A stretch of 40,515 bases of DNA from an uncultured Geobacteraceae bacterium (GTDB lineage: Bacteria > Desulfobacterota > Desulfuromonadia > Geobacterales > Pseudopelobacteraceae): the NCBI GenBank assembly GCA_903876875.1, contig CAIRBT010000038.1:1-40515 (forward strand), read 5' to 3'. This document shows, piece by piece, positions 1 through 40,515 of the stretch. The position numbers and the translations under genes were made by a program. Every line of letters starts with the position of its first letter. Within the stretch, counting starts at the first letter, position 1. Under the pieces are notes generated by a model. The model was not told the origin of the DNA. It was given only the letters and a program-made list of their open reading frames with translations, and did not search any database.

Positions 1-240
1 TGCCTGAAAGCCGTTGAATCTGACGGAGATGCCCTTCGGTACGTCAAGGATCAGACCGAGCCTATCTGCCTGAAAGCCGTTGAATCTGACGGAGATGCCC
101 TTCGGTACGTCAAGGATCAGACCGAGCCTATCTGCCTGAAAGCCGTTGAATCTGACGGATATGCCCTTCGGTACGTCAAGGATCAGACCGAGCCTATCTG
201 CCTGAAAGCCGTTGAATCTGACGGAGATGCCCTTAAGTAC
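1..240 (+). repeat. 66-bp coding tandem repeats, 3 near-identical units plus a partial
   Basis: Units begin at 1, 67, 133 and 199, each starting TGCCTGAAAGCC. Units 1 and 2 are identical. Unit 3 differs by one base (GGATAT for GGAGAT, changing Asp to Tyr). Unit 4 matches for its first 36 bases and then diverges at the end of the gene. The period of 66 is in frame (22 codons). Such DNA identity points to recent amplification or homogenisation. The array runs off the left edge, so the copy number is unknown. Confidence 0.95.
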
Positions 241-276
241 GTTGATATTGACACTTTTGAAGAAGATGGGGAATAG
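1..276 (+). CDS. C-terminus of a DUF4116-type repeat protein (5' partial)
   Basis: The reading frame is open from base 1 to a TAG at 274-276, so only the last 91 residues are present. They consist of 22-residue repeats read as C-L-K-A-V-E-S-D-G-D-A-L-R-Y-V-K-D-Q-T-E-P-I. This matches the pattern of DUF4116 repeats (two short helices per unit, with an Asp-Gly turn and a Tyr-Val motif). The last unit diverges and ends in an acidic tail (D-x-D-x-F-E-E-D-G-E). DUF4116 has no established function; such repeats resemble helical protein-binding scaffolds. The gene ends 2 bases before the nuclease gene, so it is part of the early operon. Family call moderately sure; function unknown. Confidence 0.72.
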   Translation, partial: CLKAVESDGDALRYVKDQTEPICLKAVESDGDALRYVKDQTEPICLKAVESDGYALRYVKDQTEPICLKAVESDGDALKYVDIDTFEEDGE

Positions 277-278
277 CC

Positions 279-1094
279 GTGAACATCCGGGTATCCATGC
301 TTCCTTCATATCCTGACTGCCCACGCCGCGCCGTGGCAAAGCAGTTCCGGAGTAAGTTTCAAAAACTCGGCTATACGTTCCGGCAGCTTCCACCTTCAGT
401 GGGGGCGGCTGCCGGAACTGCGGTGCATGCCTCGACCGCTGAGATGGACCGGGCGTTATGGCGTGGGGAACCTGCCAACGTGGATGCAGCTATTGACATG
501 GCCGTTGCCGAGTTCAACGATGAGGTTGCCACCGGCTGCATCTGGGACGATACAACTCCGAACATCAACATAGCACATCAGCAGATCCGGAAGATGACAG
601 TGGCGTACGTTCCCCGCATGCCTCTGACTATTAACGGAGAACCAGCCGTGGAAATCGGCGGCGAACATGGCCTCAGGGCGAACTGCGGTGACGGGTGGGA
701 GCTGACCGGACACCCTGACCTGATTGATACGTTACGTTACATCCGTGACAAGAAAACCGGCGCGCTTGTGCGTCCCTACCATGGCCAGCTCGGGGGATAT
801 TCCCTCCTGGTGCGCAGTAATAAAATATGCGAACCAGGAGGGCTCGGTATGGACTACATCCCGCGCACACCGAAAACCAAGGGCCAGAAACCGCCAATCA
901 TTACCGAGTATCCGGTGGGGGCATGCGAGCGCAACGCCACTGGGATCATCCACCGGATCAAGGCTGATATGATTGTTTTTGATTCGACCGGCGACCTGGA
1001 GCGCGCGTTCTGCACCAATATGATGAGCATGATGTGCACAGATAAATACTGCCCAGCTTGGGGTACTTCGTTCTGTGAATTGACGGGGAAATGA
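279..1094 (+). CDS. Cas4/RecB-like PD-(D/E)XK exonuclease with predicted Fe-S cluster
   Basis: A 271-residue protein starting at GTG. Visible landmarks are a Cys at residue 14 in a C-P-R-R context near the N-terminus, G-T-A-V-H with H50, then G-H-P-D-L-I-D with D147, and R-D-K-K with D157 and K159. A Q-x3-Y helix (G-Q-L-G-G-Y) follows, and three C-terminal cysteines sit at about 253, 258 and 266. This order (one early Cys, nuclease core, three late Cys) is that of Cas4, AddB and Dna2-type nucleases, where four cysteines hold a 4Fe-4S cluster. Likely role: 5' or 3' resection of phage DNA ends to feed the RecT-like annealase encoded two genes downstream. It follows the DUF4116 gene by 2 bases and overlaps the next gene by ATGA. 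Cluster and polarity are inferred. Confidence 0.8.
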   Translation: MNIRVSMLPSYPDCPRRAVAKQFRSKFQKLGYTFRQLPPSVGAAAGTAVHASTAEMDRALWRGEPANVDAAIDMAVAEFNDEVATGCIWDDTTPNINIAHQQIRKMTVAYVPRMPLTINGEPAVEIGGEHGLRANCGDGWELTGHPDLIDTLRYIRDKKTGALVRPYHGQLGGYSLLVRSNKICEPGGLGMDYIPRTPKTKGQKPPIITEYPVGACERNATGIIHRIKADMIVFDSTGDLERAFCTNMMSMMCTDKYCPAWGTSFCELTGK

Positions 1095-1639
1095 TTATGA
1101 ATGACATCGAAGAGTTCTTGGCCAACCAGAAGCGGTTCCGTTGCGAACGGCTATCCGCTGTAATTACCAAGCAACACTGCAACACTAATAAACAATCAGG
1201 CCGGGTTATCCTCTGTGGTGGATGTCCAGGTTTGTCAAAGGAGCCTGTAGAAATGGCAAAAAAATGTAATGAACCCGATTGCACCAACATCAATTGGAAG
1301 TCAGGCAAATGTTACCGCCATCACCCTGATAATATCGCCAAAAGAACTTCAGTAGAGGTGCCGGTAATCCGTAGCACTCCAAATGATGCAGACAAACTGG
1401 CGGAAGTGCTGAAGCCTGTTAAAACCCCGTCCATCACTGAAAGCCCTATTACTGAAACCAAAATCTCTGATGCAGAGATTCATATTGTAAATTTGATATA
1501 TGTGTTCAAACAGAAGCAGGAAGCAGAGTTGACCGCTTTCTCTGAGCATCTGTCCAGCATCACCGACCCTGTCGAAAAGCTGTTGTTCACGCTGAAGGCA
1601 GTACAAATTGAAACTTTTGGAGGACACGATAATGAGTAA
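1091..1639 (+). CDS. Cys-rich phage protein of unknown function, probable zinc binding
   Basis: 182 residues. The first ATG overlaps the upstream TGA (ATGA); a second in-frame ATG lies at 1097, giving an alternative start. The first third has two cysteine clusters: C18, C30 and a C-G-G-C pair near 42-45, then a K-K-C-x4-C and G-K-C-Y-R-H group near 59-75. Both look like small zinc-binding modules. The rest is a proline/threonine-rich linker followed by a helical C-terminus. I do not recognise a named family. Its place between the Cas4-like nuclease and the RecT-like protein suggests an accessory role in recombination, but this is guilt by position only. Confidence 0.65.
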   Translation: MIMNDIEEFLANQKRFRCERLSAVITKQHCNTNKQSGRVILCGGCPGLSKEPVEMAKKCNEPDCTNINWKSGKCYRHHPDNIAKRTSVEVPVIRSTPNDADKLAEVLKPVKTPSITESPITETKISDAEIHIVNLIYVFKQKQEAELTAFSEHLSSITDPVEKLLFTLKAVQIETFGGHDNE

Positions 1640-2618
1640 CGAAGTCGTTGTACAAGAAACCACCACCGCCGTTGCCAAGATCGATAATGGTAAACCGGCC
1701 CTCTTTAATCCGGCTGCATTTGACCAGATCTGGAGAGCATCAAAGTTGTTCAGCTCGTCAGATCTGGTGCCGTCCGCTTACAAAGGTAAGCCCGAAAACT
1801 GTTTTATCGCCATTGAAATGGCCGATCGCATGGGTATCAGCCCGTTTGCCATGTTGCAATCGTTGGTGATCATCCAGGGGAAGCCGTCAATGGAGGCCAA
1901 GCTAATTATCGCCCTAGTGAATGACTCCGGCATTTTTGCTGATTCACTGGAATACGAAATCGTTGGCGATGATCCTTATGCCAAAAATTACAAGGTGCGC
2001 TGTTTCGCCACGATGAAGAAAACTGGTAAGATTTGTCTCGGTCCTTGGATCACCTATCAGATGGTAGAGGGTGAAGGCTGGCTTAACAAGCAGGGCTCCA
2101 AGTGGAAAACCATGCCGTCAATCATGTTCATGTACCGCGCAGCATCTTATTTTGCAAAGGTCTATTGCCCGAATATCACCATGGGGATGCAGACACGCGA
2201 AGAGATAGAAGATATCAAGCCAATCGATATTACTCCAGAGCGGAAAGAAGCCCCTGCTCTGGTGGCACCTGCTGAAACCCCAAAGACAGTGGTAATAGAC
2301 TCCGACCCCGTCTCTGAAAAATCGCCCACCTTGGTCGCCCCCACTGTAGAAGTCGTTGACGAACAGATTGGCGAGGTTATCGAACAGCCGCCCGTCGAGA
2401 CAGCAGAGCAGAAACATACACGCAACCGCCGCACCAAGGCCCAGATAGAGGCCGACAAGCAGGCAGCTCAGCAAGCTGACGGACCACCGGCGCATATTCT
2501 GGAGTCAAACGAAGACGATTTCCCGGATCCTCCAGGAGGCATTCCTGAAGAACCGCCTCACCCTGCTGCCGCATCCAACGAACCGGCTGAATCCGAACCG
2601 ATGGGAGACCTATTCTAA
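1632..2618 (+). CDS. RecT-like single-strand annealing recombinase
   Basis: 328 residues starting at the ATG at 1632, chosen because GGAGG lies 10 bases upstream; an in-frame ATG at 1608 has no such site. It overlaps the previous gene by 8 bases. The first ~190 residues carry the RecT/Bet-type core: a hydrophobic A-I-E-M-A-D-R-M-G-I-S-P-F helix, a G-K-P-S-M-E-A-K-L strand-helix, then W-K-T-M-P and M-F-M-Y-R-A-A-S-Y-F near 155-185. The C-terminal 130 residues are proline/acid-rich and low complexity, ending in G-D-L-F, reminiscent of the acidic tails by which SSB-like proteins recruit partners. With the Cas4-like exonuclease it would make an exonuclease/annealase pair. Family call is from pattern, not alignment. 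Confidence 0.75.
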   Translation: MSNEVVVQETTTAVAKIDNGKPALFNPAAFDQIWRASKLFSSSDLVPSAYKGKPENCFIAIEMADRMGISPFAMLQSLVIIQGKPSMEAKLIIALVNDSGIFADSLEYEIVGDDPYAKNYKVRCFATMKKTGKICLGPWITYQMVEGEGWLNKQGSKWKTMPSIMFMYRAASYFAKVYCPNITMGMQTREEIEDIKPIDITPERKEAPALVAPAETPKTVVIDSDPVSEKSPTLVAPTVEVVDEQIGEVIEQPPVETAEQKHTRNRRTKAQIEADKQAAQQADGPPAHILESNEDDFPDPPGGIPEEPPHPAAASNEPAESEPMGDLF

Positions 2619-2725
2619 TGTCAAAACATACACTTTGTAAAAACCTGTCCTGTGATCTGACCCAGGACGAGATATCCATCTACAGCCAGGAACTGGCCAT
2701 ACGCCCTGGAGGACTAACGCCATGA
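2618..2725 (+). CDS. 35-residue phage mini-protein
   Basis: The start codon overlaps the upstream stop (TAATG at 2616-2620) and the stop overlaps the next start (ATGA at 2722-2725). The frame is thus locked at both ends by translational coupling, strong evidence that it is translated. The product contains L-T-x-D-E-I-x-x-Y-x-x-E-L-A, resembling the start of a family of short phage proteins of about 50 residues that sit in recombination modules. Here it stops early, as if truncated. It also contains the GGAGGA ribosome binding site of the following ATPase gene. Function unknown. Confidence 0.6.
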   Translation: MSKHTLCKNLSCDLTQDEISIYSQELAIRPGGLTP

Positions 2726-4470
2726 ACGTCACTATAAATAATTACAGAGGGCTGGCTTCGGCCAGCCTCAACCTCTCCCGTATATGCCTGTTGGCTGGAC
2801 CGAACGAGGCCGGGAAGACTTCCGCATCACAGGCAGTGGCATCCGCACTCACCGGAGAACCGGTACCGATCAAGGGCGTTAAAAAAACTGAGTCCGGTCT
2901 GCTGGTCCGCGCCGGTACCGCGAATGCTAGCGTTGATCTGGTTGGCGCTAACGGATCCACCAATATCACTTGGCCATCTGCCAAGGTCAAAACCGAGGGG
3001 CAAGCTCCATTTGCTTCTCACTTTGCGACAGGCCTGCAGAGCATCGTCAACCTAGATGACAAAGAGCGGGTGAAGGTTCTTACCGAATACCTCAAGGCCG
3101 TTCCTACCCGCGCAGATCTGGACGCGCAGTTGTCGAGCCTGAAATTTCCGGTCAAGCACCTTGATCAACTCTGGCAACTCATTGAACAGCAGGGGTGGGA
3201 TGGTGCATGCTCCCAGATCAAGGAAAAAGGCGCACGCCTCAAAGGCCAGTGGGAAAACGTTACCGCCGATCGCTACGGCAGCAAGAAGGGCGAGAGCTGG
3301 ATCCCGGAAGGCTACTCGGATGAATTGATGGGGCAGAGCGAGGATAAACTGTCCGCCATCGTCACCGATGCCCGCGACTCACTGGAGGCTGCTATTGCTG
3401 CTGATGCTGTTGATGACTCCAAACGCGTTGGCCTTGAGGAGCTGGAAGCACTGCTGCCCGGCAGAAGAATTGATGCTCTTGCCGCTGAAGCTGCTACTGC
3501 CGACCCTGCGCTAAAGAACCAACTGGAAGAGTGCAACGGCATGATTGCCGTGATTGAAAAAAATCGCCTGGAACTGCAGCAAAAACTGACTGCGCTGCCG
3601 GCATTGACTGATACCTCCGCAATGTCATGCCCTGGTTGCGGCTGTGCCCTTCACGTTGTCGGTAAGACGCTTAAGAAAGCTCAGGAATATACCCAGGAGG
3701 AAATCGAAACCCGTCAGACAGCTATTGACGAGTTGAAAGGCAAAATTCAGGCGGCTGCCAATGCTATTACCAAACACATGGAGGCTGCAGCCAGAATTAA
3801 AAAACAGATCTACGAGGCCGAGGCTTCCAGGATGCAAAAAATCACCGAATGCAAACGCCTGGTCAAAGAATCGGAGGCCGCAGCAAAAGAGCTTGAGAAA
3901 CCGACAGCGGCTGCATCACCAATATCGGTGGATGATTGCCGTACCACTCTGTCACAGGCAGAGACTAGGATGAAAGCTTTTAAGGCAAAATTTGAAGCCG
4001 ACCGGTTGCACATTGCCATTGGTCAGAATGCGGAGCTTCTGGCGAAGATCGCACCGGAAGGGATCCGAGGTGACGTGCTGGTGAAGTCGCTGAAAAAATT
4101 CAACGAATCACTATCTCCTCTTTCCAAGGCTGCTGGTTGGCGCGCCGTAACACTGGAATCTGATTTTATGCCGACGTACGGCGGGACGATCTACCTGCTG
4201 CTGTCCGAGTCGGCCAAGTTCAGGGTACGCATCATCCTGCAGATGGGAATGGCACTGATAGACAAATCACAGGCCATCATCATCGATGCTGCGGACATCT
4301 TGGACAAGGGCGGACGCAACGGTCTGTTCAAGGCAGTGAAACAAGCAGGTATCCCTGCCTTGGTGGCAATGACTATGGATGATAAATCACTGGTTCCGAA
4401 TCTGGCCAAGGCCGGCCAGGGTTACTCATACTGGCTAAATGGTGATGCTGTCGCGGAGGCAATAGCGTGA
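2722..4470 (+). CDS. Mini-Rad50/RecF-like AAA ATPase with CxxC hook
   Basis: 582 residues. The N-terminus holds a Walker A motif at 26-33 (G-P-N-E-A-G-K-T) following a N-Y-R-G-L motif typical of RecF/Rad50/SMC ATPases. A central helical region, rich in Ala/Glu/Lys and likely coiled coil (about 160-430), is interrupted by C-P-G-C-G-C at 303-308, like the zinc hook at the tip of Rad50. The C-terminal half of the ATPase ends with a Walker B strand I-I-I-D at 519-522, followed by Ala rather than the usual catalytic Glu. Likely role: DNA-end binding or tethering with the nuclease and annealase of this operon. Overlaps its neighbours by 4 bases on each side. No separate Mre11-like nuclease is seen in the window. 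Confidence 0.78.
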   Translation: MNVTINNYRGLASASLNLSRICLLAGPNEAGKTSASQAVASALTGEPVPIKGVKKTESGLLVRAGTANASVDLVGANGSTNITWPSAKVKTEGQAPFASHFATGLQSIVNLDDKERVKVLTEYLKAVPTRADLDAQLSSLKFPVKHLDQLWQLIEQQGWDGACSQIKEKGARLKGQWENVTADRYGSKKGESWIPEGYSDELMGQSEDKLSAIVTDARDSLEAAIAADAVDDSKRVGLEELEALLPGRRIDALAAEAATADPALKNQLEECNGMIAVIEKNRLELQQKLTALPALTDTSAMSCPGCGCALHVVGKTLKKAQEYTQEEIETRQTAIDELKGKIQAAANAITKHMEAAARIKKQIYEAEASRMQKITECKRLVKESEAAAKELEKPTAAASPISVDDCRTTLSQAETRMKAFKAKFEADRLHIAIGQNAELLAKIAPEGIRGDVLVKSLKKFNESLSPLSKAAGWRAVTLESDFMPTYGGTIYLLLSESAKFRVRIILQMGMALIDKSQAIIIDAADILDKGGRNGLFKAVKQAGIPALVAMTMDDKSLVPNLAKAGQGYSYWLNGDAVAEAIA

Positions 4471-5903
4471 AATTTTCACTTCGCGATTATCAACAGACTG
4501 GCGTTCAGGCCCTCCGGGAGCGATTCCGGAGGGGTGACCGCAACGTCCTTTACCAACTCCCGACAGGTGGCGGTAAGACCGTAGTGTTTTCCTATATCAC
4601 CGAAGGTGCCAGCAAGAGAGGAAACCGCGTCCTTATCCTGGTACATCGACAGGAGCTCATCAGGCAGACTTCTGCATCATTGCATGAGATCGGTGTCGAG
4701 CACGGCATCATCGCACCAGGTTACACACCCACATGGGATAACGTCCAGGTGGCCAGTGTGCAGACACTCGTTAAACGATTGACCAAGATCCACGCTCCGC
4801 AGCTGATAATTTCCGACGAATGTCATCATGCCGGTGCCGCCTCCTGGGCAAAAATTTTCGCTCATTTTTCGCAAGCCAACATCCTGGGCGTAACTGCCAC
4901 TCCTGTACGGCTTGACGGGAAAGGCCTTGGCCGATCTGCTGGCGGGTTCTTCGATTCAATGGTGAGCGGCCCTACCGTTTCCGCACTAATCAAGCAGGGC
5001 TATCTGGCAGAACCGAAAATATTTGCCCCGCCAATCGGCGCGGACCTGTCGAACCTCCGTAAAAAATACGGTGAATTCGTTACGGCGGAATCAGCGGCGG
5101 CACTTGACAAGCCGGTCATAACCGGCTGTGCGGTTAAGCATTACCAGAAGCTGGCCAACGGGATCCCGGCGATCGCGTTCTGTTCATCTGTCGCACATGC
5201 CGAACACGTAGCCGAGCAGTTCCGGTCGGCAGGTTTCCAGGCAGCCAGTATCGACGGAACGATGCACGACAACGAACGCAAGGCGCGGATAAGTGCCTTG
5301 GGGAATGGCGGTCTGCATGTTCTAACCAGCTGCGACATTATTAGCGAGGGGACAGATATTCCGATTGTGGGTGCTGCGATCCTCCTGAGGCCTACTGCAT
5401 CAATGGGACTATATTTACAACAGGTGGGGCGATGCCTCCGGATGTACTCCGGAAAGAAACACGCCATCATTCTGGACCATGTCGGCAACGTCATGCGGCA
5501 CGGTATGCCGGACGAGGATCGGGAATGGACGCTGGACGGCGAGAATAAAACCTCCAAGAAGAAAAACGACGAGCAAGATATTAAGGTCAAACAGTGTGAA
5601 CAGTGTTACACCGTGCACGTTCCCTCGTCGCGCTGTCCATTTTGTGGTTATGTGTATGAGGTTTCCATAAGGGAAATCGAACAGGCCGAGGGCGAGCTGC
5701 AGGAGGTGGACGCAAAACGGCTGGCAGAGATCGAAGCAGACCGGAAGAAAATGTTTCAGCGCAGAGAAGAAGGTCAGTGCCGCACGTTGCAGGATTTTCA
5801 AGCACTGGCTGAACGTCGCGGATACGCGCCTGGTTGGGCATATCACCGGTACCGAGCACGACAGCAGCGCGGCGGGTCTCCGTCGCTGGCATATGCGAGT
5901 TAA
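4467..5903 (+). CDS. SF2 DEAD/DEAH-type helicase with C-terminal zinc ribbon
   Basis: 478 residues. Motifs in order: an R-D-Y-Q-Q box at 6-10 (Q-motif-like), Walker A P-T-G-G-G-K-T at 32-38, V-H-R-Q-E-L motif Ia, D-E-C-H at 117-120 (motif II), G-V-T-A-T-P motif III, and Q-Q-V-G-R-C-L-R from 318 (motif VI). After the helicase core comes a four-Cys ribbon C-x2-C-x9-C-x2-C at 377-393, then a P-G-W-A-x-H-R-Y-R-A-R-Q tail that recurs in phage helicases. It resembles ResIII/RadD-like phage helicases. Probable role: branch migration or fork remodelling during phage recombination-dependent replication. ATGA overlap with the ATPase gene. Confidence 0.88.
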   Translation: MKFSLRDYQQTGVQALRERFRRGDRNVLYQLPTGGGKTVVFSYITEGASKRGNRVLILVHRQELIRQTSASLHEIGVEHGIIAPGYTPTWDNVQVASVQTLVKRLTKIHAPQLIISDECHHAGAASWAKIFAHFSQANILGVTATPVRLDGKGLGRSAGGFFDSMVSGPTVSALIKQGYLAEPKIFAPPIGADLSNLRKKYGEFVTAESAAALDKPVITGCAVKHYQKLANGIPAIAFCSSVAHAEHVAEQFRSAGFQAASIDGTMHDNERKARISALGNGGLHVLTSCDIISEGTDIPIVGAAILLRPTASMGLYLQQVGRCLRMYSGKKHAIILDHVGNVMRHGMPDEDREWTLDGENKTSKKKNDEQDIKVKQCEQCYTVHVPSSRCPFCGYVYEVSIREIEQAEGELQEVDAKRLAEIEADRKKMFQRREEGQCRTLQDFQALAERRGYAPGWAYHRYRARQQRGGSPSLAYAS

Positions 5904-5923
5904 ACGGGAGGACGGGAGGAGTT

Positions 5924-6010
5924 ATGAAAGGTATTAGATTTCGGTGCATGTTTTGTGGTCGTGAGTTCGAAACAGTGGAGGAATGCAATGTCTGCGAAGA
6001 AAGCCACTAA
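5924..6010 (+). CDS. 28-residue zinc-ribbon mini-protein
   Basis: A very short gene preceded by an unusually strong purine-rich ribosome binding site (GGGAGGACGGGAGGAG, 5905-5920). The product is nearly all zinc ribbon: C8-x2-C11 and C21-x2-C24 with a hydrophobic/acidic middle (F-E-T-V-E-E). It overlaps the next gene by 23 bases and carries that gene's GGAGG site inside it. The paired CxxC spacing is that of rubredoxin-knuckle zinc ribbons, which often modulate nucleic-acid enzymes. Short length lowers certainty, but the motif and start signal together make chance unlikely. Confidence 0.68.
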   Translation: MKGIRFRCMFCGREFETVEECNVCEESH

Positions 6011-6251
6011 AACAGCGAATGTCTTTGCAAATATCTATGAAGGTCATTTTGACGTCAATTTTGATTGCGTGGGAGTCACTGTTTGCCGGTTTGCGCTCTG
6101 TTTCACTATGCCTCCGGAGGACGGGGACAAATGCCATTACAACGATTGTGGATCATGTGTTTCCCCGCATTCAAAACAGGCGTCCCTCGGATCTCTCAAA
6201 AATAGGATTTCAAAAGAGCTGAAACTGATAGAGGAAAATTTCGAGGGTTAA
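5988..6251 (+). CDS. Small Cys-containing phage protein, unknown
   Basis: 87 residues from the ATG at 5988, with GGAGG 7 bases upstream inside the preceding gene. A GTG at 5955 in frame has no good binding site and was not used. The protein starts basic (S-A-K-K-A-T-K-T), has a central hydrophobic strand region with Cys residues (C-x4-V-C, then C-H-x3-C-G-S-C) and a helical C-terminus. I do not recognise a family. It may bind metal through the H/C cluster near the middle. Confidence 0.6.
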   Translation: MSAKKATKTANVFANIYEGHFDVNFDCVGVTVCRFALCFTMPPEDGDKCHYNDCGSCVSPHSKQASLGSLKNRISKELKLIEENFEG

Positions 6252-6255
6252 TTGC

Positions 6256-6642
6256 ATGACCGAAAATAACATTCAAAAGCAGATCATGCTTGCAGCCAGC
6301 CAGGCCGGCGCAACTGTATTCCGGAACAACACCGGCAACGGAGTCCTGGGTCAGGTAGTGAAACAGGAGGGCGGACAATTCCATATCGTTAACGGCCGGC
6401 GCGTACAGTTCGGTCTGTGCGTTGGATCTTCCGATCTCGTGGGGTGGCGCTCAATAACCGTCACTCCGGATATGGTCGGCAAGCCGGTCGCTTTATTCCT
6501 TGCCCTGGAGGTAAAAACCCCCTCGGGTAAACCTACCATGGAGCAGATTAATTTCATAAATGCTGTTCGCCGAGCTGGAGGCCTGGCCGGTGTGGTCCGG
6601 TCTGTTGATGATGCTCTGGGTGTTTGTAATCCACTGCTGTAA
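6256..6642 (+). CDS. VRR-NUC domain nuclease
   Basis: 128 residues, the usual length for a stand-alone phage VRR-NUC. Visible: an N-terminal helix with N-I-Q-K-Q-I, V-F-R-N-N-T-G at 21-27, G-S-S-D-L-V-G around D60, then L-E-V-K-T-P-S-G with E85 and K87, and E-Q-I-N-F with Q97, giving the D...E-x-K...Q catalytic set of PD-(D/E)XK enzymes. The C-terminal G-G-x-A-G-V-V-R-S-V-D-D is also typical. Such proteins cut branched DNA (Holliday junctions or flaps) and probably resolve replication intermediates before packaging. It begins 4 bases after the upstream stop and directly precedes the primase-helicase. Confidence 0.9.
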   Translation: MTENNIQKQIMLAASQAGATVFRNNTGNGVLGQVVKQEGGQFHIVNGRRVQFGLCVGSSDLVGWRSITVTPDMVGKPVALFLALEVKTPSGKPTMEQINFINAVRRAGGLAGVVRSVDDALGVCNPLL

Positions 6643-6670
6643 TTATTCCTAAAAATATTCCGAGGGTGCA

Positions 6671-9310
6671 ATGATAAATGCTATGCGTGATGCTGGGTTG
6701 GACGTACCCGAGACATTACTAGACGACGGCAAGCTGCACCGGTACGCCGGGCCGTCCGACAAACCGCAGAACAAAAAGAACTGGTATATTCTTTATCCCG
6801 CCGATAACGGCTTGCAGTCTGGCGCATTCGGTCGATGGGTAGGCAACATTAACGGGGCAATCAAGTGGTGTAGCCGCGACACCAAAGAACTGACCGACGA
6901 AGAAAAGAAGGAATATCGTAAGCGGCAAGAAGATCTTCGGCGCAGACAGGCTGAAGATCGCAAGCAGGCTGCGGAAGAGTGTGTTGAAAAATGTAAAAAA
7001 ATATGGTCTGCAGCTGCAACGGCTACAGATGACCACCCATACCTGCAACGTAAGCAGGTCAATGCCTTTGGCCTTCGTCTGATGGGTGACGCGCTCCTGG
7101 TGCCGATTAAATCTCTTAAAAATGAGTTGCGCGGATTGCAGTTTATCAAGCCTGATGGGACTAAGGTTTTTAAGACCGGAGTTGATATTTCCGGAGCTGT
7201 ACATATGATCGGCACGCCGGTTGATAACACGTTGATTATCACTGAAGGTTATGCAACGGGTGCATCGATCCACCAGGCAACCGGTCATGCTGTGTTAATT
7301 GCGTTCGTGGCAGGAAACCTGAAGGCCGTTGCTGAGGCAGCTAGGTCGAAGCGTCCTGACTGGAATTATATTATTGCTGGTGATGATGACTGCTGGGCAA
7401 AAGAAACTAAAGAAGATGGCTCAATTGTTTATCATGAGGTCCCGTGCGAGTTGAACGGTGGAAAGCGGCTTAATACCGGGAGGGCCAAGGCTGAAGAAGC
7501 GGCCTGTTCTATCTCCGCAGCGGCCCGATTTCCAAGATTCGTTGATACATCGACACACCCGACAGATTTTAACGATTTGCACAACCTGGTCAACCTCGAT
7601 GCAGTTAAAGTCTGTCTGTTTCCACCTCCGATGCAAGAATACAATCCTGACTACGAACCTTGCCCTGAAGATTTTATAGATCCTTACGACGGCGACAAAA
7701 CACCGAACCCATTTCATTCCCTACCTTTTAAATTACTTGGATACAACCATGGAGATTATTTTTATCTGCCACATGGTACACGGCAAGTAAAGGTATTGCG
7801 TGCCCCGGAACATACCAAGTCTCACCTGATAGAGTTGGCGCCGCTGCAACGTTGGGAAGCTTCTGATTTCAACGGTGGGAAAAACGGCGGAATGGATGTT
7901 GATAAAGCAGCCAACGCGATGATTCAAATCAATCAGTCAATCGGTGTTTACGACTCAAATAAAATCAGGGGGCGTGGTGCATGGTTTGACGCGGATAGAT
8001 CCGTTGTACACGTCGGCAATGAATTGATCGTTAATGGATTCCCGGTCAAGATTGAAAAACTGGACTCAGAATTTATCTATGAGCGATCAATTAAAATGAA
8101 GTTCGACATCGGGAAAGACATCCTTCCGAATAGAGAGGCTATTAAGCTGGAAAAACTCTGTGACGCATTGTCATGGCAGCGTGGCGATATAAGCGGAAAG
8201 CTACTTGCTGGGTGGTGCGCTCTGTCTGCTATATGTGGTGCTCTCTCCTGGAGACCACATATTCAAATCACGGGCGGGGCTGGATGTGGCAAATCATGGA
8301 TTATTGATAATATCGTGCGTCCGGTTTCCGGGCCTGGTGCGCTCATAGTCCAGGGTGCGACGTCTGAAGCTGGGATCAGACAGGCACTCGGTGCCGATGC
8401 CAGGCCGGTTATTTTTGACGAGGCTGAGGGGGAAGATCAGAAGGCACACCAACGCATGCAGCAGATCCTTGAACTTGCACGGCAGGCGTCCAGCGAATCT
8501 GGCGGCAGTATTTACAAGGGTACTATGGGCGGACGGGCTCAGGCATTCAGGATCCGTTCTATGTTCTGTTTTGCATCAATTGGCATATCTCAGACGCAAC
8601 AGGCGGATCAGTCTCGAATATCGGTGCTGACGCTTAGAAACAAAAACGATGGCGGCAAGCATTTTCAGGAAGTAATTATCCCACTCTGGAAAGATATTAT
8701 AACTGATGATTTCTGCTCTGCACTTCGTGCCAGAATGGTTAAAACTATCCCGGTAATCGTTCAGAATGCTCTTATTTTTTCTGATGCTGTGGGGTTCGTT
8801 ATGGAGAACAAACGCGCTGGTGACCAGATAGGAGCCCTGCTTGCGGGTGATTGGGCCCTCAGATCAATAGGAGTGATAAACAAGGATGATGCTATGAAGT
8901 TTGTAAAGTCGATTGATTGGACTGAACACAAAATAACGCAAGAACAGACAGACGAGCTGCGCTGTTTATCGGCAATGCTTGAACATCTGGTACGCATGCC
9001 GTCAGGAGATAATGTCAGTATTGCGGAGTTGATCCGCACAGTTTCGGCAACGATGTTTATTGATGAAAATAGTCCGGCTCAAACAGCACTTAAAAATCAT
9101 GGTTTCAGGGTTGTACAGGGCGGTTTTTGTATTGCAAATCAGCATGGAGAGCTTAAGAAAATTATGGAGCGCACCCCGTGGCCAGCAAACTGGGCGCAGA
9201 TTATCGGTCGATTACCTGGTGCCGTTACTTCGGATAAGCCCACATGGTTTTCAGGCGGAGCGGTGCGTACCAAAATGCTGCCGTTATCATATGTTATGGA
9301 GGGAACATGA
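6671..9310 (+). CDS. Toprim primase / replicative helicase fusion
   Basis: 879 residues; start supported by GAGGG 6 bases upstream. The N-terminal ~310 residues carry a charged helical stretch (75-110), then a Toprim fold: E192 in I-T-E-G-Y-A-T-G and G-D-D-D at 237-240, as in TraC-like and phage P4-type primases; the D-F-N-D-L motif follows near 300. The C-terminal half is a DUF927-like helicase: Walker A G-G-A-G-C-G-K-S at 535-542, P-V-I-F-D-E-A-E Walker B near 577, and a conserved G-x-A-x-x-F-x-I-R-S-M-F-x-F sensor region. It would both prime and unwind at the phage origin. No separate DnaB-type gene is seen, so this is the central replication enzyme. Confidence 0.88.
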   Translation: MINAMRDAGLDVPETLLDDGKLHRYAGPSDKPQNKKNWYILYPADNGLQSGAFGRWVGNINGAIKWCSRDTKELTDEEKKEYRKRQEDLRRRQAEDRKQAAEECVEKCKKIWSAAATATDDHPYLQRKQVNAFGLRLMGDALLVPIKSLKNELRGLQFIKPDGTKVFKTGVDISGAVHMIGTPVDNTLIITEGYATGASIHQATGHAVLIAFVAGNLKAVAEAARSKRPDWNYIIAGDDDCWAKETKEDGSIVYHEVPCELNGGKRLNTGRAKAEEAACSISAAARFPRFVDTSTHPTDFNDLHNLVNLDAVKVCLFPPPMQEYNPDYEPCPEDFIDPYDGDKTPNPFHSLPFKLLGYNHGDYFYLPHGTRQVKVLRAPEHTKSHLIELAPLQRWEASDFNGGKNGGMDVDKAANAMIQINQSIGVYDSNKIRGRGAWFDADRSVVHVGNELIVNGFPVKIEKLDSEFIYERSIKMKFDIGKDILPNREAIKLEKLCDALSWQRGDISGKLLAGWCALSAICGALSWRPHIQITGGAGCGKSWIIDNIVRPVSGPGALIVQGATSEAGIRQALGADARPVIFDEAEGEDQKAHQRMQQILELARQASSESGGSIYKGTMGGRAQAFRIRSMFCFASIGISQTQQADQSRISVLTLRNKNDGGKHFQEVIIPLWKDIITDDFCSALRARMVKTIPVIVQNALIFSDAVGFVMENKRAGDQIGALLAGDWALRSIGVINKDDAMKFVKSIDWTEHKITQEQTDELRCLSAMLEHLVRMPSGDNVSIAELIRTVSATMFIDENSPAQTALKNHGFRVVQGGFCIANQHGELKKIMERTPWPANWAQIIGRLPGAVTSDKPTWFSGGAVRTKMLPLSYVMEGT

Positions 9311-9606
9311 TCCTATTGCCTCGCCTCAAATACGCTGATACTAACGGTAAATATGAGCAAATTAAATACATTTCCGGAGAGCTGGAAGAACTGTATCAAG
9401 CGTATTATCACGAGCCAAATATTAGTAGAGTGGCAGAGGAAGCAGCCGACGTGATGCAGGCCGCCATGACCTTATTATGGATTATTGAACGTGAACATGG
9501 ATTGCATCCGCTGGACGTAATCACAAAAATGATCCAGAAAAACAAAAATAGAGGGTATGAATTGACTTGTGCACGATCTGTGTACGATCTGCGCAGCCAA
9601 CAATAA
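9307..9606 (+). CDS. MazG-like nucleotide pyrophosphohydrolase family protein
   Basis: 99 residues from the ATG at 9307, which overlaps the primase TGA (ATGA) and has GGAGG 5 bases upstream; an in-frame ATG at 9244 lies inside the primase gene and was rejected. The helical pattern E25-L-E27-E28 followed by E44-E45-A-A-D48 matches the E-x2-E...E-x2-D metal-binding helices of all-alpha NTP pyrophosphohydrolases (MazG/dUTPase-2 superfamily), and the tail K-N-K-N-R-G-Y fits too. Likely role: cleaning or adjusting the nucleotide pool during phage replication. It is the last gene of the early operon; the large non-coding region begins at its stop. Confidence 0.68.
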   Translation: MILLPRLKYADTNGKYEQIKYISGELEELYQAYYHEPNISRVAEEAADVMQAAMTLLWIIEREHGLHPLDVITKMIQKNKNRGYELTCARSVYDLRSQQ

Positions 9607-9724
9607 AAAGCCTCACACGAGCTTATTTCATTACAACATTACGGTTTCATTACAGTAAAAAATACAAAATATTTAATAATATCATGCACATTACAGCATT
9701 ACATTACAATTTGAAAAACAACCC

Positions 9725-9774
9725 CACACGCGCATGTATGCGCACACACGCGCACGCATGCGCACACACGTATA
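9725..9774. repeat. 50-bp alternating pyrimidine-purine tract (Z-DNA-prone)
   Basis: From C9725 to A9774 every base alternates pyrimidine/purine without a break, mostly CA/CG/TG steps. After one break a further ten bases alternate (9775-9784). A 13-bp direct repeat, ATGCGCACACACG, lies at 9738-9750 and 9758-9770 (20-bp period). Alternating CG/CA DNA adopts the left-handed Z form under negative supercoiling. It lies between the second and third CATTACA clusters and abuts an AT-rich stretch at 9771-9792. Confidence 0.92.
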
Positions 9775-9924
9775 GTATATATATTATATATTACCGTAAT
9801 GTATTGTTATTTATAGATGGTTTGTTATTTGTAATCAGTAACTTACGGCATTACATTTTCATTACATCGCATTACAAATTAGTGTTTTTAGCCTAAAAAG
9901 ACTTGCAATATATTGATATATAAG

Positions 9925-9940
9925 CATTACATCTGTAATG
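9925..9940. promoter_or_regulatory. CATTACA palindrome upstream of terminase gene, candidate operator
   Basis: CATTACA-TC-TGTAATG, a perfect inverted repeat of the array unit with a 2-base spacer. It ends where the GGAGG of the terminase small subunit begins (9940-9944). A weak promoter-like pair, TTTAGC at 9887-9892 and TATATT at 9909-9914 (16-base spacer), would start transcription within or just before the palindrome. A protein bound here could block the promoter or the start of the late transcript. Confidence 0.5.
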
Positions 9941-9952
9941 GAGGATTTGACT

Positions 9953-10501
9953 ATGAGGAAGCTGACACCAAAACAGCAATTGTTCGTCGCGGAGTATCTA
10001 ATCGACCTGAATGCGACACAGGCTGCGATTCGAGCCGGGTATAGCCATCGCACAGCAGAGTGGATGGGGCCGCGGCTGGTCACGAAAAGTCACGTTGCCG
10101 TTGCTATACAAGACGCTATGGGCAAAAGATCTGAAAAGGTTGGGATTGAATCCGAAAAAGTATTGCATGAGATCCTGAAGCTTGCGATGTCAGATGTCAG
10201 GAAACTGTTTGATTGCCAAGGTCGATTGTTGCCAGTCCATATGCTTCCCAATGATGTAGCGGCGGCAGTGTCGTCGATCAAGGTTACCACCTCTCGGGTG
10301 CCTGGTACTGATCCAGTTGCAGTTGAATTCACAAGCGAGATTAAATTCTGGGATAAAAAAGGAGCACTGGAACTGCTCGGGAAACACCTGAAGCTGTTTG
10401 GGAACGACTCGGCAAACGCTACTGTCATCAATAATAACGTGGTAAACATCACCCCTGAAAAGCTCAAGGCTATTGCAATAGAGGTGGCACAGGACATATG
10501 A
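9953..10501 (+). CDS. terS: Terminase small subunit
   Basis: 182 residues from the ATG at 9953, with GGAGG 8 bases upstream; an in-frame ATG at 9938 overlaps that site and was rejected. The N-terminus reads L-T-P-K-Q-Q-L-F-V-x-E-Y then N-A-T-Q-A-A-I-R-A-G-Y-S, the diagnostic start of Terminase_2-type small subunits (a DNA-binding helix-turn-helix). The middle carries V-x-x-E-x-I-L-K-L-A-M-S-D and the end an oligomerising G-K-H-L-K-L-F region. It recognises the pac/cos site and recruits the large subunit, whose gene it overlaps by ATGA. First gene of the late operon and directly downstream of the CATTACA region, which may also contain the packaging site. Confidence 0.92.
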   Translation: MRKLTPKQQLFVAEYLIDLNATQAAIRAGYSHRTAEWMGPRLVTKSHVAVAIQDAMGKRSEKVGIESEKVLHEILKLAMSDVRKLFDCQGRLLPVHMLPNDVAAAVSSIKVTTSRVPGTDPVAVEFTSEIKFWDKKGALELLGKHLKLFGNDSANATVINNNVVNITPEKLKAIAIEVAQDI

Positions 10502-11943
10502 ACCCAGACTATTCAACTCCAGAATACAAGCTGGCAATAAAAAACCAGGCATCAGAGGACCTGTATTTTTTCTCGCGGTGGATGTTCTACAAGCGGAAAA
10601 ATTTCAGATGGCTGCGCGGCCCTCATCATCGAGAGATATGCGATGCGCTGATGAGGGTATTCAACGGCGAGTGCACGCGCTTGATTATCAACGTGGCACC
10701 ACGCTACAGTAAGACGGAGCTGGCGGTGGTCAATTTCATGGCGTACTGCCTCGGCAAAGTTCCGGACGCTGAGTTTATACACACGTCGTACTCGGGCAGG
10801 CTTGCGGCAAATAACGCATGGCAGACCAGGGAAATGGTGCAGAATGCCGATTACCGCGAGATATTCCCGGAAGTAAAAATCAGGACTGATAGCAGCGCAC
10901 GTGATGAGTGGAGGACCACTGCTGGCGGGTGTGTGTATGCGGTCGGGGCGGGTGGGACGATTACCGGATACGGGGCGGGTAAACACCGAGAAGGGTTTGG
11001 CGGAGCAATAATTATTGACGATCCGCACAAGGCCGATGAAGCTCGCAGTGATGTTATCCGTCAGGGGGTGATTGAGTGGTTCCAAAACACGTTGGAGAGT
11101 CGCAAAAATAGCCCACACACACCGATAATCCTGATCATGCAACGGTTGCACGAAAAAGACCTGGCTGGTTGGTTGCTGGACGGCGGAAATGGAGAAAAAT
11201 GGGAGCACGTATGCCTCAAAACTTTGAAAGACGACGGTCAACCGTTGTGGCCGGAAAAGCACAATCTTGAGGCCTTGAAACGGATGAAGACAGCCGCACC
11301 GTACATGTTCAGCGGGCAGTACCAACAAAGCCCATCCCAGCCAGAGGGCAATATTTTCCGGCCTGACGTTGTCCAGATCGTTGGCGCAATTCCTGCCGGA
11401 ACTCGCTTTATTAGAGCATGGGACTTTGCTGCTACAGAGAATGATGGCGACTGGACAGTGGGAGGTAAGCTCGGGAAGCTACCGGATGGTAGATTTATTA
11501 TTGCCGATGTTGCCAGATTCCAAGGGCGACCCGAAACGGTTGAGGCTGGGTTGATTAACGCCGCAAAGCGTGATGGCAGCGGATGCCGGATAAGGATACC
11601 TCAGGATCCAGGCCAGGCTGGCAAATCACAGGTTGTATATTTTACACGACAACTGGCTGGGTACACAGTGACATCAAAACCGGTTACGGGTGACAAGGTC
11701 ACGCGTGCTGAACCGTTTGCCTCACAGGTGAATATCGGCAACGTGATGATGCTTAGAGCCGAGTGGAACGATGCCCTGATATCTGAAATGAGGGTATTCC
11801 CAAATGGGGCACATGACGACCAGGTGGACGCACTGTCAGACGCATTTGCAGAGCTGACTGATAACAATTTCGGGATGCTGGACTATTACGAAAACGAGTA
11901 CCGGCAGATGGTGGAAGCGACCGGTGGCAAGCCACCTAATTAA
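10498..11943 (+). CDS. terL: Terminase large subunit
   Basis: 481 residues. The ATPase domain has a divergent Walker A, A-P-R-Y-S-K-T at 67-73, and Walker B I-I-I-D-D with D174, preceded by the G-x-x-T-G-Y-G-A-G-K motif common in this terminase group. The C-terminal RNase H-like nuclease shows D309 in R-A-W-D-F-A and H-D-D-Q-V-D-A-L with D440, D441 and D444, which coordinate metal. It pumps DNA into the procapsid and cuts the concatemer. Stop at 11941-11943, followed by a T-rich stretch (11944-11952). Confidence 0.95.
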   Translation: MNPDYSTPEYKLAIKNQASEDLYFFSRWMFYKRKNFRWLRGPHHREICDALMRVFNGECTRLIINVAPRYSKTELAVVNFMAYCLGKVPDAEFIHTSYSGRLAANNAWQTREMVQNADYREIFPEVKIRTDSSARDEWRTTAGGCVYAVGAGGTITGYGAGKHREGFGGAIIIDDPHKADEARSDVIRQGVIEWFQNTLESRKNSPHTPIILIMQRLHEKDLAGWLLDGGNGEKWEHVCLKTLKDDGQPLWPEKHNLEALKRMKTAAPYMFSGQYQQSPSQPEGNIFRPDVVQIVGAIPAGTRFIRAWDFAATENDGDWTVGGKLGKLPDGRFIIADVARFQGRPETVEAGLINAAKRDGSGCRIRIPQDPGQAGKSQVVYFTRQLAGYTVTSKPVTGDKVTRAEPFASQVNIGNVMMLRAEWNDALISEMRVFPNGAHDDQVDALSDAFAELTDNNFGMLDYYENEYRQMVEATGGKPPN

Positions 11944-12012
11944 TTTTTTTTTCGCTTGCTTGTAAAAAAGTGCTGTCCGGAAGGCCTTATTATATGTGGT
12001 TTGGAACGGTGC

Positions 12013-12032
12013 CGCTTATCACACGATAAGCG
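12013..12032. promoter_or_regulatory. 8-bp perfect inverted repeat between terminase and portal genes
   Basis: CGCTTATC-ACAC-GATAAGCG in the 200-base gap after the large terminase gene. The gap is AT-rich and otherwise holds only a palindromic AAGGCCTT near 11981 and two copies of GCTTGTA. The hairpin has no T-tract, so it is not a standard terminator; it could be an operator or an RNA processing stem. Most other late genes overlap or nearly touch, so a 200-base gap here is itself unusual. Confidence 0.4.
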
Positions 12033-12144
12033 TTATTCCTAAGTAATCACGGTAAGTTACGATTGTTTTTTGCTTGTATTGTCTGGCGGTTTTTTGCAAT
12101 ATATGGAGGAGTATTTATTTTCCTTCATATGGGGTACGCAACGA

Positions 12145-14406
12145 ATGCCAGATCGAGCAGCCAGAGGCGGGGGAATAGCTACATCGATTGATGAGAGTAT
12201 TTGGGCTCGTGTCAAGACTGGTGTTAAGTACGCTGTCACCGGTTCAACCGGCTGGTTTGGCCCACAAAACCCATTACCCCCCGTCGCTCAAGAACAAGCG
12301 GCTGGCAGGTTGTTTGATTACCCTACTGGATACAACCAACGCATTTCCCCTCGTACCGAAGAATCAGTGTCATTCGCCCAGATGCGGGCATTGTCAGACA
12401 ACTACGACCTGTTGCGCATTATCATCGAGACGGTGAAAGACCAGCTCGACACGCAAGAGTGGATTATCAAGCCCCGCGACTCGAAAGCCAAGCCTGACGC
12501 ACGTTGTGACGAGATTCGCGACTTTCTACAATTCCCCGACAAAGAACATGACCACGCTACCTGGCTGCGTATGCTGCTGGAGGACATGCTGGTGATTGAC
12601 GCCGCGTCCATATACCCGCGCCGCACGAAAGGCGGACAGCTGTACTCGCTGGAGGTTATTGACGGCTCGACAATCAAGCGGCTGATCAACGGTGACGGTC
12701 GCACTCCACTCCCGCCCGACCCTGCGTATCAGCAGATTCTAAAAGGACTGCCTGCGGTGGACTATAGCCGCGACGAACTGGTCTACCTGCCGCGTAACGT
12801 CCGTTCCTCCCGGATTTACGGTTACTCGCCGGTTGAGCAGATTATCATGACGGTCAACATAGCACTCCGCAGGCAACTTCATCAGCTGGAGTATTACACA
12901 GAGGGCAACACACCCGACTTGATATTTCGCGTGCCGGAGCAGTGGCAACCCGACCAGATCAAGCAGATGCAGTTGTGGTGGGATTTCCTAATCACCGACA
13001 CGGCCAGCAGACGCAAGGCCAAGTTCATCCCGGGCGGTGTTGACCCCTACGACACGAAGCAGGCCGCGCTGAAAGACGAGTATGACGAATGGCTCGCTCG
13101 CATCGTTTGTTACTGCTTCGGTGTGGCTCCGCAGCCGTTCGTGAAAGAGGTGAACCGGGCGACCGCGGAAACATCTGCGGAGGCAAGCAAGGAAGAGGGC
13201 AAAGGGCCGCGCATGCTGTGGGTGAAGCGGATGCACGATCTGATTATCTGGAAATATTTCGGTTACGCGGATCTGGAGTTTGGCTGGGAGGACCAGACGG
13301 ATGTTAATCCGCTTGTACAGGCGCAGATTGACCAGATTTATCTTTCCACCTACGTCATCTCCCCCGAAGAGGTGCGGTCGCGGATAGGTATGGAAGGTCC
13401 GGCTCCGGAGAAGCCAATGCCACCTATGATTGGGGATGAGAATGCTGACGATGATACTGATAATGCTGGCAGCGGCGGCGACAGCGGCGGTGGAGATGTG
13501 GTTACTCCTGCTGATAAGCCTGTGGATACGAAGCAGAAAAAAGTAGAACAGGCCGCATCCCCAGAGCTGACGCGACGTAAAAAAAAAGTCCTGAGTACTA
13601 TTGATCGCAACCGATCGGCGGTGATGAAAGCCCGCCGTAAGCTGGGCAAGCTCTTTAACAAGTTTCTGGCCGACGTCAAGCCCGGCATCATCCAAACGGT
13701 TCTGGATGTGTATGCATCCGAAGTGCGGATGGCACCAGTAGAGGATGATGTTGTCGAAAAGGCCGTGAGGGAAATCAACTTTGATGGGTGGGCTGTATTG
13801 ATCGAACCTACAGCCGCTATCCTGGAGGCGGTCACGCGGGATGGACAGGCCGTCGCACTTGCCCAGATAGGAGTAGAAGCCAACGTGTCTACCGACCTAA
13901 TGAACGATCTGGCGGTACAGTACGCCGAAGCACGCGCCGCCGATCTGGTCGGAATGCGCAACATCGGCTCAAAGGAAATGCCGGAATGGGTTGTGAACCC
14001 CGACGCTGAATGGCCGATCACAGAAAGCACGCGCCGCATGATCAGGTCGGATGTTGAGAAAGCCATGGCAGAAGGGTGGAGCAATGACCGGCTGGCAGAC
14101 GCACTGGAGGAGAGCAACGCTTTCAGCGAGAGCCGGGCGGAGATGATAGCACGCACTGAAACCGCCTTCGCAGATGTTGAGGGTAATATGCAGGCATACC
14201 GGGAGAGTGGAGTGGTCGAGGGTAAAGAGTGGATTTTAGGGAGTGAACACGATGACGACGATGATTGCAACACAAACGCGGAAGCTGGAGTTATCGGGCT
14301 CGACGATACATTCCCCAGTGGTGATGACGCTCCGCCAAACCATCCGAACTGCGTATGCGATGTGCTTCCGGTAGTTATTGAGGAGGAGCAAACAGATGAG
14401 CATTAA
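12145..14406 (+). CDS. Portal protein fused to MuF/SPP1-gp7-like minor head domain
   Basis: 753 residues if started at the ATG at 12145 (M-P-D-R-A-A). An in-frame ATG at 12103 has GGAGGA just after it rather than before, so it is less likely, but neither start has an ideal ribosome binding site. Residues ~1-430 are a phage portal (L-R-I-I-I-E-T-V-K-D-Q-L-D, Y-S-R-D-E-L-V-Y-L-P, G-Y-S-P-V-E-Q, K-F-I-P-G-G). A Gly/Asp/Ser-rich linker follows, and the last ~130 residues are a MuF domain: I-A-R-T-E-T-A, W-I-L-G-S-E-H-D, F-P-S-G-D-D-A-P-P-N-H-P-N-C-V-C. These are usually two neighbouring genes; here they form one chain. MuF proteins sit inside the capsid and may leave with the DNA. Confidence 0.88.
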   Translation: MPDRAARGGGIATSIDESIWARVKTGVKYAVTGSTGWFGPQNPLPPVAQEQAAGRLFDYPTGYNQRISPRTEESVSFAQMRALSDNYDLLRIIIETVKDQLDTQEWIIKPRDSKAKPDARCDEIRDFLQFPDKEHDHATWLRMLLEDMLVIDAASIYPRRTKGGQLYSLEVIDGSTIKRLINGDGRTPLPPDPAYQQILKGLPAVDYSRDELVYLPRNVRSSRIYGYSPVEQIIMTVNIALRRQLHQLEYYTEGNTPDLIFRVPEQWQPDQIKQMQLWWDFLITDTASRRKAKFIPGGVDPYDTKQAALKDEYDEWLARIVCYCFGVAPQPFVKEVNRATAETSAEASKEEGKGPRMLWVKRMHDLIIWKYFGYADLEFGWEDQTDVNPLVQAQIDQIYLSTYVISPEEVRSRIGMEGPAPEKPMPPMIGDENADDDTDNAGSGGDSGGGDVVTPADKPVDTKQKKVEQAASPELTRRKKKVLSTIDRNRSAVMKARRKLGKLFNKFLADVKPGIIQTVLDVYASEVRMAPVEDDVVEKAVREINFDGWAVLIEPTAAILEAVTRDGQAVALAQIGVEANVSTDLMNDLAVQYAEARAADLVGMRNIGSKEMPEWVVNPDAEWPITESTRRMIRSDVEKAMAEGWSNDRLADALEESNAFSESRAEMIARTETAFADVEGNMQAYRESGVVEGKEWILGSEHDDDDDCNTNAEAGVIGLDDTFPSGDDAPPNHPNCVCDVLPVVIEEEQTDEH

Positions 14407-14713
14407 GCTGGTGCAGGGCGACACGCTCCCGCAAATTATACTGACGATCACCGACACCACCACTGGCGAACCGATCAACCTGGGCGACTCGTCCACAAGC
14501 GTCAATCTGCACATACGCAAGGCTGTTGGCGGTGCCAGGGTGATGACCATCCCATGCGGGAAGGTGGAAGACGAACCCGGTAAAGTTTCGTTTGCCTTTA
14601 GCAACTCGTCCAATTTGGTCGGGCAGTACGAAGGTGAAATAGAGATTGATTTTGATGGTAACACATTGACGGTTTTTGAAACGCTGAAGTTCACGTTCCG
14701 TGAACAAATTTAA
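14396..14713 (+). CDS. BppU-N-like phage structural protein
   Basis: 105 residues from the ATG at 14396, with GAGGAGGAG 5-13 bases upstream; it overlaps the portal gene by 11 bases. The start I-K-L-V-Q-G-D-T-L-P-Q-I-x-L-T-I-x-D and the G-K-V-S-F-A-F...G-Q-Y-E-G-E-I-E-I pattern match the N-terminal domain of lactococcal baseplate upper protein-like (BppU_N) modules, a small beta-sandwich found in structural proteins of many phages. Here it stands alone, next to the portal, so it may be a connector or fibre-attachment piece rather than a baseplate part. Confidence 0.6.
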   Translation: MSIKLVQGDTLPQIILTITDTTTGEPINLGDSSTSVNLHIRKAVGGARVMTIPCGKVEDEPGKVSFAFSNSSNLVGQYEGEIEIDFDGNTLTVFETLKFTFREQI

Positions 14714-14727
14714 CTAAGGAGATCATT

Positions 14728-15162
14728 ATGGGAGCAATGTCGGATTTTTTGGAAAACAAACTGATCGACCAGGTATTCAGGGGGCAGACAGCACCCACCA
14801 CCACAAACCTTTACGTCGGGTTGTTCACTTCCGCCCCGGGAGAGAGTGGCGGCGGTACAGAGCTGACAGGTAACAATTATTCGCGCGTGCCGGTAACGTC
14901 CAGCCTCGCTAACTGGGCCGGCACTCAGTCCGCTGGTTCCACTGTCGCGTCAACTGGTACAGGAGGGGCGACCAGTAACAACGGAGCCATTACGTTTGCC
15001 ACACCGTCCGCCACTTGGGGCACTGTCGTTGCGTTCGGTATTTTCGACGCGGCCACCGCTGGCAATCTGCTGTTTTATGGCACACTGACCATCAGCAAAA
15101 CGATTAACCAGGGCGATACAGTCTCTTTCCCGGCAGGATCGCTGTCAATCACGTTTGACTAA
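14728..15162 (+). CDS. Phage virion/fibre-type protein
   Basis: 144 residues; AAGGAG 7 bases upstream. Starts F-L-E-N-K-L-I-D-Q-V-F-R-G and continues with T-N-L-Y-V-G-L-F-T-S-A-P, then N-Y-S-R-V-P-V, G-A-I-T-F, W-G-T-V-V-A-F-G-I-F-D-A-A-T-A-G-N-L-L-F-Y-G-x-L and a beta-rich end. This arrangement recurs in a family of small phage structural proteins usually listed as putative tail fibre proteins. Predicted all-beta. Role in the virion unproven. Confidence 0.62.
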   Translation: MGAMSDFLENKLIDQVFRGQTAPTTTNLYVGLFTSAPGESGGGTELTGNNYSRVPVTSSLANWAGTQSAGSTVASTGTGGATSNNGAITFATPSATWGTVVAFGIFDAATAGNLLFYGTLTISKTINQGDTVSFPAGSLSITFD

Positions 15163-15174
15163 CCGAGGTAACCC

Positions 15175-17250
15175 GTGTTGCTCAACAGCAGTGTCATAAA
15201 TGCAAAGGCCATCGGGGCGGCTGATACTGACAACCGCCCCGGTATCCAGACATTGAATGCGTACCCGATCAATACACAGCCGGTCAATGGCCCTGCTACG
15301 GCGGTCACATCGTCGCAGGTGCTGTTGGGCTCCTCCGTGTCGTGCCCGGTGTCCGTTACCGCTGCATTATCGCTGGTTGAACAACTCGCCTCATCATCAG
15401 CATCTACGGTGACCGTAACCGGTGCCTCGTCAGTGGTCAAATCGCTGGCTAGCACTGGAGCGGTGACCATAGCATCATCTGCATCCGTATCGCTGTCAAA
15501 AGGGCTCTCGGCGTCCGGTGCTGTTAGCATCACATCCAACCTGCAGGCTGCTGTGGCGTTTATCGTCGCATCATCCTCATCGGTAACATCGTCGGCGAGT
15601 GGGGTGGCGTCTGTCGTCAAGCCCCTAGCCGCAACAACAGCCGGGTCGGCTGGCATTACGGCATCAGCATCGCTGTCTAAAGATCTCGCTGCGTCGGGCT
15701 CCGCGATAGCCTCTACATCTGCATCGGCAGACATCTCAAAACTGGTGGCTGCTACTGGCTCCGCTACTGTGGCGACAGCCGCAACGATTGTAAATGCAAC
15801 CAAACCGCTGGCGGCGTCAGCATCAGTAACAGTAACCACGTCGGCCTCCGAAGTCGTCAGCTATATTGTGGCAGGTACGGGGGCTGTAACATCGTTCAGT
15901 ACCGCCACGATAGCGACCGGAAAAGGACTGTTAGCGTCTGTATCCGAGACGACAACTGTGACCGCAGCACCTGTGCTGGTCTACCCAATCGCGTCCGCGC
16001 AGAACGTGACCACATCGAGCAGTGCGGCTGTCAGCATCACCAAACCGCTGGCGGTGACGGCAACGTCAACAGAGTCGGCATCCGCATCAGTCACGCTAAC
16101 CAAACCGATAGCAGCGCAGTCGGCCATGAACGTGGCTGCATCCGGTTCGGAAGTCGTCAGCTATATTGTGACCTCATCTGTCGCGGTTAGCACATCCGTA
16201 TCAGCGAACATATCACGGCAGACAGATCTAACATCGAGCGCGGCGACGACAACTTCCACCACTGCCGGGCTGTCTGACAGCAAGGATTTAGCTGCGGCTG
16301 TAACAGGCGCAGCGAGTACAACGGCATCCGCAAACCTGAGCAAGTATGTGGCCGCATCGGGTAACTGCACTGCCGCGATACTCGCCCAGATCATCAACGT
16401 AACCAAACCGCTGGCAACTGCGGTGGCCGCGTCCTGCGGTACCACTGGGGCGATTGCTGACAGTATACCACTGACAGGGTCGTCATCGCCATCGGCATCA
16501 GCATCGGGCGCGGAGATCGTTGGTTATGTTGTGGCATCATCCGCACCGGTAACATCGTCGGCAAGCGCGGCGATAACGAAAGCCGTGCAGATTGCTGCAT
16601 CGACAACTGCCACCGCTCAAACTTCGGCAAGTGCAGGCCTCGCGGTATCGCTGACGGTGTCATCGTCAGCCGTCGCGGGAACATCTGCATCCGCCACGAT
16701 TGCCAAAAACCTCTCAGTGGGTGCGAGTGCCACCGCAGCCAGTTCCGCGTCGGCATCGCTCGGCAAAGGGCTCGCCTGCTCTGCTGCCGCTGCGGTCAAC
16801 AGCAACGGAGCGGCAGCAATTACCAAGATCATCACTGCCAGCGGGTCGTGTACTGCGACAACCGCCGCAGAGATCGAAGAGCGGGTAGTGCTGCGTGGTG
16901 CTGTAGTCACCCAGGCAGTCACTGCTGCGTTCCCTGAAGTAGTCAAGCCGATGTCGGCACTTGCTACCGCGTCAATCGCGTCTACTGCCAGGCTGACGCT
17001 GGCTGTGGCTCTTGATGGTGTCACCATGGGGGCTGTCGATGCGGCCAGCGCGTCTGTATACATCCAAAAGACGTTGACAGGCGGTGGCGTGGCGATAGTG
17101 GGAGCCGCCGGGAACCTGCGGAAAGTTTATCTATACCGCTACAGACTGGCCGTCAAGGCCGAGTACCAGTCACCTGCTGTCGTCGTATATGCACCGACGC
17201 CGAGGGCAGTGGCCGAATATCAACAACTCACACTGCGGAGGGCTGCATAA
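15175..17250 (+). CDS. 691-residue Ala/Ser/Thr/Val repeat protein, putative virion fibre
   Basis: Starts at GTG (15175) with GAGGTAA upstream. Residues ~60-570 are about 25 imperfect repeats of ~20 residues with rough consensus S-A-S-A-x-L-S-K-x-L-A-A-S-G-S-A-x-x-x-T; roughly three quarters of this part is Ala, Ser, Thr or Val. The alternating small/hydrophobic pattern suggests beta-strands of a solenoid or fibrous shaft. The last ~60 residues are different (Y-L-Y-R-Y-R-L-A, Y-x-S-P-A-V-V-V-Y-A-P-T-P) and may be the attachment or tip domain. No signal peptide or transmembrane segment. Not a family I can name. Position among fibre-like genes supports a surface filament on head or neck. Confidence 0.7.
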   Translation: MLLNSSVINAKAIGAADTDNRPGIQTLNAYPINTQPVNGPATAVTSSQVLLGSSVSCPVSVTAALSLVEQLASSSASTVTVTGASSVVKSLASTGAVTIASSASVSLSKGLSASGAVSITSNLQAAVAFIVASSSSVTSSASGVASVVKPLAATTAGSAGITASASLSKDLAASGSAIASTSASADISKLVAATGSATVATAATIVNATKPLAASASVTVTTSASEVVSYIVAGTGAVTSFSTATIATGKGLLASVSETTTVTAAPVLVYPIASAQNVTTSSSAAVSITKPLAVTATSTESASASVTLTKPIAAQSAMNVAASGSEVVSYIVTSSVAVSTSVSANISRQTDLTSSAATTTSTTAGLSDSKDLAAAVTGAASTTASANLSKYVAASGNCTAAILAQIINVTKPLATAVAASCGTTGAIADSIPLTGSSSPSASASGAEIVGYVVASSAPVTSSASAAITKAVQIAASTTATAQTSASAGLAVSLTVSSSAVAGTSASATIAKNLSVGASATAASSASASLGKGLACSAAAAVNSNGAAAITKIITASGSCTATTAAEIEERVVLRGAVVTQAVTAAFPEVVKPMSALATASIASTARLTLAVALDGVTMGAVDAASASVYIQKTLTGGGVAIVGAAGNLRKVYLYRYRLAVKAEYQSPAVVVYAPTPRAVAEYQQLTLRRAA
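15380..16890 (+). repeat. ~60-bp degenerate coding repeats with ~100-codon super-period
   Basis: DNA-level echoes of the 20-residue units are visible: the 21-base string beginning GAAGTCGTCAGC is identical at 15850-15870 and 16150-16170, exactly 300 bases (five units) apart. Related hydrophobic units (V-V-S-Y-I-V type) start near 15550, 15853, 16153 and 16516. ACCAAACCGCTGGC recurs near 15798, 16038 and 16401. Confidence 0.8.
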
Positions 17251-17891
17251 TGTCAGCTGTACTATATTCCAACAACGCGTCAACATCACTCGCTGCTGCG
17301 GTAACCAACAGTGCTACGTCTCTCACGGTCGTATCGGGGACCGGGGCGCTCTTTCCGTCGATCACGAACTCTGATTATTTTTATGTGACGATTGAAAACG
17401 CATCCGGATCCCGCGAAATCGTGAAGGCGACCGCCAGAGCCGCCGACTCTTTGACCATCACGCGGGCACAGGACGGCACGGCTGCCCTCTCGTGGAACGC
17501 TGGCGACCGTGTTGACCTGCGGATCACTAAAGCGATGCTGGACGATCTGAAGTCAGGGCCATTCAAGGCGTACTCCGAAATCCAGTATGCGGCTGGTACG
17601 ATTGGCTCCACATGGTCACCGGCCATCGCAAACGGCAATATCCAGTATGCCATTCTGACCAGTGCGACAAACTGCACGGTGACCGTACCAACGCTGTCCA
17701 CCGGCCAAAGCCTGACACTGACGATCAAACAACCGGCAAGCGGTACCGCCGCGACAGTTATTTTTAGCGGTCAGACGTTCGCCAACATGGCTACATCCAT
17801 CGCGGCCAGCACGACACTGGGCAAGCTGACAACCTGGACGATTTACAACACCGGCAGTGAATATCAAATCTTCTGCGTAGTGGGGGCATAA
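17250..17891 (+). CDS. Phage fibre/receptor-binding-like structural protein
   Basis: 213 residues; the ATG follows the TAA of the repeat protein with a one-base overlap (TAATG). The N-terminal ~100 residues have the pattern seen at the start of many phage fibre proteins: A-T-S-L-T-V-x-S-G-T-G-A-L-F-P, then R-E-I-V-K-A-T-A-R, T-I-T-R-A-Q-D-G-T-A-A-L-x-W-x-A-G-D-R-V-D-L-R-I-T. The C-terminal half is a separate beta-rich domain (T-V-T-V-P, L-T-L-T-I-K-Q, W-T-I-Y-N-T). Likely a fibre component that anchors or follows the long repeat protein. Confidence 0.68.
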   Translation: MSAVLYSNNASTSLAAAVTNSATSLTVVSGTGALFPSITNSDYFYVTIENASGSREIVKATARAADSLTITRAQDGTAALSWNAGDRVDLRITKAMLDDLKSGPFKAYSEIQYAAGTIGSTWSPAIANGNIQYAILTSATNCTVTVPTLSTGQSLTLTIKQPASGTAATVIFSGQTFANMATSIAASTTLGKLTTWTIYNTGSEYQIFCVVGA

Positions 17892-17892
17892 C

Positions 17893-18453
17893 ATGCACGC
17901 TTTCATTCGAGATAACCAGATTGCCGAACTACGCGATAGCCTGACAGGATCTTGGTCGAACTCTGATAATACCGTCTGCGTCTGCAACATGGAGTTGCTT
18001 ACCGACGCGGAGTTGAACGAATTCGGCTGGTTTGAGGTGGCATACACCAACTGTCATACCCCCGACGCGTACCACATAACCGCCCCGGCGGAATATAGCG
18101 TGGTGGATGGTCGCCCTGTCGGCACCTATGCCAACGAGCTGAAGCCCGTAAAGGATGTCGTGGCGGAATTGGTCGCATTGGCTCAGCAGTGCCTGGACTC
18201 AAAAGCGAGGTCTCGCGGATATGATGGCATGCTGGCTCTTTGCTCGTATGCCCAGTCGATCAATCCGAAATATGCAGCAGAAGGTCTCGCCGGTATCAAC
18301 TGGCGTGACCAGACATGGTCGGTGGCATACGCAATAACCGGCGGTGTTGCTGACGGTTCCGTTTCCGTTCCCGACAGCGGTATCGCTGCGTGGTTCGTGG
18401 CGCAACTCCCAGTTATGAGATGGCCAGACGAGGTGTCCGCAAATGCTTGCTGA
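17893..18453 (+). CDS. DUF4376-like tail fibre assembly protein
   Basis: 186 residues, starting 1 base after the previous stop. The C-terminal ~85 residues carry the helical pattern of DUF4376 (S-R-G-Y-D-G-M...L-C-S-Y-A-Q-S...Y-A-A-E-G...W-R-D-Q-T-W, then a short L-P-x-x-R-W-P-D end), which is found in tail fibre assembly/chaperone-type proteins. The N-terminal part is a small alpha/beta segment. Probably helps fold or attach the neighbouring fibre or the Gly-rich adhesin, whose gene it overlaps by 11 bases. Confidence 0.62.
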   Translation: MHAFIRDNQIAELRDSLTGSWSNSDNTVCVCNMELLTDAELNEFGWFEVAYTNCHTPDAYHITAPAEYSVVDGRPVGTYANELKPVKDVVAELVALAQQCLDSKARSRGYDGMLALCSYAQSINPKYAAEGLAGINWRDQTWSVAYAITGGVADGSVSVPDSGIAAWFVAQLPVMRWPDEVSANAC

Positions 18454-19033
18454 TAGGGTGAGATGCGTACCTCGTGCGGGTACAAAAACATTCGCGTTTG
18501 TAGTTTCTTACGGGAAAGTGTGGATTAATGGAACTCTCAGAGGTGGTGGTACATACACGTTCAACAACATGAGCCAGTTTGTCGCTACATTAAATGCATC
18601 AGGCGGAGGTGGTGGTGATGACACAAGAGGCGGTTATGGTGGTGGGGTGGCAACCGTGAACAACGTCAATTCGTTCACGGTTGCGGGGTCAGTTTACATA
18701 GGCGTTGGCGGTGGTGGTGGTGGGGACAATGCTTATGACGATGGCATGGGGGGACCAGGGTTGTCTATAGGTTCCGCGTCAGGGGGGTATGGTGGTTGGG
18801 CATCAGATGGTGGCCCCGGAACCGGAGCGGCGTCTGGTTTCGGATCACCCGCATTTGTGGATGGTGGGGGTTGTGGCGGAGGCGGTGGCAATAACGGTGG
18901 TTATGCCGGAGGCAATGGAGGGTACGCGTCAGGCATTTGTACCATAGCCGGTACATACTACTGCTACGCAATTGACGCAGCGTATACGGGTTCTAATGGT
19001 TGGGATGGCACTGTAGAAATAACCGTATCATAG
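18443..19033 (+). CDS. Glycine-rich adhesin-like protein (polyglycine type)
   Basis: 196 residues; GAGGTG 7 bases upstream of the ATG, which lies inside the previous gene. About a third of the protein is glycine, in runs such as G-G-G-G-G-D-D, G-V-G-G-G-G-G-G-D-N and G-G-G-C-G-G-G-G-G-N-N-G-G, separated by short beta segments. A short N-terminal beta part (F-A-F-V-V-S-Y-G-K-V-W-I-N-G-T-L) precedes it. The composition recalls polyglycine-II sandwich adhesins such as gp38 of T-even-like phage S16, where glycine helices carry variable host-binding loops. Together with the preceding fibre and chaperone genes it looks like a host-recognition cassette. The match is by composition, not alignment. 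Confidence 0.62.
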   Translation: MLADRVRCVPRAGTKTFAFVVSYGKVWINGTLRGGGTYTFNNMSQFVATLNASGGGGGDDTRGGYGGGVATVNNVNSFTVAGSVYIGVGGGGGGDNAYDDGMGGPGLSIGSASGGYGGWASDGGPGTGAASGFGSPAFVDGGGCGGGGGNNGGYAGGNGGYASGICTIAGTYYCYAIDAAYTGSNGWDGTVEITVS

Positions 19034-19046
19034 AGGAGGACACACA

Positions 19047-20195
19047 ATGACGACAATCAACCCGCATTTTTATTGCAATATCGCCCGCATAGATGAAGAA
19101 GAGCGGATGGTGTGGGGGTACGGTACACGCGAGGACATGATGGACTCATACGGCACCATTATCGACCTCGACAGCGTGCGCGCGTGCCTGCCCGAATACC
19201 TCAAATGGCGTAACGTCCGAGAGATGCACCAGCCGTCAGCAGTCGGTACAGCCGAGGACATCACCGTTGACGATACCGGCGTGATGCTGGGCGTCCATGT
19301 TGTAGATGACTCCGCATGGAACAAAGTGCGAGAGGGAGTTTACAAGGGCTTCAGCATCGGTGGAAAAAAGGACTATCAGGACGGTGACCGCGTATTTCTG
19401 CGGGAGATCACCGAGTTCAGTTTAGTTGACCGGCCTGCCAACCCAGGCTGCACAATAAATGAGTACCGACTTTATGGAGAGGAGACAAACATGGGACATG
19501 ATGGCACAGAGGCCCCGGTGGAGCGATTCGCCGGAGAGGAAATTTGCGACGTTCGCACCGCACTGGAAGCACTGGAGAAGATCCAGTTTCTTGTCGCGTT
19601 TGAAAAGGGCGAACAGCACCCGGAGGCCGCAGAGCAGGTGGCGTCGCTCTCGGCAGCGATTGAGGGGCTGAAAAAGTTTATTGCCTCAGAGATCAAAGAG
19701 ATTACAACCGAGGAAACACAGCCGATGCCTGCCGAGATTCCGCTGATGGAACTGTCGGAGCCGGCTGGCAACGTGCAGCGCACCGATTGTGGCTGCAATG
19801 ATGTGGAACGCAGGGGAGCATCAATCAGCTCCGAAAACATGACCAGGCTCAACACCATACGCGACTGCCTGCGCGACATGGGCGTAACACTCTGTGATCG
19901 GTGCAACCGTGAAGAGCTGGCCGCCGGAGCAAACGACGATCTGCAACGCATCGCCGACCTGGGCGATACGATCAACCGCTTGCAGGGCGAGGCGGACACA
20001 CTGCGCGCAGAACTGGACGCAAGCAAAGTCAAAATTGAACGCCTGGAATCAGAACCCGAACCACCGAAGGGGATAGTAAGGGTAGTGGAAAAAGAACAGG
20101 ACGGCGGTCAAATTACGCGTTCTGACGAACCACCAAAAGACGCGACCGACGCAATCAAACGCGTCCATGCATCTGGCGGGCAGAGATTGTACTAA
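19047..20195 (+). CDS. XkdF-like prohead protease with C-terminal scaffold
   Basis: 382 residues; GAGGAGGA upstream. The first ~140 residues form the serine protease: V-W-G-Y-G-T-R-E-D near 22-30, M-H-Q-P-S-A-V-G with H61, K-G-F-S-I-G-G with S103, and I-T-E-F-S-L-V-D-R-P-A-N-P near 121-132, the same motif order as XkdF/HK97-type prohead proteases. The rest is acidic with a coiled-coil region around 300-345 (L-x-D-T-I-N-R-L-Q-G-E-A-D-T-L), expected for a scaffold removed during maturation. Located just before the major capsid gene, as expected. Confidence 0.88.
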   Translation: MTTINPHFYCNIARIDEEERMVWGYGTREDMMDSYGTIIDLDSVRACLPEYLKWRNVREMHQPSAVGTAEDITVDDTGVMLGVHVVDDSAWNKVREGVYKGFSIGGKKDYQDGDRVFLREITEFSLVDRPANPGCTINEYRLYGEETNMGHDGTEAPVERFAGEEICDVRTALEALEKIQFLVAFEKGEQHPEAAEQVASLSAAIEGLKKFIASEIKEITTEETQPMPAEIPLMELSEPAGNVQRTDCGCNDVERRGASISSENMTRLNTIRDCLRDMGVTLCDRCNREELAAGANDDLQRIADLGDTINRLQGEADTLRAELDASKVKIERLESEPEPPKGIVRVVEKEQDGGQITRSDEPPKDATDAIKRVHASGGQRLY

Positions 20196-20264
20196 AAATG
20201 CAGTACGGCCATCATGGCTGAATATAACAGCGGCTCCACATGGAGCAAAAAGGAGACAACACCC

Positions 20265-21773
20265 ATGCCGAATACTACACAGGACACGCTCCAGCGAATC
20301 GCTGAAGCACAGAAGAACCCGATTGCGGACGCCGACCTCACCCGTGCGTACTCGCAGTCTTCCTCCGCGACTTCCGGGTTGACGTTTTATGATCTGGAAT
20401 CCCCCGCGAAACTGCTGTATCCCGTACTCACCCCGCTGCGCAACCGGATCCCCCGTGTTGTGGGCGGCAGAGGTATCCAGGCAAACTGGAGGGCAATCAC
20501 CGCCATCAACCCCAGCAAAGTGACTGGCGGCGTATCTGAGGGCAATCGTGGTGCGGTCATCGACCAGACCACGGCTGACTACCTCGCCAAGTTTGCTGGC
20601 ATCGGCCATGAGAACTATGTCACGTTTGAAGCCGATTATGCTGCTGAAGGTTACGATGACGCAAAAGCCCGCGCCGTACAGGGTCTGCTCCACAGCACCA
20701 TGATCACAGAGGAACTTCTGGACCTTGGTGGAAATGCCTCGCTGGCACTGTCCGCAGCCGCCACCCCGACACTGGCCGATGTTGCCACCGGTGGTGCTCT
20801 CGCTGCAGCGACTGCATACAAGGTCTATTGCGTACCTCTGACCTTGCGCGGCCAGCGTACCTGGTCGGTGGCCGGCACAGGCAACCCCGTTGCCGTTACC
20901 CGTACCAATGCCGACGGCTCCACAGATACCATCAAGGGCTTCTGCGGCCAGATGTCCAGCGTCGCCAGCGTGACTACTGCCAGCGATGGCAATGCTACCC
21001 ATGGCGTGCGTGCAAGCGTGACCCCGATTGCCGGTGCCGCCGCTTATGCATGGTTCTGGGGTACCGCCACTGGTGCTGGCTCAACCCTCGGTGCAATCAC
21101 CGCCATCAACTCGGTGCTGATCACTGCAAACGCAACCGGCTCGATGGCCGCAAACGCCACTGGTCTCGATTCCGACAACTCCAAAGACAGCCTTGTGTAT
21201 GACGGACTCATTTCGCAGATTGCCACCAGTGGCTCTGGTGCATACGTCGCTGCACTCGCAACTGGTACTGCTGGCGTCGGCACCAAACTGACAAGCGACG
21301 GAGCTGGTGGTATCACTCAGGTTGAGACGGCCTTTGCGTCCTTCTGGGACAACTACCGTCTGTCCCCCGACACCATCTATGTATCCAGCCAGGTGTTGCT
21401 CGATATGAACGCCCTGATCATCGCCAACGGCGGCGCACCGCTCATCCGGTATGCGTCCGACAATGGCGGGAACACTCTCGACGCCGGCACCGTGGTCGGG
21501 TCGTACCTCAACAAGATCACCAACCAGCGTGTTGCCATCAAGGTGCATCCCAACATGCCCGCTGGCATGATGATTTTCTACAGCGACAGCATTCCTTACC
21601 CTCTGTCAAACGTGGGATCCGTGCTGGTCAAAAAGCTCCGCCGCGATTACTACCAGATCGAATGGCCGCTCAAATCCCGTAAGTACGAGTATGGCGTCTA
21701 TTTCGACGGCGTGCTTCAGTGCTACTTCCCGCCTGCATTCGGTATGATCCACAATATCGCAGCCGGCCACTAA
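20265..21773 (+). CDS. Major capsid protein with inserted beta domain
   Basis: 502 residues from the ATG at 20265 (AAGGAG 10 bases upstream); an in-frame ATG at 20214 lacks a site and lies by a small GCTCC/GGAGC stem (20233-20246). HK97-fold type features: an N-terminal arm, S-G-L-T-F-Y-D-L-E-S-P-A-K, R-N-R-I-P-R, an N-Y-V-T-F-E-A-D-Y segment, and the C-terminal L-R-R-D-Y-Y-Q-I-E-W-P-L-K-S-R-K-Y-E-Y-G. Residues ~165-290 are an added Thr/Ala-rich beta domain (Y-K-V-Y-C-V-P-L-T-L-R-G...A-Y-A-W-F-W-G), probably exposed on the capsid. Most abundant virion protein; its strong start site and flanking hairpins fit high expression. Confidence 0.9.
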   Translation: MPNTTQDTLQRIAEAQKNPIADADLTRAYSQSSSATSGLTFYDLESPAKLLYPVLTPLRNRIPRVVGGRGIQANWRAITAINPSKVTGGVSEGNRGAVIDQTTADYLAKFAGIGHENYVTFEADYAAEGYDDAKARAVQGLLHSTMITEELLDLGGNASLALSAAATPTLADVATGGALAAATAYKVYCVPLTLRGQRTWSVAGTGNPVAVTRTNADGSTDTIKGFCGQMSSVASVTTASDGNATHGVRASVTPIAGAAAYAWFWGTATGAGSTLGAITAINSVLITANATGSMAANATGLDSDNSKDSLVYDGLISQIATSGSGAYVAALATGTAGVGTKLTSDGAGGITQVETAFASFWDNYRLSPDTIYVSSQVLLDMNALIIANGGAPLIRYASDNGGNTLDAGTVVGSYLNKITNQRVAIKVHPNMPAGMMIFYSDSIPYPLSNVGSVLVKKLRRDYYQIEWPLKSRKYEYGVYFDGVLQCYFPPAFGMIHNIAAGH

Positions 21774-21783
21774 CCAACAACCA

Positions 21784-21811
21784 GCCGGGAAGGGCTTTCA
21801 CCCTCCCCGGC
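21784..21811 (+). promoter_or_regulatory. Hairpin downstream of major capsid gene
   Basis: GCCGGG-a-AGGG-ctttca-CCCT-c-CCCGGC: ten paired bases with one A/C mismatch and a 6-base loop, starting 11 bases after the capsid stop. No T-tract follows, so it is probably not a full terminator. It could protect the capsid mRNA 3' end or partly attenuate transcription into the connector genes. Confidence 0.6.
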
Positions 21812-21828
21812 ATAATGGAGGAATCGAA

Positions 21829-21984
21829 ATGGCGAGCAAACCGAAGGAAACCACGGACGGTGTAAAGCTGAAAGGCGGCAACTGCTCCGCGAATGGCAAC
21901 GAGTACACCGCCGAGAAAGGCATCATTATTGCCTCTCCGGAAGATGTTGACGCATTACTGGAAATTGGCTGCGAGAGGGCATGA
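21829..21984 (+). CDS. Small phage protein after major capsid (51 aa)
   Basis: 51 residues; GGAGG 7 bases upstream; its stop overlaps the next start (ATGA). Sequence reads V-K-L-K-G-G-N-C-S-A-N-G-N-E-Y-T-A-E-K-G-I-I-x-A-S-P-E-D-V-D-A-L-L, like a family of tiny beta-rich proteins often found right after capsid genes. Possibly a decoration or connector helper. Two cysteines. Coding status is strong from coupling and codon pattern; role uncertain. Confidence 0.7.
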   Translation: MASKPKETTDGVKLKGGNCSANGNEYTAEKGIIIASPEDVDALLEIGCERA

Positions 21985-22517
21985 CCATGGACTTTTGCAC
22001 GGTGGGGCAGGTGAAAGCCTGGCTTAAAATCAACTCCGCGACCGATGATGAGTTGCTTCAAATGCTCATCACCCAGACAACCGAATATATCCGGTCGCTC
22101 ATGTCGCGCGATCTGGACTCCCGTGATTATGTCGAGACGCGAGACGGGAACGGGGCGAATACTCTTATGGTCGCTAACTGGCCGGTGACGGCTGTAGCGG
22201 CTGTAGTAGTGGCAGGGACGACGATACCGGAGACGGAGTATATGTTTGACGCTCTGACCATCACGTTACTTAACGGTCGGATATTCACGCGCGGGCGGAA
22301 GAACATCAACATCATCTACACTGCCGGATACGATACCCTTCCCGCCGATCTGCAACGGTGCTGTATGGAGATGGTTGGAAAAAAATACCGGGAGCGTGAC
22401 CGTATTGGTATCAACTCAAAAACCCTCGCGGGTGAGATCGTCTCATATTCGCAAAGCGATCTAACCAGCGAGGTCAAATCTGTATTGCGGCAGTATCAGC
22501 GGGTGACACCGATATGA
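21981..22517 (+). CDS. Head-tail connector (gp6-like adaptor)
   Basis: 178 residues; ATG overlaps the upstream TGA, with a second ATG at 21987 as alternative start. V-G-Q-V-K-A-W-L-K-I-N-S-A-T-D-D-E-L-L-Q-M-L-I-T-Q-T-T-E-Y-I is the typical first helix pair of gp6/YqbG-type adaptors, followed by S-R-D-Y-V-E-T-R-D-G-N-G, a W-P-V-T-A-V strand and I-I-Y-T-A-G-Y-D-T-L-P-A-D-L. It forms the ring beneath the portal. Ends in ATGA overlap with the tail completion gene. Confidence 0.82.
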   Translation: MTMDFCTVGQVKAWLKINSATDDELLQMLITQTTEYIRSLMSRDLDSRDYVETRDGNGANTLMVANWPVTAVAAVVVAGTTIPETEYMFDALTITLLNGRIFTRGRKNINIIYTAGYDTLPADLQRCCMEMVGKKYRERDRIGINSKTLAGEIVSYSQSDLTSEVKSVLRQYQRVTPI

Positions 22518-22984
22518 TCAAAGCGGAGTTGATCGGCAGGGAGCATCTGGCTCCATTTATCAGGACAATACTCCCTCGCGTACAGGAACGGCTGAACGAG
22601 AGCATCACGCGGTTGTGCATCAAGCTCTCGCGGGCAGTCAAGGAAAACAAGCTGTCAGGTGCTGTACTCCGCAATCGGACAGGCCGACTGCGGCGGTCGA
22701 TCAATTACAGGATTGAAACCACACCGACGAGTATCTATGGAATCGTCGGAACAGGTGTCGAATATGCTCACGCGCATGAGTACGGAGTGGACAAAAACGT
22801 CACCGTGCGGGAACACATGCGGCAGATCAAAAAGGCATGGGGCAAGGATTTAAAGAGCCCGAAAGCCGTGATGGTGAAGTCGCATAGCAGGCACATGCGA
22901 CTACCGGCCAGATCGTTCCTACGATCGGCATTGGCAGAAATGGAAGCCGAAATACAATCGCAGATCAGGGCGGCAATCAAATGA
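22514..22984 (+). CDS. HK97 gp10-like tail completion protein
   Basis: 156 residues. Contains R-T-G-R-L-R-R-S-I-N-Y, Y-G-I-V-G-T-G-V-E-Y-A-H-A-H-E-Y-G near 75-91 and R-L-P-A-R-S-F-L-R-S-A-L near the end, the signature of HK97-gp10-like/virion morphogenesis proteins that complete the tail or head-tail joint. Overlaps by ATGA at both ends. Confidence 0.87.
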   Translation: MIKAELIGREHLAPFIRTILPRVQERLNESITRLCIKLSRAVKENKLSGAVLRNRTGRLRRSINYRIETTPTSIYGIVGTGVEYAHAHEYGVDKNVTVREHMRQIKKAWGKDLKSPKAVMVKSHSRHMRLPARSFLRSALAEMEAEIQSQIRAAIK

Positions 22985-23403
22985 TACGAGAACCTATTTA
23001 TCAGAAACTGTTTGAAGTGCTGTCAGGGTCGGCAGATGCGGTGACATGCTCGCGTCGTCTGCGTCACTGGTCGGATGTGTCCGCAGAGGAACAGCCCGCG
23101 CTGTTCCTGACAGTCGGCGAGCAGGTGGCAATCCGTCAGAAGGGCATCCCGACAAAGTGGCAGATCACCTGCCATTGCTATGTGTATGCCCGGACTGACG
23201 ACATAGAACAGACACCAGCCACCATCATCAACAATATGCTGGACAACATCGAGGCAGCACTCGTTCCGGCAGACGGTGGGACACAAACACTCGGACTGCC
23301 GAGCGTGTCGCACTGCTGGATTGAGGGCAACATTGAATCCGACGAAGGGGTGCTTGGCGAGCAGGCCGTGGCGATAATCCCCATTAACATTTTAACCGTG
23401 TGA
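22981..23403 (+). CDS. Tail terminator protein
   Basis: 140 residues. The pattern W-Q-I-T-C-H-C-Y-V-Y-A-R...I-I-N-N-M-L-D-N-I-E-A-A-L...Q-T-L-G-L-P-S-V-S-H-C-W-I-E-G-N-I-x-x-D-E-G and the hydrophobic end (A-I-I-P-I-N-I-L-T-V) fit the terminator that caps the tail tube at the correct length. Position before the tube gene agrees. Confidence 0.75.
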   Translation: MIREPIYQKLFEVLSGSADAVTCSRRLRHWSDVSAEEQPALFLTVGEQVAIRQKGIPTKWQITCHCYVYARTDDIEQTPATIINNMLDNIEAALVPADGGTQTLGLPSVSHCWIEGNIESDEGVLGEQAVAIIPINILTV

Positions 23404-23414
23404 GGATACCAAAC

Positions 23415-23573
23415 ATGAGCGAAGAAACAACAACAGCAGAATCAACCGACCCGAAGGCAGCCATTGAGGCGTGGTATCGGGAGTTTTTCTGCGACCGGCA
23501 ATCACCTTATTTGACCGAAGCCCAGAACGAAATACGGGCGGCGGTGGATGAACTTAAAAACCGCTTTGCATAA
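23415..23573 (+). CDS. Small acidic phage protein (52 aa)
   Basis: 52 residues; GAGGATA upstream. Starts acidic and Thr-rich (S-E-E-T-T-T-A-E-S-T), then a W-Y-R-E-F-F-C-D helix and an amphipathic C-terminal helix (A-Q-N-E-I-R-A-A-V-D-E-L-K-N-R-F). Lies between terminator and tube genes with 11- and 35-base gaps. Family and role not recognised. Confidence 0.58.
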   Translation: MSEETTTAESTDPKAAIEAWYREFFCDRQSPYLTEAQNEIRAAVDELKNRFA

Positions 23574-23580
23574 CAAACCC

Positions 23581-23593
23581 CGCCCATTGGGCG
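23581..23593 (+). promoter_or_regulatory. Short GC hairpin before tail tube gene
   Basis: CGCCC-att-GGGCG, a 5-bp stem, followed by AAAAGGAGAAAC and the tube start. Like the hairpin after the capsid gene, it lies beside a highly expressed structural gene and may protect or partly separate the transcripts. Confidence 0.4.
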
Positions 23594-23608
23594 AAAAGGA
23601 GAAACATC

Positions 23609-24337
23609 ATGGGAAAACAGTACGCATTCGGCTCCGGTGTCCTCTACGGCACATCGTCTGCCACCGGTGCAACCCCCCAGCAGTTCGGGGCACTCCAGGA
23701 TGTGTCGATTGACATTTCCGCCAGTTCTAAAGAGCTCCACGGCCAGTACGCTTTTCCGCTGGCTGTCGCTCGCGGCAAAATCAAGGTATCGGGCAAAGCT
23801 AAGTTCGCCCAGATCAACGGCCAGCTGTTCAACGAGCTGTTTTTTAACGCATCTTCTGCAATCGGCAATCTTGCCGTTGTTAACAACGAGAGCGGAACGC
23901 CGGCCAGCTCAACCGTCACCGTTGCCAACTCCGCCACATTTGCGGATGATCTTGGTGTCATCGACGCGGTGTCCGGACTGGCTCTGCTCCGCACAACTTC
24001 CGCAACCCCGACCGCAGGGCAGTACAAAGTGGCGTCAGGCGTCTATACATTTTCCAGTGGCGATACCACCGGCAAATACATCAGCTACACCTACAATGCG
24101 GCCAGCACCGGGAAGCAGATCACCGTTGTTAATCCACTCATGGGCGTGGCTCCGATCTTCACGGCTGTATTGAGTGGCGGATATAACGGGCAGAGCTACA
24201 CATGGAAGTTCCCCGCCTGCACCGCGACCAAACTGTCATTTGCCACCAAGCTGGAAGACTTTGTGGTGCCTGAGTTCGACTTTGAGGCTTTCGCAGACAG
24301 CGGCAACAACGTGATGTACGCCTCGTTCGCATCGTAA
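23609..24337 (+). CDS. Major tail tube protein
   Basis: 242 residues with AAAGGAGA upstream. Starts G-K-Q-Y-A-F-G-S-G-V-L-Y-G-T, then D-V-S-I-D-I-S-A-S-S-K-E-L-H-G-Q-Y-A-F-P-L-A-V-A-R-G-K-I-K-V-S-G-K-A, a beta pattern typical of tube proteins of non-contractile tails; the end E-F-D-F-E-A-F-A-D-S-G-N-N-V also fits. Position between terminator and chaperone genes is the standard tail order. It stacks as hexamers around the tape measure. Confidence 0.85.
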   Translation: MGKQYAFGSGVLYGTSSATGATPQQFGALQDVSIDISASSKELHGQYAFPLAVARGKIKVSGKAKFAQINGQLFNELFFNASSAIGNLAVVNNESGTPASSTVTVANSATFADDLGVIDAVSGLALLRTTSATPTAGQYKVASGVYTFSSGDTTGKYISYTYNAASTGKQITVVNPLMGVAPIFTAVLSGGYNGQSYTWKFPACTATKLSFATKLEDFVVPEFDFEAFADSGNNVMYASFAS

Positions 24338-24429
24338 CCAACAAGCCACGGATAGGAGGCATCCGAAGAGGCGAATCCCCGCGCCCTGCCGTGGCTCAAC
24401 CTGGGGACACCACCGTAAGGGGATATGAC

Positions 24430-24723
24430 ATGATCGACGGAACAGAAATCAAAATGGGCGGAGAGACGTACACCGTACCGCCACTCAATTTCAAGAGGCT
24501 TCGCAAGCTGCAGCCGCTTCTCTCAAAACTCAACACCACTGACGCACGCAATATGTCGGATGGCCAATTCGACTCCGCTGTCGAGATAGTTCATCTGGCA
24601 CTGACGCGGAACTATCCGGATCTGGAACGCGAAAAAGTAGAGGAACTGCTTGACCTCAAAAACCTGCCGTTTGTGATGGCCGCTATCATGGGGCAATCGG
24701 GGCTTGTGCAGCAGGGGGAATAG
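24430..24723 (+). CDS. Tail assembly chaperone (gpG-like)
   Basis: 97 residues from the ATG at 24430 with AAGGGGA 7 bases upstream; a GTG at 24391 would add 13 residues but lies in a 7-bp inverted repeat (GCCACGG 24345-24351 with CCGTGGC 24389-24395). G-G-E-T-Y-T-V-P-P-L-N-F-K-R-L-R-K-L and the helical remainder are typical of lambda gpG-type chaperones. The end runs into a five-G slip site and a TAG, with a second chaperone part in the -1 frame. It binds the tape measure protein during tail assembly. Confidence 0.85.
   Translation: MIDGTEIKMGGETYTVPPLNFKRLRKLQPLLSKLNTTDARNMSDGQFDSAVEIVHLALTRNYPDLEREKVEELLDLKNLPFVMAAIMGQSGLVQQGE
24714..24718 (+). other. Predicted -1 ribosomal frameshift site (GGGGG)
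   Basis: In the zero frame the sequence reads CAG GGG GAA TAG. Slipping back one base lets a tRNA on GGG re-pair with GGG, and the -1 frame then stays open (GGA ATA GGT GCC GGT) through a Gly/Ser linker into the T part. The location, 3 codons before the stop of the G chaperone, is the standard place for this signal in long-tailed phages. Confidence 0.78.
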
Positions 24724-24992
24724 GTGCCGGTAGTGGTAATGGCGTGATCGACTGGGACGGTATATACACCGAACTGGTCACCGCTACCGGCTGGACGTGG
24801 GAATACATTGACGAGACTATGACCATCCCCAGGCTTAACGGGATGCGGAAATATTGGGAATCATACCCGCCGACGCACATCAGCACCGCGCGATTGTGCA
24901 TGGCATATCTGGACATCAAACCGGCTGATCATCAGGCCGAGGAGTGGAACCCGGAAGAATCCGATCCTATCCTGGCATCTATAATGGGGTGA
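24717..24992 (+). CDS. T part of gpGT tail chaperone (made by -1 frameshift)
   Basis: The -1 frame from the slip site encodes G-I-G-A-G-S-G-N-G-V then I-D-W-D-G-I-Y-T-E-L-V-T-A-T-G-W-T-W-E-Y-I-D-E and R-L-N-G-M-R-K-Y-W-E-S-Y-P-P, about 92 residues. A GTG at 24744 could start it independently but has only a poor ribosome binding site. The fused gpGT product would span 24430-24992 (about 187 residues). The T domain links the tape measure to tube subunits. The Gly/Ser-rich linker with no stop between the two parts is strong support for frameshifting. Confidence 0.82.
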   Translation, partial: GIGAGSGNGVIDWDGIYTELVTATGWTWEYIDETMTIPRLNGMRKYWESYPPTHISTARLCMAYLDIKPADHQAEEWNPEESDPILASIMG

Positions 24993-24996
24993 CAAT

Positions 24997-27579
24997 ATGG
25001 CAGAAGAAACCAATGTAAAAATAGGGGCTGATACCGAAGGGCTTGCGTCCGGGCTGAAAGAAGCGGAATCCACGGTGGACAGCTCCGCAACGATCATACA
25101 AACATCACTGCAAAAAATGACTACTGACGTGACCGGCAGCATTGGAAAGATGCAGTCAGACCTCCAGAAGCATTTTGCGGCTATCGGCGACAGCATCCAA
25201 AAAGTGACCAGCGTTTTTATTGCCGCTGCGGGCATCATGGCCGGTGGCAAGGTGTTTAAGGACGTCATCGAGGAAACTATCAAATGGACAGGGGAGGCTG
25301 GCAAGCTGTCAAAGCAGCTCGGTATCACGACCGAAGAGGCCAGCATTCTGAATGTCGCACTCGCCGCGACACGCAACACAACAGACACGATGAGTGTGGC
25401 ATCATCCATGATCACCCGGACGCTGAGAACCAACGAGGCCGCATTTAAAGCCCTGCACGTCGAGACCCGTGACGGAAACGGCAATTACCGCACCACACTT
25501 GACCTGATGATGGATGTCAATTCATCCCTGAGCAAACTAAAGGGGGGCATTGACCAGAACGCCGCAGGCATGGCGATATATGGCCGGAAGTGGGATGAAG
25601 TGCGAGGCCTGGTGCGCCTCACTGAATCACAACTAGAGCATGCGAAGAAGCGAGCCGAGGAACTCCATTTGATTGTGGGCCCTGAAGGCATCAAGCAGAT
25701 GGCAGCATACAAGCAAGCCCAGGTTGATATGAAGGAAACCATGCATTCGGTCGAGATCATGATCGGCAATGCGGTCATGCCGACGTTGATACAGCTGGGG
25801 GCGTGGTTTAATTCCATCGGCCCTCAATCTGTGGAGATATTCAAGGGCGCGCTGAACGGCATCATAACGTTTTTCCAGTATGTTGTACTCGGTGCAATAA
25901 CCCTGTATGAAACGCTGAAATGGGTCATTAACAACATCATCACCTCCGCAACGACGCTGGCGAACGTGTTTTCCAAGATCATGGATGGCGACTTTAGGGG
26001 GGCATGGGAATCAGCAAAAGCAGGGTGGAAGGAGGCTGGAGACACCAGCGAGCAGACGCTGAAACGTATCACTACCGCCGCCAACAGCACCAATGATGCC
26101 GTCGCTAAATTGTGGGGATTGAAAAAGACAAACACTCAGCAGTCTATTGTTCCGGACGGGGAACATTACGACGCTGCGAAAGAGCCGAAAAACAAAAAAT
26201 CTGAATCCAGAATATCCGCTTGGGAAGCTGATCTGGAAGAAATCAAGATGGCGAATAAGGAATTTTGGGACGACGACATCGCGGGCGACCGGAACTACTG
26301 GAGTCAGTTGTTAGCGACTGCTGATCTGTCTGCCGAGGAGCGTATCGCTATCCGACGGAAGCTGTTTGAGTTCGACAAAAAAGCCGCTCATGAAGCATTG
26401 GCAACCACCGTCGAAGCACTGAAGATCGAGGCCGACGCTGCACTGCGTGGCGGTGAGGAGCGGATTGCGATAGCCGAACGCACCGCCGCCGCCATACTCA
26501 CCGCCCACAATGGTAACAAGGAAGCGAAAGAGTACCAGGCGGCACTCCGCGAGATCCAGAAGATGCAGATGGAGCATGAGGCCGACCAGCGGAAACGGGC
26601 GGACATGCTCGCAGATCATCTGCGGGAGTTGTCCAACATCGAAACCAGCATCGAGCGCGACAAGGTCAACAACCTCAAGGCCATTGGCGCGCTATCTGAC
26701 AGCCAGGCGATAGCAGCCGAGACGGATCTGCTCGCAAAGGAGCAAGCAAACGACCGCAATGCTCTTGAGACGAAGCTCGCCAATGCCCGGCAGGGGAGCG
26801 TCGAGGAACAGCAGCTGATGAACCAGCTGGAGGCGATGCAGGCGCGTCATGCCCAGCAGATGGGGCAACTGAACATGCAGGCCGCGAATGCCGCCAGCAA
26901 ACCATGGCGGGATATGATAACCGGCATCGGCCAGGCGTTCCAAAATACGATTACCAACATGATTATGTACGGTGGCCGGTTCGGAGACATCATGCGCAAA
27001 CTGTCGATAGCTGTTGTCGGAGCCATGGTGTCAGGTTTTGTCAAGATGGGTGTGGAGTGGGCGCAACAGCAAATTATGATGACGCTGTTCGGGCAGACAC
27101 AGGAACAGGCGCGAGTCGCGGCAAGAGCCGCAGCCGCAGCCGAAACATACGGAGTGACGGCGATGCGGAACGTCGCATTGACCACATCTGAAACGGCGGT
27201 GGCCTCCATGGGCGCGGCGTCGGCTGTCGCACCTATCCCAATAGTCGGCCCTGCTATGGCGGCGGCCGCAGCGGCGGAAATGTCGGCTCTCGGTGCTGGT
27301 TATATCGCCATGGCATCAGCGGCAGGCGGTTATGATATCCCGTCTGGTATCAACCCTGTTGTACAGACGCACGCGAACGAAATGATTCTGCCAGCAAACC
27401 TCGCGGAGAAAGTCCGCAACATGACCGATTCTCCGCAACAGACGCAACAATCAATGGTTAATTTCCACATTTCGGCACTTGACGCGAAGTCAGTCAAAAA
27501 GTTTTTCCGTGAACACGGGCAAGCATTGGCTGACAGTCTCGGTACGAAACAGCGAAATTTTGCATTCGGTAGGGGGTAG
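24997..27579 (+). CDS. Tape measure protein
   Basis: 860 residues, the longest tail gene apart from the tip. N-terminus V-K-I-G-A-D-T-E-G-L-A-S-G-L-K-E-A-E is typical of tape measures. A hydrophobic stretch (F-I-A-A-A-G-I-M-A-G-G near 75), long helical and coiled-coil regions rich in Glu/Lys/Ala (400-620), and a second hydrophobic helical region near 660-770 (V-V-G-A-M-V-S-G-F-V, A-V-A-P-I-P-I-V-G-P-A-M-A-A-A) that may insert in the host membrane. At about 0.15 nm per residue the tail would be near 130 nm. No lysozyme or peptidase domain is visible inside it. Confidence 0.93.
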   Translation: MAEETNVKIGADTEGLASGLKEAESTVDSSATIIQTSLQKMTTDVTGSIGKMQSDLQKHFAAIGDSIQKVTSVFIAAAGIMAGGKVFKDVIEETIKWTGEAGKLSKQLGITTEEASILNVALAATRNTTDTMSVASSMITRTLRTNEAAFKALHVETRDGNGNYRTTLDLMMDVNSSLSKLKGGIDQNAAGMAIYGRKWDEVRGLVRLTESQLEHAKKRAEELHLIVGPEGIKQMAAYKQAQVDMKETMHSVEIMIGNAVMPTLIQLGAWFNSIGPQSVEIFKGALNGIITFFQYVVLGAITLYETLKWVINNIITSATTLANVFSKIMDGDFRGAWESAKAGWKEAGDTSEQTLKRITTAANSTNDAVAKLWGLKKTNTQQSIVPDGEHYDAAKEPKNKKSESRISAWEADLEEIKMANKEFWDDDIAGDRNYWSQLLATADLSAEERIAIRRKLFEFDKKAAHEALATTVEALKIEADAALRGGEERIAIAERTAAAILTAHNGNKEAKEYQAALREIQKMQMEHEADQRKRADMLADHLRELSNIETSIERDKVNNLKAIGALSDSQAIAAETDLLAKEQANDRNALETKLANARQGSVEEQQLMNQLEAMQARHAQQMGQLNMQAANAASKPWRDMITGIGQAFQNTITNMIMYGGRFGDIMRKLSIAVVGAMVSGFVKMGVEWAQQQIMMTLFGQTQEQARVAARAAAAAETYGVTAMRNVALTTSETAVASMGAASAVAPIPIVGPAMAAAAAAEMSALGAGYIAMASAAGGYDIPSGINPVVQTHANEMILPANLAEKVRNMTDSPQQTQQSMVNFHISALDAKSVKKFFREHGQALADSLGTKQRNFAFGRG

Positions 27580-28209
27580 ATGATGAGTAACTATGTATTT
27601 CCGACGCTCCCTGGTGTGACATGGGACATCAGTAAGTCGCCGGAGTTCAGCACCAAAATACAGACCTCGGCATCCGGGGCTGAGACTGCGACCGCATACT
27701 GGTCATATCCGAAATGGACATTCAGTCTCAAGTACGATCTGCTCCGGAACGGCTCATACAACGAGCTGCAACAGCTCGTGGGATTGTTCCTGAAATGCCG
27801 TGGGAATTTTGACACGTTCCTGTACACCGACCCGGATGATAATAGCGTGGCTGGACAGACGATTGGGACCGGCGATGGTGTGTCAACATACTTCCAACTG
27901 GGCAGAACCTATGGTGACTTTTTCGAGCCGTTCTACGACATCACCGGAACGGTGCATGTGTATAAAAATGGCACATTGCAGAACCCATCGACATACACAA
28001 TAAGCACAATCGGCTTAATATCGTTTAACGCGGCACCGGCAACCGGAGCGGTGATAACGGCGGATTTTGGCTTTCAGTATCGATGCCGATTTCTCCACGA
28101 AACCTGCGAGTTTAACCAATTTGCAAAATCATTGTGGGAAGCAAAAAAGGTGGAGTTCCGGAGCGTGCTGCGCGCAGCTCCCAAACTGCCCGCGATACTG
28201 CCAGCGTAA
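27580..28209 (+). CDS. DUF2460 distal tail protein
   Basis: 209 residues; ATG directly after the tape measure stop, second ATG 3 bases on. F-P-x-L-P-G-V-T-W-D-I-S-K-S-P-E-F-S-T-K-I-Q-T-S-A-S-G-A-E, then W-S-Y-P-K-W-T-F-S-L-K-Y-D and F-L-K-C-R-G-N-F-D-T-F-L-Y-T-D-P match DUF2460, the distal tail hub of gene transfer agents (gp12 position) and related siphophages. The middle (T-V-H-V-Y-K-N-G-T) is a small beta insertion. Confidence 0.87.
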   Translation: MMSNYVFPTLPGVTWDISKSPEFSTKIQTSASGAETATAYWSYPKWTFSLKYDLLRNGSYNELQQLVGLFLKCRGNFDTFLYTDPDDNSVAGQTIGTGDGVSTYFQLGRTYGDFFEPFYDITGTVHVYKNGTLQNPSTYTISTIGLISFNAAPATGAVITADFGFQYRCRFLHETCEFNQFAKSLWEAKKVEFRSVLRAAPKLPAILPA

Positions 28210-28219
28210 AGAGGCCAAT

Positions 28220-29077
28220 ATGATCGACGTACCCTATGAACTCGCATACCAATTAGCCACAGCCACCGAGATGTTGATGGCCGACCTGTACACGTTTACT
28301 CTCAAATCAGGTGAGGTACTTCATTACACGTCAGCAGGCGTACCGCTCACCATCGACGGCAACCAGTACAGCAACGAGCTGTCGCTGGCACGCGGCGGGA
28401 TATCTGTCAAGGCCGGTATTGAAGTGGACGAGTTGCAGATCACCATTTACCCGTCGGAGACCAACTTACTCAAAGGCGTACCATTCCTGCATGGCATCCG
28501 GGCGGGCTTTCTTGACGGTGCAACTCTCACCCTGCGGCGTGCGTTTTTCGGTCGCAACTGGGGATACTGCTACGGGACAATCATGCGGTTTTCTGGCCGC
28601 GTGTCGGACATCACCGATTACAGCAGGACGGAGATACCGATCACTATCAAATCGTGGCTGGAACTGCTCAACGTCAAGATGCCCCGCAACGTCTACCAGC
28701 CCGCCTGCCGACGCACGCTGTACGATGCGGGCTGTCTGGTCACAAAGTCTGCGTATCAGTTATCATCGGCAGTGGCATCGGGCAGTACCGCAACGTCTAT
28801 CCTCTGCGGTTTGACCAGTCAGGAAGCAGGGTATTACGACATGGGCGAGGTGGTATTCACCAGCGGGGTCAATACGGGCGTGAGCAGAACGGTCAAAAAG
28901 CACACCAGCGGTAACCTGGTATTCGCTCTGCCGCTCCCGTATATGCCGGCAGTCGGTGACACGTTTCTGGCGTTCCCCGGATGCAACCACACAATGGCGA
29001 CGTGTCAAACGAAGTTCAACAATCTAACGAATTTTAGCGGCGAGCCGTTTGTACCGGTCGCAGAAACGGCATACTGA
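28220..29077 (+). CDS. DUF2163 tail tip hub protein
   Basis: 285 residues from the ATG at 28220 (AGAGG 6 bases upstream). Contains V-L-H-Y-T-S-A, A-R-G-G-I-S-V-K-A-G-I-E-V-D-E-L-Q-I-T-I-Y-P and, at the C-terminus, F-P-G-C-N-H-T-M-A-T-C-Q-T-K-F-N-N-L-T-N-F-S-G-E-P-F-V-P, the hallmark of DUF2163 plus the phage BR0599 C-terminal domain (gp13 in gene transfer agents). Cysteines in that end may bind metal or Fe-S, as described for the gene transfer agent hub. Works with its DUF2460 neighbour at the distal end. Confidence 0.88.
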   Translation: MIDVPYELAYQLATATEMLMADLYTFTLKSGEVLHYTSAGVPLTIDGNQYSNELSLARGGISVKAGIEVDELQITIYPSETNLLKGVPFLHGIRAGFLDGATLTLRRAFFGRNWGYCYGTIMRFSGRVSDITDYSRTEIPITIKSWLELLNVKMPRNVYQPACRRTLYDAGCLVTKSAYQLSSAVASGSTATSILCGLTSQEAGYYDMGEVVFTSGVNTGVSRTVKKHTSGNLVFALPLPYMPAVGDTFLAFPGCNHTMATCQTKFNNLTNFSGEPFVPVAETAY

Positions 29078-29078
29078 C

Positions 29079-29519
29079 ATGACAGAGCAAGAACAACGAG
29101 CAGCGGTGGTATCAGAGGCATTGACATGGTTACTGACACCGTACCATCTCAATGCCAGCGTTAAAGGCGCCGGGGTCGATTGCGGGACGTTCCTCATTGC
29201 CGCATTTCACGGAGTGGGGCTCATTGACCGTGTTGACCTGGGGATGTTCAAGCCCGATTTTCATCTGCACCGGTCGAGCGAGGTGTATCTGGATTGGGTT
29301 GGCAAGTATTGTGAACAAGTAGACCGCACCCCGTTGCCGGGGGATATCATATTGTATCGCTATGGCCGTATCGTGGCGCACGGTGCGCTGGTGGTAGAGT
29401 GGCCGAGGGTTATTCATGCCAAGCACGTCGGCGGGGTGCAATATGCCGATGCCCTACAGCCGAGTATGGTGACGCGACAGGACAGCATCCATAGTTTCTG
29501 GGGAGGTGGAAATGTTTAG
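29079..29519 (+). CDS. NlpC/P60-type tail peptidase
   Basis: 146 residues from the ATG at 29079. Catalytic Cys at 35 in G-V-D-C-G-T-F-L, His at 101 in V-A-H-G-A-L-V-V and a third polar residue, probably H113 (V-I-H-A). The L-P-G-D-I-I-L-Y-R-Y-G-R segment before the His is typical. It would cut cell-wall peptides at infection. Equivalent to gp14 of gene transfer agents. The next gene's start lies 8 bases inside its end. Confidence 0.88.
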   Translation: MTEQEQRAAVVSEALTWLLTPYHLNASVKGAGVDCGTFLIAAFHGVGLIDRVDLGMFKPDFHLHRSSEVYLDWVGKYCEQVDRTPLPGDIILYRYGRIVAHGALVVEWPRVIHAKHVGGVQYADALQPSMVTRQDSIHSFWGGGNV

Positions 29520-29694
29520 CAGCGGGGGGACACAAGGGCAGCAGCCAGAAATGATAAAGGCGGTGAGGCTACAGACATCCACATACGGAGTCGTTAGGCC
29601 GCTAGTATGGGGCACGGCTCGCGTATCATGCAACATGATCTGGTACGGCGATTTTTATGCGGTGGAACAGAAACAAGACGTTGGGGGTAAATAA
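29512..29694 (+). CDS. N-terminal piece of split tail tip protein
   Basis: 60 residues, with GGAGG 5 bases upstream. The sequence V-R-L-Q-T-S-T-Y-G-V-V-R-P-L-V-W-G-T-A-R-V-S-C-N-M-I-W-Y-G-D-F is what normally opens a full-length tail tip protein of this type, and it ends V-G-G-K just where relatives have a Gly-rich linker. The next gene starts at an overlapping TAATG with M-G-G-G-S. So it looks like one ancestral gene divided by a frame change at the linker, kept in register by stop-start coupling. Confidence 0.75.
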   Translation: MFSSGGTQGQQPEMIKAVRLQTSTYGVVRPLVWGTARVSCNMIWYGDFYAVEQKQDVGGK

Positions 29695-32426
29695 TGGGCG
29701 GCGGGAGTACCACCACAGGATATAAATACTATGCCAACGTGTTGATCGGATTATGCGAGGGGTATGCGTATGTCCTCAACGTTTGGAACGACAAAGCGAA
29801 GCAGTCATTCGCCGACAGCGGCATGGACATCATGTACGGGACGCAGGGACAAGAGCCGTGGGCTCCGATAGTCAGCGCGCACCCGACTGAAGCATTGGGG
29901 TACTCAGGGCTGTGTTATGCGGCCAAACAGGCGATGGAGCTTGATAGCAGTGCCAGTCTGCCCTCATTGAGTTTTGAGGTGGTGGGCGGCGGCAAGGTCA
30001 CAGACGATGCCGACCCCGCATACATTCTCGCTGATTTCCTGTCAAATGCCACCTACGGGGCCGGATGGCCGGAGCAGTTCCTGGACGATCTGGGGGATTA
30101 CTCTGTATGGTGCAAGGCGGCGAATCTGTTGGTTTCCCCCGCATTAACCGAGCAGACGCAAGCATCAGACTTTCTGCAACAGCTCGCTACCGCCACCAAT
30201 AGCCAGTATGTATGGTCACAGAATAAGCTCCGGGTGGTGCCATTTTGCGATGCGATTACCGGCGGCAACGACTACACCTATTATCCTGACCTTACGCCGG
30301 AATACGATCTGGACGATGACGATTATATTGTTGAGAGCGATGACGACCCCGTTACTTGCACCCGCAACAGTTCCGCAGACGCTTACAATCACGTCCAGGT
30401 TGAGTTTGTCAACCGGGTCAGTGATTACAACATCGAGATTGCAGACGCGCGAGATCTGGCCGACATCGAGTCGAAAGGGCTCCGCAGCCAAGACCCACTA
30501 CAGCTGCACATGATCTGCGACCAGGCGATTGCCCGTAACCTCGCGCAGTACCGCCTGCAGCAGGTACTGTACCGCCGGGCACAATACACTTTCAAGCTGG
30601 GATGGAAATACTGCCTGCTGGAACCGCTCAATCTCGTTACCATCACCGACAGTGCCATGGGGCTCAATAAAGCCCCAGTGCAGATCATGGAGATAGCCGA
30701 GGACGAGAACGGTGTATTTACCATCACCGCTCTGGAGTTTCCGTTCGGGGTGAACAGCACCGCAGCATACACATCGCAGGGTGGCGGGGGCGGATACACC
30801 CCCGATTACAAGATTGACCCAGGCAACAGCCACACACCAATTATATTTGAGCCGCCTTTCGCGCTGGCTGGCCGAACCGAGGTATGGTTGGGGACATCGG
30901 GCGGGAGCGATTGGGGCGGCTGTGAGGTGCATGTATCCACCGACGGCAGCAGTTACACCAAAATCGGGATAATCACTGCCAAGGCCAGACACGGGGCTTT
31001 GACTGCAATACTGTCTTTCGGCACCGACCCGGACACGACGCACACCATGGCTGTCGATCTGACCGCCAGCGGGGGCGAACTGCAATCAGCCACACACAAC
31101 GACGCCGATCTGCTCACAACACTGAGCTACGTGGGCGGGGAGTTGGTGGCTTATGCCGATGCGACGCTCACGGCTGTCGGCCATTACGATCTGACCTACC
31201 TGCGACGCGGGGCATACGGAAGCACTGTAGACGCCCATGCGAGTGGAAGCGAGTTCATGCGATTAGATGGGGCTGTATTCAAGTACGCAGTACCTACCAA
31301 CATGGTGGATAAAACACTGTACGTGAAGCTCCCCGCGTTCAACATCTATGGCACGCAACTGCAAGACATCTCCACCGTTGACGCATACTCTTACACTGTA
31401 ACAGGAGGGGATGCAGTCCCATTGCAGGTGGGTGGTATCACAGCATCCGCCGGTCTCGCATCCATCACTATCGACTGGGCGGTCAGCACCGCCGACACCG
31501 GGCTTGACCATTATGAAGTGCTGCGGGCGGCCACGGATGACCGTAACCAATTCCGGGTAATCGGCACCACCACCGGCATCAGTTATGCCGACATGGTGGG
31601 CGTGACTGGGGCGACCTATTATTATTGGATTCGTGGCGTGTCGAAAGCAAACGTCAAAGGGGCTACCGCGCTGCACGGAGTATCTGCGACAACCGGCAAG
31701 ATCGGCAACTCCGATCTGGGGCCGCTCATCGTCCAGGCGGGGAATATCGCAAACAATGCTATTGATCTGGGTGGCGGGAAAGTCACCGGCACAATAACTG
31801 AACCCGAACGGTTTGGGGCGGCAGTCATCGGCACTGCCGCTATCCAGGACGGTGCCATCACAAATGCTCTGATTGGAAATCTGGCTGTTGACACGGCAAA
31901 GATTGCGAATGCAGCTATTAGCACGGCGAAGATTGCCGATGCTCAGATCACCACCGCAAAAATTGGTAGTGCTCAGGTGGACACATTGCAGATCAAAGGC
32001 AATGCTGTAACCATACCAGTTGCCAGCTATACCACCGGCACCACATCAGCAAGCCACAACGTATGGTTGTCAGCGGTATCTGTTGCAATCAATAATGATA
32101 CAGGCGCAACGTTAAAGATTATCGTAAGTATCAGCGGCACGGTAAACTATTACTCTTATCAGGGATATGACGGCAATGCCTATGTGCGGATATTGCGTGA
32201 CAGCACCGATTTAACGGGTGCAATAGGAGCGGTGAGTGCACATAATTATGCAGGTGGCGACACACCGCCGGCATTGTCAGCGGGTAATCTCTCTTGTATC
32301 ACCATAACAGATAACTGCCCTACCGGGACGCACACTTATTACTTCCAATTTTATGGTACGGGCGGAGGAGACAGCCAAGCAACGGTATCCAATGCAAGCA
32401 TAGTTGTACTGGGGGCAAAACGATGA
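29694..32426 (+). CDS. Tail tip / central fibre protein (main part)
   Basis: 910 residues. After M-G-G-G-S-T-T-T-G-Y-K-Y-Y it continues with L-I-G-L-C-E-G-Y and a long hub region (Y-S-V-W-C-K-A-A-N, F-L-Q-Q-L-A-T-A-T-N-S, R-N-S-S-A-D-A-Y-N), as in host-specificity proteins related to lambda J and GTA gp15. A fibronectin-III-like domain lies near 585-665 (S-A-G-L-A-S-I-T-I-D-W...Y-E-V-L-R-A...Y-Y-Y-W-I-R-G-V). Then come short repeats (A-I-Q-D-G-A-I-T-N-A-L-I-G, A-K-I-A-N-A-A-I-S-T-A-K-I-A-D-A-Q-I-T-T) resembling a beta-helix stalk, and a C-terminal beta domain that probably contacts the host. Confidence 0.88.
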   Translation: MGGGSTTTGYKYYANVLIGLCEGYAYVLNVWNDKAKQSFADSGMDIMYGTQGQEPWAPIVSAHPTEALGYSGLCYAAKQAMELDSSASLPSLSFEVVGGGKVTDDADPAYILADFLSNATYGAGWPEQFLDDLGDYSVWCKAANLLVSPALTEQTQASDFLQQLATATNSQYVWSQNKLRVVPFCDAITGGNDYTYYPDLTPEYDLDDDDYIVESDDDPVTCTRNSSADAYNHVQVEFVNRVSDYNIEIADARDLADIESKGLRSQDPLQLHMICDQAIARNLAQYRLQQVLYRRAQYTFKLGWKYCLLEPLNLVTITDSAMGLNKAPVQIMEIAEDENGVFTITALEFPFGVNSTAAYTSQGGGGGYTPDYKIDPGNSHTPIIFEPPFALAGRTEVWLGTSGGSDWGGCEVHVSTDGSSYTKIGIITAKARHGALTAILSFGTDPDTTHTMAVDLTASGGELQSATHNDADLLTTLSYVGGELVAYADATLTAVGHYDLTYLRRGAYGSTVDAHASGSEFMRLDGAVFKYAVPTNMVDKTLYVKLPAFNIYGTQLQDISTVDAYSYTVTGGDAVPLQVGGITASAGLASITIDWAVSTADTGLDHYEVLRAATDDRNQFRVIGTTTGISYADMVGVTGATYYYWIRGVSKANVKGATALHGVSATTGKIGNSDLGPLIVQAGNIANNAIDLGGGKVTGTITEPERFGAAVIGTAAIQDGAITNALIGNLAVDTAKIANAAISTAKIADAQITTAKIGSAQVDTLQIKGNAVTIPVASYTTGTTSASHNVWLSAVSVAINNDTGATLKIIVSISGTVNYYSYQGYDGNAYVRILRDSTDLTGAIGAVSAHNYAGGDTPPALSAGNLSCITITDNCPTGTHTYYFQFYGTGGGDSQATVSNASIVVLGAKR

Positions 32427-32794
32427 TAATAGCAGTTTACAGGGTAACAGATGGATATATTACAAGATTTGTTGACTGTCCAGAAGATCATATTAGTATC
32501 CAGTGCCAGGACGATGAGAATTACTACGCCGACCCACCAGCCGATGCGACACATATCATTGCCGAAAAACCTTGCATTGTACCAGTCGAGCCGATACCGC
32601 CAACGCCGGAACAGGTCATGAGACAGATCAAGATTGAACGCAACTCACGCTTGTCAAGATCGGACTGGACACAATTGCCAGACGTTACTCTTACCAACGA
32701 GCAGAAAGCCGCCTGGGCGGCATACCGTCAACAGCTCCGAGATTTCCCGGCTATATGCAACCCGGCCAACCCTGTATGGCCGACACCACCATAA
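32423..32794 (+). CDS. Phage tail assembly chaperone (Phage_tail_APC-like)
   Basis: 123 residues; ATGA overlap with the tip gene. The C-terminal half R-N-S-R-L-S-R-S-D-W-T-Q-L-P-D-V-T-L and A-A-W-A-A-Y-R-Q-Q-L-R-D-F-P, ending V-W-P-T-P-P, is the standard signature of this family, which accompanies tip or fibre genes. Confidence 0.82.
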   Translation: MIIAVYRVTDGYITRFVDCPEDHISIQCQDDENYYADPPADATHIIAEKPCIVPVEPIPPTPEQVMRQIKIERNSRLSRSDWTQLPDVTLTNEQKAAWAAYRQQLRDFPAICNPANPVWPTPP

Positions 32795-32806
32795 AAGGAG
32801 AAAATT

Positions 32807-33445
32807 ATGTTCAGACAAGTGACCGCACACGCGGTGAGACAAGTGATCGCAGCCGCGATATTATGTTCTTCGGCGCACGCAGCCGACTTCCACAAGGTTT
32901 TTACGGAGACCATCCTACCGCATGAGGGCGGTTACACAGCCAACAAAGTTGATCCCGGCAACTGGACTGGTGGCAAGGTTGGTAAAGGCATTCTGAAGGG
33001 GACTAAGTACGGCATCGCCGCTAACACCTTCCCTAACCTCGACATCAAGAACATTACGGTACAACAGGCTGAGGCTATATATCGCAAGCAATACTGGGAC
33101 GCGTATCACCTTGGAGAATTAAAGAGCCAGATGATAGCTGATGAACTGTGTGATGAGATAGTCAACGGTGGTCCTGGGTTGGCTCAAGGGTTGCTCGCCA
33201 AAGTGCTGAAAGAGGTGCAGTGGGCAGATACGGAGAAGGTGTTTTTCAAGAGGAACCCGCCGCCTGCTAAATTTACACCGGAAACGATAGCATGGATAAA
33301 CGATTACACCAAAGATCGAGACAACCGGATTGCCTTTTTTAATAGCATCCGGATTAAGCGGGTGGCGTTTTATGTGAACCTCGTAGAGAGGAAACCACCT
33401 ATGCGCCAGTTTTTCTTCAGCTGGATAGACCGAGTGGTGGACTGA
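32807..33445 (+). CDS. Endolysin, GH108 N-acetylmuramidase with signal peptide
   Basis: 212 residues; AAAGGAG upstream. The first ~25 residues look like a Sec signal: a basic start, the hydrophobic A-I-A-A-A-I-L-C-type core (V-I-A-A-A-I-L-C) and A-H-A before A-D-F. The mature part starts with the GH108 motif I-L-P-H-E-G-G-Y with catalytic Glu at 40, N-W-T-G-G, T-K-Y-G-I-A-A-N-T-F-P, I-T-V-Q-Q-A-E-A-I-Y-R-K-Q-Y-W-D. A C-terminal helical part (F-Y-V-N-L-V-E-R) corresponds to the usual PG-binding-3-like end. The signal suggests export by the host Sec system, with release controlled by membrane depolarisation or holin. Confidence 0.87.
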   Translation: MFRQVTAHAVRQVIAAAILCSSAHAADFHKVFTETILPHEGGYTANKVDPGNWTGGKVGKGILKGTKYGIAANTFPNLDIKNITVQQAEAIYRKQYWDAYHLGELKSQMIADELCDEIVNGGPGLAQGLLAKVLKEVQWADTEKVFFKRNPPPAKFTPETIAWINDYTKDRDNRIAFFNSIRIKRVAFYVNLVERKPPMRQFFFSWIDRVVD

Positions 33446-33446
33446 C

Positions 33447-33629
33447 ATGGATGAAAAACTTCTCCATTATCTAATGAGTGGTGGGCTGTTGGTCGTGGTC
33501 TTTTTCCTCAAACGCGAACTGGCCAAAATGGACAAAGAACACGACCAGATGCAGACGGAAATCGCCAATCTGAAATTATGGCAGGCAAAAGTACAGGAGT
33601 CATTATGCCCGACATTAAAGAGGCCATAG
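33447..33629 (+). CDS. Small single-span membrane protein, lysis cassette
   Basis: 60 residues, 1 base after the endolysin stop. One transmembrane helix near 9-22 (L-M-S-G-G-L-L-V-V-V-F-F-L) followed by a charged, coiled-coil-like tail (E-L-A-K-M-D-K-E-H-D-Q-M-Q-T-E-I-A-N-L). Similar in layout to the 79-residue protein at 34429. Candidate holin-like or Rz-like helper; not assignable further. Confidence 0.62.
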   Translation: MDEKLLHYLMSGGLLVVVFFLKRELAKMDKEHDQMQTEIANLKLWQAKVQESLCPTLKRP

Positions 33630-34222
33630 GTCGGAAGGTGGTGGCAGTATGGGGCGGGATGAAAGCGGCGTTTCTCATAGCACTACAGACACGTTTGAGA
33701 GCCTGCGGTTTATTGTTGGCTGGCGTAATATTATATTTTGGATGGTGTATTTTGGCCCCGAAGCCGAAAAACGATTACACATGGCAACCGACAGCACCAC
33801 CGGTCCCGATATCAAAGCGTACCGGAGAACAGAAGGTGGTGGTCAAGTATTACCCTAAAGAGGTGATTGTCACAAAATGGCGTGACGCCCCGGTGCAGGA
33901 TGGAGAACAGGTTATCGCGACCGGAACCATACCATCCGCTCCTAATGGAGCCGAATCAATCGCAACAATGAATATGACAACGGGGGAAAGTCACATTGAC
34001 TACAAACTGAACCCTCCGCCGTGGTTTGCACTTGAGCGAGCGAATTATATCGGAGTGGGGACGGGTATCAACACAGAGACGGGGCAGAGTTACGAGGCGT
34101 ATTATAAGCGGGATATCCTCCGGGTAAAAGACGTGCATTTGCAAATTGAGGTCAACGCCGAAACCTCACAACAAAAACCGGTTGACGCGGGTATAAAAGC
34201 CCGATTGGAATACAGATTCTGA
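33605..34222 (+). CDS. Membrane-anchored lysis-region protein, unknown
   Basis: 205 residues from the ATG at 33605 (AGGAG 6 bases upstream); an in-frame ATG at 33578 has no site. One transmembrane helix near 34-54 (C-G-L-L-L-A-G-V-I-L-Y-F-G-W-C-I-L), then a proline-rich linker and a beta-rich periplasmic part that ends in L-E-Y-R-F, with a terminal Phe as in outer-membrane proteins. It bridges inner membrane and periplasm like an inner spanin by position, but it is beta-rich rather than coiled coil, so a spanin call is not justified. Confidence 0.6.
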   Translation: MPDIKEAIGRKVVAVWGGMKAAFLIALQTRLRACGLLLAGVILYFGWCILAPKPKNDYTWQPTAPPVPISKRTGEQKVVVKYYPKEVIVTKWRDAPVQDGEQVIATGTIPSAPNGAESIATMNMTTGESHIDYKLNPPPWFALERANYIGVGTGINTETGQSYEAYYKRDILRVKDVHLQIEVNAETSQQKPVDAGIKARLEYRF

Positions 34223-34241
34223 CATTGAAAAGGACCTCTTA

Positions 34242-34454
34242 ATGACACCATCGAACAGTTTAGCACTTACCGGTTTTGCGGCATTCTGTGCGGCCATGGT
34301 TAACAGCCCCGTCGTATCGTTCGTTTTGATTGTGGCGATACTTCTTACGTGCGTAGTGGTAATGACGTGCACTTTATTGCAATGCCGCGCGTCCAACAAG
34401 CGAGCGAGGAAGAAACGGGGGGTGGACAATGAACGAGCTGCTCGCTGGGCATGA
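34242..34454 (+). CDS. Small membrane protein, candidate holin
   Basis: 70 residues; AAAGGA upstream. Two hydrophobic segments: A-L-T-G-F-A-A-F-C-A-A-M-V (weak) and V-V-S-F-V-L-I-V-A-I-L-L-T-C-V-V-V-M (strong), then a strongly basic tail (R-A-S-N-K-R-A-R-K-K-R). Short length, two helices and a charged C-terminus fit a class II holin; sequence gives no family match. Confidence 0.55.
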   Translation: MTPSNSLALTGFAAFCAAMVNSPVVSFVLIVAILLTCVVVMTCTLLQCRASNKRARKKRGVDNERAARWA

Positions 34455-34668
34455 AAACCTGTTGATACATGCCATCGGATGGCTGCTTGCTGGTGCTGGT
34501 GCAATGGTTACGATGCTCTATAAGGGCATCTGGAAATCGATCAACATCCTACGGGAGGAACATGAGGAGTTGCGGTCGGAGTTTGACCGGCTGATCGGGG
34601 AGCATAAGGTGCGCCATCCCGCCAGTCCACCATGGGATGGTGTAGACCGTCGGAAAGAGCCGAGATGA
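34429..34668 (+). CDS. Small membrane protein with coiled-coil tail, holin/accessory
   Basis: 79 residues overlapping the previous gene by 26 bases. One transmembrane helix (A-I-G-W-L-L-A-G-A-G-A-M-V-T-M-L) followed by K-S-I-N-I-L-R-E-E-H-E-E-L-R-S-E-F-D-R-L-I-G-E and a short basic end (V-D-R-R-K-E-P-R). Last plus-strand gene of the prophage; its end lies 2 bases from the end of the convergent integrase gene. Confidence 0.62.
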   Translation: MNELLAGHENLLIHAIGWLLAGAGAMVTMLYKGIWKSINILREEHEELRSEFDRLIGEHKVRHPASPPWDGVDRRKEPR

Positions 34669-34670
34669 TA

Positions 34671-35858
34671 TCACTTTGGTTGTTGGCTGATGTCATCAAG
34701 ATAATCAGCCCATTGCTGCATCATGACCGTACGCTCCGGGATGAATGACGTCCGATTGTATGCCCTGCCGTTCGTATCTCTGACTGAGTGCGCAAGCTGG
34801 TGTTCAATCAAATCCACTCGCACTTTTAAGACTTCGTCCAAAATAGTACGGGCAGTCGCACGGAAACCATGGCCGGTAACTTCATCTTTGCTGTAACCCA
34901 TTCTGCGTAGTGCCGTATTTACTGTATTTTCGCTCATAGGGCGTCCAGATGTGAGCTGTGACGGAAAAACATACTTGCCTTTACCGGTGATGTGTCTCAA
35001 CTCATTTAGACATGCCAGAGCCTGTGTGCAGAGCGGTACAATATGCGGTATTCGCATCTTCATTCGTTCGGCTGGGATGCTCCACATTACTCCGTCGATC
35101 TCACTCCATTCCATTGTTCGCAGTTCAGTTGGGCGGACAAAAAGCAATATTTGTAATTTTATGGCACATTTTGTGATGATAGAACCGGTGTATTCATTGA
35201 TTGCGGCATAAAGCGCGCTTAGTTCTTTCGGATCGGTGATGGCCGCATGGTGTCCGCCTTTGACAGGGGGGAGGGACCCGCGAAGGTCATCAGCAATATT
35301 TCTGGAAGCACGGCCGGTAGCAATGGCATATCTCATAACCTGGACACAATCATACCTGACCCGGTGCATAATATCGGGAGAGGATATTTTACTCAGAGCG
35401 GCCAATAGTTCTTGTGCTGTAATGTCGTTGACATCCATACCGCCAACTTGAGTGAGGATATATTTTGTGAGCCTTGTAAGCTTTCTTTCAGAATGATCCT
35501 TTGTCCATGTGCTTCCGAACTTATGGTGCCACTCGTGGGCGACAGCTTCAAAGGTGTTTTTGGCTGTAGTTGCCATGCGCATAGCTTTTTTGACAGCATT
35601 AGGATCCACGTTTGACAGTATTTGCTTTTTTGACTCTTCTCGCTTCTCCCTGGCTTCAGCCAGGGAGAGGGTGGGGTATGCTCCCAGGGACAGAGTCAGC
35701 CGCTTGCCCGCAAATCGGTAGTCAAGTCGCCAAAGCTTCCCGCCTGTGGGGGTGACTAGCAGATACAGACCTCCGCCATCGCGGAGTGCATAATCTTTAT
35801 CTGTCGGTTTTGCCTTGGTTATTTCCCTGTCTGATAGTGGTAAAATACGCTTCGGCAC
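34671..35858 (-). CDS. int: P4-type tyrosine recombinase / integrase
   Basis: 395 residues, GTG start (35858) with GGGAGA upstream. N-terminal DUF4102 arm-binding domain (L-S-D-R-E-I-T-K-A-K-P, L-R-D-G-G-G-L-Y-L-L-V-T-P-T-G-G-K-L-W-R). Catalytic domain with R242 (V-R-P-T-E-L-R), H330-x2-R333 (T-G-H-G-F-R-A-T-A-R-T), H357 and nucleophile Y367 (A-Y-N-R-T-S-F), all present. It recombines phage attP with a host tRNA. The gene is read away from the tRNA-Cys, whose 3' end is 179 bases from its start codon. The only minus-strand prophage gene, so expressed separately. Confidence 0.95.
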   Translation of the reverse strand: MPKRILPLSDREITKAKPTDKDYALRDGGGLYLLVTPTGGKLWRLDYRFAGKRLTLSLGAYPTLSLAEAREKREESKKQILSNVDPNAVKKAMRMATTAKNTFEAVAHEWHHKFGSTWTKDHSERKLTRLTKYILTQVGGMDVNDITAQELLAALSKISSPDIMHRVRYDCVQVMRYAIATGRASRNIADDLRGSLPPVKGGHHAAITDPKELSALYAAINEYTGSIITKCAIKLQILLFVRPTELRTMEWSEIDGVMWSIPAERMKMRIPHIVPLCTQALACLNELRHITGKGKYVFPSQLTSGRPMSENTVNTALRRMGYSKDEVTGHGFRATARTILDEVLKVRVDLIEHQLAHSVRDTNGRAYNRTSFIPERTVMMQQWADYLDDISQQPK

Positions 35859-35873
35859 TGGTTTTCTCCCTAT

Positions 35874-35926
35874 TTGACAGTACCCGGTTTTATGGTGTGT
35901 TCAAATACTGTCACGGCTACTGTCAA
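35874..35926. repeat. TTGACAGTA repeats in integrase promoter region, candidate arm sites
   Basis: TTGACAGTA at 35874-35882 (plus), TGACAGTA at 35906-35913 and TTGACAGTA at 35918-35926 (both minus), plus one plus-strand copy inside the integrase gene at 35612-35620 and a near copy at 35590-35598. Two minus copies are 12 bases apart. This pattern beside an attachment site suits integrase arm-type sites or autoregulation; the TTGACA of one copy could also serve as a -35 box for the integrase gene. Confidence 0.5.
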
Positions 35927-35974
35927 AAACTGTCTATCCATATCTATCATTATCTATTTAAATCTACAATAAAA

Positions 35975-36003
35975 ACAAAAAAAGCCCCTGAAATCAGGGG
36001 CTT
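35975..36003 (-). terminator. Rho-independent terminator after tRNA-Cys
   Basis: AAGCCCCTGA-aa-TCAGGGGCTT, a perfect 10-bp stem. On the minus strand it is followed by a T-rich run (from the A-rich bases 35975-35981), so it terminates the tRNA transcript 34 bases beyond its end. It also separates tRNA transcription from the integrase gene, which is on the same strand. Confidence 0.85.
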
Positions 36004-36036
36004 ATCTATTGATGTCTACGGTATTCTTTCGGGTAA

Positions 36037-36060
36037 TGGAGGCGCGTGTCGGATTCGAAC
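36037..36060 (-). other. Probable attachment site (3' end of tRNA-Cys)
   Basis: The 3' half of the tRNA, including the T-arm and CCA end, faces the integrase. P4-type integrases commonly use the 3' part of tRNA genes and bring a copy that restores the tRNA. The matching copy should exist at the other end of the prophage, outside this window; I found none inside. Exact limits are inferred. Confidence 0.55.
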
Positions 36061-36110
36061 CGACGTTAACGGTTTTGCAGACCGGCTCCTAGCCTCTTGG
36101 ATAACGCGCC
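36037..36110 (-). tRNA. tRNA-Cys (anticodon GCA)
   Basis: On the minus strand: acceptor stem GGCGCGT pairs with ACGCGCC, anticodon loop CTGCAAA (anticodon GCA), T-arm GTCGG-TTCGAAT-CCGAC, and an encoded CCA end. The bottom pair of the anticodon stem is a C/T mismatch as read, a small oddity. A terminator follows on the same strand. Confidence 0.93.
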
Positions 36111-36194
36111 ATTCACCAAACAAGTAACACTTATAGCTAACTTTATGCTTCGGTGTCAATCACTTTTTGTCCATTACGGATAATTAAATCTGAT

Positions 36195-36563
36195 CTATTT
36201 GTATTTTATGGCTATTCCGGTTGCCCGATATTCGGTGGAAGGCATGAATCCGCTGGTGGTGGTATGACCGCTGATTTCCGGATTTAACACCGCATCGGCT
36301 CCCATTTTCTCTGCTTCCTGGCGGATTGCCGTAAAACCCCAGGCCTTGATGTCCGGCGAGAGTGAGTAGTCCGGTCCGAAGCTCTCCCGGGTTACCTGGA
36401 TTTTGCCCAGTTTTGCATAGGGGCGTGTTATTTCCTCCGTGGAAAGCAGAGGAACCCCTTCTCCGGTTGAGGAATTGAACAGTGGTAATGTACAGCCTGC
36501 GAGCAGGAGCAGAAGTGAAAGGCATAACAACAGTGATACCAGTATGTTGACCGGTTTTTTCAT
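36195..36563 (-). CDS. Predicted lipoprotein
   Basis: 122 residues. Type II signal peptide: M-K-K-P start, a Leu-rich core and lipobox L-L-A-G-C with Cys at 24. The mature part has R-P-Y-A-K-L-G-K-I-Q-V-T-R-E-S-F-G, then a helix I-R-Q-E-A-E-K-M-G-A-D-A-V-L-N-P-E-I and a G-I-A-I-K-Y end, a small alpha/beta pattern resembling YbjQ/DUF4156-like envelope proteins, not securely assigned. Host gene, read towards the tRNA; divergent from yebC. Confidence 0.82.
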   Translation of the reverse strand: MKKPVNILVSLLLCLSLLLLLAGCTLPLFNSSTGEGVPLLSTEEITRPYAKLGKIQVTRESFGPDYSLSPDIKAWGFTAIRQEAEKMGADAVLNPEISGHTTTSGFMPSTEYRATGIAIKYK

Positions 36564-36592
36564 GGCAGCGATGCCCCTTCTTCGGTGAAATT

Positions 36593-36608
36593 CTATCTGG
36601 ACAGATAG
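36593..36608. promoter_or_regulatory. Perfect palindrome in lipoprotein-yebC divergent promoter region
   Basis: CTATCTG-ga-CAGATAG, two 7-base arms, 5 bases before the yebC -35 candidate and 30 bases upstream of the lipoprotein start. Its place between divergent genes suggests a shared operator. Confidence 0.45.
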
Positions 36609-36612
36609 TACG

Positions 36613-36641
36613 TTACATGGTAGTGTCTAAAAATTTATAAG
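36613..36641 (+). promoter_or_regulatory. Predicted sigma70 promoter for yebC
   Basis: TTACAT (36613-36618), 17-base spacer, TATAAG (36636-36641); the yebC start lies 46 bases downstream and is preceded by AAAGGAG. Confidence 0.5.
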
Positions 36642-36686
36642 GCAATAAAAATCTTGCAGGGACATTTACGTAAAGGAGTTTAAGCG

Positions 36687-37430
36687 ATGTCGGGTCATAA
36701 TAAGTGGAGCACCATCAAGCATAAAAAAGGGGCAGCCGATGCCAAACGTGGTAAGGTTTTTACTAAAATCATCAAAGAACTCTCCGTCGCCGCAAAACTT
36801 GGAGGGGGAGACCCGGCAGCAAATCCTCGTCTGAGGACCGCCATCGATAAGGCAAAAGCTGAAAATATGCCGAAGGATAATATCGAGCGTGCCATTAAAA
36901 AAGGTACGGGGGGAATGGAAGGGGTAACCTACGAAGAGATCGTGTATGAAGGGTATGGTCCGGGTGGTGCCGCTGTGCTGGTGGAGGTGCTGACCGATAA
37001 TCGTAACCGTTCTGTATCCGATATCCGGAGTATTTTTTCTAAAAGTAACGGCAACATGGGTGAGGCCGGCTGTGTGGCCTGGATCTTTAGCAAAAAAGGG
37101 CTCATCGGCTATGACAAAGGGGCTGATTTTGACGAACTCTTTGAAGCTGCCCTGGAAGCGGGGGCAGAGGATGTGGCCGAGCAGGATGATTGCTTTGAAG
37201 TAACGACCGAGCCCGCCACTTTTATTGAGGTGCGGGAGGCTCTGGCTGCCAAGGGGTTCAAGCATACCAATGCCGAGATTACCATGGTTCCTCAGACCCA
37301 GGTTGAACTTGAAGGAAAACAGGCCGAAAGCATGCTCAAGCTTATGGACAAGCTGGAGGATAATGATGACGTGCAGAACGTCTATGCAAACTTCGATATT
37401 TCGGAAGATGAAATGGAAAAACTGATGTAG
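36687..37430 (+). CDS. yebC: YebC/PmpR-family protein
   Basis: 247 residues, the usual length. Begins with the family signature [22 protein letters not shown]-x-F-T-K and continues [26 protein letters not shown] and G-Y-G-P-G-G-A-A-V. YebC proteins are classically called DNA-binding regulators; recent work on some members links them to translation through proline-rich stretches. In many relatives it precedes ruvC; here a terminator and msrA follow instead. Confidence 0.97.
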
Positions 37431-37436
37431 CGTTGC

Positions 37437-37460
37437 AGGGGCCCCTTTGGGGCCCTTTTT
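37437..37460 (+). terminator. Rho-independent terminator after yebC
   Basis: GGGCCCC-ttt-GGGGCCC, 7 GC pairs, followed by TTTTT. Starts 7 bases after the yebC stop. Confidence 0.92.
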
Positions 37461-37492
37461 GTTACTGTGTCGAAGATACGGAGGAGAATCCT

Positions 37493-37963
37493 ATGGCTGA
37501 AACTGCCACCTTTGGTGCAGGCTGTTTTTGGGGGGTTGAGGCGGAATTTACGGAGTTGCCCGGTGTGGTTGCCACCCGGGTCGGATATGCCGGTGGTCGT
37601 ACGGAACACCCGACCTATCAGGAGGTCTGCAGCCATGGTACGGGTCATGCCGAGGTGGTGGAGATAACTTTTGATCCGCATCGGATCAGTTACAAAAACC
37701 TTTTGTCGGTATTCTGGGAGTGCCACGACCCGACTCAGTTGAACCGGCAGGGGCCAGATGTGGGTGACCAGTACCGCTCGGTTGTTTTTTATCATTCCGA
37801 AGCCCAGCGGGAAGCGGTGGTACTGTCACTGGCCGAACTGGAAAAAAAGCGGCTGTTTCGTCGCCCCATAGTGACAGAAATATCCCCCGCCGCTCCATTT
37901 TGGGAGGCGGAGTCCTATCATCAGAAATACCTGCAGAAGCATCGTGGCGGTTGTGGTTTTTAG
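37493..37963 (+). CDS. msrA: Peptide methionine sulfoxide reductase A
   Basis: 156 residues from the ATG at 37493 (GGAGGA 7 bases upstream). Catalytic G-A-G-C-F-W-G with Cys11, V-G-Y-A-G-G, H-P-T-Y-Q-E-V-C and G-H-A-E-V-V, H-D-P-T-Q-L-N-R-Q-G-P-D-V-G-D-Q-Y-R-S, all standard for MsrA. It reduces methionine-S-sulfoxide in oxidised proteins using thioredoxin. A C-terminal G-G-C-G-F may supply a resolving Cys. Only 2 bases short of a TAG, no clear terminator follows within 50 bases. Confidence 0.96.
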   Translation: MAETATFGAGCFWGVEAEFTELPGVVATRVGYAGGRTEHPTYQEVCSHGTGHAEVVEITFDPHRISYKNLLSVFWECHDPTQLNRQGPDVGDQYRSVVFYHSEAQREAVVLSLAELEKKRLFRRPIVTEISPAAPFWEAESYHQKYLQKHRGGCGF

Positions 37964-38280
37964 GTTAACATGTATAGAGAATTTTTAAAATAAAAAGAGG
38001 AGTAGCTTTAATTCTTTTCTTTGTGACCAGAAACTTGAATATGCATTTACATGCGGATTGTCGCGTGGAACCGTATGTGCATAGATACCCTGCTTTGTTT
38101 ATGCAACCAACGAGCTACTCTACCAGGCAATGCCACCCATGTTGAGTACGGAGAGGCACCTCACGCATTCCCTACTCTATTTATCTTTCGTATTGCCCCT
38201 TTACTTTGCTGCGATAAGCCGCTAATCTTTCTAAAAGATAAGCGGCTTTTAAATAGAGGAATTTTAGGAGACAGCTCTTC
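37964..38280 (+). promoter_or_regulatory. 317-base structured leader/intergenic region before HD-GYP gene
   Basis: No credible gene. It holds a hairpin at 38040-38083 (TATGC and ACATGCGG pairing with CCGTATGT and GCATA across a loop) and a strong terminator-like hairpin just before the HD-GYP ribosome binding site. The order (structured part, then terminator, then gene) is that of an attenuator or riboswitch leader. I compared it by eye with the c-di-GMP (GEMM-I) riboswitch consensus and saw no match. The middle (38100-38170) also has a tRNA-like string on the minus strand (TGGTAGAGTAGCTC) that I could not place. Confidence 0.45.
38216..38250 (+). terminator. Terminator-like hairpin 30 bases before HD-GYP start
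   Basis: AAGCCGCT-a-ATCTTT-cta-AAAGAT-a-AGCGGCTT: 14 paired bases with one A/A mismatch, followed by two more T. Only four T in the run, so strength is moderate. It would end any transcript coming from msrA, or act as the switch of a leader-controlled gene. Confidence 0.7.
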
Positions 38281-39537
38281 ATGGTAGAAAATCTCCACCG
38301 ATGGCTCGTTATCAGGTTGATACTGGTGTGGCTGGTGCTGTCCTTTGCCATTGGCGGCGTCGTTCATTATCTGGGAAATATTCGCCTGGATAACCATGTG
38401 GTTGCCATGGCAAAGTCGGAAACGGCAAACTACAAACAGGCGGTAATTGAATATCTGCAAGCACCGTCTGAGGAGGCCCTGGCCAGACTGAACAGGAATG
38501 TGGCGGTCCATATCGATCACGACAATCTGATTGCTGTGGAGTTTTATGATGCCAACTCAGTGAAAATCACCGAAGCGGTTGCGGCATCAGCACGGGATAT
38601 TGAGGAAAAGCTTCCCAAACATGGCAATGAATTTTCTGATAAAAGCGGTGTTGTCTGCACAAAAATGGATGTGAACAGCGAAACCTATTTACGGGTATTC
38701 GTACCGCTCACCGACAAAAATGGCACAAAAATAGGTTATCTTGAGGGGATCTATCACGCCCCCGGTGATAGTATTGCTCAGATAAAGTTGCAGACTCTTT
38801 GGGCGCTGGTATTGGTGGTGCTGGCAGTTCTTGCCACAAGTGTTGTCCTGTATCCGCTGATAATCCGCCTGAACAGCCGATTGGTCGACTATTCCCGAAC
38901 CCTGACCCTGACCAATATCGGCATGTTGAAGGTGCTGGGAAGTGCCATTGCCAAACGGGACAGCGATACCAACGAGCACAACTATCGGGTTACTCTCTAC
39001 GCGGTGAATATCGGTGAGAATCTTGGACTGACGCGGAGTGCCATGCAGGGGTTAATCAAGGGTTCCTTTCTTCACGACCTGGGAAAGATTGCCATTTCTG
39101 ATGCCATTTTACACAAACCGGGGAAGCTGACGGAAGAAGAATTCACTCTCATGAAGAGTCACGTCCGCCATGGTGAGGACATTATTCAGGGGGATGACTG
39201 GCTGAAGGATGCACGGGATGTGGTGTTCTGCCACCATGAAAAGTTCGACGGGAACGGCTATCCGGCCGGTATCGGAGGGGGAGCTATACCGCTTAATGCC
39301 CGGATTTTTGCGGTGGCTGATGTGTTTGACGCGCTGACTTCAAAGCGTCCCTACAAGGAGCCGTTCAGTTTCGAGGTGGCGGTGGGGATTCTCCGAGAAT
39401 CGTCGGGAAATCATTTTGATCCGGAGATTGTCACCCTGTTTCTCGAACACGCCAAGCGGCTGTACGGGGAGATTTGCCACGGGGAGGAGAACGATCTCCA
39501 CGGCAGACTGGAAGGGTATATCAGTAAATACTTCTGA
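38281..39537 (+). CDS. Membrane HD-GYP cyclic-di-GMP phosphodiesterase
   Basis: 418 residues; AGGAG upstream. Two transmembrane helices (about 10-32 and 166-192) enclose a periplasmic sensor region of ~130 residues (F-Y-D-A-N-S-V-K-I-T, L-R-V-F-V-P-L-T-D-K-N-G), likely a PAS/Cache-like fold. The cytoplasmic part has all HD-GYP marks: R-D-S-D-T-N-E-H-N-Y-R-V, H265-D266-L-G-K, and H-H-E-x2-D-G-x-G-Y-P at 318-328, then A-D-V-F-D-A-L-T-S-x-R-P-Y-K. It would degrade c-di-GMP in response to an outside signal. Active-site residues appear complete. Confidence 0.95.
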   Translation: MVENLHRWLVIRLILVWLVLSFAIGGVVHYLGNIRLDNHVVAMAKSETANYKQAVIEYLQAPSEEALARLNRNVAVHIDHDNLIAVEFYDANSVKITEAVAASARDIEEKLPKHGNEFSDKSGVVCTKMDVNSETYLRVFVPLTDKNGTKIGYLEGIYHAPGDSIAQIKLQTLWALVLVVLAVLATSVVLYPLIIRLNSRLVDYSRTLTLTNIGMLKVLGSAIAKRDSDTNEHNYRVTLYAVNIGENLGLTRSAMQGLIKGSFLHDLGKIAISDAILHKPGKLTEEEFTLMKSHVRHGEDIIQGDDWLKDARDVVFCHHEKFDGNGYPAGIGGGAIPLNARIFAVADVFDALTSKRPYKEPFSFEVAVGILRESSGNHFDPEIVTLFLEHAKRLYGEICHGEENDLHGRLEGYISKYF

Positions 39538-39560
39538 AGGTTGTGCCGGGCACAATTCTG

Positions 39561-40148
39561 GGGACACCATACATAATTCTGTTTAGTCTTCGGTTCTGGC
39601 TTTTTCCGTTTAAACGAGCGGTTTAGATTCTAACTCAAGTAACGGTGAAGCCCATCATCCGTTGCCATCAAGTGTGCGCGTGTGCTACTCCATGGCCATG
39701 AATCGGCAGTTGGCACGAACAGGGTTTATCTCTATATAATGTACGGCAGCGAGAAGATGGGTTTTATCCATTGGGTACGAAGCAAAACGTCCCTGCCAGA
39801 GATGCCCTCTCCAGTTGTCCCGGAAGTTGATCATTCGGCTGTAGCGGCGGTGCGCCTCACCGATTCCCCTCCGCAAGCTGTCTGCGGAATTCTGGATTGC
39901 GATGAGATGTACATGGTTGGCATGGCAGTACGCCCATATTTCCACACCGTATTTTTGGCACCATTCTGCCATTAATGAGATGTACGCCTGATAGTCATCA
40001 TCCTGGAAAAATGTCGATAACCTCCGGTTGCCCCGTTGTGTGATATGGTGCGGAATACCTGCGGCTATAATTACGTGCTATCCGTGCCATGAGCAGAAAT
40101 GACCTCCGACTGTCAAGCGTGTTGAGTTTGAATTAAGTATGGTGTCCC
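39561..40148. mobile_element. RAYT-type element bounded by 19-bp inverted repeats
   Basis: GGGACACCATACATAATTC at 39561-39579 is repeated in inverse at 40130-40148 (GAATTAAGTATGGTGTCCC), with one mismatch. The repeats enclose the degraded transposase gene described next and ~105 bases beyond its stop that hold nothing else I recognise. REP-associated tyrosine transposases (RAYTs) lie between such short inverted sequences. Probably immobile now. Confidence 0.75.
39685..40090 (-). pseudogene. RAYT (REP-associated tyrosine transposase), frameshifted and truncated
   Basis: The last 95 codons (39685-39972) read A-E-W-C-Q-K-Y-G, N-H-V-H-L-I (the HxH metal motif), R-G-I-G-E-A-H-R-R-Y-S-R, G-H-L-W-Q-G-R-F-A-S-Y-P-M-D and I-E-I-N-P-V-R-A, typical of RAYTs. 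Upstream the frame continues to I-P-H-H-I-T-Q-R-G-N-R-R and V-I-I-A-A-G, but the ATG at 40090 with M-A-R-I-A-R is in another frame: about two bases are missing near 40070-40076. The C-terminus stops right after the N-P-V-R-A motif, about 80 or more residues short. So it is a remnant. Confidence 0.82.
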
Positions 40149-40186
40149 GGTATTTTCTGGTGGAAAATCTACTAATCATAATTTTT

Positions 40187-40214
40187 TTGATTAATCCGTA
40201 TGATTCCGTATAAT
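40187..40214 (+). promoter_or_regulatory. Predicted promoter upstream of Rpn-family gene
   Basis: TTGATT (40187-40192), 16-base spacer, TATAAT (40209-40214), a near-consensus pair; the gene starts 93 bases further on. The flanking sequence is AT-rich and begins outside the RAYT element. Confidence 0.5.
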
Positions 40215-40306
40215 GAGCCAATACATGACCAACATGTTCGGTATTGTTGTGGCTCTGGAAAACAGACAGATGGCGGTTATATTACCACGAGGAAGGTAAC
40301 ATATCT

Positions 40307-40515
40307 ATGCAGGAACGACTGGTACGATTTGACTGGGCACTGAAGAAACTGCTTCGAAACAAGGCCAACTATGAGATATTAGAAGGCTTTATTACTGAAT
40401 TGATTGGTCAGGATGTGAAAATTCAGCACATTCTTGAAAGTGAGAGTAACAAACAAACCGCCAGGGACAAACAGAACCGGGTTGACCTGTTGACAGAAAT
40501 AGATGGCGGTGAACA
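40307..40515 (+). CDS. Rpn/PD-(D/E)XK family nuclease-transposase, N-terminal part (3' partial)
   Basis: The ATG at 40307 is preceded by GAGGAAGG. The 69 residues in view read R-F-D-W-A-L-K-K-L-L-R-N-K-A-N-Y-E-I-L-E-G-F and L-E-S-E-S-N-K-Q-x-x-x-D-K-x-N-R-V-D-L-L, the first half of the Rpn/PDDEXK_2 family, with the catalytic Asp in R-V-D-L-L just before the cut. These proteins promote RecA-independent recombination in Escherichia coli and are often found as multicopy genes. The rest is beyond the window. Confidence 0.88.
   Translation, partial: MQERLVRFDWALKKLLRNKANYEILEGFITELIGQDVKIQHILESESNKQTARDKQNRVDLLTEIDGGE

Follow-up and report, generated by a model that had tools for sequence, protein, structure and literature searches.

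A two-armed CATTACA repeat array beyond the primase-helicase gene of a Geobacteraceae prophage is a probable PICI/SaPI-type replication origin

The window (the whole stretch of DNA analysed here) is an entire contig of 40,515 bp from an uncultured Geobacteraceae bacterium. It bears a prophage whose genes run from recombination genes through a helicase, a VRR nuclease, a primase-helicase, and MazG to the terminase, portal, head, tail, and endolysin genes, with an integrase beside a tRNA-Cys gene. Between RecT and the primase, we noted an SbcC-like ATPase and a ResIII-type helicase (2722–5903). The integrase, a tyrosine recombinase, and the tRNA-Cys (36037–36110), likely the attachment site, lie within 34671–36110, and past them are YebC-like and MsrA-like host genes, named from sequence, the PHROG matches in this part being to families of unknown function. 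At the contig end, positions 1–242 comprise a 66-bp tandem repeat (3.7 copies, 97% alike) encoding DUF4116 repeats (E 1.2e-21), within which the contig probably broke.

The fused TOPRIM primase-helicase, which we propose as the initiator (Table 1), displays a Walker A motif (GGAGCGKS) and a DEAEGE motif in its alignment. Its helicase part aligned with the DUF927 group over 233 columns (hhalign, probability 90.5) in a one-to-one profile comparison; a DUF927 identity was rejected, as PF06048 had no match at E ≤ 0.1 in any of the eight members scanned. Comparison of the primase profile with solved structures gave no credible relative (best E 0.16). The MazG-like gene probably starts at ATG 9308, within the reading frame listed. 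For the terminase small subunit (TerS), the likely start is ATG 9953, with a GGAGG at 9940–9944; the ORF call at 9938 would begin within the last repeat of the array described below. The large subunit (TerL) of the window belongs to PHROG_38.

Table 1. Features at and around the repeat array (window coordinates).
Feature	Position	Strand	Remarks
Fused TOPRIM primase-helicase, 879 a.a, proposed initiator	6671..9310	+	PHROG_35358 DNA primase, E 3e-164; Toprim_3
MazG-like gene between primase and array	9244..9606	+	Pfam MazG, E 3.4e-5
Left iteron arm	9629..9708	+	CATTACA at 9629, 9648, 9689, 9697, 9702; CATTACG at 9637
Alternating purine/pyrimidine block, perfect, 50 bp	9725..9774		run-length shuffles
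Putative DNA unwinding element (TATAGTATATATATTATATATTAC...)	9770..9830		stability minimum
One-mismatch iteron-like units	9795..9836	-	at 9795, 9800, 9830
Right iteron arm	9849..9940	+	CATTACA at 9849, 9860, 9870, 9925; inverted copy at 9934
Exact CATTACA, plus strand	9629, 9648, 9689, 9697, 9702, 9849, 9860, 9870, 9925	+
Exact CATTACA, inverted	9934	-
One-mismatch units, n = 4	9637, 9795, 9800, 9830	+, -, -, -	CATTACG, CATTACG, CAATACA, GATTACA, respectively
Terminase small subunit (TerS), first late gene	9938..10501	+	Pfam Terminase_2, E 9.7e-37

Within 312 bp (9629–9940) lie ten exact copies of CATTACA, nine on the plus strand and one on the minus strand, together with four one-mismatch units, in agreement with the ten perfect and further one-base-variant copies counted in an earlier sequence-only reading of this DNA. 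That reading also placed the array between the end of the primase-helicase/MazG genes and the start of the terminase and saw helical-turn spacing in one of its clusters, and both points hold: 22 bp separate the MazG stop (9606) from the array, the end of which is 12 bp upstream of the likely TerS start, and the units at 9849, 9860, and 9870 are spaced by 11 and 10 bp. As mazG intervenes, the array is not immediately 3′ of the primase gene, the stop of which lies ~320 bp away.

The CATTACA array is real. The count against shuffled controls proposed earlier puts it beyond chance: 2000 local dinucleotide shuffles of the 312 bp gave a mean of 0.37 and a maximum of 3 copies, and the densest 312-bp cluster in 300 whole-window shuffles also held 3. 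Across the window, we counted 14 exact copies (mean 4.9, maximum 10 in 100 whole-window shuffles), and only four of these lie outside the array, which upholds the far lower density first noted elsewhere. In a scan of all 7-mers, CATTACA at the array was the densest (9 per 312-bp step window), followed by CACCACC (7 at 18541), with the best 7-mer in 20 shuffles reaching 3 to 6. In the 3.93-Mb genome to which the window belongs, the pattern CATTACA-N(0-12)-CATTACA has four matches, each inside the array, and its reverse has one. Neither BLASTN of the array interval, run against phage and E. coli genomes, nor Rfam gave a match, and GC skew showed no switch at the array. Two relatives carry the same array, namely G013 and the viral contig L005, the primases of which are 96% and 85% identical to that of the window, respectively. 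ORFs running across the array (109 a.a in the window, 101 a.a in G013) were rejected as coding, given that L005 has no frame open throughout.

The units fall into two arms (9629–9708 and 9849–9940), which flank an AT-rich region (9770–9830). The lowest-stability 30 and 60 bp of the 40.5-kb window both start at 9770, and the lowest-stability 100 bp at 9768; likewise, in 6/6 array-bearing loci for which this was computed, the 60-bp stability minimum of all DNA fetched falls within the array. Beside this region is a 50-bp block of perfectly alternating purines and pyrimidines, compared to longest runs of 24 bp in 300 whole-window shuffles and 39 bp in 1000 local shuffles. The corresponding block in G013 is also 50 bp long, and all 13 of its differences from the window are transitions, as opposed to 23 transitions and 14 transversions in the flanks (p=0.0065), suggesting that the alternation is kept while the sequence drifts. 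In L005, the block differs from that of the window by 17 transitions, two transversions, and one gap, and alternation extends for no more than 26 bp at a stretch, which makes the block a less firm feature. Comparison of the same interval in relatives, as proposed earlier, showed the units to be conserved above the spacers: in an alignment of the window, G013, and L005 arrays, 60/68 unit columns are identical, compared to 148/244 spacer columns (p=6e-6), and the four plus-strand units of the right arm are identical in all three, with the inverted unit identical in the window and G013. As these three arrays belong to one family, this base-level conservation rests on few lineages.

Arrays in the same place, with other repeats, were found beside related primases. 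Using a mechanical criterion (at least five copies of one 7-mer in 350 bp, within the last 100 bp of the primase gene and the 1.5 kb beyond its stop), we identified arrays in 16/65 TOPRIM-primase loci, the window and G013 included, with 12 distinct motifs; near-duplicates (window/G013, L267/L268, and L293/L294) are counted separately in this figure. The same five-copy test within the primase gene, a control region that differs in length from the 1.5-kb downstream region, was positive in 1/65 loci (p=5e-5). The set comprised the window, L005, L291, L292, 25 viral loci (L290, too short, was dropped), and 36 hand-chosen stretches, taken from the match list mostly for long open frames. The remaining 49/65 loci fail the criterion, among them L005 and L292, the arrays of which are further away; in loci with the helicase encoded by a gene of its own, the array comes after that gene and is missed.

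Named phages with related genes were inspected in two hand-chosen groups, with several showing an array immediately 3′ of the replication gene. In the first group of 12 (chosen from 60 listed of 101 records, plus one from a 110-record list), the array directly follows the primase or helicase gene in seven: 1N2-2 (CGGTACA ×8), PB15 (TGAACCA ×8), S1 (CCGCACA ×11, just before the TerS gene gp3), phiAH14b (GGGAACA ×8; a satellite, PMC4936722), CGphi29 (ATGTCCC ×5), KLER1-1 (GCTTACA ×5), and Mcat3 (CCTGCAC ×8). In the MQ-4 and Persinger phages, an array occupies an intergenic gap further on, and ep3, Mano, and M29 are without one. A further 11 phages were chosen for full-length or C-terminal-half similarity (from 40 listed of 110 records). 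Among these, the phi1422 phage has GGTAACA ×11 directly 3′ of rep, S-H1 has a weaker array in the same position, Acjo_20 has TGTAACA ×9 upstream of rep, and ZRG1 has GGCTAAC ×8 ~4.5 kb downstream of rep; the other seven (PBb002, PY223, Jeremy, PHB04, Mwe-JY13, Mecenats66, and ST4) show no convincing array.

The repeat appears to vary with the helicase half of the protein, of which several kinds can be told apart by C-terminal sequence. A half like that of the window was found by profile (built from 8 of the 23 loci matched) in 23/89 loci scanned, and 8 of these 23, representing six lineages, have arrays of at least five copies with a TTA(C/G) core, such as those of phi1422, Acjo_20, ZRG1, and KLER1-1 given above and that of MQ-4 (CGGTAAC ×5). 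Among loci with other helicase types, arrays of at least five copies are present in 30/66, and the core in four (L286–L288 and L305). Collapsed by hand into lineages, the core is found in 6/12 with the window's helicase type and 2/23 with other types (p=0.011), in a test that was chosen after part of the repeats had been seen and that counts the best array anywhere in a locus. By eye, L292 (GTTACA ×7 as a 6-mer) and S-H1 (CTAACGGT) are also of TTA(C/G) type; L292 stands outside the 6/12, and S-H1 (CCGAACG mechanically) is scored there as a miss. L267 and L268 have the window's helicase type but GTCAGAA as their repeat. Given that the core goes with the helicase type, there is moderate support for the helicase half, ending in its C-terminal domain, as the putative reader of the iterons. 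Eleven of the 23 loci of this helicase type (L265, L266, L269, L280, L382, L384, L387–L390, and L392) have no convincing array in the fetched DNA. Four of them do hold a 5-copy 7-mer, situated in the rep gene (L269 and L384) or in or overlapping annotated genes (L382 and L392), which we judged to be chance occurrences.

We then compared what lies on either side of the array in relatives. In G013, similarity to the window ends at 9951, and the array is followed by short ORFs and then a TerS (Terminase_2) similar to that of the window over 77 a.a only. In L005, an IS200/IS605-like insertion separates MazG from the array (TnpA and TnpB, named from translations, at 8958–10614, with short AT-rich repeats near 10700 after them), and the array is followed by a 190-a.a gene with no Pfam match and then TerL. 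The TerL of both relatives is PHROG_2/5902, in contrast to the PHROG_38 of the window. Conversely, among the best 80 of at least 600 TerL relatives (58–78% identity), the array was found upstream (up to 3 kb) in 0/80, including seven with a TerS match, although the test is weak for ten of these loci, which have <1 kb of upstream sequence; the most CATTACA copies in any of the 80 was four, over 2.5 kb (L220). Being kept in G013 and L005 beside differing neighbours and absent upstream of TerL relatives, the array follows the replication module, and TerS, while adjoining it, shows no linkage with it among the relatives compared. Searched at the DNA level, 293 relatives gave four matches, namely the window's own genome, G013, and two marginal short ones. 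TerS relatives occur in 16/196 genomes, of which the G013 and G049 neighbourhoods were examined, and a search of viral contigs gave no TerS relative; in G049, an array is situated 3 kb downstream of rep, where it immediately precedes TerS as it does in the window. Scanning eight early proteins of G013 against PHROGs gave an excisionase-like and a repressor-like protein, the rest being unknowns or without match, and no other initiator was recognised among them.

Viral contigs with three CATTACA within short gaps gave at least 120 stretches, many of them simple tandem repeats or in unrelated contigs, and these were used as leads only, having been selected by motif. Such CATTACA/TGTAATG arrays lie at L064 2868, L116 7678, L054 1057, and L063 6003, those in L054 and L063 being mirrored triplets with 8–9 bp spacing and those in L064 and L116 lying directly upstream of a TerS-like gene.

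The position of the array beside terS invites the reading that TerS binds it as a cos or pac site, as the R-sites of lambda cosB adjoin Nu1. The arrays directly ahead of TerS in the window and G049, of the TerS-like gene in L064 and L116, and of gp3 in the S1 phage favour this. However, none of the 80 TerL relatives has the array in the upstream DNA inspected, the seven with a TerS match included, G013 and L005 retain it despite a differing TerL and, in L005, a differing next gene, and the arrays of 1N2-2, phi1422, and phiAH14b follow rep with no terminase annotated alongside, leaving a packaging site very unlikely. The same comparisons bear on operators for an early-module regulator controlling the terminase operon, the late-gene switch that the sequence-only reading offered as one of two explanations. 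The array does mark the boundary between early and late genes, and a regulator encoded in the early module would move together with that module, such that linkage alone is not decisive here. Nevertheless, as with the packaging site, linkage to the late genes fails, with the array kept beside differing packaging genes and absent upstream of the 80 TerL relatives, and elsewhere arrays precede a MazG-like gene (1N2-2) or unknown genes (phi1422, phiAH14b, and PB15) or lie upstream of rep (Acjo_20). Judged by the E. coli consensus only, 9500–10050 contains no plus-strand sigma-70-like promoter, the one promoter-like match being on the minus strand (mean 2.4 in shuffles), and neither the stability minimum nor the alternating block is an operator feature. 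We therefore consider a late-gene switch highly improbable.

Partition loci can also contain repeat arrays, and ParB-like genes are annotated near rep in the PY223 and Mwe-JY13 phages. Nonetheless, a PHROG scan of 30 window proteins gave no ParA or ParB, and the integrase beside tRNA-Cys indicates an integrated element, while a functionless relic is at odds with units conserved above their spacers; a parS-like partition or incompatibility site, or a relic, is thus extremely unlikely.

The array is very probably the replication origin of the prophage, of PICI/SaPI type, as judged from its two-arm layout, its putative melting region, the way it stays with the replication gene in relatives, and the recurrence of this layout with different repeats in other phages, which support iterons for an initiator, the other explanation first put forward. 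Two features of an iteron origin are present (repeats beyond chance and an adjacent AT-rich, easily melted region), as is one of the PICI/SaPI type, two iteron sets around the AT-rich region. The primase-helicase probably binds the CATTACA iterons via its C-terminal half, and would load on both arms as self-loading rings, melt the AT-rich 9770–9830, unwind outward, and prime both forks, with the alternating block beside the melting site possibly absorbing supercoiling stress by flipping to Z-DNA. This mechanism would follow, by analogy, the published SaPI Rep/Cch2 model (PMC7581432). We infer protein binding, melting, replication start, and the role of the alternating block from sequence, and the main weaknesses of the reading are this inferred binding and the many relatives with the same helicase that lack a convincing array nearby. 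Relatives with the same genes and no repeats, named at the outset as grounds for refutation, do exist in part, as the distant L265, L266, and L269 loci (43–45% identical).

According to PMC6092414, PICI/SaPI origins lie 3′ of the primase/initiator gene, as in the window, and terS may follow; a PICI origin of the same layout was tested there by plasmid maintenance. In contrast to these, the element in the window is a complete phage in which mazG stands between rep and the origin, and it adds a GC-rich alternating purine/pyrimidine block. It is not a PICI as a whole (i.e., a satellite relying on the virion genes of a helper), having its own terminase, portal, head, tail, and endolysin genes. Its primase is of DnaG-type TOPRIM, unlike the AEP primases described for SaPIbov1 and SaPI5 in PMC7581432, where SCCmec Cch2 and SaPI Rep are presented as helicase-initiators that use their C-terminal domain to bind iterons situated directly 3′ of their own gene. 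According to the same paper, Cch2 works with three 5-nt iterons, its polymerase-primase being a separate protein, compared to ten 7-mers and a fused primase in the window. The relation of the window protein to the DUF927 members SaPIbov1 Rep and Cch is by one-to-one profile comparison only.

The alpha protein of the P4 phage is, like the window protein, a fusion of a primase and an initiating helicase. In P4, unlike the window, ori and crr are two distinct sites. The P4 primase is given in PMC4936722 as 42% identical to AH14b_p15, and P4 alpha, ori, and crr are also treated in passages of PMC7145576 and PMC6092414. AH14b_p15 is a TOPRIM relative in our set, and the P4 likeness runs via this protein, not the window protein. 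The origin of the pRN1 plasmid, according to PMC4234260, is essential non-coding DNA directly 3′ of the primase-helicase gene, a placement likened there to several bacteriophages, but takes the form of a 100-nt stem-loop in which the authors found no iterons, unlike the window. The lambda-type origin of the temperate Francisella phage KIRK has four repeats in an AT-rich region, though these form a single set within a replication gene and do not lie 3′ of a primase-helicase, as described in PMC7924643, whereas the window has two arms.

The earlier note had called the candidate origin undescribed, and this stands for the origin itself, which is not in the literature searched, and falls for its kind, a PICI/SaPI-like iteron origin being already known. 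Titles and abstract starts of the open-access PMC papers retrieved, a set mostly excluding subscription papers, do not describe two-arm iteron origins for this phage group, and a term search of the phi1422 genome paper (PMC3391216) found neither 'origin of replication' nor 'iteron'. The layout is stated in PMC6092414 to be common to no known replicon other than PICIs. Several full phages here have the PICI-type layout, as does the window save for the mazG in between, which bears on that statement and therefore on the source of PICI replicons.

We lean modestly towards a wider reading, in which the PICI/SaPI-type origin is a replicon design common among tailed phages at large and not peculiar to satellite islands. 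A primase carrying a modular helicase-initiator would have a two-arm iteron origin of its own behind it, and the 7-base iteron would change with the helicase half while the layout stays. If so, islands and phages would draw on one pool of rep-ori cassettes, and the window's family would have an extra origin component, a block that keeps its alternation while drifting in sequence and absorbs stress in the manner of Z-DNA. Besides a candidate origin and initiator for a Geobacteraceae prophage, the same rule gives candidate origins for the 1N2-2, PB15, S1, CGphi29, KLER1-1, phi1422, and Mcat3 phages, none of which is marked in the fetched annotation. The initiator types and their repeats offer a comparison set for repeat-reading residues. 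By eye, many of the repeats seem to end in ACA. In four Geobacteraceae-related loci (L302, L303, L304, and L310), the primase gene itself contains five or six copies of GTCAC, on both strands, in its final 230 bp, and these are partly readable as VTD/VTN protein repeats, as if iterons overlap the coding end.
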